Assembly: GCA_013388635.1 (NCBI GenBank)
Contig: JACAEX010000036.1
Location: 1 to 43,169, forward strand
DNA length: 43,169 nucleotides
Direction: 5' to 3'
DNA from: Syntrophaceae bacterium
Lineage (GTDB): Bacteria > Desulfobacterota > BSN033 > UBA1163
A model generated the notes under the pieces. The model was not told where the DNA came from, made no database searches, and saw only the letters and a list, made by a program, of their open reading frames with translations. Position 1 is the stretch's first letter; each line of letters starts with the position of its first letter. The translations under genes were made by a program, and so were the position numbers. Below are positions 1 to 43,169 of this stretch, one piece after another.

Positions 1-181
1 CCGAAGAATCTCTATCCACAACCTTCAACTCAAAGTGAACCATGCCACCCCAGGGAAAACTGTTAATCTACGCATTTACCCTTCAACAAACGAGATCTCC
101 GAAATCAGATTCTGGTGCTAGGGAAAACTGATCGATGTGCAACGCATTAAAAATACCGACCTCAAAGGTGTGCACTTTTAA
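1..181 (+). pseudogene. 3' remnant of a DDE/integrase-type transposase
   Basis: One frame starting at base 2 reads RRISIHNLQLKVNHATPGK and continues to EIRFWC. It then meets an amber codon at 119-121 and carries on in the same frame as GKLIDVQRIKNTDLKGVHF to a TAA at 179-181. The RRISI, ELRI-like and EIRFW elements resemble the C-terminal tail of rve-domain transposases of the IS481/IS21 kind, where a residue such as Tyr or Trp would normally stand at the stop. The rest of the gene lies left of the window. The in-frame stop suggests decay, although a sequencing error cannot be excluded. The family assignment is from memory of similar tails; the uninterrupted frame on both sides of the stop is seen directly. 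Confidence 0.55.
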
Positions 182-204
182 AACTTAAAGTGTGCACTTT
201 TAAA
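168..204. repeat. Two 15-bp direct repeats, 22 bp apart, after the transposase remnant
   Basis: GTGTGCACTTTTAAA occurs at 168-182 and again at 190-204. The first copy overlaps the last codons of the transposase remnant. IS21-like elements carry several copies of short repeats at their ends, so these are probably the right-end transposase-binding sites of a decayed insertion sequence. The 22-bp period, about two helical turns, fits protein binding on one face. From 205 to 302 nothing else recognisable was seen; that stretch lies just downstream of the cobalamin operon. Confidence 0.5.
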
Positions 205-302
205 TTTTAGCTAACAGAGGGAATTTGAAAAAATCGAATGTCAACCCAAATTTTGCGTACGGGTTCGGGGTTCTTCAGCGCTTTACTGACTAAACTTATA
301 TT

Positions 303-1082
303 TCAAGACCTGACCCTAAGGAGACTGATCCGGGGCATCCCTGAGACGGGATGGTGATCCACCCATACCTCACACCCATAGACCATTTCGATCGTCTCCT
401 TTGTAATCACCTCTTGAGGAACCCCCATTCTATGAATCTCTCCCCTCCGGAGGAGGATCAGGCGATCACAGAATTCGGAGGCCACATTTATATCGTGTGT
501 CGCCATGATGATGGTCAGCCCCCTCTCCCGATTAAGGGAAAGGATGAGATCCAGGAATTCGATCTGGTGATGGATGTCCAGATTGGCAGTGGGCTCGTCG
601 AGGAGAATGACTTCGGGCTCCTGTGCTAGGGCCCTTGCGATAAAGACCCTCTTCCTCTCTCCACCTGAGAGTTCGTCAATAGACCTCTCGGATAAGGAAA
701 GGACGTCTGTCCATTCCATTGCCCTTTCTGCAATCTCAAGATCTCTCCGGCTTTCGAAGATCAAGGCTCCGAGATAAGGGGACCTCCCCATCAGGACGAT
801 CTCGGCCACGCTGAAGGGGAAGAGGGAATAGGCTTCCTGAGCCACCACAGCAATCCTCTTGGCGATATCTGCCCGACCCATCCTCCTCAGGGGGACCAGT
901 TCAAAGAGGACCTCTCCCTGCTGGGGAGAGAGAAGGCGAGAAAGGATCTTCAGAAGGGTGGTCTTTCCTGAGCCATTGGGACCGATCACACCGACAAATT
1001 CGCCCTTTCCGATTTGAAAAGAGATGTCCCGAAGCACCCAATCTTTCTGATAACGGAAGGAGATCCCATTTACCTCGATCAT
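303..1082 (-). CDS. btuD: Cobalamin (corrinoid) ABC transporter ATPase
   Basis: This 259-residue ABC ATPase powers corrinoid import through the BtuC channel at the cytoplasmic face. Visible motifs are Walker [10 protein letters not shown] (residues 34-42), the signature LSGGE (138-142), Walker B VILLDEP (from 158) and a switch histidine in MATHD. The frame is open further upstream, but ATG at 1080-1082 is chosen because it overlaps the btuC stop as ATGA and places the first residues (MIEVNGISFRY) where the family begins. The family (FepC/BtuD type) also serves iron-siderophores. The cobalamin riboswitch upstream of the operon decides the substrate. It is the last gene of the operon, with no clear terminator after it. 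Confidence 0.9.
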   Translation of the reverse strand: MIEVNGISFRYQKDWVLRDISFQIGKGEFVGVIGPNGSGKTTLLKILSRLLSPQQGEVLFELVPLRRMGRADIAKRIAVVAQEAYSLFPFSVAEIVLMGRSPYLGALIFESRRDLEIAERAMEWTDVLSLSERSIDELSGGERKRVFIARALAQEPEVILLDEPTANLDIHHQIEFLDLILSLNRERGLTIIMATHDINVASEFCDRLILLRRGEIHRMGVPQEVITKETIEMVYGCEVWVDHHPVSGMPRISLLRVRS

Positions 1083-2110
1083 AATGTCTTCACCACCCTT
1101 CGCGTCCTCAAGAGATAGATGAAAAAAGGGCCTCCAAAGGCTGCGGTGATGACCCCCACGGGTAACTCGACAGGCGCCAGGAGCGTCCTGGCCAATGTGT
1201 CCGAGGCGATGAGAAAGGAAGCACCGACCCCTGCCGAAGCAGGAAGGAGGAGACGGTGGTCCGGCCCGAAGATCAGTCGAACCGAATGGGGGATGATCAG
1301 ACCGACAAAGCCGATCAGACCGCATACAGAAACAGAGGCAGCGGTGATCAGGGAGGCGAGGAGATAGGAGATCAGTTTCAACCGTTCCACATCCACGCCC
1401 ATCTGGAGGGCATCCTCCTCCCCGGAAAGGAGCAGATTTAGATGCCGGGCCCGGAGGTAGAGAATGACGAAGCCAAAAGAGATATAGGGAAGGATGACGC
1501 TGATCGTCTCATAATCGGAAAAACTGAAATCCCCCATCAGCCAGAAGATGATCGTATGAAGCTCCTCCTTCTGGGAGATGGAGATGAAAAACATGATCAC
1601 AGCGGACAGAAAGGAACCGGTGATCACACCTGCGAGAAGGAGCGTGTTGGGATGGATCTTTCCATCCTGCCTTCCAAACTTGAAGACAATGAGGATGGTG
1701 AGGAGGGCTCCGAGAAAGGAGGCCAGAGGGAGCCCGATGGAGAAGGCGCTCAAACCGAGCATGATGGCGACGACCGCCCCGAGTGCAGCGCCGCTGGAGA
1801 CTCCAAGAATGTAGGGATCGGCCAGGGGATTTCTCAGAAGGGCTTGGAAGATGGCCCCGGAAACCGAGAGCCCCGCTCCTACCAGGCCTGCCAGCAAAGC
1901 CCTTGGTAATCTTAAGGAGAGGATGATCGCCCGCTCTGTCTCAGTACCGACCCCCTTCAAACCCAGAACGGATTGGAAGAGGATGAGGATTGAACGAAGG
2001 GGTTTCACCCTCACACTCCCCAGCGCAATGGAGATCAGGATGACCAGGCATAAGAGAAGGCCCAGGAGGATCGACGTGACCACGACTCTTTTACGGGTGA
2101 CGATCTTCAT
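1079..2110 (-). CDS. btuC: Cobalamin ABC transporter permease, FecCD/BtuC family
   Basis: A 343-residue very hydrophobic protein with about nine to ten membrane segments, of the usual length for the FecCD family. It contains family-typical stretches such as LRLPRALLAGLVGAGLSVSG near residue 65, then NPLADPYILGVSSGAALGA, and near the end GLIGFVGLIIPH. It forms the inner-membrane channel with BtuD and receives the corrinoid from BtuF. It overlaps btuD by four bases, so the two are translationally coupled. A gap of 87 bases separates it from btuF. Substrate is inferred from the riboswitch and the full gene set, since FecCD permeases alone do not reveal whether iron chelates or corrinoids are carried. 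Confidence 0.9.
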   Translation of the reverse strand: MKIVTRKRVVVTSILLGLLLCLVILISIALGSVRVKPLRSILILFQSVLGLKGVGTETERAIILSLRLPRALLAGLVGAGLSVSGAIFQALLRNPLADPYILGVSSGAALGAVVAIMLGLSAFSIGLPLASFLGALLTILIVFKFGRQDGKIHPNTLLLAGVITGSFLSAVIMFFISISQKEELHTIIFWLMGDFSFSDYETISVILPYISFGFVILYLRARHLNLLLSGEEDALQMGVDVERLKLISYLLASLITAASVSVCGLIGFVGLIIPHSVRLIFGPDHRLLLPASAGVGASFLIASDTLARTLLAPVELPVGVITAAFGGPFFIYLLRTRRVVKTL

Positions 2111-2197
2111 CTTTCGTTAGATTCGTTAAGACCGTTGAGACCGTTAGTTCCTTTGGTTCTTTCGTCCAGCGAGATGAACGATCCAAACGTTCTAAAC

Positions 2198-3100
2198 TTA
2201 TTTCTTAAATCTTTCAGGATGGAGGATCCTCGCGATCTCCTCCAGTCCGTCAATCATTCTCGGTGATGGCCGATCGATCAGATCGGAGTCGATGATGTGG
2301 ACTCGGCCGTTCTTGACCGCGGGGATCATCTTCCAACGTGACCATTCCCGGAGTATCCTCAGATAATCGCCCCTGGGGTTCATCGAACTGATGACGATCA
2401 CCTCTGGAGATCTTTTTAAAATCTCCTCCATCCCCAGCCGGGGATACATCTCCTTCTCCTCTCCCGCAATATTTTCGCCTCCGGCCAGACGGATGAGATC
2501 GTCTCCAAAACTCTGCCTTCCCACCGTGATCATGGGGATCTCTCCGATCTGGAGAAATATCTTCGGTCGGCGGATGCCCCGGATGAGTTCAACCACTCGC
2601 TGTCTTCTCCGCTCCATCCCCTGAATGATTCCCGCGGCCTGTTTCTCCCGGCCTACGACCTTGCCGAGATGGTCAATGCTCTTGAGGACATCGTCAAAAT
2701 TCTTCGGAAAGATGACGTAGGTGGGAAGGCCCAATCTCTCCAGTCGCTCCACCATGTCCCTTGTGTTACCAGCGCCGGTGGCGATGACGAGATCGGGTTT
2801 GAGGGAAACGATCCTTTCAAAATCGAGACTGATGAGGCTTCCCACTCGAACCTTGGTTCTGGCCTTTTCAGGAAAGTTGCAGTGGATGGAGACACCCACG
2901 ACCTCCTGATCGAGGCCAAGGCCGAAGAGGATCTCCGTAATATTGGGCGCCAATGAGATGATCCTCTGAGGGGAGGAGGAAAGGATCACCTTCCTTCCCA
3001 CTTCGTCGGTAAGTCTTAAGCTATCTGTAAATGCCAGGGATGGCCACAGAGAGAAGAACAGCAGGGGGATCACAAAGAATCTTCGAAGCTTTTTCTTCAT
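2198..3100 (-). CDS. btuF: Periplasmic cobalamin-binding protein, BtuF-like
   Basis: A 300-residue class III (helical-backbone) binding protein that captures corrinoid in the periplasm and delivers it to BtuCD. ATG at 3098-3100 is chosen, although the frame is open for 26 more codons upstream: it overlaps the tonB stop as ATGA, and it gives a clean signal peptide (MKKKLRRFFVIPLLFFSLWP then SLAFTDS). Family marks follow: PQRIISLAPNITEILFGLGL near residue 45, VVGVSIHCNFPE, and KPDLVIATG. The C-terminus carries the usual VKNGRVHIID segment. FhuD-like iron-siderophore binders look similar, but the riboswitch supports cobalamin. Confidence 0.88.
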   Translation of the reverse strand: MKKKLRRFFVIPLLFFSLWPSLAFTDSLRLTDEVGRKVILSSSPQRIISLAPNITEILFGLGLDQEVVGVSIHCNFPEKARTKVRVGSLISLDFERIVSLKPDLVIATGAGNTRDMVERLERLGLPTYVIFPKNFDDVLKSIDHLGKVVGREKQAAGIIQGMERRRQRVVELIRGIRRPKIFLQIGEIPMITVGRQSFGDDLIRLAGGENIAGEEKEMYPRLGMEEILKRSPEVIVISSMNPRGDYLRILREWSRWKMIPAVKNGRVHIIDSDLIDRPSPRMIDGLEEIARILHPERFKK

Positions 3101-3996
3101 CGAAGTGCAAATTTGATCGGAATGTTTACCCAGCAGGAAACCGACCCGTTCCCTTCGTTGGCAGGAATGAATCGCCATTGTTTGACGGCAGTCAGGGCAG
3201 ATCGATCCAGAATTTCATAACCGGAAGACCTCTTCACCTCGACCCGGCCGACCCGGCCATCCATCAGGACCTCCACCCGTAAGAGAACCTCCCCTTCGTA
3301 CCCTCTTCTTCTGGCCTCTCGGGGATAAACGGGCTTTGGATTATCGGCGTATCTCGGCTGGACGAAGATCACCGCTCTGCTCAGCGGAGGATTCAGTTCA
3401 ACAGAGGCCCGGGATTCATGATGCGAGGCAGCATCAGGGGTTGACACATCCCTTGATCTTTCCGGGTGGGAATGTCCTAAGGGGATGGAAAAATTTTCCG
3501 CCTCAGAAACGGCCTCTCTCAGAGGAGCGGTCTTCTCATCGCTCCAAAGGCTGGAAGCCAAATCCGAAGGCAGCGTAATTGGCGTGGCCGCGTTCACAGA
3601 CTCTTTTTCTGCTTTCTCTTCTTCCTTACTTTCTATCCTCGGCCTCTGATTTTCAAATGGCCGGGCTTCTTTTTCTTCGACGGGGATCTCTTTTCCCACA
3701 CCCGGGGGCAAAGGGGGAAGGGGTTCTTCATCTATTCTCTTCACCGGCGCCCTTGCCAAAACGGCAGAGGAAAGCCCCCACTCAGGTTTCTCTCTCGAAA
3801 GAGATGGCGCTACAGGAGGAAGGAGGGAGATTTCGATATGAAGAGGGAGAAACCGATCGATCTTAAGCTCCGGAAATAAGAGAGCGAGCGCGGAGAGACC
3901 GGCAAGGTGGAGGGACAACGAGATAGAAAGGAAGACCTTCAGATCCACTTTACCAATCCTCTGCCAGATCCGACTTCTCAACGCTCTCTCTCCCAC
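3097..3996 (-). CDS. TonB-like energy transducer, first gene of the cobalamin operon
   Basis: A 299-residue protein with a short cytoplasmic N-terminus, one membrane helix (VFLSISLSLHLAGLSALALL, about residues 20-40), a long charged and proline-containing linker, and a C-terminal TonB domain (about 215-299, with NPKPVYPREARRRGYEGEV, then LDRSALTAVKQWRF). TonB passes proton-motive energy to outer-membrane receptors. Its place as first gene behind the cobalamin riboswitch suggests a TonB dedicated to corrinoid receptors. No BtuB-like receptor and no ExbB/ExbD are in the window, so they must be encoded elsewhere. The start is a GTG with a weak ribosome-binding site, so the exact start is uncertain. 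Confidence 0.85.
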   Translation of the reverse strand: MGERALRSRIWQRIGKVDLKVFLSISLSLHLAGLSALALLFPELKIDRFLPLHIEISLLPPVAPSLSREKPEWGLSSAVLARAPVKRIDEEPLPPLPPGVGKEIPVEEKEARPFENQRPRIESKEEEKAEKESVNAATPITLPSDLASSLWSDEKTAPLREAVSEAENFSIPLGHSHPERSRDVSTPDAASHHESRASVELNPPLSRAVIFVQPRYADNPKPVYPREARRRGYEGEVLLRVEVLMDGRVGRVEVKRSSGYEILDRSALTAVKQWRFIPANEGNGSVSCWVNIPIKFALR

Positions 3997-4021
3997 CTGA
4001 TCTTTCTGCTTTAAGCAGGCG

Positions 4022-4057
4022 AAACAAAAAACCCGACCTTCATAGGAAAGGCCGGGT
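4022..4057 (-). terminator. Intrinsic terminator, likely the riboswitch expression platform
   Basis: On the minus strand an 11-bp stem (4047-4057 with 4030-4040, one G-U pair) with a short loop is followed by a U-rich run made from the A-tract at 4022-4031. It lies between the cobalamin aptamer and the tonB start, the normal place for an expression platform that stops transcription when adenosylcobalamin is bound. The competing antiterminator helix was not worked out. Confidence 0.85.
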
Positions 4058-4106
4058 TCTCTCCGTGTTATCCTTCACGGCCTCCCACCGAAGACCTCTT
4101 GTGAAG

Positions 4107-4267
4107 CGTATTCAGGCAGGTTTTCTGGCTCTCGGATCTTCCTACTCCTTGCGCCTTCCCAGTCGTGACGACCAGTGGCTTTTTGCAAGTTTCGTCTCCG
4201 ATTACAGCGGCGTGGCCGTCCCCGATTCTCACGGGGTTCCCTGATGGCAATTCGCCACCTGAATACG
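4107..4267 (-). promoter_or_regulatory. Cobalamin riboswitch aptamer
   Basis: Read on the minus strand, the segment opens and closes with a 10-bp P1 stem (4258-4267 with 4107-4116). The conserved core follows the standard pattern: GGGAACCCCGTGAGAATC, then GGACGGCCACGCCGCTGTAA, and near the 3' end GAGCCAGAAAACCTGCC. These are the hallmarks of the cobalamin riboswitch. It lies upstream of tonB-btuF-btuC-btuD and is followed by a terminator hairpin, so the operon should be shut off when cobalamin is plentiful. Confidence 0.95.
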
Positions 4268-4282
4268 GATCGATTTTTATAT

Positions 4283-4312
4283 TCATTACCACAAATTCAG
4301 AGCGATTGTCAA
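4283..4312 (-). promoter_or_regulatory. Sigma70-type promoter for the cobalamin operon
   Basis: On the minus strand TTGACA (4307-4312) is followed after 18 bases by TAATGA (4283-4288). Transcription would begin about ten bases before the riboswitch P1 stem, as expected for a leader that starts with the aptamer. Confidence 0.6.
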
Positions 4313-4355
4313 ACTGGTAATCTTCCGGATGTCGGTTAGGCCAGAGCCGAGAAAA

Positions 4356-4384
4356 TTGACAATATATTAAAGTTATAGTATTTT
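4356..4384 (+). promoter_or_regulatory. Candidate promoter for the radical SAM / RNase genes
   Basis: TTGACA (4356-4361), 17-base spacer, TATTTT (4379-4384). The predicted transcription start, about seven bases later, falls only a few bases before the ATG at 4394, which would leave almost no leader and no Shine-Dalgarno. Confidence 0.5.
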
Positions 4385-4393
4385 TAACCACAT

Positions 4394-6871
4394 ATGAGAG
4401 AGTTTCTTTCCCTTGTCTCAAGGCCTGTGAGGTATCTCGGTCAGGAGATCAATGCGGTCAGAAAAGATCCTGATCAGGTAAAACTCAGATTCTGCCTTGC
4501 CTTCCCGGATGCCTATGAGGTGGGGATGTCCCATCTCGGAATTCAGATCCTTTATAGCATCCTGAATGGTAAAAAAGAGGTGGCCTGCGAAAGGGTTTTT
4601 GCCCCCTGGGTTGACATGGAAAGGGTCTTAAGGGAGAAGAGGAGCCCTCTCTCCTCGCTCGAATCGTCCATTCCTCTCGATCGATTCGATATCCTGGGTT
4701 TCTCCCTTCAGTACGAACTCTCTTTCACCAACGTCCTGAACATGCTCGACCTCTCCGGTATCCCGTTCTTCTCAAAAGAAAGAGATGATCGATTCCCTCT
4801 GATCATTGCCGGAGGTCCAACCGCTTTCAACCCAGCGCCCGTTGCAGACTTCTTCGATGCGATCGTCCTCGGAGACGGCGAGGAAGTGGTTGTCGAAATT
4901 TGCGATGTCGCACTCCAGTGGAAAGAGAGTCGAGGCAGGAGAGAGGAACTTCTGAAATCGCTCGCTCAACTCGATGGCGTCTATGTGCCCCTTTTTCATC
5001 AGGAAGGAGATAGGGTCCGCAGGAGGCTGGTCTCCGATCTCAATCATGCCCCTTTTCCGATCTGCCCGGTCGTGCCCTACATGAGGGTCGTCCATGACCG
5101 TCTCGGTGTCGAGATCGCCAGGGGGTGCAAGAGGGGGTGCCGTTTCTGTGAAGCAGGGTTCATCCATAGGCCTTACCGCGAGAGAAGCCCCGGGACGATT
5201 CACGAGATCCTCAACGCCTCCCTGAAGCAAACCGGTTACGAGGAGGTCTCTCTTCTCTCCCTCAGTGCTGGCGACTACTCTTCCATCGGGCCTCTGGTCT
5301 CCACTTTGATGGACCGCTTCGAATCGAAGAAGGTGGCCCTCTCCTTTCCCTCTTTAAGGATTGAGAGTGTGATGGCCCATCTGGCAGAAGAGGTGAAACG
5401 GGTCAGAAAGACTGGGTTCACCGTTGCGCCGGAGGCTGGAACCGATCGTCTCCGAAGGGTGATCAACAAGGAGATGGATGAGGGGATCCTTCTTCAGGGG
5501 CTTGCCGATCTCTTTTCAAAAGGCTGGAAGAACGTCAAGCTCTACTTCATGTTGGGACTTCCGACCGAGACGGAGGAGGATTTGAGGGGGATCATCGACC
5601 TCTCTAAAAGGATCTCCTTGATAGGAGCGCGCCAGCGAATCCACCCCAACATCAACGTCAGCGTGTCGACCTTCGTCCCGAAACCCCATACCCCTTTCCA
5701 GTGGGAGTCCCAAATCTCCCTGGAGGAGATAAAGGAGAGGCTCCGTTTCCTGAAAGACGAATCAAGACGAAACCGGCTCCGGTTCAAGTGGCAGGACCCT
5801 CGGCTCAGTTTCCTGGAGGCGATCTTCTCGAGAGGCGATCGGAATCTCTCCCGAGTTCTGGTCGAGGCCCATCGACTTGGATGCCGGTTCGACGGCTGGA
5901 GCGACCAATTCAATTACCCCCTCTGGCTGGAGGCCTTTGGAAAAGCAGGCCTGGAGATGGAACATTACACCCGGAAGAGGAATTTCGAGGAGGCTCTTCC
6001 CTGGTCTTTCATCGAGACGGGGATCAAACCGACATTCCTCTGGGAGGAATACCAGAGAGGTCTGAAGGAGAAGACCAGTCCCCCATGTCAAGAAGGGAGT
6101 TGTCGCCGGTGCGGGATCTGTGACGGGAGGACCCTACGCTTAGAGGAGGGCCTGCGTGACCAAATCCAATCCTCTTCTAAGAAGGTGGCCAGGGGAGGGA
6201 TTCGAAGAAAAGGGATAAAGAAGAAGGTCCGCCTGAGATTCACTAAAAAGGGTGAGATTCGGTTTCTCAGCCATCTGGAACTTGCCCATCTCTTTCACCG
6301 GGCCTCCAAAAGGGCTGATCTTCCCCTGTGCCATTCCGAGGGCTTTCACCCAATGCCCAGGATCGTCTTCGCCACTGCGCTGCCGGTAGGACTGGAGAGT
6401 TTGATGGAGGTCGTCGATATCGAATTGGAGGGTCGGATCACTCCCCTTGAAGTGATGGAGAGATTGAATGCTGCGCTTCCCCAGGGCATCCGGATCACCG
6501 GCGCGGAAGAAGTCCCATTCTCTTCTTCGCCTTCCTTCATCCATGACCGGTCGATCTACTGGATTCCACTGGACCATCTTCTTTCAAGAGAGGACGCCGT
6601 GATAAAGATCAAAGAGGCTTTGGAAAAGGATGAACTCGTGATCGACCAGGAGAGGAAAGGAATGAGGAGGAGCGTGGACGTCCGGCCTCTGATCGAGAGC
6701 ATGGAGGTCGTGGACAAGGGGCAGGAATGGGGTGAGCCCGGTGGCTGGGGGATCAGGCTCGTCTTCCGAAATGACGGAAGGAGGGCGGCAAAGCCCTCGG
6801 AGATCGTCGAGGCTGTATTGGGCTTGGAAGGAGAGACGCTTGCCCAGTGCAAAGTTATTAAACTTAAATAA
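4394..6871 (+). CDS. TIGR03960-type radical SAM protein fused to a TIGR03936 domain
   Basis: An 825-residue protein. An N-terminal segment typical of the family (LRFCLAFPDAYEVGMSHLG, about 30-50) leads into a B12-binding-like region (IIAGGPTAFNPAPVADFFDA). The radical SAM cysteines follow in ARGCKRGCRFCEAGF (C245, C249, C252) and bind the [4Fe-4S] cluster that cleaves S-adenosylmethionine. A cysteine-rich knuckle (CQEGSCRRCGICDG) precedes the C-terminal TIGR03936 domain, from about residue 612 (VRLRFTKKGEIRFLSHLEL). In many bacteria these two domains sit together or next to each other, followed by an RNase E/G gene, as here. The reaction is not known to me. The start fits the family's usual N-terminus, although no Shine-Dalgarno is visible. 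Confidence 0.88.
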   Translation: MREFLSLVSRPVRYLGQEINAVRKDPDQVKLRFCLAFPDAYEVGMSHLGIQILYSILNGKKEVACERVFAPWVDMERVLREKRSPLSSLESSIPLDRFDILGFSLQYELSFTNVLNMLDLSGIPFFSKERDDRFPLIIAGGPTAFNPAPVADFFDAIVLGDGEEVVVEICDVALQWKESRGRREELLKSLAQLDGVYVPLFHQEGDRVRRRLVSDLNHAPFPICPVVPYMRVVHDRLGVEIARGCKRGCRFCEAGFIHRPYRERSPGTIHEILNASLKQTGYEEVSLLSLSAGDYSSIGPLVSTLMDRFESKKVALSFPSLRIESVMAHLAEEVKRVRKTGFTVAPEAGTDRLRRVINKEMDEGILLQGLADLFSKGWKNVKLYFMLGLPTETEEDLRGIIDLSKRISLIGARQRIHPNINVSVSTFVPKPHTPFQWESQISLEEIKERLRFLKDESRRNRLRFKWQDPRLSFLEAIFSRGDRNLSRVLVEAHRLGCRFDGWSDQFNYPLWLEAFGKAGLEMEHYTRKRNFEEALPWSFIETGIKPTFLWEEYQRGLKEKTSPPCQEGSCRRCGICDGRTLRLEEGLRDQIQSSSKKVARGGIRRKGIKKKVRLRFTKKGEIRFLSHLELAHLFHRASKRADLPLCHSEGFHPMPRIVFATALPVGLESLMEVVDIELEGRITPLEVMERLNAALPQGIRITGAEEVPFSSSPSFIHDRSIYWIPLDHLLSREDAVIKIKEALEKDELVIDQERKGMRRSVDVRPLIESMEVVDKGQEWGEPGGWGIRLVFRNDGRRAAKPSEIVEAVLGLEGETLAQCKVIKLK

Positions 6872-6916
6872 GCCACAACTTAGGGACTACAAAATGTCAA
6901 GGCCCCGAATAGCACT

Positions 6917-6999
6917 CCAAATCCCAAACACCAAAACGAAACGTTTGGTCATTGGAATTTGGTTATTGGGTATTATTTGGAATTTGATTATTGGGATTT
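6917..6999. repeat. AT-rich imperfect inverted repeat (type B) between two genes
   Basis: The left part (CCAAATCCCAAACACCAAAA) and the right part (TTGGTTATTGGG and GATTATTGGGATTT) are imperfect complements and can fold into a long weak hairpin in the 146-base gap between the radical SAM gene and the RNase gene. Similar sequence appears at 29165-29327, 32049-32179 and 33346-33448. Confidence 0.5.
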
Positions 7000-7017
7000 A
7001 ACCTATCGGAGTGATCT

Positions 7018-8508
7018 ATGGCGAACGAATTGATCATCAACGTGAGGCCGCATGAGACAAGGGTCGCTCTCTTGGAGGACAGGATCCTTGCAGAACTTTA
7101 TATCGAGCGCACCAAGGATCGGGGGATTGTTGGCAATATCTATAAGGGCAAGGTGGTGAAGGTCCTGCCAGGGATGCAAGCCGCCTTCGTCGATATCGGC
7201 CTGGAGAAGGCTGCCTTTCTCTACGTTGCGGACGTCTCAGGGGCAATCGAAGATTACGAGGAGATGGGTTTTCAGAGGGAGGAGATGACGAGCTATTTCA
7301 ATCCATCTTCACAGATCGAGGATCTCCTCTCCGAAGGCCAGGAGGTTCTGGTCCAGGTCTCTAAAGAACCCATCGGCACCAAAGGAACCCGCATCACCTC
7401 CAACATCACACTGCCAGGAAGGTATCTCGTCTTCATGCCCACTTTCGATCATATCGGCGTCTCAAGGAGGATCAAGGATGAGAAAGAGCGGAGAAGATTG
7501 AAGGAGATCGTCCAGACCATCAAGCTCTCCTCCGGCGGCTTCATCGTCCGGACGGCAAGCGAAGGAGCAGAACCTGACGAGATTCGAAACGACATGGAGT
7601 TTCTCGTCCATCTCTGGAATAACATCCAGAAGAGGAAAGAGAGCTCCGCGGCCCCTTCTCTCATCCACACCGATCTGACGATGGTGCTTCGCGTCATCCG
7701 GGATATCCTCTCGCCTCAGGTCAACCGGATCACGATCGACTCCAGAGAGGAGTACGAGAACATCATCTCCTTTATCAATACCTACATGCCCAGGCAGAAA
7801 TATGAGATCACCTTGTACGAGAGAAAGGAGCCCATCTTTGACGCTTACGGCATTGAGATGGAGATCGACAAGATCCTTGGCAGAAAGGTCTGGCTTAAAT
7901 CCGGAGGGTATATCGTCATCGATAATTCCGAGGCGCTCGTGGCCATCGATGTCAATACCGGCAGATATGTCGGGAAGAGAAACTTGGCCGATACGATCCT
8001 CAAGACCAATCTGGAGGCGGCGAAAGAGATCGCCTACCAGTTGAGGCTCCGAAATATCGGAGGGATCATCATCATTGACTTCATCGACATGGAGAGGGAG
8101 GGAGATCGAGAAAAGGTCTACCAGGCCTTGGAGGAAGCTATCCGGAAGGATCGGCAGAAGACCACGATCTTTAAGATCTCCGAGCTTGGCCTGGTGGAGA
8201 TGACCCGGAAACGGACACGTGAGAACATCTCTCGAGTCCTTGGAGAGCCCTGTCCTTACTGTGAAGGAGCGGGCCTTGTCAAATCGAAGACCACGATCTG
8301 CTATGACATCTTTCGGGAGATCGAGCGAACCTCCTCCGAAGTGGGAGGCCACAATATCATGGTGGAGGTCAACCCGGAAGTGGCAGCCCTTCTTTATGAA
8401 GAGGAGAGGGCTGGGGTGGAGGAGCTGGAGCGAAGGCTGAGAAAGAAGATCGTGATCAAAGGTAGGTCCGGGCTCCATCAAGAACAGTTCAGCATCGTTG
8501 AGGTTTGA
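7018..8508 (+). CDS. rng: Ribonuclease E/G family endoribonuclease
   Basis: This 496-residue protein matches RNase G length and lacks the long degradosome-scaffold tail of RNase E. The order of parts is an S1-like region (about 38-125, IYKGKVVKVLPGMQAAFVDI), an RNase H-like segment, and the catalytic DNase I-like region with the metal-binding aspartates in VAIDVNTGRYVG and IIIDFIDM. The Zn-link motif CPYCEGAG begins at residue 412. The enzyme cuts single-stranded RNA, preferring a 5' monophosphate, and acts in rRNA maturation and mRNA decay. A GGAG sits seven bases before the ATG. It follows the TIGR03960 gene, a common pairing, but no ribosomal protein L21/L27 genes follow, unlike in many relatives. 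Confidence 0.93.
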   Translation: MANELIINVRPHETRVALLEDRILAELYIERTKDRGIVGNIYKGKVVKVLPGMQAAFVDIGLEKAAFLYVADVSGAIEDYEEMGFQREEMTSYFNPSSQIEDLLSEGQEVLVQVSKEPIGTKGTRITSNITLPGRYLVFMPTFDHIGVSRRIKDEKERRRLKEIVQTIKLSSGGFIVRTASEGAEPDEIRNDMEFLVHLWNNIQKRKESSAAPSLIHTDLTMVLRVIRDILSPQVNRITIDSREEYENIISFINTYMPRQKYEITLYERKEPIFDAYGIEMEIDKILGRKVWLKSGGYIVIDNSEALVAIDVNTGRYVGKRNLADTILKTNLEAAKEIAYQLRLRNIGGIIIIDFIDMEREGDREKVYQALEEAIRKDRQKTTIFKISELGLVEMTRKRTRENISRVLGEPCPYCEGAGLVKSKTTICYDIFREIERTSSEVGGHNIMVEVNPEVAALLYEEERAGVEELERRLRKKIVIKGRSGLHQEQFSIVEV

Positions 8509-8590
8509 TCTCCCATCCGGGGGCCTTTGAACAAACTTCCATTCCACCCCGGCAATCGGTGAGATTCTGAAGATCTATTCCCCTGGAAGG

Positions 8591-8697
8591 ATGGAATAGC
8601 GGAATAATGGAATAATGGGTATGAACAAAACGTGGTAAAGATTCATTAACGACTTATTTTTTTCTAATCCCATCATTCCATTTTTCCAATATTCCAT
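8591..8697. repeat. AT-rich inverted repeat (type A)
   Basis: A 29-bp left arm (8591-8619, starting ATGGAATAGCGGAATAATGG) and its imperfect reverse complement (8669-8697) match at 25 of 29 positions around a loop of about 49 bases. It fills most of the 245-base gap between the RNase gene and the MFS gene. A related copy is at 22824-22890. No other signal was recognised in 8509-8753. Confidence 0.65.
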
Positions 8698-8753
8698 TGG
8701 CATAATGCTCAGAAGTCAATATAGAGTAGAAGAATTTCATATCTCTGCAGGCG

Positions 8754-9965
8754 ATGGTAACGGGAAAAAAATCTTTTCTCGGCCTCTCCAGGAATGTGAG
8801 GAATTTAGGCTGGGTCAGTCTGTTCAACGACATCTCGAGCGAGATGATCTATCCCCTTCTCCCTCTCTTTCTGACCCAGGTCCTGGGCGCAGGGGTGGTC
8901 TTCGTCGGTCTGATCGAAGGGATTGCTGAGAGCGTTTCAAGTTTTTTGAAGCTCCTCTCCGGATGGTTCTCCGACCGCTTTCAGAAAAGAAGGGCGATCA
9001 TCTTCTTCGGCTACTCCCTTGCCTCCCTCACCCGACCCTTCATGGGACTGGCAACCTCTGCCTATCATGTCCTCTTTCTGCGATTCTTCGATCGGGTGGG
9101 CAAGGGGGTCAGGGCCTCTCCCAGGGACGCCTTGCTTTCTCAGTCCAGCCTTGAAAATGAAAGGGGCAAGGCATTCGGTTTCCAGAGGGCGATGGATCAT
9201 GCCGGAGCCATGACCGGCCCGCTCCTCACCTCCTTCCTGATGGCCACTCTGACACAGGACCTCCGGGTGATCTTCATCCTCGCTGCGATTCCAGCAGGCC
9301 TCTGCCTCTGGATCTTTTACCGGGGGGTTTCTGATGTGAAAGGGAATCAACCTTCATCGGTTCCTGCCTTTAAGCTCCATTTGAAATCGTGGGACAGGAA
9401 GTTCAAATCTTTTCTTCTCATCATCACCCTCTTCACGCTCGGCAATTCGAGCGATGCCTTTCTCCTCCTTCGTGCCAAGGACTTAGGGATCGATGTCGTA
9501 TCCATTCCGATCCTATGGTTCCTTTTCCATCTCTCAAAAAGCATCTTCTCCGTTCCAGGAGGTACCCTCTCGGATCGCATAGGAAGAAAAAGGGTGATGA
9601 TCATCGCCTGGATCATCTACGGTCTGGTCTACCTGGGATTCGCCTTTGCATCGAGGGTCTACCACATCTGGTTCCTATTCTCCATCTACGGCATCTTCTA
9701 CGGGCTTTCAGAAGGGACGGAGAGGGCCTGGGTAGCTGATCTGGTCGAAGAGTCGAGGCGAGGAACCGCCTACGGCGCCTACCATTTCTTCATCGGTATG
9801 GCTGCATTGCCAGCCAGTCTCGTGATGGGGTTTCTATGGAAGGCCATAGGCGTCAGGTGGGCCTTCTCATTTGGCGCGGCCATGGCCTTGATCGCTGCAC
9901 TCCTGGCAATGATTTTGATGAGAGACCGACCAAGATTCAAAGGATCATTCCAGGAGCGAGGATAG
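8754..9965 (+). CDS. Major facilitator superfamily transporter
   Basis: A 403-residue membrane protein with about 12 predicted transmembrane segments in two halves. The first half shows LFNDISSEMIYPLLPLFLT and the loop GWFSDRFQKRRAI. The second half shows a second loop, GGTLSDRIGRKRVMI, of the G-x-x-x-D-R-x-G-R-[KR] type that marks MFS proteins. Substrate cannot be read from sequence. Relatives with the N-terminal ND(I/V)SSEM motif are usually annotated only as MFS transporters. No good Shine-Dalgarno precedes the ATG, so the start is moderately certain. The 3' end overlaps the convergent deacetylase gene by 21 bases. Confidence 0.85.
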   Translation: MVTGKKSFLGLSRNVRNLGWVSLFNDISSEMIYPLLPLFLTQVLGAGVVFVGLIEGIAESVSSFLKLLSGWFSDRFQKRRAIIFFGYSLASLTRPFMGLATSAYHVLFLRFFDRVGKGVRASPRDALLSQSSLENERGKAFGFQRAMDHAGAMTGPLLTSFLMATLTQDLRVIFILAAIPAGLCLWIFYRGVSDVKGNQPSSVPAFKLHLKSWDRKFKSFLLIITLFTLGNSSDAFLLLRAKDLGIDVVSIPILWFLFHLSKSIFSVPGGTLSDRIGRKRVMIIAWIIYGLVYLGFAFASRVYHIWFLFSIYGIFYGLSEGTERAWVADLVEESRRGTAYGAYHFFIGMAALPASLVMGFLWKAIGVRWAFSFGAAMALIAALLAMILMRDRPRFKGSFQERG

Positions 9966-11090
9966 GGGAACGATGTCGATCCCCTTTTCCTTTATCTTGG
10001 GGATCATCTCTTTAAGGGATTTGATCGTGGAGGGATGGGGGTGACCAATGGCGATCGCCTTCCCTGTGGAGAGGGAGATCTGAACCAGCCGCTCCAGTTC
10101 TGTCTTGATATCGCTTTCGTTTTGGGAATTGTCAAGGAAGACATTTCTCTCCAAAGCGGCCAGGCCGAGGGATTTAGCGGTTTGGAGACCGACGGTTTGG
10201 GCGGTGGTCCGACTGTCTAAGAAGAAGAGTCCCCTTCTCTTCAATTCCGAGAGGATGATCCTCATCTTCTCAGGATCTTCCATCAGACGTGAACCCATGT
10301 GATTGCTCACCCCTTTGATATGGGGAACGGCCTCAATATCTCTGGAGAGTTGACGGAGAAGCTCCTTCTCATCCATCTTCTGAAGAAGTGCGCCTTGACC
10401 CGGTTTGATTTTTGGGTAATCGTGGGGCTCCATCGGCAGATGGAGGATCACCTCTTTACCCCTTTGCTGAGCTTCCAGAGCAATGGTTTTGGCATAAGGG
10501 GTAAAGGGAAGGATGGAGAGGGTCAGAGGGACATCCCAGCGAAGGACCTCTCGAGAGATGGAGAGCTCCGCTCCTAAGTCGTCGATCACAAAAGCGACCC
10601 TGGGTCGAAGGCCGATCCCGAGCGCTGGGGGCCTGGCATAGACGAACGTGAGGTGATGAGTCATCCGTCCCATCACCTTCACCTCCAATTGGAGGGAGTT
10701 AGATGTCCGGGCCGACTTTACATGAACGGGCCTGCCCAGAGGAAAGAGGCCTCGCTTGAAATTTTCTTCGATCAGAGGAAGGGAGAGCGATGGCGAAATG
10801 ACGATCTTGAGAAGGGACTCTTCCCAGGTCATGTCTCCCTCTCTTTTTACTACAGATTGGCGAGAGATCACATCCTTTTTTGAGATGCCGATCTGATAGA
10901 GCTGGCCATGGATGACCTGATCGGCGAGAAAAACTTTCTTAGAGAAGTCTTCGGGGGAGAAAGGTTTCTCTCGGGTGAGGTAGATATATCCACCTGCGGT
11001 TAGAAGAACACCGAGGAGAAAGCAGAGAAGGTACCTGGTCCAACTCCTTAATCTCCTTTGTCTGAGTAAGCTCACCAATGATCCAACCAT
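9945..11090 (-). CDS. Divergent polysaccharide deacetylase family protein (YibQ-like)
   Basis: A 381-residue protein with an N-terminal membrane anchor (YLLCFLLGVLLTAGGYIYL, about residues 20-38), a linker domain, and a C-terminal divergent polysaccharide deacetylase fold (about 165-381). The fold shows VAFVIDDLGAELSISREVL, the PLTLSILPFTPYA strand and EVILHLPMEPHDYP. It is predicted to act in the periplasm on envelope glycans. Members often sit next to envC and a carboxy-terminal protease, as here, which suggests a part in peptidoglycan remodelling at division; activity has not been shown for most members. No clear Shine-Dalgarno is visible. It is separated from ctpA by a 142-base gap with a perfect palindrome. 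Confidence 0.85.
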   Translation of the reverse strand: MVGSLVSLLRQRRLRSWTRYLLCFLLGVLLTAGGYIYLTREKPFSPEDFSKKVFLADQVIHGQLYQIGISKKDVISRQSVVKREGDMTWEESLLKIVISPSLSLPLIEENFKRGLFPLGRPVHVKSARTSNSLQLEVKVMGRMTHHLTFVYARPPALGIGLRPRVAFVIDDLGAELSISREVLRWDVPLTLSILPFTPYAKTIALEAQQRGKEVILHLPMEPHDYPKIKPGQGALLQKMDEKELLRQLSRDIEAVPHIKGVSNHMGSRLMEDPEKMRIILSELKRRGLFFLDSRTTAQTVGLQTAKSLGLAALERNVFLDNSQNESDIKTELERLVQISLSTGKAIAIGHPHPSTIKSLKEMIPKIKEKGIDIVPLSSLLE

Positions 11091-11190
11091 TTAAAAATCA
11101 TCTTAGATGGTAAGTTTATCACCCGCGAACCATGAAAATTGTTTTTAGTTAAGGCCAGGGCTAGGAAGCCAGTTTGCCCTAAGGTATAAG

Positions 11191-11218
11191 GTAGGGAACG
11201 CATATATGCGTTCCCTAC
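11191..11218. repeat. Perfect 28-bp palindrome between ctpA and the deacetylase gene
   Basis: The half-site GTAGGGAACGCATA is followed directly by its exact reverse complement, with no spacer. No U-run follows on the minus strand, so it is not a standard terminator. It could be a mobile palindromic unit, an RNA-processing hairpin or a protein-binding site. Confidence 0.7.
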
Positions 11219-11232
11219 AAGACTAAGCAACA

Positions 11233-12561
11233 TTATTTCTCTTTGGCCAATCTCTTAAAGATCTCCCAGCTCTTAAGGAGTTCCAGAGCCCGTTCGAGCT
11301 GTTGATCGACGGGCTTCTTCTCCTTCGCCTCTTCCTTCTTTGGCTTCTCTTTCTCCTTGGCCGGTGTCTTCTCAACATCGATCAGGTGTCTCTCCAGATC
11401 CTTTTCGACCGGATGTTTCGGAACTTTCTCCTCTTCGAGCTGCCCCTGCAGAGGTTTGACCACGATGTCAGGCGAAATGCCTTTGGCCTGGATGGAACGA
11501 CCATTGGGCGTCAGATATCTCGCTGTGGTCAATCTCAATCCCGACCCGTCTTTCAAAGGAAAGATGGTCTGCACCGATCCTTTCCCGAATGTCTGGGTCC
11601 CGAGGAGAATTCCGCGACCGTGGTCTTGAATCGCTCCAGCCACGATCTCCGCGCCGCTCGCACTTCCGCTGTTGATCAGAACGACCAGAGGATAGGCGGG
11701 GATCGTTCCAGCAGATTGGGCATGGAACTTCATCTTCTGATCCTCCCTCCTCCCCTCCATGGAGACGATCAGGCCCGATTCGAGAAACCGATCAGCCACC
11801 TTAACCGCCTGATCGAGGAGCCCCCCAGGATTGTTTCGCAGATCAAGGATCAGGCCCTTCAGCGCTCCCTTGCTCTCCTCCTCCAATGCCTTCAAATGCT
11901 TGTCAAATTCAGTATCGGTCTTCTCCTGGAATTGTGAGACTCGAATGTACCCATAATGTTTCTCCAGAAGCTCATGGCGAACACTCCGGATGGGGATGAC
12001 CTCCCGAACCAACGTAAAATCCTTAGGTTTGGTAAAACCCTCCCGCATGATCGTGATGGTCACCTTTGTTCCCTTCGGTCCTCGCAACCGTTTCACACAT
12101 TCCATCAGGGGCAGACTCTTCGTCGATTCACCATCGATCTTCAGGATCATATCTCCTGCCAGAATCCCGGCTCTGAAGGCAGGGGTGTCCTCGATCGGTG
12201 AGACAACGGTTAGAACCCCATCCTTGATCGTGATCTCAATCCCCAATCCCTCGAACCGGCCTTTCGTCTCCTCCTGCATCTCCTTGTACATATTGGGAGG
12301 GAGGAATGCGGAGTGGGGATCCAGGGTGTCCAGCATCCCCTTGATCGCACCATGGATCAGGTCCTTTGAATTCTTCTCCTCCACATACTCCTTCTGAAGG
12401 AGGCCGAGCACATCGGTGAACACCTTGAGCTCTTCATAAATACTGTTGGAGAGGGCCGAGACCCTGTAAGACCTGCCCAGCCCAATGGTCACCCCGACGA
12501 TGAAGACCAACAACATCAACAAACCGATTTTAAGACGCTTCGCACCATTCCTCTCTGACAT
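11233..12561 (-). CDS. ctpA: Carboxy-terminal processing protease, S41 family
   Basis: A 442-residue periplasmic serine protease anchored by an N-terminal helix (LKIGLLMLLVFIVGVTIGLG). A PDZ domain (about 105-185, GLGIEITIKDGVLTVVSP, then GDMILKIDG) precedes the S41 catalytic core with the nucleophile in INSGSASGAEIVAGAIQ and the general-base lysine in GTQTFGKGSVQT. The C-terminus is a lysine/glutamate-rich tail. ATG at 12559-12561 is preferred over an in-frame codon 27 residues upstream because it follows AAGGAGG at the right distance and avoids overlapping envC. Such proteases trim envelope proteins or peptidoglycan hydrolases. It lies between envC and the deacetylase gene. Confidence 0.92.
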   Translation of the reverse strand: MSERNGAKRLKIGLLMLLVFIVGVTIGLGRSYRVSALSNSIYEELKVFTDVLGLLQKEYVEEKNSKDLIHGAIKGMLDTLDPHSAFLPPNMYKEMQEETKGRFEGLGIEITIKDGVLTVVSPIEDTPAFRAGILAGDMILKIDGESTKSLPLMECVKRLRGPKGTKVTITIMREGFTKPKDFTLVREVIPIRSVRHELLEKHYGYIRVSQFQEKTDTEFDKHLKALEEESKGALKGLILDLRNNPGGLLDQAVKVADRFLESGLIVSMEGRREDQKMKFHAQSAGTIPAYPLVVLINSGSASGAEIVAGAIQDHGRGILLGTQTFGKGSVQTIFPLKDGSGLRLTTARYLTPNGRSIQAKGISPDIVVKPLQGQLEEEKVPKHPVEKDLERHLIDVEKTPAKEKEKPKKEEAKEKKPVDQQLERALELLKSWEIFKRLAKEK

Positions 12562-12578
12562 ATGATCCTCCTTGACGA

Positions 12579-13781
12579 TTACCTCTTCCCCTTCTGCTTC
12601 ACCTCCGAAAAGAGGGCACTCCTCTCCAGGCTTGAAAACCACTCCATCGGATCCTGGGGTTTTCCTCGGTGGCGAATCTCGAAGTAGAGGCAGGGACCCT
12701 TCAGCGACCCTGCGCCACCCACCAGACCAATGGGTTCACCTTGAGAAACGGCATCCCCCTCCTTCTTCAACAACTCGGAGGCGTAGCCGGAAACCGTGAA
12801 CGTATGATCCCCATGGTCGATGACCACGATATTCCCAAACCCTTTAAACCAGTCGGCGTAGAGGACCTTTCCCGAGAGGACGGCTCGAATCTCAGCTCCT
12901 ATCTGTGCCCTGATCTCAACCCCGTTTTGCTCCCCCTCCTTAAAGCGGCTGATCACCTTACCCTGAACGGGTGCGATCAGCCTTCCCTTCAGGGTTCCGG
13001 ATTTCTGTGTCCCGTACGCAAGAAGAGTCCTCTCTCTTTCCAGTTTATCGATGAGGGCTTGAAGTTGCCTGGCCCTTTCTCCCAGTTCTTCAATCACCCT
13101 TTGATAGACCACCTTTTGACTCTGGATCGAGCGCAGCAGGGCCTGTTTGCCTCGTCTGACCCGTTGGACCTCCTTCTTCTTCTTCTCCACCTCGGCGATA
13201 TTCCGCTCCCACTGGAGCTGGTCCTGGACCAACCCCTCTTGGTATCTCGACTTCAGGCTCATCTGATGACGATAGGTATCGATCAGGCGAACATCGGAGT
13301 TGATCACAGCCCTTAGAAATTTATCGAGCTTCAGAAGATCGAGGTAGGATTGTGAGGCGAGCAGAAAACTCTCCGGAGCAACCCTCTCCATCTTATAAAG
13401 GGCGATCAGCCTGAAAAAGAGCTCTTCTCTGGTCTGTTCGATCCCCTGGTTCAGGATCGCAATCTGGTTTTTCGTCTGTTGAAGTCTCTCCTTCGTCCTG
13501 GCCAATCGGACCTCCATCTCCCTTAACTCTTTCTCTCTTTTATAAAGCTCGCTCTCCAACGCATGAAGGCTTTCGAGCACAGAGGTCTCTCTCTTCTGAA
13601 TCCTCTCCTTCTTTTCCTTTGTCAGGGAGATCTCTTTCTTGACATCTTTTAGATCCTTCTTCTTTTGACTCAGGTCTTTCTCGATCTGGTCCTTCCCGAC
13701 CGGCCAGAGATCGCTGGGGTTGGAGAAGGAGATCCAACCTATTAGAAAAAATCCAACGGCGATCCACTTCCAACTTCTCAT
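12579..13781 (-). CDS. envC: EnvC-like murein hydrolase activator with a degenerate LytM domain
   Basis: A 400-residue exported protein: signal or anchor helix (residues 4-20), a long coiled coil (about 30-240) of Lys/Glu-rich heptads, and a C-terminal M23/LytM fold (about 275-385). The zinc ligands of active M23 enzymes appear to be lost: the usual HxGxD start reads NGVEIRAQIG, the YAH segment reads SGYASEL, and the HxH strand reads LYFEIRHRG. This matches EnvC, which has no hydrolase activity but activates cell-wall amidases when driven by the FtsE/FtsX complex. It lies directly downstream of ftsX, the usual partner arrangement in this phylum. Confidence 0.88.
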   Translation of the reverse strand: MRSWKWIAVGFFLIGWISFSNPSDLWPVGKDQIEKDLSQKKKDLKDVKKEISLTKEKKERIQKRETSVLESLHALESELYKREKELREMEVRLARTKERLQQTKNQIAILNQGIEQTREELFFRLIALYKMERVAPESFLLASQSYLDLLKLDKFLRAVINSDVRLIDTYRHQMSLKSRYQEGLVQDQLQWERNIAEVEKKKKEVQRVRRGKQALLRSIQSQKVVYQRVIEELGERARQLQALIDKLERERTLLAYGTQKSGTLKGRLIAPVQGKVISRFKEGEQNGVEIRAQIGAEIRAVLSGKVLYADWFKGFGNIVVIDHGDHTFTVSGYASELLKKEGDAVSQGEPIGLVGGAGSLKGPCLYFEIRHRGKPQDPMEWFSSLERSALFSEVKQKGKR

Positions 13782-13790
13782 GGGGTCCCA

Positions 13791-14690
13791 CTAATTGTAC
13801 CTTAGAAACCTCATCGAAGCCACAAGGCTGCCGAAGAAACCGAGGCCCATCCCCCCGATGAGAATCCATAAGGTCATGGTCGGAGTCAGGAACTGGACCG
13901 GGATCCTCGCCAGCCATGCCTGGATCGAGAGAGGGATGTGGAGAAAAAATACCTTGTGGAGTAAGTAAAGGAGGAAGATGGCCAATCCGCCTCCGAGCAG
14001 CCCCTGAAGCAGCCCTTCGAGATAAAAGGGAATTCGGATGAAGGCTGGACTGGCACCGACCAATTGCATGATTTCGACCTCCTCGTGTCTGGCGGCGAGG
14101 CCCAGACGGAAGATATTGGATGTGATGAAGACAATCCCGACGACAAAAAGACCCCCGAGGATCCACTGGGTGAGCCAGAGGATATGGGCGAGGGCTGAGA
14201 ACGTCTCCACCCATTCCTGGCCGTACTGGATTTCCTCGAACTGGGGAAACTGTTTCAAACGGAAGACCACTTCCCTGATCCTGATGGAGTTCCGATACTC
14301 CCTCTTCAACTGGATTTCAAAGGATGGCGGAAGAACCGTCGGCCAGATTCCGTGAAGGAGATTCTTCTGGTCCCCCAACTTCGATTCTAAGAAGGCCATT
14401 GCATCAAAAGGAGAGACATACTTGACCCCTTCCACTCCTTCGATCTGACGGGCCATCTCCAAGAGGCCCTCCACTTCCTTCAACGGAGTCCCCTTTCTCA
14501 AGTAGGCGATCACCTCGATCTTCTCTTCCCAGATCTTCAGGAAGGCGCTGGCGTTCAAAGAAATCAGAGCCAAGGTTGAAAAGATGAGGATCGATATCCC
14601 GATGATGCCGATCGTAGTGAGATTTGGAAAGAGGTTGTTCCGGATGTTCTGAAAAGCGCGTCGGACCACATAGTGGAGAAAGGAGATCAT
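13791..14690 (-). CDS. ftsX: Cell division protein FtsX
   Basis: A 299-residue membrane protein of the FtsX family with four predicted helices: one near residues 22-45 (TIGIIGISILIFSTLALISL), then a large periplasmic loop that in the family contacts EnvC, then three helices from about residue 175 to the end. With FtsE it forms the ABC-type complex that couples cytoplasmic ATP hydrolysis at the division ring to periplasmic cell-wall splitting. It follows ftsE by 10 bases and precedes envC by 9 bases, so the three should be co-transcribed. Confidence 0.93.
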   Translation of the reverse strand: MISFLHYVVRRAFQNIRNNLFPNLTTIGIIGISILIFSTLALISLNASAFLKIWEEKIEVIAYLRKGTPLKEVEGLLEMARQIEGVEGVKYVSPFDAMAFLESKLGDQKNLLHGIWPTVLPPSFEIQLKREYRNSIRIREVVFRLKQFPQFEEIQYGQEWVETFSALAHILWLTQWILGGLFVVGIVFITSNIFRLGLAARHEEVEIMQLVGASPAFIRIPFYLEGLLQGLLGGGLAIFLLYLLHKVFFLHIPLSIQAWLARIPVQFLTPTMTLWILIGGMGLGFFGSLVASMRFLRYN

Positions 14691-14700
14691 TTCCCTCTTC

Positions 14701-15375
14701 TCACCTCTCTATCCCTTTCCCGACATCCACCGTTTTCCCCTCCGAAAGGTAGACCACCCGATGGGGATAACGCTGGATTAAATCCATATCTCGGGTGGCA
14801 AACAAGACGGTGGTCCCCTTTTTATGGAGGCTGGTGAATATCTCCATTACCTCCGTGGTCACCTGAGCGTCCAGGTTTCCTGTGGGCTCATCCGCCAGAA
14901 GAAGAGGGGGGTCATTGATCAACGCACGAGCGATAGCCACCCGCTGTTGTTCTCCAAACGAGAGGTTGAGGACCGAATCCCTTCCCCTTTCTTGAAGACC
15001 GACCCGACTCAGGACTTCCCAGGTCTTACGCCTCGCCTCCGTACGAGAATGTCCTGTGACTTCCAGGGCAAAGAAGATGTTCTCGCTCACCGACCGATCC
15101 CTCAATAGCTTGACATCCTGAAAGACGATCCCCATCGTCCTTCTTAAAGAATGGACCCTATTGAAGCGTCTTTCCGTGATCTTCATCCCATTGACCACGA
15201 CCTCTCCGCGGCTCGGCCTCTCCGCACCGAAGAGGATCCGGAGCAGCGTGGTCTTGCCTGATCCATTGGGCCCAGCGATGAATACGAATTCCCCCGGGGA
15301 GATCTCCAGGGTAATATCCGAGAGGGCAGAGACCTGGTTGGGATAGGTCATGAAAACATGATTCATCTGAATCAT
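14701..15375 (-). CDS. ftsE: Cell division ATP-binding protein FtsE
   Basis: A 224-residue ABC ATPase, the normal FtsE length. Motifs are Walker [10 protein letters not shown] (35-43), a Q-loop in [10 protein letters not shown], the signature [15 protein letters not shown] and Walker [13 protein letters not shown] followed by a switch region with ATRDMDL, where many ABC ATPases have a His. FtsE drives FtsX. It is first in the minus-strand block and has a candidate promoter immediately upstream. Confidence 0.94.
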
Positions 15376-15384
15376 TCTGAATGA

Positions 15385-15413
15385 AAACTAACACGAACGC
15401 TATTCTTTTTCAA
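15385..15413 (-). promoter_or_regulatory. Candidate promoter for ftsE-ftsX-envC
   Basis: On the minus strand TTGAAA (15408-15413), 17-base spacer, TAGTTT (15385-15390), just upstream of the ftsE ATG at 15375. The start site would fall close to the ATG, so the leader would be very short. Confidence 0.4.
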
Positions 15414-15561
15414 GGAAATTAAGGGGTTAATGATCCGGTATCCATTTGCTCTCTCCACTCCAGAGCTCCTGTCTCGCCCGTTTCTATGTTCAGGACTTTT
15501 TTCTTCCATTCTATTCGTTGATTCTGAAGAGGTCAATTGGAATAAGAATCGCAGATTTCAC

Positions 15562-15590
15562 TTGACAGACGGCGAATTTTGGAACATAAA
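15562..15590 (+). promoter_or_regulatory. Promoter for the RRM protein and rpsU
   Basis: TTGACA (15562-15567), 17-base spacer, CATAAA (15585-15590). It leaves a leader of about 88 bases before the RRM gene, which includes a stable hairpin. No other signal was recognised between 15414 and 15561. Confidence 0.55.
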
Positions 15591-15624
15591 TAAGTGTACC
15601 TGAACTTTATAAAAAGTTTTTGGG

Positions 15625-15659
15625 AACCCCCAGAGGCTCTTTACAAAGTCCTGGGGGTT
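15625..15659 (+). promoter_or_regulatory. Leader hairpin upstream of the RRM gene
   Basis: AACCCCCAG (15625-15633) pairs perfectly with CTGGGGGTT (15651-15659), followed by TCAAATTTTTGG and then the GGAGGAGG ribosome-binding site. The short U-run makes it terminator-like. Inside the leader it could act as an attenuator or as a binding site for the RNA-binding protein itself. Confidence 0.55.
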
Positions 15660-15684
15660 TCAAATTTTTGGAGGAGGAAAGAAG

Positions 15685-15978
15685 ATGAACTTAAAGCTTT
15701 ATGTGGGCAATCTTCCAGTCGGGGCATCCGAGGACGATTTGAAAAGACTCTTTTCGGAAGTGGGTGAGGTCCGGTCTGCCAAGGTCGTGATCGATCCCTA
15801 CACGGGACGCTCGAGAGGGTTTGGCTTCGTGGAGATGGGGTCAAGGCCGGAGGTGGAGAAGGCACTCTCTCAGCTCAATGGGAAGATCCTTATCGATCGA
15901 ACCCTGGTCGTCAACGAAGCCAGACCTCAGAAGAAGAGGGGCGGCGAGTTCAGGGGAAGAAGGGAGAGAAATCGATAG
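15685..15978 (+). CDS. RRM-domain RNA-binding protein
   Basis: A 97-residue protein made of one RNA recognition motif plus a short basic tail (KKRGGEFRGRRERNR). RNP2 (LYVGNLP, residues 5-11) and RNP1 (RGFGFVEM, from residue 44) are both intact, with the aromatic residues that stack on RNA bases. A strong GGAGGAGG site precedes the ATG. Bacterial single-RRM proteins of this kind are best known in cyanobacteria, where some are cold-induced. The next gene is rpsU, recalling the cyanobacterial rbp-rpsU pairs. The targets are not known from sequence. Confidence 0.92.
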   Translation: MNLKLYVGNLPVGASEDDLKRLFSEVGEVRSAKVVIDPYTGRSRGFGFVEMGSRPEVEKALSQLNGKILIDRTLVVNEARPQKKRGGEFRGRRERNR

Positions 15979-16018
15979 GTTGGTCGACCATATTGAAACC
16001 CACTTAAAGGAGAAGGCC

Positions 16019-16222
16019 TTGGAGGTCAAGGTTCAAGATAACCAGATTGAGAATGCAATCAAATCCCTGAAGCGCCAGCTGATCAGGGATGGCATCATGA
16101 AGGAATTGAAGCTCAGAAGGTCCTATGAGAAGCCTTCCGTGAAGAAGAAGAGAAAACAGCGAGAAGCAAGAAGGAGGAGACAGAAGGCTGCCCGTCGATA
16201 TTCCAGCCGATATTCAAGATGA
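16019..16222 (+). CDS. rpsU: Ribosomal protein S21
   Basis: A 67-residue basic protein with the S21 pattern: EVKVQDNQIENAIKSLKRQL, then RRSYEKPSVKKKRKQREARR and an Arg/Lys-rich tail. S21 joins the small subunit near the anti-Shine-Dalgarno region and helps initiation. The frame is open upstream through the RRM gene, but the S21 homology starts at codon 16019. The proposed start is TTG at 16019-16021 with AAAGGAG just upstream; no ATG is available there. The gap after the RRM gene is 40 bases, so both likely come from one transcript. Confidence 0.9.
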   Translation: MEVKVQDNQIENAIKSLKRQLIRDGIMKELKLRRSYEKPSVKKKRKQREARRRRQKAARRYSSRYSR

Positions 16223-16256
16223 TGGACTTCCCGCTTCGCATCGCCTGCTCGGGGAG

Positions 16257-17945
16257 CTAAGAGTTCTTCCCGGGCACGTTAATGGCCAGCCACGGCTCTC
16301 CCTCCTCGGTCTGAAGGAAGCCTTTTCTGGACAGAACCCCCATCGCCTCTGATGAAAAAGCTCCCACGTCTTTAAAATCGAGGATCACCCTTTCGATCCT
16401 TGAGGAGAGACTTTTCTTAAGCCTCTTCACCAGCTCCTTGGCCCCCTCCCGATCGATCGATCCCTCCAGCCTGACGACCAGTGTCTTCAGCCGCTCGTTG
16501 TATACAGAGTAGAGTTTGAGGGTGTCGGCTGCCTTCTGTTCGATCTGAAGCCTCTTCTCTGCTATCTTCACCCCTACTGCCTGGATCAGATCCCTTGTGT
16601 TCTGGAGGGGAATCGTATCGTTCATCCTCTGGAGCATCTTGGAAAGACCTGGGACCTGGCCCTCCGGTGTTTTCTCGGCAATGCTTCGATAGGCCAGGTT
16701 GGATAGAAGTCGGGTGAAGAACCGTTGCTGGGGATGAAAGACCCTCCTCAAAATGGAGCGCCAGGAATAACCCTCTTTACAGACCCAATTGAATCCCTGC
16801 TGAAGCGTCTCTTCTGTCATTAACTTCGGCCTGAAGACGACCGTCGCCCCATTGTATTTGGACCAATCCTTATGCAGAAGTCTTCCCTCTGACTCCATCC
16901 TTTGAAATAACGGGGTTCCGGGCAAGGGGGTGAGGATGAAGAAACTGGGCAGTTCGATCCGATTCTTTTCGCAGAATCGGAGGGTCCTCTCGAAAACTCC
17001 CTCATCATCGTGATCCAATCCGAAGATGAACCCTGCCAGGATCATGATGTCGTGGTCGTGGAGGGATCTCATCGCTTCCTCATATCGATCGACCTGATTA
17101 AATGACTTATGGACCTCTTTCAGGTTTTCTGAGGAGAGGGATTCCACCCCTACGAAAAGAGAGACGCATCCGCTTTCTGCAGCCAGTCTCAGAAGTTCAG
17201 GGTTTCGCGTGAGGGTCAGACTGGCCTGGCTGGCCCATTTCTTCTTGAGGGGTTTTAAACGGGTGAAGAGCTCTTTCGCATAGGGGGGGTTGCCAGCGAT
17301 GTTGTCATCCACAAACACGATGAACTCCCCGTCCAGACGCTCAACCTCTTCGATCACCTCCTCAACTGGCCTACAGCGATAAGTCTTTCCAAAAAAATGG
17401 GTCACATGACAGAAATCACACTGATGAGGACAGCCCCGGGTCGTCTGGACACAGTTGACTGTCATGTAGGCATCTTTGCAAAGGAGATCGATTCTGGGGG
17501 GAGGAATCCCTTTCATTGTGCAATAGGCATCGGCCTTATAAAAGGGTTTCAGGCGTCCCTTCTCAAGATCTTCGATCAACCCCTTCCAGATATTCTCCGC
17601 CTCACCGATAACGACCGCGTCCACATGTGCCTTCGCCTCCGAGGGAAGACTTGAGGCATGGGGTCCTCCCATGACGACCGGGACGCCCCTCTGCCGAAAT
17701 CTCCGAGCGATTTCATAAGCCCTTGGGGCATGCATCACCATCCCCGTCAACCCGACCAGATCCACATCCTCTTCAAAGTCGATCGGCTCCACATTCTCAT
17801 CGGTGATCTTCACGTCGATATGGGAAGGGGTGAGCGCAGCCAGGGTGGTCAAGGTGAGACGGGCGAACCAGATCGTCTTGATCACCTTTGGAGAATGGGC
17901 GATGAATGGATCGTCATAGGCGGGATCGATCAGCCGGATCTTCAG
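16257..17945 (-). CDS. B12-binding-type radical SAM protein with a C-terminal STAS-like domain
   Basis: A 562-residue protein. A cobalamin-binding-like domain (about 5-130, with VDLVGLTGMVMHAPRAYEIA and VVMGGPHASSLPSEA) is followed by a radical SAM core with cluster cysteines in TTRGCPHQCDFC (C172, C176, C179). Later core elements are FVDDNIAGNP, FVGVESLSSENLKEV and PLPGTPLFQRM. The last 75 or so residues (486-562; LVVRLEGSIDREGAKELVKR, then ERVILDFKDVGAFSSEAMGV) look like a STAS domain, the fold of anti-sigma-factor antagonists. The substrate is unknown. The longer reading frame begins with a TTG at 18017, but that codon is part of a near-consensus promoter. The only NTG codon between promoter and homology is CTG at 17943-17945, preceded by AGGGGG, so an unusual CTG start is proposed. 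Confidence 0.82.
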   Translation of the reverse strand: MKIRLIDPAYDDPFIAHSPKVIKTIWFARLTLTTLAALTPSHIDVKITDENVEPIDFEEDVDLVGLTGMVMHAPRAYEIARRFRQRGVPVVMGGPHASSLPSEAKAHVDAVVIGEAENIWKGLIEDLEKGRLKPFYKADAYCTMKGIPPPRIDLLCKDAYMTVNCVQTTRGCPHQCDFCHVTHFFGKTYRCRPVEEVIEEVERLDGEFIVFVDDNIAGNPPYAKELFTRLKPLKKKWASQASLTLTRNPELLRLAAESGCVSLFVGVESLSSENLKEVHKSFNQVDRYEEAMRSLHDHDIMILAGFIFGLDHDDEGVFERTLRFCEKNRIELPSFFILTPLPGTPLFQRMESEGRLLHKDWSKYNGATVVFRPKLMTEETLQQGFNWVCKEGYSWRSILRRVFHPQQRFFTRLLSNLAYRSIAEKTPEGQVPGLSKMLQRMNDTIPLQNTRDLIQAVGVKIAEKRLQIEQKAADTLKLYSVYNERLKTLVVRLEGSIDREGAKELVKRLKKSLSSRIERVILDFKDVGAFSSEAMGVLSRKGFLQTEEGEPWLAINVPGKNS

Positions 17946-17988
17946 ATTGGAACCCCCTGAGAAGCTAACAAAGACTCGATGTGAAGGA

Positions 17989-18017
17989 ACTATAACGAAT
18001 CCAGCCCGGGGTGTCAA
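17989..18017 (-). promoter_or_regulatory. Near-consensus sigma70 promoter for the radical SAM-STAS gene
   Basis: On the minus strand TTGACA (18012-18017), 17-base spacer, TATAGT (17989-17994). The match is nearly perfect. It shows that this gene has its own transcript, separate from the ParA unit that ends at 18041, and that translation starts downstream of about 17982. Confidence 0.75.
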
Positions 18018-18040
18018 TAGAAGATCCGCTTTGGCAGGTT

Positions 18041-18844
18041 TTATTCAGCAGTTTCTGACAGGTTGTAATACTCCTTTTTGCAGGAATCTCTCAGGAACGT
18101 GAGAGACTCTCTCACTTCGTCAAAGGATTTCTTCAGGGTTTCGCACCTTCTCTCCAGCTCGATGTTCTGGGCCAGGACCTCCTCCAGTTTTGACTGAAGG
18201 CTCTGGTTCTCCTCATAGAAATGGGAGGCCTCCCTCTCTTTCAGTCTTCCTTTGATCTGAAGGATCTCTGCCTGCTGCAGTTGGAGACTCAGATCCTGAA
18301 CTCGGCTCAGTGCCTCATCCCTCTCCCGGGTCGTCTGAAGCAAGGCCTCATTCGCCTCCCTCAGCTCTTGCCGGAGCTTCTCGATCTTCTCCAAGGCGTC
18401 TTCATTCTCCTCCTTGAGGTAAGCCGCCTCGGCCTGGGTCTCCTTAACTCTCTGCAATTCCTTTCTCAGGTCTTCCAGCTGCCTGCGCAGTTCCTGATTA
18501 TCCTGGCTCATCTGATGGATGGTCTTCTGTTGAGACTGGAGGTCGATCTCAAGCGCCCTCTTTGCCCTGGCCGAGGCGAGGAGCTGACCGTGAAGATCCT
18601 CGATCAACCTCAGCACATCAACGGTCTGTTCGTTCTCTAACCTCTTCGGCTCGAAGGTCTCCACCTTCTCGGAATGGCCCTCAAAGGCCTTAACCTCCCC
18701 GACTCCTTCAGGCTGTTCCTCTCGCAGGGCCTGGACCTCACCCGCCGGATCCGGAGACACCGATTCTTCCAGCTTCTTCATCTTCGGCATCTTTTCGGCA
18801 ATGCTCTTCTCGAATCCGTCGACCGTCAACATTCTTGTCCTCAT
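18041..18844 (-). CDS. Coiled-coil protein, last gene of the ParA unit
   Basis: A 267-residue soluble protein without signal peptide. After a basic N-terminus (MRTRMLTVDGFEKSIAEKMP) and an acidic linker, residues about 75-250 are a nearly continuous Gln/Glu/Leu/Arg-rich coiled coil. A segment at about 85-105 (LHGQLLASARAKRALEIDL) resembles one in the 110-residue neighbour (LYSELRSSLTVRSALEFDL). AAAGGAGG precedes the ATG. No known family is recognised. A basic N-terminus followed by a coiled coil is the layout of ParA-activating adaptor proteins such as PomX and McdB-type partners, so a ParA partner role is inferred from position and form only. Confidence 0.75.
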   Translation of the reverse strand: MRTRMLTVDGFEKSIAEKMPKMKKLEESVSPDPAGEVQALREEQPEGVGEVKAFEGHSEKVETFEPKRLENEQTVDVLRLIEDLHGQLLASARAKRALEIDLQSQQKTIHQMSQDNQELRRQLEDLRKELQRVKETQAEAAYLKEENEDALEKIEKLRQELREANEALLQTTRERDEALSRVQDLSLQLQQAEILQIKGRLKEREASHFYEENQSLQSKLEEVLAQNIELERRCETLKKSFDEVRESLTFLRDSCKKEYYNLSETAE

Positions 18845-18904
18845 CCCTTTGCCTCCTTTAAAGGCTCAGCCCACACTGCTCCCCCTGATAAAAAAGAGAG
18901 GGGG

Positions 18905-19237
18905 TCATTTGATCCGCTCCTTCATATACTCCTCCATCACCCTCAACATCTCGATGATCTTCTCCACCTCCACCTTGATCCGGTTCACCTCTTCCAGAAT
19001 CCGATTGGCCTTCTTAAGATCGAATTCCAGAGCAGAGCGGACCGTTAAAGAGGAACGAAGCTCAGAATAGAGCGTATGGATACGGTCGGCGATCTCGTCT
19101 CGCTTTGCCTCCTCCCCGAATCTCTTGACTGGGGAGATCACTTTGGGGTCGGTCACATCCCAGGGTTTTTCGACTGTCTCCCGGTTTACCGTGTTTGGAA
19201 ACTTCTGTGCCACGTTATTGGTGAACTCATCAGACAC
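18905..19237 (-). CDS. Small coiled-coil protein next to ParA
   Basis: A 110-residue protein. The proposed start is GTG at 19235-19237 behind AAAGGAG; an in-frame ATG lies ten codons upstream but has no such site. It overlaps the parA stop by eight bases, so translation is probably coupled. The N-terminal 40 residues are polar. From about residue 45 to the end is a coiled coil (RDEIADRIHTLYSELRSSL and IKVEVEKIIEMLRVMEEYM). It shares the motif L-x6-L(S)-x-x-R-x-ALE-x-DL with the downstream coiled-coil protein. No known family is recognised. Confidence 0.72.
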   Translation of the reverse strand: MSDEFTNNVAQKFPNTVNRETVEKPWDVTDPKVISPVKRFGEEAKRDEIADRIHTLYSELRSSLTVRSALEFDLKKANRILEEVNRIKVEVEKIIEMLRVMEEYMKERIK

Positions 19238-20237
19238 GCTCGGCTCCTTTCGGTCCAAAGATTTCATCGATCAGACGGTCGATATCCGTCGCTCCTTTTG
19301 ACGACGGCGCAAAGAGAAAGATCGGGGTTCCCTGGCTCGTGGCCTCCGCGATCTTTGTATCCTGACGGATCATGGTTTCGAGGAGGTACTTCTCATAGTG
19401 GGTCTCCAATGCCTTCTTCGAACGTCTGCAGATGCGATGGGAATCGTTGTATCGGTTCAGGAAGATGAAGATATTCTCAAAGACAAAAGAGAAATCTTCT
19501 TCGATCGTGGAGAGGGTTTCGAAAAGGATCTTGAGACCATGATAGGAGAGAAAGTCGGCCAGGACAGGGATGAGCAGGTCGTTCGATGCAAGGATGGCAT
19601 TGAGGTTCAACAACCCGATGCTCGGAGAGGCATCCATGACGATCAATTCGTAATTTTTCTCCAAGGTGGCGAGGAGCTTCTTCAATCGAAACTCCCTTGA
19701 GTTCATCGAAAAGAGCGAGAGCTCAACAGGCGAAAGGTTCAGATTGGAAGGGATGACATCCAGGGTGGGAAGATCCGTCTTGATGATGATCTTCTCGACA
19801 TCCTCCTTCTCGATCAATGCATTGAACAGGGTCTTCGGATATTGCTGATTGTTGAGGCCCAGGCACTGGGTCAGATGTCCCTGGGGATCCAGATCGATCA
19901 GGAGCGTCCGGATTCCCTTCTGGGCCAGGCGAAAACCGTAGGATGCGGAGAGGGTGCTCTTTCCGGTTCCACCCTTGAAGTTGAGGAAGAGTTGTTTCCG
20001 GATCGATTTGATGGGAGAAGGGATCCCGAGGAGGCTCCGGTACTTGATCACATCCTCCGGTTTGTAGTAGCGCCCCTCATGCCCATTCCGTTTGGCGGGG
20101 GGAAGGATCCCCTGAGCCTCCTTTTCAATAAGCTCCTGTTTCGAAATCCCGAGGAGCTTTGCAAAGCTCATCGGCGTATAGACCGTATCTCCGAGAATCT
20201 GGGCCCTCTGAATCAACGGCAATGATCGGGTCGTCAT
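19230..20237 (-). CDS. ParA/MinD-type ATPase with an N-terminal MerR-like helix-turn-helix
   Basis: A 335-residue protein. Residues 20-70 (YTPMSFAKLLGISKQELIEK, then GRYYKPEDVIKYRSLLGIP) form a MerR-like HTH as in plasmid type Ia ParA/SopA proteins. The ATPase core follows with deviant Walker A KGGTGKS (88-94), Walker A' LIDLDPQGHLTQCLG, and the Walker B aspartate in LIVMDASPSIGLLNLNAIL. ATP-bound dimers would bind nucleoid DNA and release on stimulation by a partner. ATG at 20235-20237 is chosen for its AAGGAGAGG site. No ParB gene is adjacent. The neighbours are a HEAT-repeat protein and two coiled-coil proteins, so a role in placing something other than a plasmid is more likely. Confidence 0.87.
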   Translation of the reverse strand: MTTRSLPLIQRAQILGDTVYTPMSFAKLLGISKQELIEKEAQGILPPAKRNGHEGRYYKPEDVIKYRSLLGIPSPIKSIRKQLFLNFKGGTGKSTLSASYGFRLAQKGIRTLLIDLDPQGHLTQCLGLNNQQYPKTLFNALIEKEDVEKIIIKTDLPTLDVIPSNLNLSPVELSLFSMNSREFRLKKLLATLEKNYELIVMDASPSIGLLNLNAILASNDLLIPVLADFLSYHGLKILFETLSTIEEDFSFVFENIFIFLNRYNDSHRICRRSKKALETHYEKYLLETMIRQDTKIAEATSQGTPIFLFAPSSKGATDIDRLIDEIFGPKGAERV

Positions 20238-20250
20238 AGACGACCTCTCC

Positions 20251-21000
20251 TTAAGTTCGGTGCCCAAGGGGTGCCCTCCTTGTTCTGAACGGTCTCAGCA
20301 TCGTCTTCTCCAGCCTACGATTGGCCCATTGCCGGACCTCCAAATCTGAATCGGTCGCCGCCTCCACCAAACGATCTTCGCTTCCATCGGGATAGAGCAC
20401 AGTGAGAGAAACGAGGGCCGCTTTTCTTACCATCGGATCCTGATCTTTTGACATCGCCATGAGAATCGGAAAGGCGCCTTCTGGCTGAGCCCATCCCAAG
20501 AGCGTGGCCACTTTTCTTCTCACCCAGGCCGATTCGTCGCTCAGGAACTGGAGGAGGAGGTTCAATTCGATCCTTTGTCCCAGCTGGAACATTCCTCTAA
20601 GGGCAGCGAGCCTCACCCCGGGATCCCTGTCCTTCAGGCATCTCTTCAATAAAGGAGAGAGGCCTGGATTTTGAAATTTGATCAAGGAGGTGATCGCCCT
20701 CGCCCTGACCGCAGGCTCAGGGTCGGCCAACATCCCCTGGAGATGAGATGTGGCAACGGAGGCCTCAAACTTTTCCAGATACCGGATCGCTAAAATCCTG
20801 ACGCTCGGATCGGGATGTCTCAGATCCTTTTTCGCCTGCGTCAGAGCGGCCTCATAAGAGAGCATCTCTGTCGTAAGGGCTTCATCCGACGGAGCGGCGC
20901 TCAAAACCTCTCGGGATTTCTGGGAAGGAGGGGAATCTTCAATTGTTGGCTTTTCAGACTCTGCCGATTTCAAGTAAACCAGTCGGAACCGATCTCCCAT
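20251..21000 (-). CDS. HEAT-repeat protein of the ParA unit
   Basis: A 249-residue soluble protein. After a low-complexity N-terminus of about 45 residues come roughly five to six HEAT-type helical repeats of about 31 residues, recognisable by D-P-x-VR-x-x-A: HPDPSVRILAIRYLEKF, DPEPAVRARAITSLIKF, DRDPGVRLAALRGMFQL, DESAWVRRKVATLLGWA, DQDPMVRKAALVSL and DSDLEVRQWANRRLEK. Such arrays are scaffolds for protein contacts. It precedes the ParA gene by 13 bases. HEAT repeats are also present in PomY of the Myxococcus PomXYZ division-site system, whose partner PomZ is a ParA ATPase; this is an analogy of parts, not demonstrated homology. Confidence 0.85.
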   Translation of the reverse strand: MGDRFRLVYLKSAESEKPTIEDSPPSQKSREVLSAAPSDEALTTEMLSYEAALTQAKKDLRHPDPSVRILAIRYLEKFEASVATSHLQGMLADPEPAVRARAITSLIKFQNPGLSPLLKRCLKDRDPGVRLAALRGMFQLGQRIELNLLLQFLSDESAWVRRKVATLLGWAQPEGAFPILMAMSKDQDPMVRKAALVSLTVLYPDGSEDRLVEAATDSDLEVRQWANRRLEKTMLRPFRTRRAPLGHRT

Positions 21001-21035
21001 CCCTCGCCTTTGGACTCTAAGTGCCTCAAGAGAAA

Positions 21036-21218
21036 TTATCTTTTCATACTCTCTGCGAAATCAAACTTCAGCTGTTCGGAGTATTTCTCGAGAAGCATGT
21101 CCAAGGCCTCTCTCACATAGACCGACTGGGGGACCTTGGTCTTCTCAGATAATCTCTTCAAAGCACCGAGCTGTTCATCGTGGATATAGATTGTTCGGGC
21201 AACCTTTTTCTGTCCCAA
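21036..21218 (-). CDS. Ribbon-helix-helix DNA-binding protein
   Basis: A 60-residue protein with an RHH fold: the beta strand KVARTIYIHDEQLGALKRLS, then SEKTKVPQSVYVREALDML as the two helices. RHH proteins bind DNA as dimers through the strand and commonly repress their own promoter. The start is TTG at 21216-21218 with GGAGAG upstream. It is the first gene of the five-gene ParA unit and lies 35 bases before the HEAT gene. It may be an autorepressor or a centromere-binding partner of ParA, as with ParG-type RHH proteins. No toxin gene is adjacent, so it is not an evident antitoxin. Confidence 0.82.
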   Translation of the reverse strand: MGQKKVARTIYIHDEQLGALKRLSEKTKVPQSVYVREALDMLLEKYSEQLKFDFAESMKR

Positions 21219-21245
21219 TAGGTCTCTCTCCGTGTAAATTGAAAC

Positions 21246-21276
21246 ACAATATAATACAATACATTCGCCCTGTCAA
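21246..21276 (-). promoter_or_regulatory. Promoter of the ParA unit with overlapping direct repeats
   Basis: On the minus strand TTGACA (21271-21276), 17-base spacer, TATATT (21248-21253). ACAATA occurs twice on the plus strand at 21246-21251 and 21256-21261, spaced 10 bp, across the -10 region. This is the typical arrangement of RHH operators, so autoregulation by the 60-residue protein is likely. Confidence 0.6.
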
Positions 21277-21416
21277 GGGGAAAATGAGCCCTTCTTTTCA
21301 AAACTTATCTCTTCATTTCAACGCGTTATGCCTCTCTTTCAAAAACCAGCCCACCCTGTTAAAGCAATGGGCGATGAAAAAGAGTCACCACTTCCTCTGA
21401 TCCTCTCTCTTATGAT

Positions 21417-21444
21417 TTGACAAAGAAAATAAGAATCTGATAAC
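21417..21444 (+). promoter_or_regulatory. Candidate promoter of the branched-chain amino-acid transporter
   Basis: TTGACA (21417-21422), 16-base spacer, GATAAC (21439-21444), about 45 bases before the first gene. The rest of the 271-base gap 21219-21489 holds only the divergent ParA-unit promoter and no recognisable structure. Confidence 0.45.
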
Positions 21445-21489
21445 TTCGCTCTGTCTGTTCCAATATTCTAAAAAAGGAGGAAGAAGGGG

Positions 21490-22806
21490 ATGAAGAAGAA
21501 TCGGCTCAGCAGGAGGGATTTTTTGAAGAAAGCCGCTCTGGGAGCTGCCGCATTGAGCGCAGGCCGCTTCAGCGGGAAAACGATCTTTGCTCAGACGAAA
21601 GCCCCGATCAAAATCGGGGTCGCCATCTCCCTCACGGGTGCCTGGGCTCGTGAAGGAGAGTTGGAGATCGGTGGATACAGGCTGTGGGGAAAGATTATGA
21701 ACGAGAGGGGTTGCACATTTGGTGAAGTGGAGAAGTTAGGATGTTCTGGCCCAGGACTTCTTGGAAGGCCGGTGGAGTTCATCGTCTACGACGATAAGAG
21801 CGATCCCAGCGAGGCGGTTAAGCTGATCCGAAAGTTGATCGTCTCCGATAAGGTTGATCTGATCTTAGGACCTTATGGAAGTGCGGTCTCCAATGCGATT
21901 GCGCCTCTGGCGGAGTCCTATCAAATTCCGATCATCACCCCTCTGGCCAATGCACCGGTCATCTGGGAAGGCAAGAGGAGAGAGTGGTTTGTCGGCGTCC
22001 TTCCTCCGGCATGGAAGAATCTTTACGGATGTCTCCAGATCGGTAAGGAGAAGGGTGCAAAGACCGTTGCCTTCATCTATTCGGACACCGCGTTCCCGAT
22101 CGGAGCGACAAGGCCTCTGGTGGTCAAGGCAAAGCAGATGGGAATCCAGGTCGTGCTCGACGAGGCTTACCCCAAAGAGACTGCGGACTGGGAGCCGATC
22201 ATGTCAAAGGCGTGGTCCCAGAGACCTGATCTGATCTTAGGGGGCGGGTACCTTCCTGATTCAATCGGATTGGTCAAGGCGGCCAAGGCGATCAATGCAA
22301 GGCCAAAACTCTTCGGATTCCTCGTCGGACCGGCGATTGCCGATTTTGCCAAATCATTGAAGGCCGATGGCCTCTTTGTCACCGGTGAGACGTTCTGGGA
22401 GCCCTTTACGAAGACGCCTGGGAACCAGGAATTCTATAAGGCTTATCTGAAAGAGTATAAAGGCGAACCCTCCTATCATGCTGCAGCTGGTTTTGCTGGA
22501 GGACAGATATTGGAGAGGGCTGTCAAAGAGGTGGGATCGATTGAGGACAAGAAGGCTTTACGGGATAAGTTGTATTCAATCAAGACCACCACGATCTTCG
22601 GAGAGTATGAAGTCAATCCCCTTGGGCACCCGGACTCTGGCTGGCAGATCGGCAAAGCCACAAACCTGATCCAGTGGCAGAGGGCCGAGGGGAAGAAGCT
22701 CCTTCCAAATCAGGTAGCTGTTGAAGGAATGGTCAAAGAGATCGTCTATCCGAAAGAGACGAGGACGGCTGAAGCGATCTATCCCTTTCCGGGGTGGAGC
22801 AAATGA
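21490..22806 (+). CDS. ABC transporter substrate-binding protein, branched-chain amino-acid type, Tat-exported
   Basis: A 438-residue periplasmic binding protein of the LivK/Leu-Ile-Val family. The N-terminus carries a full twin-arginine motif (LSRRDFLKKAALGAAALSAG), so it should be exported folded through Tat. The mature part shows the family fold: IKIGVAISLTGAWAREGELE, DDKSDPSEAVKLIRKLI, DLILGPYGSAVSNAIAPLAE and HAAAGFAGGQILERAV. An AAAGGAGG site precedes the ATG. It is the first gene of a complete five-gene transporter. Ligands of this family range from branched amino acids to amides, urea and aromatic acids, so the substrate is uncertain. Confidence 0.9.
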   Translation: MKKNRLSRRDFLKKAALGAAALSAGRFSGKTIFAQTKAPIKIGVAISLTGAWAREGELEIGGYRLWGKIMNERGCTFGEVEKLGCSGPGLLGRPVEFIVYDDKSDPSEAVKLIRKLIVSDKVDLILGPYGSAVSNAIAPLAESYQIPIITPLANAPVIWEGKRREWFVGVLPPAWKNLYGCLQIGKEKGAKTVAFIYSDTAFPIGATRPLVVKAKQMGIQVVLDEAYPKETADWEPIMSKAWSQRPDLILGGGYLPDSIGLVKAAKAINARPKLFGFLVGPAIADFAKSLKADGLFVTGETFWEPFTKTPGNQEFYKAYLKEYKGEPSYHAAAGFAGGQILERAVKEVGSIEDKKALRDKLYSIKTTTIFGEYEVNPLGHPDSGWQIGKATNLIQWQRAEGKKLLPNQVAVEGMVKEIVYPKETRTAEAIYPFPGWSK

Positions 22807-22823
22807 TAAACCGACATGGAGCG

Positions 22824-22890
22824 ATGGAATATTGGAATAATGGAACAATGATGTTTCTTGTATTAACCAATATTCCATCATTTCATTACC
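22824..22890. repeat. AT-rich inverted repeat (type A) inside the transporter operon
   Basis: ATGGAATATTGGAATAATGG at 22824-22843 is answered by CCAATATTCCATCATTTCAT at 22867-22886, giving a hairpin in the 100-base gap before livH. The sequence closely resembles the copy at 8591-8697. Confidence 0.6.
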
Positions 22891-22906
22891 TCAGTAGATT
22901 TTTGCC

Positions 22907-23758
22907 ATGTTGAATTTTCTTGAGATCCTCATCCGGGGATTGATGTTGGGGTCGGTCTACGCATTGGTGGGAATGGGCCTCACCCTCGTCTGGGGCGTCG
23001 TGGGGATCGTCAACATCGCTCACGGTGAGTTTGTCATGTTGGGTGCCTATTTTGCCTTCTGGGCATTCAGCCTTCTTCATCTCAATCCCCTGCTCTCTGT
23101 CCTCCTCTCCATCCCCGTCTTCTTCTCTTTGGGTGTCGGGATCCATAAGAAGATCACGGAGCGACTGGTCAAAGAGCACGAACTTTCAGCCTTGATCCTC
23201 ACCTTCGGGATGTCCATCCTGATATGGAATCTGGCCCAATTCTTCTGGACCAATACGTACCGCTCTGTCTCCTATTTGACCGGCAACTTCCCCCTGATGG
23301 GGCTGGTCTTTGCAAAGAGCAAGACCGTCTCCTTCGGTCTCGCGGTTGGGATCACCGCAGGCCTCTTCCTCTTTCTAAAATATTCGAAGTGGGGGAAGGC
23401 GATCCGGGCCACATCTCAGAATCCAGAGGTTGCCCTGGTCTGCGGCATCAATACGATGAAGATGAGGATGTTCACGTATGGAATGGGGATCGCCCTGGCT
23501 GGCGCAGCTGGAACGATCATCAGCCTTCAATGGGTCATCTTCCCACAGATGGGAGCGAGCTACATCTCAAAGGCCTTTGCCATTGTCGTCTTAGGCGGCC
23601 TGGGAAATATTCACGGTGCCCTGGCAGGCGGTCTGATCATCGGGATACTGGAGGCCATGGTCACCCAGTACCTTAGTGCCAAGATGGCCCAGATCATTCC
23701 TTCTGCGACTATTTTGCTCATCCTCCTGCTCAAGCCTACAGGATTGTTTAAGAAATGA
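22907..23758 (+). CDS. livH: Branched-chain amino-acid-type ABC transporter permease LivH
   Basis: A 283-residue integral membrane protein of the LivH family with about eight membrane segments. Typical elements are GLMLGSVYALVGMGLTLVWG and VNIAHGEFVMLGAYFAF near the start, then AIRATSQNPEVALVCGI (the loop that contacts the ATPase) and GLGNIHGALAGGLIIGILEA. It pairs with LivM to form the channel. There is no obvious Shine-Dalgarno. The stop overlaps the livM start as ATGA. Confidence 0.93.
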   Translation: MLNFLEILIRGLMLGSVYALVGMGLTLVWGVVGIVNIAHGEFVMLGAYFAFWAFSLLHLNPLLSVLLSIPVFFSLGVGIHKKITERLVKEHELSALILTFGMSILIWNLAQFFWTNTYRSVSYLTGNFPLMGLVFAKSKTVSFGLAVGITAGLFLFLKYSKWGKAIRATSQNPEVALVCGINTMKMRMFTYGMGIALAGAAGTIISLQWVIFPQMGASYISKAFAIVVLGGLGNIHGALAGGLIIGILEAMVTQYLSAKMAQIIPSATILLILLLKPTGLFKK

Positions 23759-24705
23759 GAAGACCCCCTCTACAGAAGAATCATGCCTATCTCGGGATTG
23801 CAGCCCTTTTGGCCTTTCTCATCGCAATCCCTTTTTTCGCTTCAGATTACTGGATCACGCTGGTGACCCTCATTCTGATCTTTACAGTCTATGCTTCCGG
23901 GTGGAACCTATTTTCTGGATTGACCGGCTATACCAATTTCGGCCTGGCCTGGTTTATTGGCGTGAGCGGCTACATCAGCAGCCTCCTCATCGCCGATCAC
24001 AGCTTCTCATGGCTCTTTGCCTGGCCCATCGGAGCCGTGCTGACGAGCATCGCCTCCATTGGGGTCGGATACATCCTCTTGAGAATCAAGGGAGTCTATT
24101 TCGCCATCTCCATGGTCGCACTCACGGAGGGCACAAGGGAGCTCTTTGGTACCGAATATCTGACGGCCATCACCCATGGCGGAAAGGGAGTTCCCTTCGT
24201 GGCCGGGATCAAACTCTCATCGCTCTACTGGGCAATCCTTCTTCTCGCAACGCTCACCCTGCTGATCTGCTATAAGATCACCTCTTCCAAATTCGGTCTC
24301 CGTCTGCTCGCGATTCGGGAAGATGAGCTTGCAGCAGAGACCTTGGGGATCCGCACCACGCGCGACAAGATCATCGCATTCGCTCTCAGTGCCTTCCTGG
24401 TCGGCCTGGCCGGTGCGATCCACTTCACCTATCAGAACTATATCGACCCTTCATTTGCCTTCAGCATCCACCTCACCCTGACCCCGATTGTGATGACCCT
24501 CTTTGGCGGCGTGGGAACGGTCTTCGGCCCGGTGATCGGTGCAACCCTCTTCACCTTTATCCACGAAATCCTCTGGGCTGAACTGAGCCTTCTTTATATG
24601 TCGGTCTTCGGAGCTATTCTGATGGTCTTAATCCTCTTCTTTCCTCAGGGCCTGTTAGGGTGGATGAAAGAGAGGGAGATACTGCCAAGGATTCGAAAGA
24701 TATAA
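23755..24705 (+). CDS. livM: Branched-chain amino-acid-type ABC transporter permease LivM
   Basis: A 316-residue membrane protein of the LivM family. Family elements are NLFSGLTGYTNFGLAWFIGV, GVYFAISMVALTEGTRELF, the ATPase-contact loop LLAIREDELAAETLGIRTTR, and FGGVGTVFGPVIGATLFTFI. It forms the translocation path with LivH. It is coupled to livH by a four-base overlap and is five bases from livG. Confidence 0.93.
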   Translation: MRRPPLQKNHAYLGIAALLAFLIAIPFFASDYWITLVTLILIFTVYASGWNLFSGLTGYTNFGLAWFIGVSGYISSLLIADHSFSWLFAWPIGAVLTSIASIGVGYILLRIKGVYFAISMVALTEGTRELFGTEYLTAITHGGKGVPFVAGIKLSSLYWAILLLATLTLLICYKITSSKFGLRLLAIREDELAAETLGIRTTRDKIIAFALSAFLVGLAGAIHFTYQNYIDPSFAFSIHLTLTPIVMTLFGGVGTVFGPVIGATLFTFIHEILWAELSLLYMSVFGAILMVLILFFPQGLLGWMKEREILPRIRKI

Positions 24706-24710
24706 AAAAG

Positions 24711-25424
24711 ATGTCAACCAAAGAACCGATATTGAGGATTGAAGGGGTGGTGAAGAAATTCGGGGAGGTCCTCGCACTGGACCATTGTTCCTTTGATGTG
24801 AAGCCCGGATCGATCACCGGATTGATCGGTCCGAACGGCGCAGGAAAGACCACCCTCTTTAACATCATCACGGGAGTGCTCCAGCCCGATCAGGGGCATA
24901 TCTACTTCGGAGGGGAGGAGATCACCGGAAAGAAACCTTACGAGATCGCACGAAAAGGTGTGGGCCGAACCTATCAGATCATCCGGATCTTTCCCAAGAT
25001 GACGCTTCTCGAAAATCTCATCGTCGTGGGAAAGGGAAGGGAGAGAAAGGTGATCGAAAAGGCGATGGATCTGCTCCATCTGGTGAAGCTATCAGAGAAG
25101 AGGGACGACTATGCTTCTGATCTCTCCTTCGGCCAGCAGAAACTCCTCTCGCTCGCCCAGGTTCTGATGCTCGATGCCCAGCTCATCCTCCTGGATGAAC
25201 CCGCGGCAGGCATCAATCCCACCCTCCAGAACGAGTTGATGGCACTGGTTCATCGCTTGAACGAGCAGGGCAAAACCTTTATCATTGTGGAACACGATAT
25301 GAAGGTGATCCTCGGCCACTGTGAAAATGTGATCGCTCTCAACTACGGCCAGAAGATTGCCGAAGGGAGTTGCAGCGAGATTGAGAGGGATGAGAACCTG
25401 CTCGAACACTATTTTGGCAGATGA
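24711..25424 (+). CDS. livG: Branched-chain amino-acid-type ABC transporter ATPase LivG
   Basis: A 237-residue ABC ATPase with Walker A GPNGAGKTT, the LivG-typical GVGRTYQIIRIFPKMTLLEN segment, the signature LSFGQQKLLSLAQVL, and Walker B LILLDEPAAGINPT with the switch histidine in IIVEHDM. ATG at 24711 (MSTKEPILRIEG) is preferred because it follows the livM stop by five bases. An in-frame ATG farther upstream would overlap livM by 46 bases. It energises the transporter together with LivF. Confidence 0.93.
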   Translation: MSTKEPILRIEGVVKKFGEVLALDHCSFDVKPGSITGLIGPNGAGKTTLFNIITGVLQPDQGHIYFGGEEITGKKPYEIARKGVGRTYQIIRIFPKMTLLENLIVVGKGRERKVIEKAMDLLHLVKLSEKRDDYASDLSFGQQKLLSLAQVLMLDAQLILLDEPAAGINPTLQNELMALVHRLNEQGKTFIIVEHDMKVILGHCENVIALNYGQKIAEGSCSEIERDENLLEHYFGR

Positions 25425-26149
25425 TGGAGAGAGATGAGAAAAAGATCTTAGCGGTTGAAGGCCTGGTCTCCGGTTACGGAAAGATGGAGGTCCTTCATGG
25501 GATCTCTCTCTCCGTGAGAAGGGGAGAGATCGTTGCATTGATCGGTCCCAATGGCGCGGGCAAGTCAACCGTCTTGAAGGCGGTAGCAGGCCTCCTGAGA
25601 GCCTCCTCAGGCAGGGTGGTCTTTCTCGATGAGGAGGTGACAAACCACCCGACTTACGAGATCGTGGAGAAGGGCCTTGCCTACAATCCCCAGGGAAGGG
25701 TCGTCTTTCCGGATATGACCGTTCAAGAACATCTGGACATGGGCGCCTGGACCCTGAGGCACCGTCTGGAAAAAGAGAAGGCCTTGGAGCGGGTCTATCT
25801 CCTCTTCCCCTGGTTGATGGAGAGGCGGAAGAGAAAGGCCAACCAGATGAGCGGAGGCGAGCAACAGATGCTCTCTCTGGCGAGGGCCTTGATGACCCAC
25901 CCGAGACTCCTCCTCCTCGACGAGCCATCTCTCGGCCTCTCACCGAAATGGGTCAAAACGGTATTTGAAAAGATCATCGAAATCAAAAAGTCGGGACTGC
26001 CATGCCTCATCGTGGAACAGAAAGCGGCCATGGCTCTGGAATATTCGGATTATGGGTACGTCCTTGAAACGGGAAAGAATCGGTATGAGGGGAAGGGAGA
26101 TGATCTTCTCAACAATCCAGATGTCAGGCGTCTCTACCTCGGCGGTTGA
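25421..26149 (+). CDS. livF: Branched-chain amino-acid-type ABC transporter ATPase LivF
   Basis: A 242-residue ABC ATPase with Walker A GPNGAGKST, the LivF-typical KGLAYNPQGRVVFPDMTVQE segment, the signature MSGGEQQMLSLARAL, and Walker B LLLLDEPSLGLSPKW. In place of the usual switch histidine it reads LIVEQKAAMALE, normal for LivF. It overlaps livG by four bases (ATGA) and closes the operon. No clear terminator follows; a MITE-like element lies just downstream. Confidence 0.93.
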   Translation: MMERDEKKILAVEGLVSGYGKMEVLHGISLSVRRGEIVALIGPNGAGKSTVLKAVAGLLRASSGRVVFLDEEVTNHPTYEIVEKGLAYNPQGRVVFPDMTVQEHLDMGAWTLRHRLEKEKALERVYLLFPWLMERRKRKANQMSGGEQQMLSLARALMTHPRLLLLDEPSLGLSPKWVKTVFEKIIEIKKSGLPCLIVEQKAAMALEYSDYGYVLETGKNRYEGKGDDLLNNPDVRRLYLGG

Positions 26150-26206
26150 GAAAATTCTGTTACCTTGAAAATAAATTATCCCCTCACCCCTTCCCTCTCC
26201 CTCAAG

Positions 26207-26450
26207 GAGACTGTGTCGTAATCGTGATAGGGGGCTGATCCGGGTGGGAGAGGCAGTCAGGCTCCTCAACCTTAGGATGCGGTCATTTAAAGTTATGGGT
26301 CATCAGGCTTCTTGAAAATGCGATTCCTTTCATCGGTCTGGGAATCAGAAGCTTAGCGAGTAAGAGGTGTTGGGCCTAAGGCTTCGTCACCTGACCGCCT
26401 CTCCTGTGTGGCAACAGAAACAGTTCCTGGCAAGTTATGACACAGTCTCA
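26207..26450. mobile_element. MITE-like 244-bp element with 15-bp terminal inverted repeats
   Basis: GAGACTGTGTCGTAA at 26207-26221 is matched by its reverse complement at 26436-26450 with a single mismatch. The interior has no reading frame of note. The flanks, CCCTCTCCCTCAAG on the left and AAGGGGGAGAGG on the right, are complementary. The element therefore appears inserted at the loop of a pre-existing C-rich/G-rich palindrome, with AAG as a possible 3-bp target duplication. This occupies most of the 417-base gap 26150-26566. The parent insertion sequence is not in the window. Confidence 0.6.
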
Positions 26451-26566
26451 AGGGGGAGAGGATGGAGGTGAATAGTAAGCCTAAGAGAATATCTTGATCT
26501 TTGAAGAATATACCGTCATTCGTTCGTGGTTGGCGGAGTCAATAACCCACACCCGGAGGACAGTCG

Positions 26567-27274
26567 ATGCAATTTTCCATTCAGCAGGAGCTGTTTACCA
26601 TTCTTCCTGACGTCACCATCGGGATGGTTGTGGCAAGGGGGGTTGACAATACTCATCCTTCCCGAGAGATTGAAATCCTTCTCAACGAGACCATTGATGA
26701 GATGAAGAAAAACTTTGTTTTTGAAAAGGCCCAGGAACATCCCCGGATCAAGCCCTGGCGAGATGCCTTCTCCAGATTGGGCATTTCAGGAAGCAAGTTC
26801 CCAAGCTCGATTGAATCCATGGCCCGAAGGGTTCTGAAAGGCGATCCCTTTCCGAGGATCAACCCCCTGGTTGATCTCTATAACAGTGTCTCTTTGAAAC
26901 ATCTGGTTCCCATGGGAGGCCATGACCTCGATACCATAAAGGGCGACATCCATCTCCGATTTGCCGAGGGCTGGGAGCCATTTGTTCCGATGGGCGGGGG
27001 AGAGAGGATCACCGTGCCAAAAGGGGAACTGGTCTATTGCGATGATGAGGAGGTGCTGACCCGAAACTGGGTCTGGCGTCAGTGCGAGAAGGATAAGGCA
27101 ACCGAAAAGACAAAGAATATCTTCATCCCCATCGATGTGTTGGGAGAGGTGGGAAGAGAATGCGCTGACAAAATCATTCGGGAACTCTTCGATCTGATCC
27201 CGAAATATTTAGGAGGTAGCCTTTTTTCAGCTGTCCTGAGCAGAGAGAAGACGTCCGTTGAGTTCTCCATCTGA
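26567..27274 (+). CDS. B3/B4 domain protein (PheT B3/B4-like)
   Basis: A 235-residue soluble protein resembling the B3/B4 domain of the phenylalanyl-tRNA synthetase beta chain, where that domain edits mischarged tRNA. Family marks are HPRIKPWRDAFSRLGI (about residue 59), KFPSSIESMARRVLKG, INPLVDLYNSVSLKHLVPMG and the late segment YCDDEEVLTRNWVWRQCEKD. Stand-alone members (COG3382 type) may act on misacylated tRNA or free substrates, but their function is mostly unproven. GGAGG precedes the ATG. A terminator hairpin follows, so it is a single-gene transcript. Confidence 0.8.
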   Translation: MQFSIQQELFTILPDVTIGMVVARGVDNTHPSREIEILLNETIDEMKKNFVFEKAQEHPRIKPWRDAFSRLGISGSKFPSSIESMARRVLKGDPFPRINPLVDLYNSVSLKHLVPMGGHDLDTIKGDIHLRFAEGWEPFVPMGGGERITVPKGELVYCDDEEVLTRNWVWRQCEKDKATEKTKNIFIPIDVLGEVGRECADKIIRELFDLIPKYLGGSLFSAVLSREKTSVEFSI

Positions 27275-27297
27275 TAAACTGAAATGGCCAGAAACAG

Positions 27298-27324
27298 AAA
27301 GGGAAGGGCAGAGCCCTTCCCTTT
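27298..27324. terminator. Hairpin terminator after the B3/B4 gene, possibly bidirectional
   Basis: AAAGGGAAGGGC (27298-27309) pairs exactly with GCCCTTCCCTTT (27313-27324) around a three-base loop. A short run of T follows on the plus strand and A-rich sequence flanks the other side. It separates the B3/B4 gene from the convergent small lipoprotein gene. Confidence 0.75.
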
Positions 27325-27378
27325 TCAAATTCTTCTCTTTCCTCCAGGAGCAGCTTCAATCCGCGTGATGAACCAGGA

Positions 27379-27540
27379 TTAGTAGCCTTTCTTCTGAATC
27401 TCGGCTAAGCCCTCGTCCACTGTAAACACGGCCCCGCATTTTGGGCATTTGATCTTTGCGTCCTTTCCTACACCAGCACACCCAATGGAGAAGACTGCTA
27501 ACATCGCCAATGCCAAAAAGATGCTCACCCACTTCCTCAT
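27379..27540 (-). CDS. Small lipoprotein with a CPKCG knuckle (53 residues)
   Basis: The frame starts MRKWVSIFLALAMLAVFSIG and continues CAGVGKDAKIKCPKCGAVFT, ending QKKGY. The first 20 residues are a signal peptide with a lipobox-like end (FSIG-C21), so Cys21 should be lipidated and the protein membrane-anchored. The mature 33 residues carry CPKCGAVFTVDEG, like half of a zinc ribbon (similar to MJ0042-type fingers). A single CxxC may need a dimer to hold a metal. An AAGGAGGTGA ribosome-binding site precedes the ATG, and a promoter lies about 90 bases upstream. The function is unknown. Confidence 0.75.
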   Translation of the reverse strand: MRKWVSIFLALAMLAVFSIGCAGVGKDAKIKCPKCGAVFTVDEGLAEIQKKGY

Positions 27541-27626
27541 TACCCTTCACCTCCTTTCCTCTCATCACTCAATGGATATATAAAATTTGAAAAGATTAGA
27601 TTTGCAGCCTCACATATTGAAAAAAA

Positions 27627-27655
27627 CGGATACCAAAAATCTGCTCTATTGTCAA
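27627..27655 (-). promoter_or_regulatory. Candidate promoter of the small lipoprotein gene
   Basis: On the minus strand TTGACA (27650-27655), 17-base spacer, TATCCG (27627-27632). The -35 is perfect and the -10 is weak. Confidence 0.4.
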
Positions 27656-27691
27656 GAAAAAAATAGACCCGACTCAAAGGCAACGCGCTTC

Positions 27692-27760
27692 CTACTTCTT
27701 CTTTGACGTGGCCTTCTTGGTCGCCTTCTTGGCTTTGGGATGCTTCATTCCGCACGCCAT
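27692..27760 (-). CDS. 22-residue lysine-rich peptide gene
   Basis: A very short frame begins MACGMKHPKAKK and ends KATSKKK before a TAG at 27692-27694. About half of the residues are lysine, with one cysteine and one histidine near the start. An AGGAGGTGA site precedes the ATG at ideal distance, and a TTGACA-17-GATAAA promoter lies about 40 bases further upstream. Such signals on so short a frame argue for real translation. The Ala-Lys-Thr-Lys tail resembles histone H1-like DNA-binding tails; no function can be given. Confidence 0.6.
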   Translation of the reverse strand: MACGMKHPKAKKATKKATSKKK

Positions 27761-27800
27761 ATCTCTTTCACCTCCTATCCTTCTTATCCATATTGATTTA

Positions 27801-27829
27801 TTTATCGCTTTTAATTTAATATTTGTCAA
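27801..27829 (-). promoter_or_regulatory. Promoter of the 22-residue peptide gene
   Basis: On the minus strand TTGACA (27824-27829), 17-base spacer, GATAAA (27801-27806), in an AT-rich setting, followed by the strong ribosome-binding site of the small gene. Confidence 0.6.
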
Positions 27830-27904
27830 GATTTTTCTTAAGGACCCGGAAAAAGCGATGAGCGAGAATAGATTTTTCAGAAACCTTTGTGATTTTTGAG
27901 TGAA

Positions 27905-27987
27905 GCTCCCCGCCCTTACAGGCGGGGCTTCCCGGAAACGAATTATCATTTGGATTGTGCCCCTTCACCCCGCCCTTCCAGGCGGGG
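27905..27987. repeat. Two GC-rich hairpin repeats, 60 bp apart
   Basis: CCCCGCC pairs with GGCGGGG at 27908-27914/27921-27927 and again at 27968-27974/27981-27987, with nearly identical loops (CTTACA and CTTCCA). Sequence similarity extends into the right flanks (CTTCCCGG, CTTGCGGGG). They lie just before the 2-oxoacid oxidoreductase operon and behind the divergent small genes. Confidence 0.65.
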
Positions 27988-28021
27988 CTTGCGGGGCACT
28001 TGCCGGTCAAACGGTTAGGAG

Positions 28022-29161
28022 ATGCGATCCACAGGTCTAAAGACCACCTTTCCAAAAGGGCTCCACTATCTCTCCGGTAATGAGGCAGCTGCAGAAGGAG
28101 CGATTGCTGCCGGATGTCGATTTTATGCAGGCTACCCCATCACCCCTTCGAGTGAAATCATGGAACGGATGGCCCTTCGATTGAGCGAATTGCGAGGGGT
28201 CTTTATTCAGATGGAGGATGAGATCTCCTCCATCTGTGCGGTGATCGGAGCCTCCTGGGCAGGCGCGAAGGCCATGACCGCTACCTCTGGGCCCGGGTTC
28301 AGCTTAATGCAGGAGTCGATCGGATATGCAGCCTTTACGGAGACGCCCTGTGTGATCATCGATGTACAGAGGGCAGGACCCTGTACTGGCCAAGCGACGA
28401 AGGTGGGGAGTGGAGACATCATGCAGGCCAGATGGGGTTCCCATGGTGACTATCAGGTCATCGCCCTCTCTCCTTGGTCTGTTCAGGAGATGTACGATCT
28501 CACCCTTCGTGCCTTCAATTTAAGCGAGCGGTATCGAGTTCCTGCGATGGTGATGGCAGATGAAGCGGTTGGCCACCTCAGAGAGACGATCAGGATCCCG
28601 GAGAAGATTGAAATCTGGGATAGAAAGAAGGAGAAGGGCGGCGCGCCCTTCGGGACGGATGAAGAGGATGGCGTCCCTCCGATGCCTGCCTTTGGCGAGG
28701 GAGAGCGACTGCTGGTGACCGGCTCCACCCATGATGCCTTTGGGTTTCGAAGGACTGACGACCCAGAGGCCCATGCCAAACTGGTGGAACGAATCAATCA
28801 AAAGATCTTGAAAAGTACCAGAGTGATTGTTGAAACAGAAGACTACTTCTTAGAGGATTCGGATACTGCCCTGATCGCTTACGGATTTACAGCCCGTACC
28901 AGCCTCTACGTCGTCAAGCGATTGAGGAAAGAGGGAGCGAGGGTTGGTCTTCTCAGGTTGAAGACCCTCTGGCCATTTCCAGAGGAGGCTGTGGCAGAGC
29001 TGGGAAGGAGGGTTAAGCGGATCTTCGTTCCGGAGATGAACCAGGGTCAGGTGGCGGGTGAGGTGAAGAAATACGCTCGATGCGATGTGATCTCTTTGGG
29101 CCAGACCAATGGAGAGGTGATCCAGCCTGGAACGATTTTGGAAGCTTTAACAAAAATTTGA
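28022..29161 (+). CDS. 2-oxoacid:ferredoxin oxidoreductase, alpha subunit
   Basis: A 379-residue subunit of the KorA/VorB type that, with the beta and gamma subunits, oxidatively decarboxylates a 2-oxoacid to an acyl-CoA and reduces ferredoxin. Family marks are GNEAAAEGAIAAGCRFYAGY then PITPSSEIMERMA (residues about 20-50), EDEISSICAVIGASWAGAKA and TATSGPGFSLMQESIGYAAF. The C-terminal part shows DTALIAYGFTARTSLYVVKR and LLRLKTLWPFPEEAV. The 2-oxoacid (2-oxoglutarate, branched-chain or aromatic) cannot be told from sequence alone; the nearby branched-chain-type transporter hints at 2-oxoisovalerate. TTAGGAG precedes the ATG. Confidence 0.9.
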   Translation: MRSTGLKTTFPKGLHYLSGNEAAAEGAIAAGCRFYAGYPITPSSEIMERMALRLSELRGVFIQMEDEISSICAVIGASWAGAKAMTATSGPGFSLMQESIGYAAFTETPCVIIDVQRAGPCTGQATKVGSGDIMQARWGSHGDYQVIALSPWSVQEMYDLTLRAFNLSERYRVPAMVMADEAVGHLRETIRIPEKIEIWDRKKEKGGAPFGTDEEDGVPPMPAFGEGERLLVTGSTHDAFGFRRTDDPEAHAKLVERINQKILKSTRVIVETEDYFLEDSDTALIAYGFTARTSLYVVKRLRKEGARVGLLRLKTLWPFPEEAVAELGRRVKRIFVPEMNQGQVAGEVKKYARCDVISLGQTNGEVIQPGTILEALTKI

Positions 29162-29164
29162 TGA

Positions 29165-29327
29165 TTAAATTCGAAGCACGAAATCAGGGCGAAGCAATCC
29201 CGAGGGGATCGATTCGAAATGATCCCAGATCACAAATTTTAAATGTTCAAAACAAAAAAGTTTAAGAAATCTGATTTTTGAAGATTCGAATTTGTTTCGG
29301 ATTTTGATATTCGAATTTCGGATTTAA
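29165..29327. repeat. AT-rich imperfect inverted repeat (type B) between alpha and beta subunit genes
   Basis: TTAAATTCGAAGCACGAAAT near the left end is answered by GATATTCGAATTTCGGATTT near the right end, with further internal partial matches. It fills the 176-base gap between two subunit genes that must be co-expressed. The sequence resembles the copy at 32049-32179. Confidence 0.5.
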
Positions 29328-29337
29328 CGGGGAAGAG

Positions 29338-30120
29338 ATGGTCAGGGCGATGGAGAAGTATATCCGGCCTGGTGTGAAAACAACGCCTTTCTGTCCGGGT
29401 TGTGGCCACGGCATATTGATGAACGCCATTTTACGGGCGATTGATGAATCAAAAATGGATATGAAGAAAATGCTCTTTGTCTCAGGCATCGGCTGTGCCG
29501 CCTGGATCCCGAGCCCGCATTTCAACGGGGATACCCTCCATACCCTTCACGGAAGGGCGCTGGCCTTTGCCACAGGGGCCAAACTCTATAACCCAGATCT
29601 CTGCGTGATGGTCATCAGCGGGGATGGCGACCTTTCCTCGATAGGGGGAAATCACCTGATCCATGCGGCGAGGAGAGATATTGATTTCAAGGTCATCTGT
29701 GCGAACAATCTGATCTATGGGATGACCGGAGGCCAGGTCGCATCGACCACGCCCAAAGGCTCCAAGACGACCACGACCGTTGAAGGAAGTCCTTACCGTC
29801 CTTTTGATCTTTGTAAGTTGGTCGAAGCCGCAGGGGCGACGTATGTCGCTCGCTACGCGGTGACCCAGCCTGTGGCCCTGATCAACTCAATTAAAAAGGC
29901 GCTTCTTCACAAAGGATTCTCTTTCATCGAAGTCCTCTCCCCCTGTCCGACCCAGTTCGGAAGGCGTAACTTACTGGACCGACCGGAGGAGATGATCCAG
30001 GATCTGATCCGTCGATGCATCCTGCAGGAGGAGGTTAGGGGATTGAGCGAAGAGGAGATGGCCGAGAGGATCATTACTGGAGAATTTCTCACATGCCAGC
30101 GATCATACAGGTGCGTTTGA
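29338..30120 (+). CDS. 2-oxoacid:ferredoxin oxidoreductase, beta subunit (TPP-binding)
   Basis: A 260-residue subunit holding thiamine pyrophosphate. Visible marks are TTPFCPGCGHGILMNAILRA (N-terminal cysteines C19 and C22), FVSGIGCAAWIP, LHGRALAFATGAKL, and the TPP motif VISGDGDLSSIGGNHLIH followed by VICANNLIYGMTGGQ. This is typical of KorB/VorA-like beta subunits. The GGGGAAGAG before the ATG at 29338 serves as ribosome-binding site; a second ATG (MEKYIRPG) four codons later is also possible. It overlaps the gamma subunit gene by 28 bases. Confidence 0.92.
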   Translation: MVRAMEKYIRPGVKTTPFCPGCGHGILMNAILRAIDESKMDMKKMLFVSGIGCAAWIPSPHFNGDTLHTLHGRALAFATGAKLYNPDLCVMVISGDGDLSSIGGNHLIHAARRDIDFKVICANNLIYGMTGGQVASTTPKGSKTTTTVEGSPYRPFDLCKLVEAAGATYVARYAVTQPVALINSIKKALLHKGFSFIEVLSPCPTQFGRRNLLDRPEEMIQDLIRRCILQEEVRGLSEEEMAERIITGEFLTCQRSYRCV

Positions 30121-30641
30121 GCGGATTTGGAGGTCAGGGGATTGTGTTGGCAGGCATCCTTCTGGGCGAGGCCGGAGTGATCGAGGGGAAGTACGTGGCC
30201 GGATCGAATTCGTACGGCGCTCAAGCCAGGGGTTCAAATTGCAAATCGGAGATCGTCTTTTCTGATGGTCCGATTGATTTCCCTCATCTGACGAAAGCGG
30301 ACATTTTGCTGGCTATGTCTCAAGGGGCCTACAACCTATATTGCGAGGATGTGAAGGAGGGATCTGGTCTGATCCTCTTTGATCAGGGCCAGGTGATGCC
30401 GAGGGAGGGTCTCCATCTTATCGAGATAGGGGTGCCTGCCACGGAATATGCACTGAAAAGGCTGAAGAACAGACAGGTGGCAAATATCGTCCTCTTAGGT
30501 GCCTTCATTGAGATCACGAAGATCGTCTCCCGCAAGGCCATGGAAAAGGCCATCCGCGTCCATGTGGCCGAACGATTCCGGAGCCTTAACCTCAAGGCCC
30601 TCCAGATTGGAATAGAATTGGGAAGGCGTGTCCATGGTTGA
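30093..30641 (+). CDS. 2-oxoacid:ferredoxin oxidoreductase, gamma subunit
   Basis: A 182-residue subunit of the KorC/VorC type. The start VRLSGFGGQGIVLAGILLGE is the conserved opening of the family. SNSYGAQARGSNCKSEIVFS and ADILLAMSQGAYNLY follow. It completes the alpha-beta-gamma set. It begins inside the beta gene and ends inside the start of the next gene (eight-base overlap with the proposed start), so translation is coupled throughout. Confidence 0.92.
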   Translation: MPAIIQVRLSGFGGQGIVLAGILLGEAGVIEGKYVAGSNSYGAQARGSNCKSEIVFSDGPIDFPHLTKADILLAMSQGAYNLYCEDVKEGSGLILFDQGQVMPREGLHLIEIGVPATEYALKRLKNRQVANIVLLGAFIEITKIVSRKAMEKAIRVHVAERFRSLNLKALQIGIELGRRVHG

Positions 30642-32016
30642 GGGAAGAACCCATAGACCGGTCATCCAGGCTGAGAAATGTCACACCTGTGACGTCTGTA
30701 TCCAGGGCTGCCCCGCTGAGCTTATCCCAGAATATCGGAAGGAGGAGAGGAGTCTCCGGGGAGCCCTCTATCGTGGAAAGATCGGCAGAAGGACCGTCAG
30801 GGAACGGATCCCTTTGCCACCTTGTGAGGAGGCCTGTCCCATTGGACAGGATACCAGGGGCTACGTGGCTCTGGTGGCAAGAGGAAGATTCAGAGAGGCC
30901 TTTGAATCGATCCGGGAGGTCAACCCCCTGCCTGCAGTCTGTGGATTCATCTGCCACCATCCTTGCGAGGAGGCCTGTTTGAGGGGAGAAGTGGATCAAC
31001 CGATTCCCATCCGGCTCCTCAAGCGGTTTGTCGCAGAATATGAGCGGAGCGGCGAGAAGGTCCTGAGGAGGCCGAGGAGAAAAAGGCGCGAAAGGATTCT
31101 GGTCATCGGATCCGGGCCAGCGGGTCTGGCAGCGGCGAATGATCTGAGACTTCTCGGCTATGAGGTGACGATCATGGAGTCCCTGCCTTTTCTCGGAGGT
31201 ATGCTCCGTGTCGGTATCCCGGGATTTCGATTGCCAAGAGAGGTCCTCGAGATGGAGATCGAGGGGATCATGGCTTTAGGTGTTGAGATGGAGACAAACC
31301 ATCGTTTCCACTTCGACGGGAAGGCCGGGAGATTTGAGAAACTGGGTTTCCAGGCTGCCTTTCTTTCGATCGGAGCTCACCGGAGTCTGAGATTGAATAT
31401 CCCGGGCGAAGGACTTCGGGGCGTCCTTCGCGGTGTGGAATTTTTGAGGGATATCAATCTTGGAAAGAAGGTGGAAATCGGGAAGAAGATCGCTGTCATC
31501 GGTGGAGGAAACGTGGCCCTCGATGTTGCCCGATCAGCCATCCGCTTGGGTTCGGAGTCGGTCGAGATCTACTATCGAAGGTCAAGAGAGGAGATGCCTG
31601 CAATCCCTGAAGAGGTGGACGAGGCGATCCGCGAAGGCATAAAGATCCATTTTTTGGCCTCGCCCGTCAAGATTATTGGGAGAGGAAGGAAGGTCATTGG
31701 AATGGATTGTGTGAGGATGAGACTCGGTGAACCGGACGAGACTGGAAGGAGAAGCCCCGTCGCTCTCGAGGGTTCAAACTTCAGGGTTCGTGCGGATACG
31801 ATCATTGCAGCGGTCGGTCAAAGGGTGGACCCAAATGCCTCTAAGGGATTTGAGACCAACCGAGATGGGACGATCTGGGTTGATCCTGAAACCGGAGAGA
31901 CCAGCATCAGAGGTGTCTTCGCGGGTGGCGATGCGGTGACAGGTCCAGGCTGGGCGATCGATGCGATTGCCGCGGGAAAGAAGGGAGCCAAGGCCATTGA
32001 CGAGTATCTCTCATAA
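30634..32016 (+). CDS. GltD-like FAD/NAD(P) oxidoreductase with an N-terminal Fe-S motif
   Basis: A 460-residue protein. The N-terminus has a ferredoxin-like motif CHTCDVCIQGCPAE. It is followed by the Fe-S domain of the glutamate synthase small chain family (CEEACPIGQDTRGYVALVAR, VCGFICHHPCEEACLRG) and two Rossmann folds: FAD (ILVIGSGPAGLAAANDLRLL) and NAD(P) (IAVIGGGNVALDVARSAIRL). The closing motif is GVFAGGDAVTGPGWAIDAIA. Such proteins pass electrons between NAD(P)H and Fe-S carriers. Next to a 2-oxoacid:ferredoxin oxidoreductase it probably links ferredoxin to the nicotinamide pool. ATG at 30634 is chosen over a GTG two codons earlier for its GGAAGG site. Confidence 0.88.
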   Translation: MVEGRTHRPVIQAEKCHTCDVCIQGCPAELIPEYRKEERSLRGALYRGKIGRRTVRERIPLPPCEEACPIGQDTRGYVALVARGRFREAFESIREVNPLPAVCGFICHHPCEEACLRGEVDQPIPIRLLKRFVAEYERSGEKVLRRPRRKRRERILVIGSGPAGLAAANDLRLLGYEVTIMESLPFLGGMLRVGIPGFRLPREVLEMEIEGIMALGVEMETNHRFHFDGKAGRFEKLGFQAAFLSIGAHRSLRLNIPGEGLRGVLRGVEFLRDINLGKKVEIGKKIAVIGGGNVALDVARSAIRLGSESVEIYYRRSREEMPAIPEEVDEAIREGIKIHFLASPVKIIGRGRKVIGMDCVRMRLGEPDETGRRSPVALEGSNFRVRADTIIAAVGQRVDPNASKGFETNRDGTIWVDPETGETSIRGVFAGGDAVTGPGWAIDAIAAGKKGAKAIDEYLS

Positions 32017-32048
32017 ATTTTTTATGATAAGGGCGGTGATATGAATAT

Positions 32049-32179
32049 AAATCCGAAGCACGAAATCCGAAACTCAAAACAATCTCAAATGATCGAAATT
32101 CAAAATTCAAAATTCAAAATTCAAAATGAAACCATTAGTTGTGCTTAGAAAATTTGGTTATTCGGATTTGTTTCGGATT
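32049..32179. repeat. AT-rich inverted repeat (type B) with a heptanucleotide tandem array
   Basis: AAATCCGAAGCACGAAATCC on the left and TTCGGATTTGTTTCGGATT on the right are imperfect complements. Between them TTCAAAA is repeated four times without interruption (32099-32126). It lies in the 220-base gap between the GltD-like gene and the ferredoxin gene; the rest of that gap shows nothing else. Confidence 0.55.
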
Positions 32180-32236
32180 GGTCTTTAACGGACGCTTCGC
32201 CCGACATTAGAATTTCGAATTTTTTGGCAGAGAGTT

Positions 32237-32557
32237 ATGGTCAAGGAATGTAAGAAAGAGGTGATAAGGACTCCCAGACGGAGGACTCTTCCGCTCAAAA
32301 AACGGAGAGAGGGGTTCGCTCCGGTGGAATTCGGTCTCAAAAGGGAAGAGGCCCTCCGGGAAGCACAGCGCTGCCTCGGCTTTAGGGAATGCGAGTCCTG
32401 TGAGATCTGCAGTCTGCTCTGTCCGGATCTCTGTATCACGCGAGATGAAAAGACCGGAGAGGTTCTGATCGATTTAGATTACTGCAAAGGATGTGGCATC
32501 TGTGCCTCTGTCTGCCCCAAAGGGGCTATCCAGATGGTATGGGAGGAGGGGATATGA
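32237..32557 (+). CDS. Two-cluster ferredoxin-type protein (delta-subunit-like)
   Basis: A 106-residue protein. Residues 1-50 are basic and have no cluster. The segment EEALREAQRCLGFRECESCE resembles the linker in GltD-like flavoproteins. Two [4Fe-4S] motifs follow, CESCEICSLLCPDLCI and CKGCGICASVCPKGAI. It is probably the electron-accepting delta-like subunit of the 2-oxoacid oxidoreductase or a partner of the GltD-like protein. It overlaps the pxpA start as ATGA, which ties the Fe-S operon to the 5-oxoprolinase genes. Confidence 0.87.
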   Translation: MVKECKKEVIRTPRRRTLPLKKRREGFAPVEFGLKREEALREAQRCLGFRECESCEICSLLCPDLCITRDEKTGEVLIDLDYCKGCGICASVCPKGAIQMVWEEGI

Positions 32558-33342
32558 GTCGGAAGATCCAGATCGACATGAACTCTGACGTCGGGGAGAG
32601 TTTTGGCGTCTACAAATTGGGGCTCGATGAGGAGGTGGTCCCTCAGATCACTTCGGCCAACATTGCCTGTGGGTTTCATGGAGGGGATCCTGGCGTCATG
32701 CGAAAGACGATCACCTTGGCAAAACAGTACGGCGTGGAAGTGGGGGCCCATCCCGGTTTTCCAGATCTGGTTGGATTCGGCCGGAGAAATGTGGATGCCA
32801 CCCTCGAGGAGATTCAGGATGACGTGATCTATCAGATGGGCGCGCTTCAGGCCTTTGCCGCCGCACAGGGATTAAGGCTTCAGCACGTGAAACCTCACGG
32901 TGCCCTGTACAACATGGCCGTGGCCAACCCTAAGATATGGGATGCCATTGCAGAGGCAGTGGCCAAAGTGGATCGAGAGGTCATCCTGGTCGTCCTGGCT
33001 TCCTCGAACAGGGAGCCCCTTCAGGAGATTGGGAAACGCCACGGCATCCGGATCGCATTTGAAGCCTTTCCGGATCGGGCCTACCGGAGCGATGGGTCCT
33101 TGGTCTCCCGAAGAGAGAAAGGGGCGGTGATTCACGATCACGAAGTCGTGGCCAAAAGGGCGCTGAAGATGGCCCTGGAGAGAAAGGTGGTCGCCATCGA
33201 TGGGACAGAGATCGAACTCAAGGCGGACACCCTCTGTGTCCACGGCGACAACCCCTCGGCCGTCCAGATGGTGAAGAAGATCCGAGAGGGGCTGATGACA
33301 TCGGGCGTAGACGTAAGACCGATGAAGCACTTCATTGTTTGA
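32554..33342 (+). CDS. pxpA: 5-oxoprolinase subunit A (LamB/YcsF family)
   Basis: A 262-residue protein of the LamB/YcsF family. The opening IDMNSDVGESFGVYKLGLDE is diagnostic, followed by SANIACGFHGGDPGVMRKTI, GVEVGAHPGFPDLVGFGRR and LQHVKPHGALYNMA. With PxpB and PxpC it hydrolyses 5-oxoproline (pyroglutamate) to glutamate using ATP. The start is set by a four-base overlap with the ferredoxin gene, although the frame is open further upstream. The three subunit genes are in the standard order here. Confidence 0.93.
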   Translation: MSRKIQIDMNSDVGESFGVYKLGLDEEVVPQITSANIACGFHGGDPGVMRKTITLAKQYGVEVGAHPGFPDLVGFGRRNVDATLEEIQDDVIYQMGALQAFAAAQGLRLQHVKPHGALYNMAVANPKIWDAIAEAVAKVDREVILVVLASSNREPLQEIGKRHGIRIAFEAFPDRAYRSDGSLVSRREKGAVIHDHEVVAKRALKMALERKVVAIDGTEIELKADTLCVHGDNPSAVQMVKKIREGLMTSGVDVRPMKHFIV

Positions 33343-33345
33343 GCA

Positions 33346-33448
33346 CCAAATCCCAGGCACCAATAATCAAATAAATTTCCAATATTCAAATTCGAAGATC
33401 GATTACTTTGGTGATGGGTCATTAGTTGGGATTCCGTGCCTGGAATTT
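33346..33448. repeat. AT-rich inverted repeat (type B) between pxpA and pxpB
   Basis: CCAAATCCCAGGCACCAATA near the left end and TTGGGATTCCGTGCCTGGAA near the right end are imperfect complements (CCAGGCAC against GTGCCTGG is exact). It fills the 112-base gap between two subunit genes, as similar sequence does between other gene pairs here. Confidence 0.55.
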
Positions 33449-33454
33449 AGCATT

Positions 33455-34144
33455 ATGGTCCTCTATCCCAAGATCCAATTTTATCTGATGGGCGATCGGG
33501 CGCTCCTCCTCGAATTCGGGGACGAGATCAGTTCCGAGGTCAATGAGAGGGTGAGGAGGATGGCCCTGGCCGTTGAAGCCGCCTCGATCGAAGGGATCGT
33601 TGAAACGATCCCGACCTACCGCTCTCTGCTCGTCCTGTACAATCCGTTGATCCTCTCTATCGAAGAGATGAAAAAGGGATTGGAGAAGATAGAGGAAGGG
33701 CTTCAAGAGGGTCTCTTCCCAGAGCCCAGGTTGACGCGGGTCCCGGTCCTTTACGGAGGTCCTTACGGTCCGGACCTGGAAGGGGTGGCCAGGTATCATC
33801 AGATCTCTCCTGAAGAAGTGATCCGACTTCATTGCAGCAAACCTTACTTCATCTATATGATTGGCTTTATGCCAGGTTTTCCTTATATGGGGGAGCTTCC
33901 CCAGGAACTGGTTACACCGCGGCTCAAAACGCCGAGGCTTTCAGTGCCTGCGGGCTCTGTGGCGATTGCACAGAGACAGACAGGGATCTACCCCATGGAG
34001 AGCCCGGGCGGCTGGCAGATCCTCGGCCGGACGCCTGTCAAACTCTTCGATCCGGAAAAGGATCCTCCAGCCCTTCTTCATACAGGGGATCTTGTCCAGT
34101 TCTACCCGATCAGCGAGAAGGAATTTAAGGAATGGAGCGAGTAG
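33455..34144 (+). CDS. pxpB: 5-oxoprolinase subunit B (KipI family)
   Basis: A 229-residue protein of the KipI family. Marks are LMGDRALLLEFGDEISSEVN near the start, VPVLYGGPYGPDLEGVA, and YFIYMIGFMPGFPYMGELPQ followed by PRLSVPAGSVAIAQRQTGIY. The Bacillus homologue was first seen as a kinase inhibitor, but the conserved role is as a 5-oxoprolinase subunit. ATG at 33455 is used although no Shine-Dalgarno is visible; the frame is open through the preceding repeat. It overlaps pxpC by 13 bases. Confidence 0.9.
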   Translation: MVLYPKIQFYLMGDRALLLEFGDEISSEVNERVRRMALAVEAASIEGIVETIPTYRSLLVLYNPLILSIEEMKKGLEKIEEGLQEGLFPEPRLTRVPVLYGGPYGPDLEGVARYHQISPEEVIRLHCSKPYFIYMIGFMPGFPYMGELPQELVTPRLKTPRLSVPAGSVAIAQRQTGIYPMESPGGWQILGRTPVKLFDPEKDPPALLHTGDLVQFYPISEKEFKEWSE

Positions 34145-35097
34145 AAGCTTTTGAAGTTCTGGAGCCCGGCGTTCTGACCACCGTTCAGGACCTTGGTCGC
34201 TACGGCTTTGGTCGGTTCGGTGTTCCGCCGTCCGGGGCCCTGGATACCTTCTCCTTAAGGGTGGGTAATCTTCTTGTAGGAAACCAGGAGGACGAGGCAT
34301 CTCTCGAGATCACCCTGACAGGCCTGAAGTTGAAGGCGCTTCGAGAGTTGGTCATCGCCATCACAGGAGCAGATCTCTTCCCCATGTTGAATGGAGAAGC
34401 CCTGGAGATGTGGAGGGCCCATCTCCTCGTAGAGGGCGATGTCATCACATTCAAGAGGGTTCGGTCAGGTTGCCGCGCCTACCTCTGCCTGAGTGGAGGA
34501 TTTGACGTTCCGAGAACCATGGGGAGCAGATCTACCTATCTCAAAGGTAGGTTTGGCGGGCTTGAGGGAAGGGCGTTGCAACGTGGAGATGTCCTTTCGA
34601 CAGTTGACCAACCGCAACCTCTGGACAGGATCGGTCTCCGATTCCCGTGTGACTGGATCCCTTCTTTTGAGAAGGAGGCCATTGTCAGGGTAATCCCTGG
34701 TCCCCAGGATCACCATTTTACGGAAAAGGGTTTCAGAACATTCTCTTCTTCAACCTATCAGGTCACCCCTCAATGTGATCGCATGGGGATCCGGCTGGAG
34801 GGTCCGGGGATCGAACGCCGACCCGATGTGGAGGAGTCGATCATTTCGGAGGGATTGGTCTCAGGCGCGATCCAGGTCCCTGGCGATGGAAAACCGATCA
34901 TCATCCTGTCGGAGCTGGTCACCGGAGGCTATACAAAGATCGCGACCGTGATCTCCACGGATTTGATGAAAGCCGCGCAACTCAAACCCGGTGACAGGGT
35001 GCGATTCGAAACGACTTCAATCGAGGAGGCTCACCGCCTTTTGAAAGAACAGGAGGGGAGGCTAAAGGGATTCAAAGAGTCCATCGAGCATCGTTGA
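34132..35097 (+). CDS. pxpC: 5-oxoprolinase subunit C (KipA family)
   Basis: A 321-residue protein of the biotin-dependent carboxyltransferase-like KipA family. Marks are VLEPGVLTTVQDLGRYGFGR at the start, GVPPSGALDTFSLRVGNLLV, YLCLSGGFDVPRTMGSRSTY and, near the C-terminus, IQVPGDGKPIIILSELVTGG. It completes the PxpABC complex. It begins inside pxpB, so the subunits should be made in matched amounts. Confidence 0.92.
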   Translation: MERVEAFEVLEPGVLTTVQDLGRYGFGRFGVPPSGALDTFSLRVGNLLVGNQEDEASLEITLTGLKLKALRELVIAITGADLFPMLNGEALEMWRAHLLVEGDVITFKRVRSGCRAYLCLSGGFDVPRTMGSRSTYLKGRFGGLEGRALQRGDVLSTVDQPQPLDRIGLRFPCDWIPSFEKEAIVRVIPGPQDHHFTEKGFRTFSSSTYQVTPQCDRMGIRLEGPGIERRPDVEESIISEGLVSGAIQVPGDGKPIIILSELVTGGYTKIATVISTDLMKAAQLKPGDRVRFETTSIEEAHRLLKEQEGRLKGFKESIEHR

Positions 35098-35130
35098 TGA
35101 CAATAAATTTTTGTGCACAAGGAGACCGAG

Positions 35131-35910
35131 ATGTCATCCCCATTACCGATCCACGAAATCTACGCCGTTAAATATGCAGGACCGTTCTCTCGGCCCGTGG
35201 CTAAAGTTCTCTGGAATACAGACTGGGAGAAAGAGATCGAGATCAATTACTATATCTGGGTGGTTAAAGGAGATGAGGGTCCCTTTGTCGTGGATTGCGG
35301 CATGAGCCCATCTTTGGCCCGCGAGATGAAGCTGAAAGGTTATGTCGATCCTGTGGAGATGCTGGCAAGGATGGGGATCGAAGCCTCCCGGGTCAAGAGG
35401 GTGGTCGTCACTCACATGAATTTCGATCATATCAGTGGAGCTGAACTCTTTCCCAATGCGACCTTCTACGTTCAGGAAAAGGAGTTCAACTTCTGGGTGA
35501 AAGATCCCATCGCCAGGAAACCTCCTTTCCTCATGCTTTCGGATCCTGTTGGGAACTCATATCTTGCCAGACTCGAAGGAACGGAAAGATTGGTTCTGGT
35601 CAACGGAGATCGAGTCATCCTTCCGGGGATCGAACTCCTCCTGGCCCCAGGGCATACCCCTGGACTCCAGGCGGTCGCTGTGAATACGGCCCGGGGCACA
35701 GCCATCGTGGGGTCGGACTGCGCTCATCTCTTCAGAAATTATGAAGAGGAGATTCCGAGTTGTTTCATCATCGATATGGTCGCCTGGATGAGGACCTACG
35801 ATAAGTTGAAGTCAAAAGTCTCCTCGCCCGATCTCCTCTTCCCCGGCCATGATATGAGGATGTTAACCCAATATCCGAAAGTGGCAGAGGAGATCACTCG
35901 CTTGGTTTAG
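35131..35910 (+). CDS. Metallo-beta-lactamase-fold hydrolase, N-acyl homoserine lactonase-like
   Basis: A 259-residue MBL-fold protein. Metal-ligand motifs in order are THMNFDHISG (about residue 94), GHTPGLQAVAV, the bridging aspartate in IVGSDCAHLF, and the late histidine in LFPGHDMRM. The first motif reads H-x-N-x-D-H where the family normally has H-x-H-x-D-H, so one zinc ligand is replaced by asparagine. The start ATG at 35131 has AAGGAG upstream. Position after pxpABC suggests a metabolic lactone or cyclic-amide substrate rather than quorum quenching, but this is only inferred from context. The 3' end overlaps the convergent propeller gene by 17 bases. Confidence 0.82.
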   Translation: MSSPLPIHEIYAVKYAGPFSRPVAKVLWNTDWEKEIEINYYIWVVKGDEGPFVVDCGMSPSLAREMKLKGYVDPVEMLARMGIEASRVKRVVVTHMNFDHISGAELFPNATFYVQEKEFNFWVKDPIARKPPFLMLSDPVGNSYLARLEGTERLVLVNGDRVILPGIELLLAPGHTPGLQAVAVNTARGTAIVGSDCAHLFRNYEEEIPSCFIIDMVAWMRTYDKLKSKVSSPDLLFPGHDMRMLTQYPKVAEEITRLV

Positions 35911-37753
35911 AGGGGAGAGGGATCTCAAACTCCCAGAGATTTGAACCTGAACCGAAATAGATCTTCCGGCCCAGGATCGCCATCCCCTCATCAATCGGAA
36001 CAGGAGGTTTTGCCAGAAGGGAGATCTGGTGGTTGGCCGGATCGATAGAAAAGATCGCTTCCTTTGAAAGCCCATAGAGTTTTCCCTCCGGTCCAGGGAG
36101 AAGGGAAATCTCTGCTGGTTCCTTGAACTCGAGATCCATAACTTTTATCACCTCTCTCTTTTCGGGATCGAAGGCAAAGGCCTTCTCGTTATCTGTGATC
36201 CCATAGAGCATCCCGTCGAGCGTTGTGGCAAGGGAAAGGATGGTCTTTGCGCCTGCGACAGGGATGATTTCAAAAACCTTCTTCTCCTCCTTAGGATCCC
36301 AGAGCATGAGCTTTGCCTCTTTCTCAACGGCCCTCGTCCCCCCTCCCCCTCTGACAGAGCTGCCTGCTCCAATGAGATCCAGTTTCTCAATATAAGCCAG
36401 GCATGCAATGCTCTGATTCTCCACCACGTGGCGATAACCCCTCCTCTCCTCTCTTCTCGGATCATAGACGGTGAGACCGCCTCCGAGGAGGCCATAGTCA
36501 GGGTAACTTCCGATATAGATCTTTTCGTGGGGTCCGGCGATCATGGCCCTGGGCCGATCCTGCTCCCCACCTAAGGGGCCGAGGTCCTTTGGATTGGCAT
36601 CTTCGCGGCTGCCCGGTCGGAGCGGCTTTCCCGGGTCGTAGACCGAAAGCCTTGCGCCGGGGTAGGAGCAGAAGAAGAGCTTACCACCCAGAGGTGCCAT
36701 GGAATAGATTTCTCCATTGGCATGGGGGACCTTTCCAAGATTTATAAGGGAGCCATCCTTAGGATCATAGACAAAGAGGCGAAGGGGAAGCATGCTGCTT
36801 CCATAGATTCGGCCATCCGGGCCGAGCCCGACTACGAAGATATAGGCGCCAGAGGCATTGTATTGGATCGGAAAATCTCTCTCTTCCTTTGTAAAGGGAT
36901 TCCGGATCCGAAGAAATCGATCGTCCACGAGGCTGAACTGTCGGCCATCCGGCAGGCCCTTTTCCGGAAAAGGAACCTCCTTTCCAGAGACCTCCATCAG
37001 CCCTGCTCCTTCAATACGATACCATCGGCCCGGCGGAAGAAGTTGCGCATAAATCTTTCCGTCCTTGCCCTTGACCAAACTCACCCGCCCCGATTTTCGA
37101 TCTTCCGGAGAAAGCAGGGAGGTCCTGGTCTTTTTCTCCGGATCGAACAAGACGATGTCCCTCTTCGCAAACTGGATCGCACAGTAGACCATGCCGTCAT
37201 CCCCGGCAGTCGGATAGCAGTAGAACTGATCAGGATCCGTTCGACCAAAATTCTCACTCTTTCCAGTTTTTGGATCGAAAGAGAAAAGGTTGGTCGATGG
37301 ATAGGTCCCTCCCCAGATCTTTCCGTCCGGCGCGGTCGTCAGGGCACAGATAAAGGACTCTTTTTCTCCTCCAGGTTGTCCGAGGTCATCCCATTGCTCT
37401 GTTTTCGGATCAAAGCGCAGGAGATGGGCATGATAATAACTCCCGAGGTAGATTCGATTTTCGTGATCCACGGTAAATCCCCAGGATCCCATCTCCGAAG
37501 AGAGGGGCCCATTGAATTGCCGCATCTGGCCTGTATCCGGATTGAGAGCGAGAAGAAAGAGAGGGGACTTATACTGTCCGAAGGAGAGGTAGATCGTGTC
37601 CTTCACTCCTGTCTTCCCCGGACCTGCATAAACCCCCCAGCAGATCGCATCTTTCACAGGTGTGCCGAGGTCCCGGAAGGCGAAGGAAATTCCTTGGTAA
37701 AGCGTTACACAAAAGAGAATGGAGACCAAGATCGAGATGAGGAAAGAGCGCAT
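35894..37753 (-). CDS. Exported beta-propeller repeat protein
   Basis: A 619-residue protein with an N-terminal signal peptide (FLISILVSILFCVTLYQGIS). The rest is built of repeated blades, each with a YDP or FDP strand end and a G-[KR]-[IL]-Y strand. Examples are ENRIYLGSYYHAHLLRFDPK, DGKIWGGTYPSTNLFSFDPK, DGRIYGSSMLPLRLFVYDPK and EKIYIGSYPDYGLLGGGLTV. Around 10 or more blade-like units are visible, perhaps two propellers. SMP-30/gluconolactonase-like or quinoprotein-like propellers are the closest general match, but no catalytic residues could be assigned. It lies 64 bases after the NYN gene on the same strand and is tail-to-tail with the lactonase-like gene. Confidence 0.75.
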   Translation of the reverse strand: MRSFLISILVSILFCVTLYQGISFAFRDLGTPVKDAICWGVYAGPGKTGVKDTIYLSFGQYKSPLFLLALNPDTGQMRQFNGPLSSEMGSWGFTVDHENRIYLGSYYHAHLLRFDPKTEQWDDLGQPGGEKESFICALTTAPDGKIWGGTYPSTNLFSFDPKTGKSENFGRTDPDQFYCYPTAGDDGMVYCAIQFAKRDIVLFDPEKKTRTSLLSPEDRKSGRVSLVKGKDGKIYAQLLPPGRWYRIEGAGLMEVSGKEVPFPEKGLPDGRQFSLVDDRFLRIRNPFTKEERDFPIQYNASGAYIFVVGLGPDGRIYGSSMLPLRLFVYDPKDGSLINLGKVPHANGEIYSMAPLGGKLFFCSYPGARLSVYDPGKPLRPGSREDANPKDLGPLGGEQDRPRAMIAGPHEKIYIGSYPDYGLLGGGLTVYDPRREERRGYRHVVENQSIACLAYIEKLDLIGAGSSVRGGGGTRAVEKEAKLMLWDPKEEKKVFEIIPVAGAKTILSLATTLDGMLYGITDNEKAFAFDPEKREVIKVMDLEFKEPAEISLLPGPEGKLYGLSKEAIFSIDPANHQISLLAKPPVPIDEGMAILGRKIYFGSGSNLWEFEIPLPSKPSE

Positions 37754-37817
37754 GACACCGACAATGGTTTTGATCCTTTCTTGAAATCAACGATCGAACC
37801 GAACTTAGCAAACGCCT

Positions 37818-38762
37818 TTAAACGACCGGCTCTGTTTCCGGCGAAGCGGGTCGCATAGCAACAGGTTCAGTTCCCGTGTCAGGCTCGGAAGCAGCCACCG
37901 AAGGAGCGGAGGGCTGTGGCTTTTGTCTTCTTGACCTTGGCCGCCATCGAGACTTTTGGCTCTTCTGCTCCTTCTTTTTCTCCTCTTCTCCCCGGTCCCT
38001 CTTCTTTGTTCGGCCGAAATCGACAATGACGTAGGTGCCGCTTCGTGGATCGGTCCGGAGCTGGATGACGCCCTCCTTTTCTGCATCTTCAAGAAGGTCG
38101 CTAAAGGTCCGGTATCCATGGTAGGATTCGTTGAAGGAGGGCTTCTTCCGTTTCATCGTCTCTTTGACCAGGGAAGACCACAAGACCTCCTTATTCTCCC
38201 GGACCAGGGCCACGACAGAATCGACCAAAAGCTGGAAGGCCTCTCTCTTCTTTTCGGGCAGATCCTGTTCGATCCTCGGCGGAGTGCTCAAAGGCCTCTC
38301 CAGATCCTCATAATAGATGAACTCGTCGCAGTTGTCGATCAGGAGGTTGGAGCTCGAATCCTTCATCCCGAGGCCGATCACCCGTTTTCCATTCTCTTTC
38401 AGTTTGGAGACAAGAGGGGAGAAGTCGCTGTCTCCCGAGACGATGACAAAGGTGTCAATGTGCTCCTTGGAGTAGCAGAGATCGATCGAGTCCACGCAGA
38501 GCCGGATGTCTGCCGAGTTCTTTCCGCTCATCGAACGCTTTGGGATATCGATCAGTTCAATGGCAGCTTCATGAAGGGCCTTCTTGTAATCGGCATACTC
38601 AGCCCAGTCCGCATAGGCCTTCTTCACAATGATCTTCCCCTTTTCGACCAATCGCTCCAAAACCTTCTGAATGTCGAATCGCTTTTCCTTCCTGCCTCTG
38701 AATCCAAGGGCGATATTCTCAAAATCGATAAAGACCGCCAGGGTATGCTCTCCTTCGTTCAT
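37818..38762 (-). CDS. NYN-domain (LabA/DUF88-like) protein with a C-terminal LOTUS-like domain
   Basis: A 314-residue soluble protein. The NYN domain (about 8-160) is a PIN-like nuclease fold: LAVFIDFENIALGFRGRK carries the first acidic site, SADIRLCVDSIDL the second and FVIVSGDSDFSPLVSKLKEN the third; the aspartates expected to bind metal are present. A second domain at about 175-255 (EAFQLLVDSVVALVRENKEV, then YHGYRTFSDLLEDAEKEGVI) looks like an OST-HTH/LOTUS RNA-binding domain. The tail is a basic and then proline/alanine-rich disordered stretch. NYN-LOTUS proteins are thought to be RNases, but targets are unknown. A good promoter and a GGAG site precede it. Confidence 0.87.
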   Translation of the reverse strand: MNEGEHTLAVFIDFENIALGFRGRKEKRFDIQKVLERLVEKGKIIVKKAYADWAEYADYKKALHEAAIELIDIPKRSMSGKNSADIRLCVDSIDLCYSKEHIDTFVIVSGDSDFSPLVSKLKENGKRVIGLGMKDSSSNLLIDNCDEFIYYEDLERPLSTPPRIEQDLPEKKREAFQLLVDSVVALVRENKEVLWSSLVKETMKRKKPSFNESYHGYRTFSDLLEDAEKEGVIQLRTDPRSGTYVIVDFGRTKKRDRGEEEKKKEQKSQKSRWRPRSRRQKPQPSAPSVAASEPDTGTEPVAMRPASPETEPVV

Positions 38763-38801
38763 CGCTCTCCTCTCTGAATAGGGGGTAATCTTGATAAGAC
38801 C

Positions 38802-38830
38802 ATCTTACAATTAACCAGCAGATTTGTAAA
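38802..38830 (-). promoter_or_regulatory. Promoter of the NYN-LOTUS gene
   Basis: On the minus strand TTTACA (38825-38830), 17-base spacer, TAAGAT (38802-38807), 40 bases before the ATG. The gap 38763-39104 holds this promoter and one facing right; nothing else was recognised. Confidence 0.55.
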
Positions 38831-39020
38831 CAGATTTGAAATGAATCTATGCCCCTTCTTTCATCTAAGGGTGGGGGGATGCTCGCCAGGAAAATCCGAG
38901 ACTTCTGAAGTAGTGCTCCTCTGTACACCTCTAATCCATTGAAAACACTGTGTTAAACAAGTCTGGTTAGACATGGAATTGCAGATCAATTTGATTTCAG
39001 GTCCCAGAAATAAAAAAGTG

Positions 39021-39049
39021 TTGACAACTCATGCTGAAAACCTTAAAAA
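39021..39049 (+). promoter_or_regulatory. Candidate promoter of the orphan gene
   Basis: TTGACA (39021-39026), 17-base spacer, TAAAAA (39044-39049), about 55 bases before the ATG at 39105. Confidence 0.45.
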
Positions 39050-39104
39050 GTTAGGTGCGGCACTGTTAGTTTAAGGGCGTTTTTTACAGCTGTGGGGGAT
39101 TGGT

Positions 39105-39896
39105 ATGAATGGGAATTTGAACGCGAGTATGATTCAAGTGGTAACGTTACTTGAAGAGAGTGGTAAGGAGGCCATTAACCGGGCAGCCAGAGGAACATTT
39201 AGTAACACACCCGGATTTAAGGTCACATCAATCTTAAAGGGCGATTTTATAGACAAACATCTATCCAATGGGGTCAGAACATTCGTTTCCAAATTTATAC
39301 AGATATTCTTACAGATCTTTTATGGCACGGAAAAGAAGAACCAGCAGATCGGAGAAATGGTTTCACCTCCGATTCGTGTACCTTTGCTAACCGCCCTCGA
39401 ACAACTTAGAGTGGTTAACAAAACGGTCATATTTTCAGAAAAGAACATGCAATTTAGAATTGGAAGATTGGAGAACGCCCTCTACAGCCTCGACCAAGCC
39501 CGTTCATTGGCTTCAGAGGGGTTTGAGATTGCCCTCGTTGACATTCTGCGTGGTTTATGCTCGTTTGAGATACCCGGGGGAAAATCCGAGGCAATTGTTC
39601 ATCTGAGGGGTTTCAAAATCTGGGCACGAAAAGAGGTGGGTCGTCTTGTTTCAATGAGAAAGGAGAAGAAGCGAAAAGCGGAACGTGTGAATGTTGAGAT
39701 AGAGGAGCTGAAGCATTTAACAAGGACAAAAAAAAGCGACCCCTCTCTATACCTTGCATTGGAACGGGCCCAAGATAGTGCTCAATGCCTTCGAGCAGAA
39801 ATTGATGAGATCACAGGCCTCATCTCTAAAATTCTGGATAATATTTTTTATACAACGGCACTATTGGAGGTAGCCAAGAAGATGAGAGACGAATAA
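39105..39896 (+). CDS. Hypothetical protein, coiled-coil C-terminus
   Basis: A 263-residue protein I do not recognise. The N-terminal 90 residues are mixed, with a hydrophobic stretch (FVSKFIQIFLQIFYG, about 60-75) too short and amphipathic to be a sure membrane helix. The middle (RIGRLENALYSLDQARSLAS) and end (EKKRKAERVNVEIEELKHLT; ERAQDSAQCLRAEIDEITGL) are helical and coiled-coil-like. GGGGGA precedes the ATG. Codon use is more AT-rich than in the neighbours (for example AACGGTCATATTTTCAGAAA), and it stands alone between large non-coding gaps, which suggests an accessory or recently acquired gene. Confidence 0.6.
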   Translation: MNGNLNASMIQVVTLLEESGKEAINRAARGTFSNTPGFKVTSILKGDFIDKHLSNGVRTFVSKFIQIFLQIFYGTEKKNQQIGEMVSPPIRVPLLTALEQLRVVNKTVIFSEKNMQFRIGRLENALYSLDQARSLASEGFEIALVDILRGLCSFEIPGGKSEAIVHLRGFKIWARKEVGRLVSMRKEKKRKAERVNVEIEELKHLTRTKKSDPSLYLALERAQDSAQCLRAEIDEITGLISKILDNIFYTTALLEVAKKMRDE

Positions 39897-40282
39897 ACCT
39901 AAGAGTAAGAGAAATAACTGCTCGAACCCTCCACCGCGTACTCTCTTTCCCTACCAATAGCGCCCAGTCCCTTTCACTAATAGAATGGGTAGGCCGACAA
40001 GAAATAAACCAGATTTAGCTTCCCCTTATATTGTAATTTCACCTCATTTTCCATCTATCCGTAAGATCTAAAACTCACAGAATTCCGTTTTCAGTTGAAA
40101 ATATTTTGGACAGGATGTCAAAGAACGGATGCAGAACAGGTATGTTTCCACTAATATCAGAGCAGAACATTTCCTGTGAGTGAGCCTGTAACCAGAGGAA
40201 TTCCTTATAGTTCTGAATCACCGCCCGGAAATTATCCTTCCATCCGCCGGGATGGTATGTTTTTTGCTTTTTACCAATCTCG
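39897..40282. other. 386-base gap without a recognised gene
   Basis: No frame with a credible start was found on either strand. The only structure is a small GC hairpin (CCATCC at 40240-40245 with GGATGG at 40250-40255) followed by a T-rich stretch just before the kinase ATG, terminator-like but with a stem of only 6 bp. No clear promoter for the kinase was seen. Confidence 0.4.
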
Positions 40283-42211
40283 ATGAAAGATCAGAATCGA
40301 AAACAACTGGTTTTGCTCCTCCGGTGGACCTCGATCATTGCGACCTCCTACCTCATCCTTTTGAGTAAAGGCAGGTTGAGCGATCCCCAGTTAAGCCACT
40401 TCTTCATCATCGGGTACATCCTGTCCAATATCGTGCTCACCTTCTTTCCAAGGACCTGGTTTCTTGATTCAAGGTTCTTCTATTCTTTACTTCTCTTCGA
40501 CACAGGAATCATCTCATTCGGGATGTATCTCTCCGAAAGGATGGCCACAGACTTCTATCTTGTCTTCTTTCTCATCATCATCTTCGCCTCGATGAGTCGA
40601 AATTTTAAGTTGCTGATGGTCATCGGAGGGGCTACCGCCTTGCTCTACGGATTTCTCCTCTACTCCTGGGGCCTTCTCAATATAGAGAGGTTTGAGAACA
40701 ATCTGCTCCGTGTCCCCTTCGTCTTCGTCATGACCGTGTTCTACGGGTATCTCGTTCAGACATTTACAGAGGAGAAGCGCCAGGTGATCAGCATCTCCGA
40801 GGATAAGTATCGGGGCCTCTTTGAAAACGCTAACGACGGGATCATCATCCTGAAAGAACCTCAATTCATCATCGCAGACGTCAATCACGAGGTCACCCAG
40901 CTCACCGGCTACGAAAAGGGAGAACTGATTCAGAAGGGCCTCGTCGATCTGGTAGGCTCCGAGGAGAGAGAGGAAGCCCTGACCTTACTTGAAGAGGTTC
41001 TGGAGAAGGGAGAAGCCAGAACAGACGGCCTCACACTCCTCAAAAAAGATGGGACACCGCTCGAGGTCGATCTCTCCATCAAACGAATCGATTTGGGTGA
41101 TGAATCGTTCCATCAAGTCATCTTTCGGGACCTCACCGAACAGAGGAAACTCGAGAAGAAGATCAGGGAGAGCAAGAGAAATCTCGAGGCCATCTTCGAT
41201 GGCATTCAGGACCGGCTTTCGATTCAATCTCCGGATTATCAGATTCTCCGCGTCAACAGGGCGGTGATCGAACACCACCATACCACCTTCCAGGAATTGG
41301 TAGGTAAGAAGTGCTATCACGCCTATTACGGGAGGTCGCTGCCCTGTGAGAACTGCCCGGTCACGGCCACGATCGAAAGCGGAGAGCCTGCTTCTTCGAT
41401 GATGAAGATCCCGGAGCCCGAGGCGACTCTGCGGATCTCCTCTTATCCCATTTCAGATGAGAAGGGGAATCTCGTCTCTGTGATCGAATATATCCAGGAT
41501 GTCACCGAAGAACAACGGCTTCAGGAGCAACTCATCCAATCGGAGAAGTTAGCCGGGGTTGGGATATTGGCCTCCGGTGTTGCCCACGAAATCAACAATC
41601 CCCTCAGCGGGATCATTGGTATGGCTGAGATAGGATTGGAAGAGGATGATCCCTCTGAGATCAAGAATTGCTTAAAAGATATCCTCCGTTGTGGTGAGAG
41701 GATCAGTGAGATCGTCAAAGGGTTAAGGTCCTACTCCCGGGCAGCCAAGAGCGGGGAATATGGACTGGTGGATCTCAATGAGATCCTTGAGGAGTCCTTG
41801 AAGATGGTGCTTTTGGCGACCAAAACTGCTCCGGTCGAGGTGGTGAAGAGGTTTCAACCTCTCGAAAAAATCAAGGCAAACGCAGGTGAAATCCAGCAGG
41901 TCTTTACCAATCTGATCACCAATGCGTATCAGGCCATGAATGGCAAGGGTGGGGAGATCGTCCTCTCCACACGGTCAGTCAAGGATTTCATCGAGGTCAA
42001 GGTGAGCGATACCGGCATGGGCATTCCACAGAAACATCTCAAAAAGATTTTCGATCCCTTTTTCACCACGAAAAAGGTTGGTGAAGGCACCGGCCTCGGA
42101 TTGAACATCGCCTACCGCATCGTCACCAAGTATGAGGGGACGATCGATGTGGAGAGTAAAGAAGGGGTGGGAACCACTTTCACCATCAAATTTCCAATCA
42201 GGGAACTCTGA
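40283..42211 (+). CDS. Membrane-bound PAS sensor histidine kinase
   Basis: A 642-residue sensor kinase. About six membrane helices fill residues 8-160. A first PAS domain follows (about 172-295, DKYRGLFENANDGIIILKEP) and then a second (about 300-418) containing the cysteine pattern GKKCYHAYYGRSLPCENCPV seen in many PAS sensors of anaerobes. The HisKA domain has the phospho-acceptor H435 in ASGVAHEINNPLSGIIG. The ATPase domain has the N box (QVFTNLITNAYQAM), G1 (VSDTGMGIP) and G2 (GTGLGLNIAYRIV). The signal is unknown; the Cys-rich PAS could bind metal or sense redox state. No Shine-Dalgarno is visible. It is followed by its likely response regulator. Confidence 0.93.
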   Translation: MKDQNRKQLVLLLRWTSIIATSYLILLSKGRLSDPQLSHFFIIGYILSNIVLTFFPRTWFLDSRFFYSLLLFDTGIISFGMYLSERMATDFYLVFFLIIIFASMSRNFKLLMVIGGATALLYGFLLYSWGLLNIERFENNLLRVPFVFVMTVFYGYLVQTFTEEKRQVISISEDKYRGLFENANDGIIILKEPQFIIADVNHEVTQLTGYEKGELIQKGLVDLVGSEEREEALTLLEEVLEKGEARTDGLTLLKKDGTPLEVDLSIKRIDLGDESFHQVIFRDLTEQRKLEKKIRESKRNLEAIFDGIQDRLSIQSPDYQILRVNRAVIEHHHTTFQELVGKKCYHAYYGRSLPCENCPVTATIESGEPASSMMKIPEPEATLRISSYPISDEKGNLVSVIEYIQDVTEEQRLQEQLIQSEKLAGVGILASGVAHEINNPLSGIIGMAEIGLEEDDPSEIKNCLKDILRCGERISEIVKGLRSYSRAAKSGEYGLVDLNEILEESLKMVLLATKTAPVEVVKRFQPLEKIKANAGEIQQVFTNLITNAYQAMNGKGGEIVLSTRSVKDFIEVKVSDTGMGIPQKHLKKIFDPFFTTKKVGEGTGLGLNIAYRIVTKYEGTIDVESKEGVGTTFTIKFPIREL

Positions 42212-42248
42212 CCAGTTTTTTTCAGGGCTCCCCCAGGAGGGATGAATC

Positions 42249-42620
42249 ATGAGCAAGAAGGTATTGATCGTCGACGACGAAGAGATCGTTCGGAAGTTCT
42301 TAAGAATCAACCTCGTCAAGTGGGGTTACGAGGTCCAAGAGGCCACGGATGGGACAGAGGCCTTAGACCAATTGGGTCATGATCATTATGACCTTCTGAT
42401 CTGCGATATCCTCATGCCCAACAAGGACGGATGGGAGGTCTTGAAGGAGGTGAGATCGAATCCAAAGACGAAGGACATTCCGGTGATCGTTCTCACCGCC
42501 AAGAACGAAGATTCCGATATGTTCAAAGGATATGAACTGGGGGCCAACTACTACATCCCCAAACCCTTTACCAAATCCCAGCTCCTTTACGGGTTGAAAC
42601 TGGTCTTTGAAGAGGCCTGA
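42249..42620 (+). CDS. Single-domain response regulator
   Basis: A 123-residue CheY-like receiver with no output domain. The acidic pair (VLIVDDEEIVRKFL), phospho-acceptor D53 (LLICDILMPNKDGWE), the Thr in VIVLTAKNED and the Lys in YIPKPFTKSQ are all present. It probably receives phosphate from the kinase 37 bases upstream. AGGAGGGATGAATC precedes the ATG. Without an output domain it must act through protein contacts or a phosphorelay. Confidence 0.93.
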   Translation: MSKKVLIVDDEEIVRKFLRINLVKWGYEVQEATDGTEALDQLGHDHYDLLICDILMPNKDGWEVLKEVRSNPKTKDIPVIVLTAKNEDSDMFKGYELGANYYIPKPFTKSQLLYGLKLVFEEA

Positions 42621-42884
42621 AATAAGCTCACCAGTGATGGATATCCAATTGATTGAAAAGAAAGAGGAAGCCCGTTCTTTTGACTTTAAATCGCCCCTCC
42701 ACCAAGACTCTGAATCTTTGTTCCTAAGCCGAAAGATAGAGAATTCCCTCATTAATTTGCTTTCGTTTTCAAACCAGAAGCAGACCCAATATACTTTTTA
42801 ATATTTGCGGTTTATGTCCTATTTTCTGTTGAGATAGTCAACCCGTTTTGGTTAAGAGAAAATTTTCACTAATTAAAAAATTTC
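42621..42884. other. Non-coding gap after the response regulator
   Basis: This AT-rich stretch contains a short open frame (42637-42801, 54 codons) that lacks a ribosome-binding site and resembles no family, so it is not called. No terminator hairpin was recognised. Confidence 0.4.
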
Positions 42885-42914
42885 TTGACAAATCAGAATA
42901 AACTTGCTTATGAT
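42885..42914 (+). promoter_or_regulatory. Promoter of the FecR-like gene
   Basis: TTGACA (42885-42890), 18-base spacer, TATGAT (42909-42914), about 67 bases before the ATG. Both boxes are near consensus. Confidence 0.6.
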
Positions 42915-42981
42915 GACAGTTGCTTCTTCTGGCGTTACTGTGGATTTCGTGTTTATTCCTGTCGGGGGAAAGGAGGGAGTT

Positions 42982-43169
42982 ATGAGAGCAAAGGCCTGGC
43001 AGAGGTTACTCGTCTATTTTGTCTGTGTTTCCTTCCTGGTTATGATGAATGGTTTTCCGATGGCCTCAGTGGAGGCAAGGGAGAACTTGCTTCCTATTGG
43101 GGAGATGGTATCGAAGGGTGAGGTGAAATTTGAAGCAAGGGAGAATGTTTGGAGGAAGGTTGAATCTTC
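42982..43169 (+). CDS. Exported FecR-domain-like protein, cut by the window end
   Basis: The first 62 residues are visible. A signal peptide (MRAKAWQRLLVYFVCVSFLV, then MMNGFPMASVEA) is followed by LLPIGEMVSKGEVKFEAREN and VWRKVE, which is how the N-terminal part of FecR-domain proteins typically reads before the strand-rich core. AAAGGAGGGAG precedes the ATG. Such proteins are often surface or periplasmic and lack the anti-sigma part of true FecR. The rest is outside the window. Confidence 0.6.
   Translation, partial: MRAKAWQRLLVYFVCVSFLVMMNGFPMASVEARENLLPIGEMVSKGEVKFEARENVWRKVES

Follow-up and report, generated by a model that had tools for sequence, protein, structure and literature searches.

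A ParA operon of Desulfobacterota that resembles the myxobacterial PomXYZ system and probably encodes a nucleoid-riding positioning machine

The closest described counterpart of the locus analysed here is PomX/PomY/PomZ of Myxococcus xanthus, a system described as conserved in myxobacteria and co-occurring in Cystobacterineae (PMC13170346, PMC7993993), with its genes in the order pomY(0634)-pomZ(0635)-pomX(0636). PomX begins with an ATPase-activating peptide, MKKAFEQNVSRAKPRLRLGALT (PMC7993993), in which K13 and R15 are essential. PomY consists of an N-terminal coiled coil, seven HEAT repeats and a C-terminal disordered region with alpha5 and a wHTH. For PomZ, 21 residues have been reported to lie near PomX or PomY (PMC13170346), and the published numbering places ~60 residues before the Walker A motif; Soj has some 50 fewer. 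A literature search pairing PomX/PomZ with Geobacter or Deltaproteobacteria, largely confined to open-access papers, found no report of Pom homologues outside myxobacteria, and a search for orphan ParA proteins with HEAT repeats found nothing relevant. The comparisons with Pom made below are based on the published PomX peptide, the PomZ numbering and residues, the PomY architecture and the locus order.

The locus lies in a 43,169-nucleotide stretch of DNA from a Syntrophaceae bacterium (the window). Five genes on the minus strand encode, in order, a ribbon-helix-helix (RHH) protein, a HEAT-repeat protein, a ParA-type ATPase with a helix-turn-helix (HTH) domain, a short coiled-coil protein (CCs) and a long one (CCl; Table 1). 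The spacing is 35 bp between the RHH and HEAT genes and 60 bp between CCs and CCl, while the ATPase gene overlaps CCs by 8 bp; the HEAT and ATPase genes either overlap or are 13 bp apart, depending on which of two candidate ATPase starts, 20267 or 20237, is chosen. The start of CCs was placed at GTG 19237 because the upstream extension has stops in relatives. Coordinates, Pfam matches and conservation thus bear out the gene order of the original prediction, and the promoter that it had placed ahead of the RHH gene corresponds to a predicted sigma-70-like site in a region that is kept in 14 loci.

Table 1. Coordinates of the genes and predicted features of the operon.
Feature	Position	Strand	Basis
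Promoter-like site TTGACA-17-TATATT upstream of RHH gene	21248..21276	-	11/12 sigma-70-like consensus positions
Tandem 10-bp repeat TATTGTATTA/TATTGTGTTT spanning -10 box, candidate RHH operator	21242..21261	-	conserved upstream regions
RHH protein, 60 aa	21036..21218	-	Pfam RHH_3, E 2.8e-17
HEAT-repeat protein, 249 aa	20251..21000	-	HEAT_2, E 2.3e-28
ParA-type ATPase with N-terminal HTH, PomZ-like	19230..20267	-	AAA_31, E 1.9e-45; alternative start ATG 20237
MerR/HTH_17-like domain of ATPase	20040..20168	-	weak Pfam match HTH_17/MerR_1 (HTH_17 E 0.0013)
CCs, 110 aa, GTG start, peptide SDEFTNNVAQKFPNT and PWDV motif	18905..19237	-	conservation in relatives
PomX-NPEP-like peptide of CCs, residues 1-18	19184..19237	-	alignment with PomX peptide
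CCl, 267 aa, putative PomX-like adaptor	18041..18844	-	coiled-coil-type sequence
PomX-NPEP-like peptide of CCl, TVDGFEKSIAEKMPKMKKLE	18767..18826	-	alignment with PomX peptide

All five genes occur together in 12 of 13 relatives, the remaining one having no CCs. A core of HEAT protein, HTH-ParA and CCl is also found in two further families of Desulfobacterota, f7 and f34 (in all 12 f34 genomes drawn), so that in f1, f7 and f34 alike, and in differing surroundings, the ATPase gene is accompanied by those for the HEAT and coiled-coil proteins. Identity among the relatives is ~81-85% for ParA, 71-78% for CCs and 71-88% for the RHH protein, and has fallen to about 46-59% for the HEAT protein and CCl. 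The unit is kept in 13 relatives despite this divergence, and its togetherness is far beyond chance. An ATPase much more strongly conserved than the proteins encoded with it is a feature of the Pom system as well (PMC7993993). The unit is absent from 3 of 17 genomes of its own family and is therefore not indispensable. Its surroundings vary: the f7 and f11 units lie directly behind ruvAB genes, and the f34 units adjoin a gene read as priA.

A first line of evidence for the Pom-like reading came from the ATPase. PomZ residues G62, K66, D90 and K268 correspond, by a single constant offset, to G89, K93, D117 and K295 of the window protein, and K93, D117 and K295 (the Walker A lysine, the hydrolysis aspartate and the DNA-binding lysine) are present in every aligned f1, f7 and f34 sequence. 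At the 21 positions reported for PomZ, the ATPase is identical at 10-12, with several other positions conservative; control ParAs (Soj and plasmid HTH-ParAs) are identical at 2-8. The HTH region is predicted to form a helical domain (residues 11-70, block pLDDT 79-95) and is kept in f1, f7 and f34. PomZ may carry a similar domain, since ~60 residues precede its Walker A motif, and the HTH that the original prediction counted as a difference from Pom may therefore not be one. In a Foldseek search, the best matches of the ATPase model were ParA ATPases of the Soj type. A tree of HTH-ParAs and Soj has long branches, and its deep order is unusable.

The second and most telling line of evidence came from the N-termini of the coiled-coil proteins. 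The PomX peptide aligns ungapped from Met1 with MKDGFDKSVAEKMPRMQKKR of the f34 CCl and MSDEFTNNVAQKFPNTVNRE of the window CCs; in the f1 CCl, the corresponding peptide begins 6-7 residues inward of Met1. F5, N/S8, V9, A/S10 and P14 are common to the PomX, CCl and CCs peptides, and K/R15 is found in CCl as well. The match to PomX has a shuffle p of 5e-6 to 1e-5 for the CCl groups and 1e-3 for CCs; the score of PomX for the combined f34 and f7 group was reached by none of 538 background N-termini, and the true register of the PomX peptide scores 22, as against -8 to -21 for the others. There are differences at the positions essential in PomX. Nearly all CCl peptides have K/R12 and K/R15, with M13 where PomX has K13, such that the lysine sits at position 12 instead of 13, and the CCs peptide has K12, F13 and N15, the essential R15 being replaced by N. 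Both CCl and CCs have coiled-coil-type sequence; in PomX, a C-terminal coiled-coil domain polymerises. A search of the PDB with the coiled-coil profile returned only lamins and one synthetic helix, which are uninformative coil matches, and the CCs profile, run across the phylum in 395 genomes, matched its own family and otherwise gave just two weak matches to coil parts.

The HEAT protein comprises a conserved, positively charged N-terminal peptide (FRLxYLKS), a disordered linker and approximately six HEAT repeats. Its AlphaFold2 model (mean pLDDT 83) consists of paired helices and matches HEAT and alphaRep proteins in Foldseek. Neither the sequence nor the predicted model shows a counterpart of the PomY coiled coil or of its C-terminal activating region, the elements through which PomY is known to affect PomZ and FtsZ. 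Further differences from Pom are the phylum, the RHH gene and the second, short adaptor with a peptide of its own. The similarities are the order HEAT-ParA-coiled coil in f1, f7 and f34, which is that of pomY-pomZ-pomX, a PomX-type peptide on both adaptors and a partial match of the ATPase to the PomZ contact residues; the last two make the resemblance to PomX, PomY and PomZ stronger than was originally claimed. The proposal of a possible new positioning system holds in that a ParA unit is conserved with its adaptors; the unit is better called Pom-like in a new phylum than unrelated to known systems.

The operon is likely, in our view, to specify a positioning system of the Pom kind that rides on the nucleoid, with the division site as the likeliest cargo and the RHH protein as an autoregulator. 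The ATP-bound ATPase dimer would bind the nucleoid non-specifically, and CCs and CCl, probably with the HEAT protein, would form a cluster, to be brought to the nucleoid by the ATPase. With their PomX-like layout, the peptides at the N-termini of CCs and CCl would bind at the interface of the ATPase dimer and thereby stimulate hydrolysis of ATP, and turnover of the ATPase would carry the cluster to midnucleoid. By analogy with Myxococcus, the cargo could be the division site (FtsZ ring), a proposal that we regard as close to evenly balanced. The same peptide-stimulated ParA might, with a lower probability that leaves it somewhat unlikely, ride the nucleoid with another cargo, such as a cluster of proteins, an organelle-like body or a complex for repair or replication. 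The peptide and contact residues support the mechanism, not the cargo, and the missing PomY parts, the ruvAB genes ahead of the f7 and f11 units, the priA-like neighbour in f34 and the dispensability of the unit in three family genomes would all fit such a cargo. However, the gene order and the peptide match a division-site system specifically, and there is no cargo gene conserved beside the unit across the families. Nor does a division gene adjoin it. FtsZ is present in all seven carrier genomes tested, and neither MinC nor MinE was found in the window's own genome or in the carrier relatives searched. Of 22 genomes tested from other families of the phylum, outside the class, 20 also lack the Min genes; absence of Min therefore says little, and it was rejected as a sign of a division role, being unspecific.

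More tentatively, and with the balance slightly against it, the Pom-like reading can be extended to a graded family of peptide-stimulated ParA positioning systems across Desulfobacterota, which would place the division site without Min and of which PomXYZ would be one elaborate branch. The grades would be ParA with one short coiled coil behind ruvAB, then HEAT-ParA-coiled coil, then RHH-HEAT-ParA with two coiled coils. Division-site-type positioning machines may thus exist well beyond myxobacteria, their supposed limit. If so, midcell-finding by a nucleoid-riding cluster would be older and wider than myxobacteria, Min-less anaerobes would have a candidate route to midcell, and natural variants would allow the positioning core, ATPase and peptide adaptor, to be told apart from those parts of PomY that recruit FtsZ.

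Other ParA systems provide a different comparison. McdA/McdB and other ParA-adaptor cargo systems likewise pair an orphan ParA of related fold with an adaptor gene, but no carboxysome or other cargo genes were noticed in the loci read here, and the adaptor peptide is PomX-like. Soj shares the ParA fold but has no HTH, and the genome carries a separate gidB-soj-parB locus elsewhere. P1 ParA, SopA and RepABC RepA share the N-terminal HTH fused to a ParA ATPase, and plasmid HTH-ParAs are 27-35% identical to the ATPase over most of the length. RHH genes occur in some ParB-less partition modules. The plasmid HTH-ParAs and such RHH genes would speak for DNA partition, in which the HTH-ParA would bind a specific site and repress the operon while a coiled coil replaces ParB, on a plasmid, an integrated element or a secondary chromosomal locus. 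We regard this as very improbable. ParB or RepB directly follows in all four plasmid relatives checked, whereas no ParB adjoins the unit in the loci read, there is no parS-like site within 3 mismatches in the window, the partners are HEAT and coiled-coil proteins, and plasmid ParAs do not resemble PomZ at the contact positions. No replication, mobility, plasmid or phage gene was noticed with the unit in the loci read, and the unit follows families. Conservation without ParB, a check that the original prediction had proposed, holds in the window's own family and, for the HEAT-ParA-CCl core, beyond it, and the outcome favours that prediction. A plasmid or phage origin was rejected: protein searches of plasmids and phages found only distant ParAs, with a best plasmid match of 34%, and the best listed phage matches (31-34% identity) cover the ATPase part only. 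That the coiled-coil, HEAT and RHH genes are chance neighbours or unrelated regulatory pairs, the ATPase acting alone or with the chromosomal ParB, is scarcely credible: no RHH gene was seen outside the family and CCs is absent from one relative, but in three families and varied surroundings the ATPase keeps HEAT and CCl as companions, and an AAP-type peptide is common to both coiled coils.

The f7 and f34 units showed no RHH gene. Identification of the RHH protein as CdbA was rejected, as no solved RHH structure matches at E<1. In the Pom-like operon, the RHH protein is probably an autoregulator, and the tandem repeat over the -10 box is probably its operator; by binding there, the protein would locally repress its own promoter. 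Shuffled sequences contain no match to the repeat, and even with 3 mismatches allowed the 3.4 Mb genome holds no further copy. Alignment of the upstream regions from the family shows it to be kept, with a 5-bp insertion in 2 of 14.

The operon lies on the minus strand from 21218 to 18041, with tightly spaced genes for, in order, an RHH protein, a HEAT-repeat protein, a ParA ATPase with an HTH domain (HTH-ParA), and short and long coiled-coil proteins (CCs and CCl). A sigma-70-like promoter upstream of the RHH gene matches 11 of 12 consensus positions, and alignment with relatives moved the CCs start from an earlier assignment to GTG 19237. An ATPase scan recovered 12 close loci (81-84% identity), mostly from MAGs labelled Syntrophaceae or Deltaproteobacteria; 11 carry all five genes in order and the remaining one lacks only CCs. 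A thirteenth locus (L095, genome G008) keeps all five. Among 17 genomes of the host's family, the ATPase and CCl are each present in 14 and CCs in 13. When a full-length HTH-ATPase profile was searched against an even phylum-wide sample of 395 genomes, the hits beyond that family were a single genome in family f7 (E 5e-159) and, in family f34, each of the 12 listed (E 1e-127 to 1e-139), after which they fell to 1e-53 and covered the ATPase part only. Both families have the order HEAT-HTH-ParA-CCl without the RHH gene, in differing surroundings: ruvCAB-like genes in f7, and a gene read as priA plus two-component genes resembling PrsK/PrsR in f34 (all named by eye). Thus, HEAT, ATPase and CCl form one unit, to which the RHH protein and a CCs bearing an N-terminal PomX-type peptide are own-family additions; in most f34 units, a small coiled coil lacking this peptide comes after CCl. 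At L086, L091 and L092, f34 loci read on both flanks, the unit has a divergent putative priA on one side and, on the other, genes similar to those for the PEP-CTERM regulators PrsK and PrsR.

The strongest parallel with the Myxococcus xanthus Pom system is this peptide. CCs and CCl share the start D-x-F-x-x-x-V-A-x-K-(F/M)-P, and the 22-residue activating peptide of PomX is MKKAFEQNVSRAKPRLRLGALT, with K13 and R15 essential (PMC7993993). In ungapped Met-to-Met alignment with f34 adaptors (e.g. MKDGFDKSVAEKMPRMQKKR), M1, K2, F5, V9, P14 and R15 are identical and positions 6, 8, 10 and 16 similar; a register shift of 1-3 residues abolishes the match. Shuffling PomX gave p values of 5e-6 for the f34 and f7 group, 1e-5 for CCl of the host's family and 1e-3 for its CCs. 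PomX's score against the first group was reached by 0 of 538 background N-termini, and its score against each own-family group by 1 of 539; that one scores so high that it probably belongs to the adaptor family and escaped filtering. There are differences from PomX: position 13 holds M or F in place of K13, with K or R one position earlier, at 12; R15 is missing from CCs; and the own-family CCl peptide starts 6-7 residues in. The peptide is followed by RPWNVDP in f34 and EKPWDV in CCs, a sequence likeness suggesting that CCs and CCl may be a split pair.

The ATPase has the Walker A motif, hydrolysis aspartate and DNA-binding lysine at PomZ spacing (window numbering is PomZ + 27). AlphaFold2 placed a confident N-terminal helical domain ahead of the ParA fold, and the best PDB matches were Soj and ParA. 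A 2026 modelling study listed 21 residues of PomZ, namely 20 contacts plus A147, that lie close to PomX or PomY, and reported them as kept in PomZ orthologues and not in ParA or MinD (PMC13170346). The ATPases of the host's family, f7 and f34 have 10-12 of these, versus 2-8 in Soj-type and plasmid HTH-ParA controls. The control scoring 8 is the HTH-less ParA of family f11, encoded after ruvAB-like genes and before a coiled coil of 114 aa with a CCs-like N-terminus, MSDIYETNAPVRFPSPKEQP (p 2e-4 to 1e-3). This pair may represent a related system in a simpler, possibly minimal form.

Features flanking the operon and related loci
Feature	Position	Strand	Remarks
Radical-SAM-like gene	16257-18017	minus	downstream of operon, same strand; read by eye
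Small RRM-type RNA-binding protein gene	15685-15978		near downstream end of operon
f11 loci	L080:1489-2637; L077:1098-2247		ruvA-ruvB-like genes, HTH-less ParA, 114-aa coiled coil

A role in DNA partition is unlikely: neither ParB nor parS was found with the unit, and gidB-soj-parB forms a separate locus in the host genome. Plasmid HTH-ParAs are distant from this ATPase and, unlike it, linked to ParB. The closest one found (34%; L104:4022-5984) is on a Candidatus Manganitrophus plasmid, with ParB directly behind.

The mechanism of the operon is likely Pom-like. The HEAT protein is predicted to have about six HEAT repeats after a disordered linker. PomY's N-terminal coiled coil and C-terminal activating region are both missing from it, so that it can be no more than a reduced PomY; partly because these tested features are missing, we do not claim membership in PomXYZ proper. 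The HEAT protein opens with FRLxYLKS, a stretch with conserved R and K that hardly varies within the own family and that, judged by sequence, may serve as another peptide for docking or activation. For the cargo, we infer the division site, favored over any other single candidate at roughly even chances. FtsZ is present and every carrier searched lacks Min, but since few genomes in the phylum sample have Min, this does no more than permit a division role.

The simplest reading of the RHH protein is a local autoregulator. A tandem repeat across the -10 box is conserved in the promoter region of 14 loci, with a 5-bp insertion in two; with three mismatches allowed, the 3.4 Mb genome holds a single copy of it. 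No close paralogue of the protein was found. Upstream of the operon, an ABC-transporter-like gene cluster, read by eye, runs in the opposite direction. The downstream radical-SAM-like product appears to be of the B12 type with a C-terminal STAS-like stretch (domains by eye), and its gene also adjoins the operon in the related loci L011 and L016. In most of the own-family relatives read, the small RRM-type gene stays close to the downstream end of the operon.
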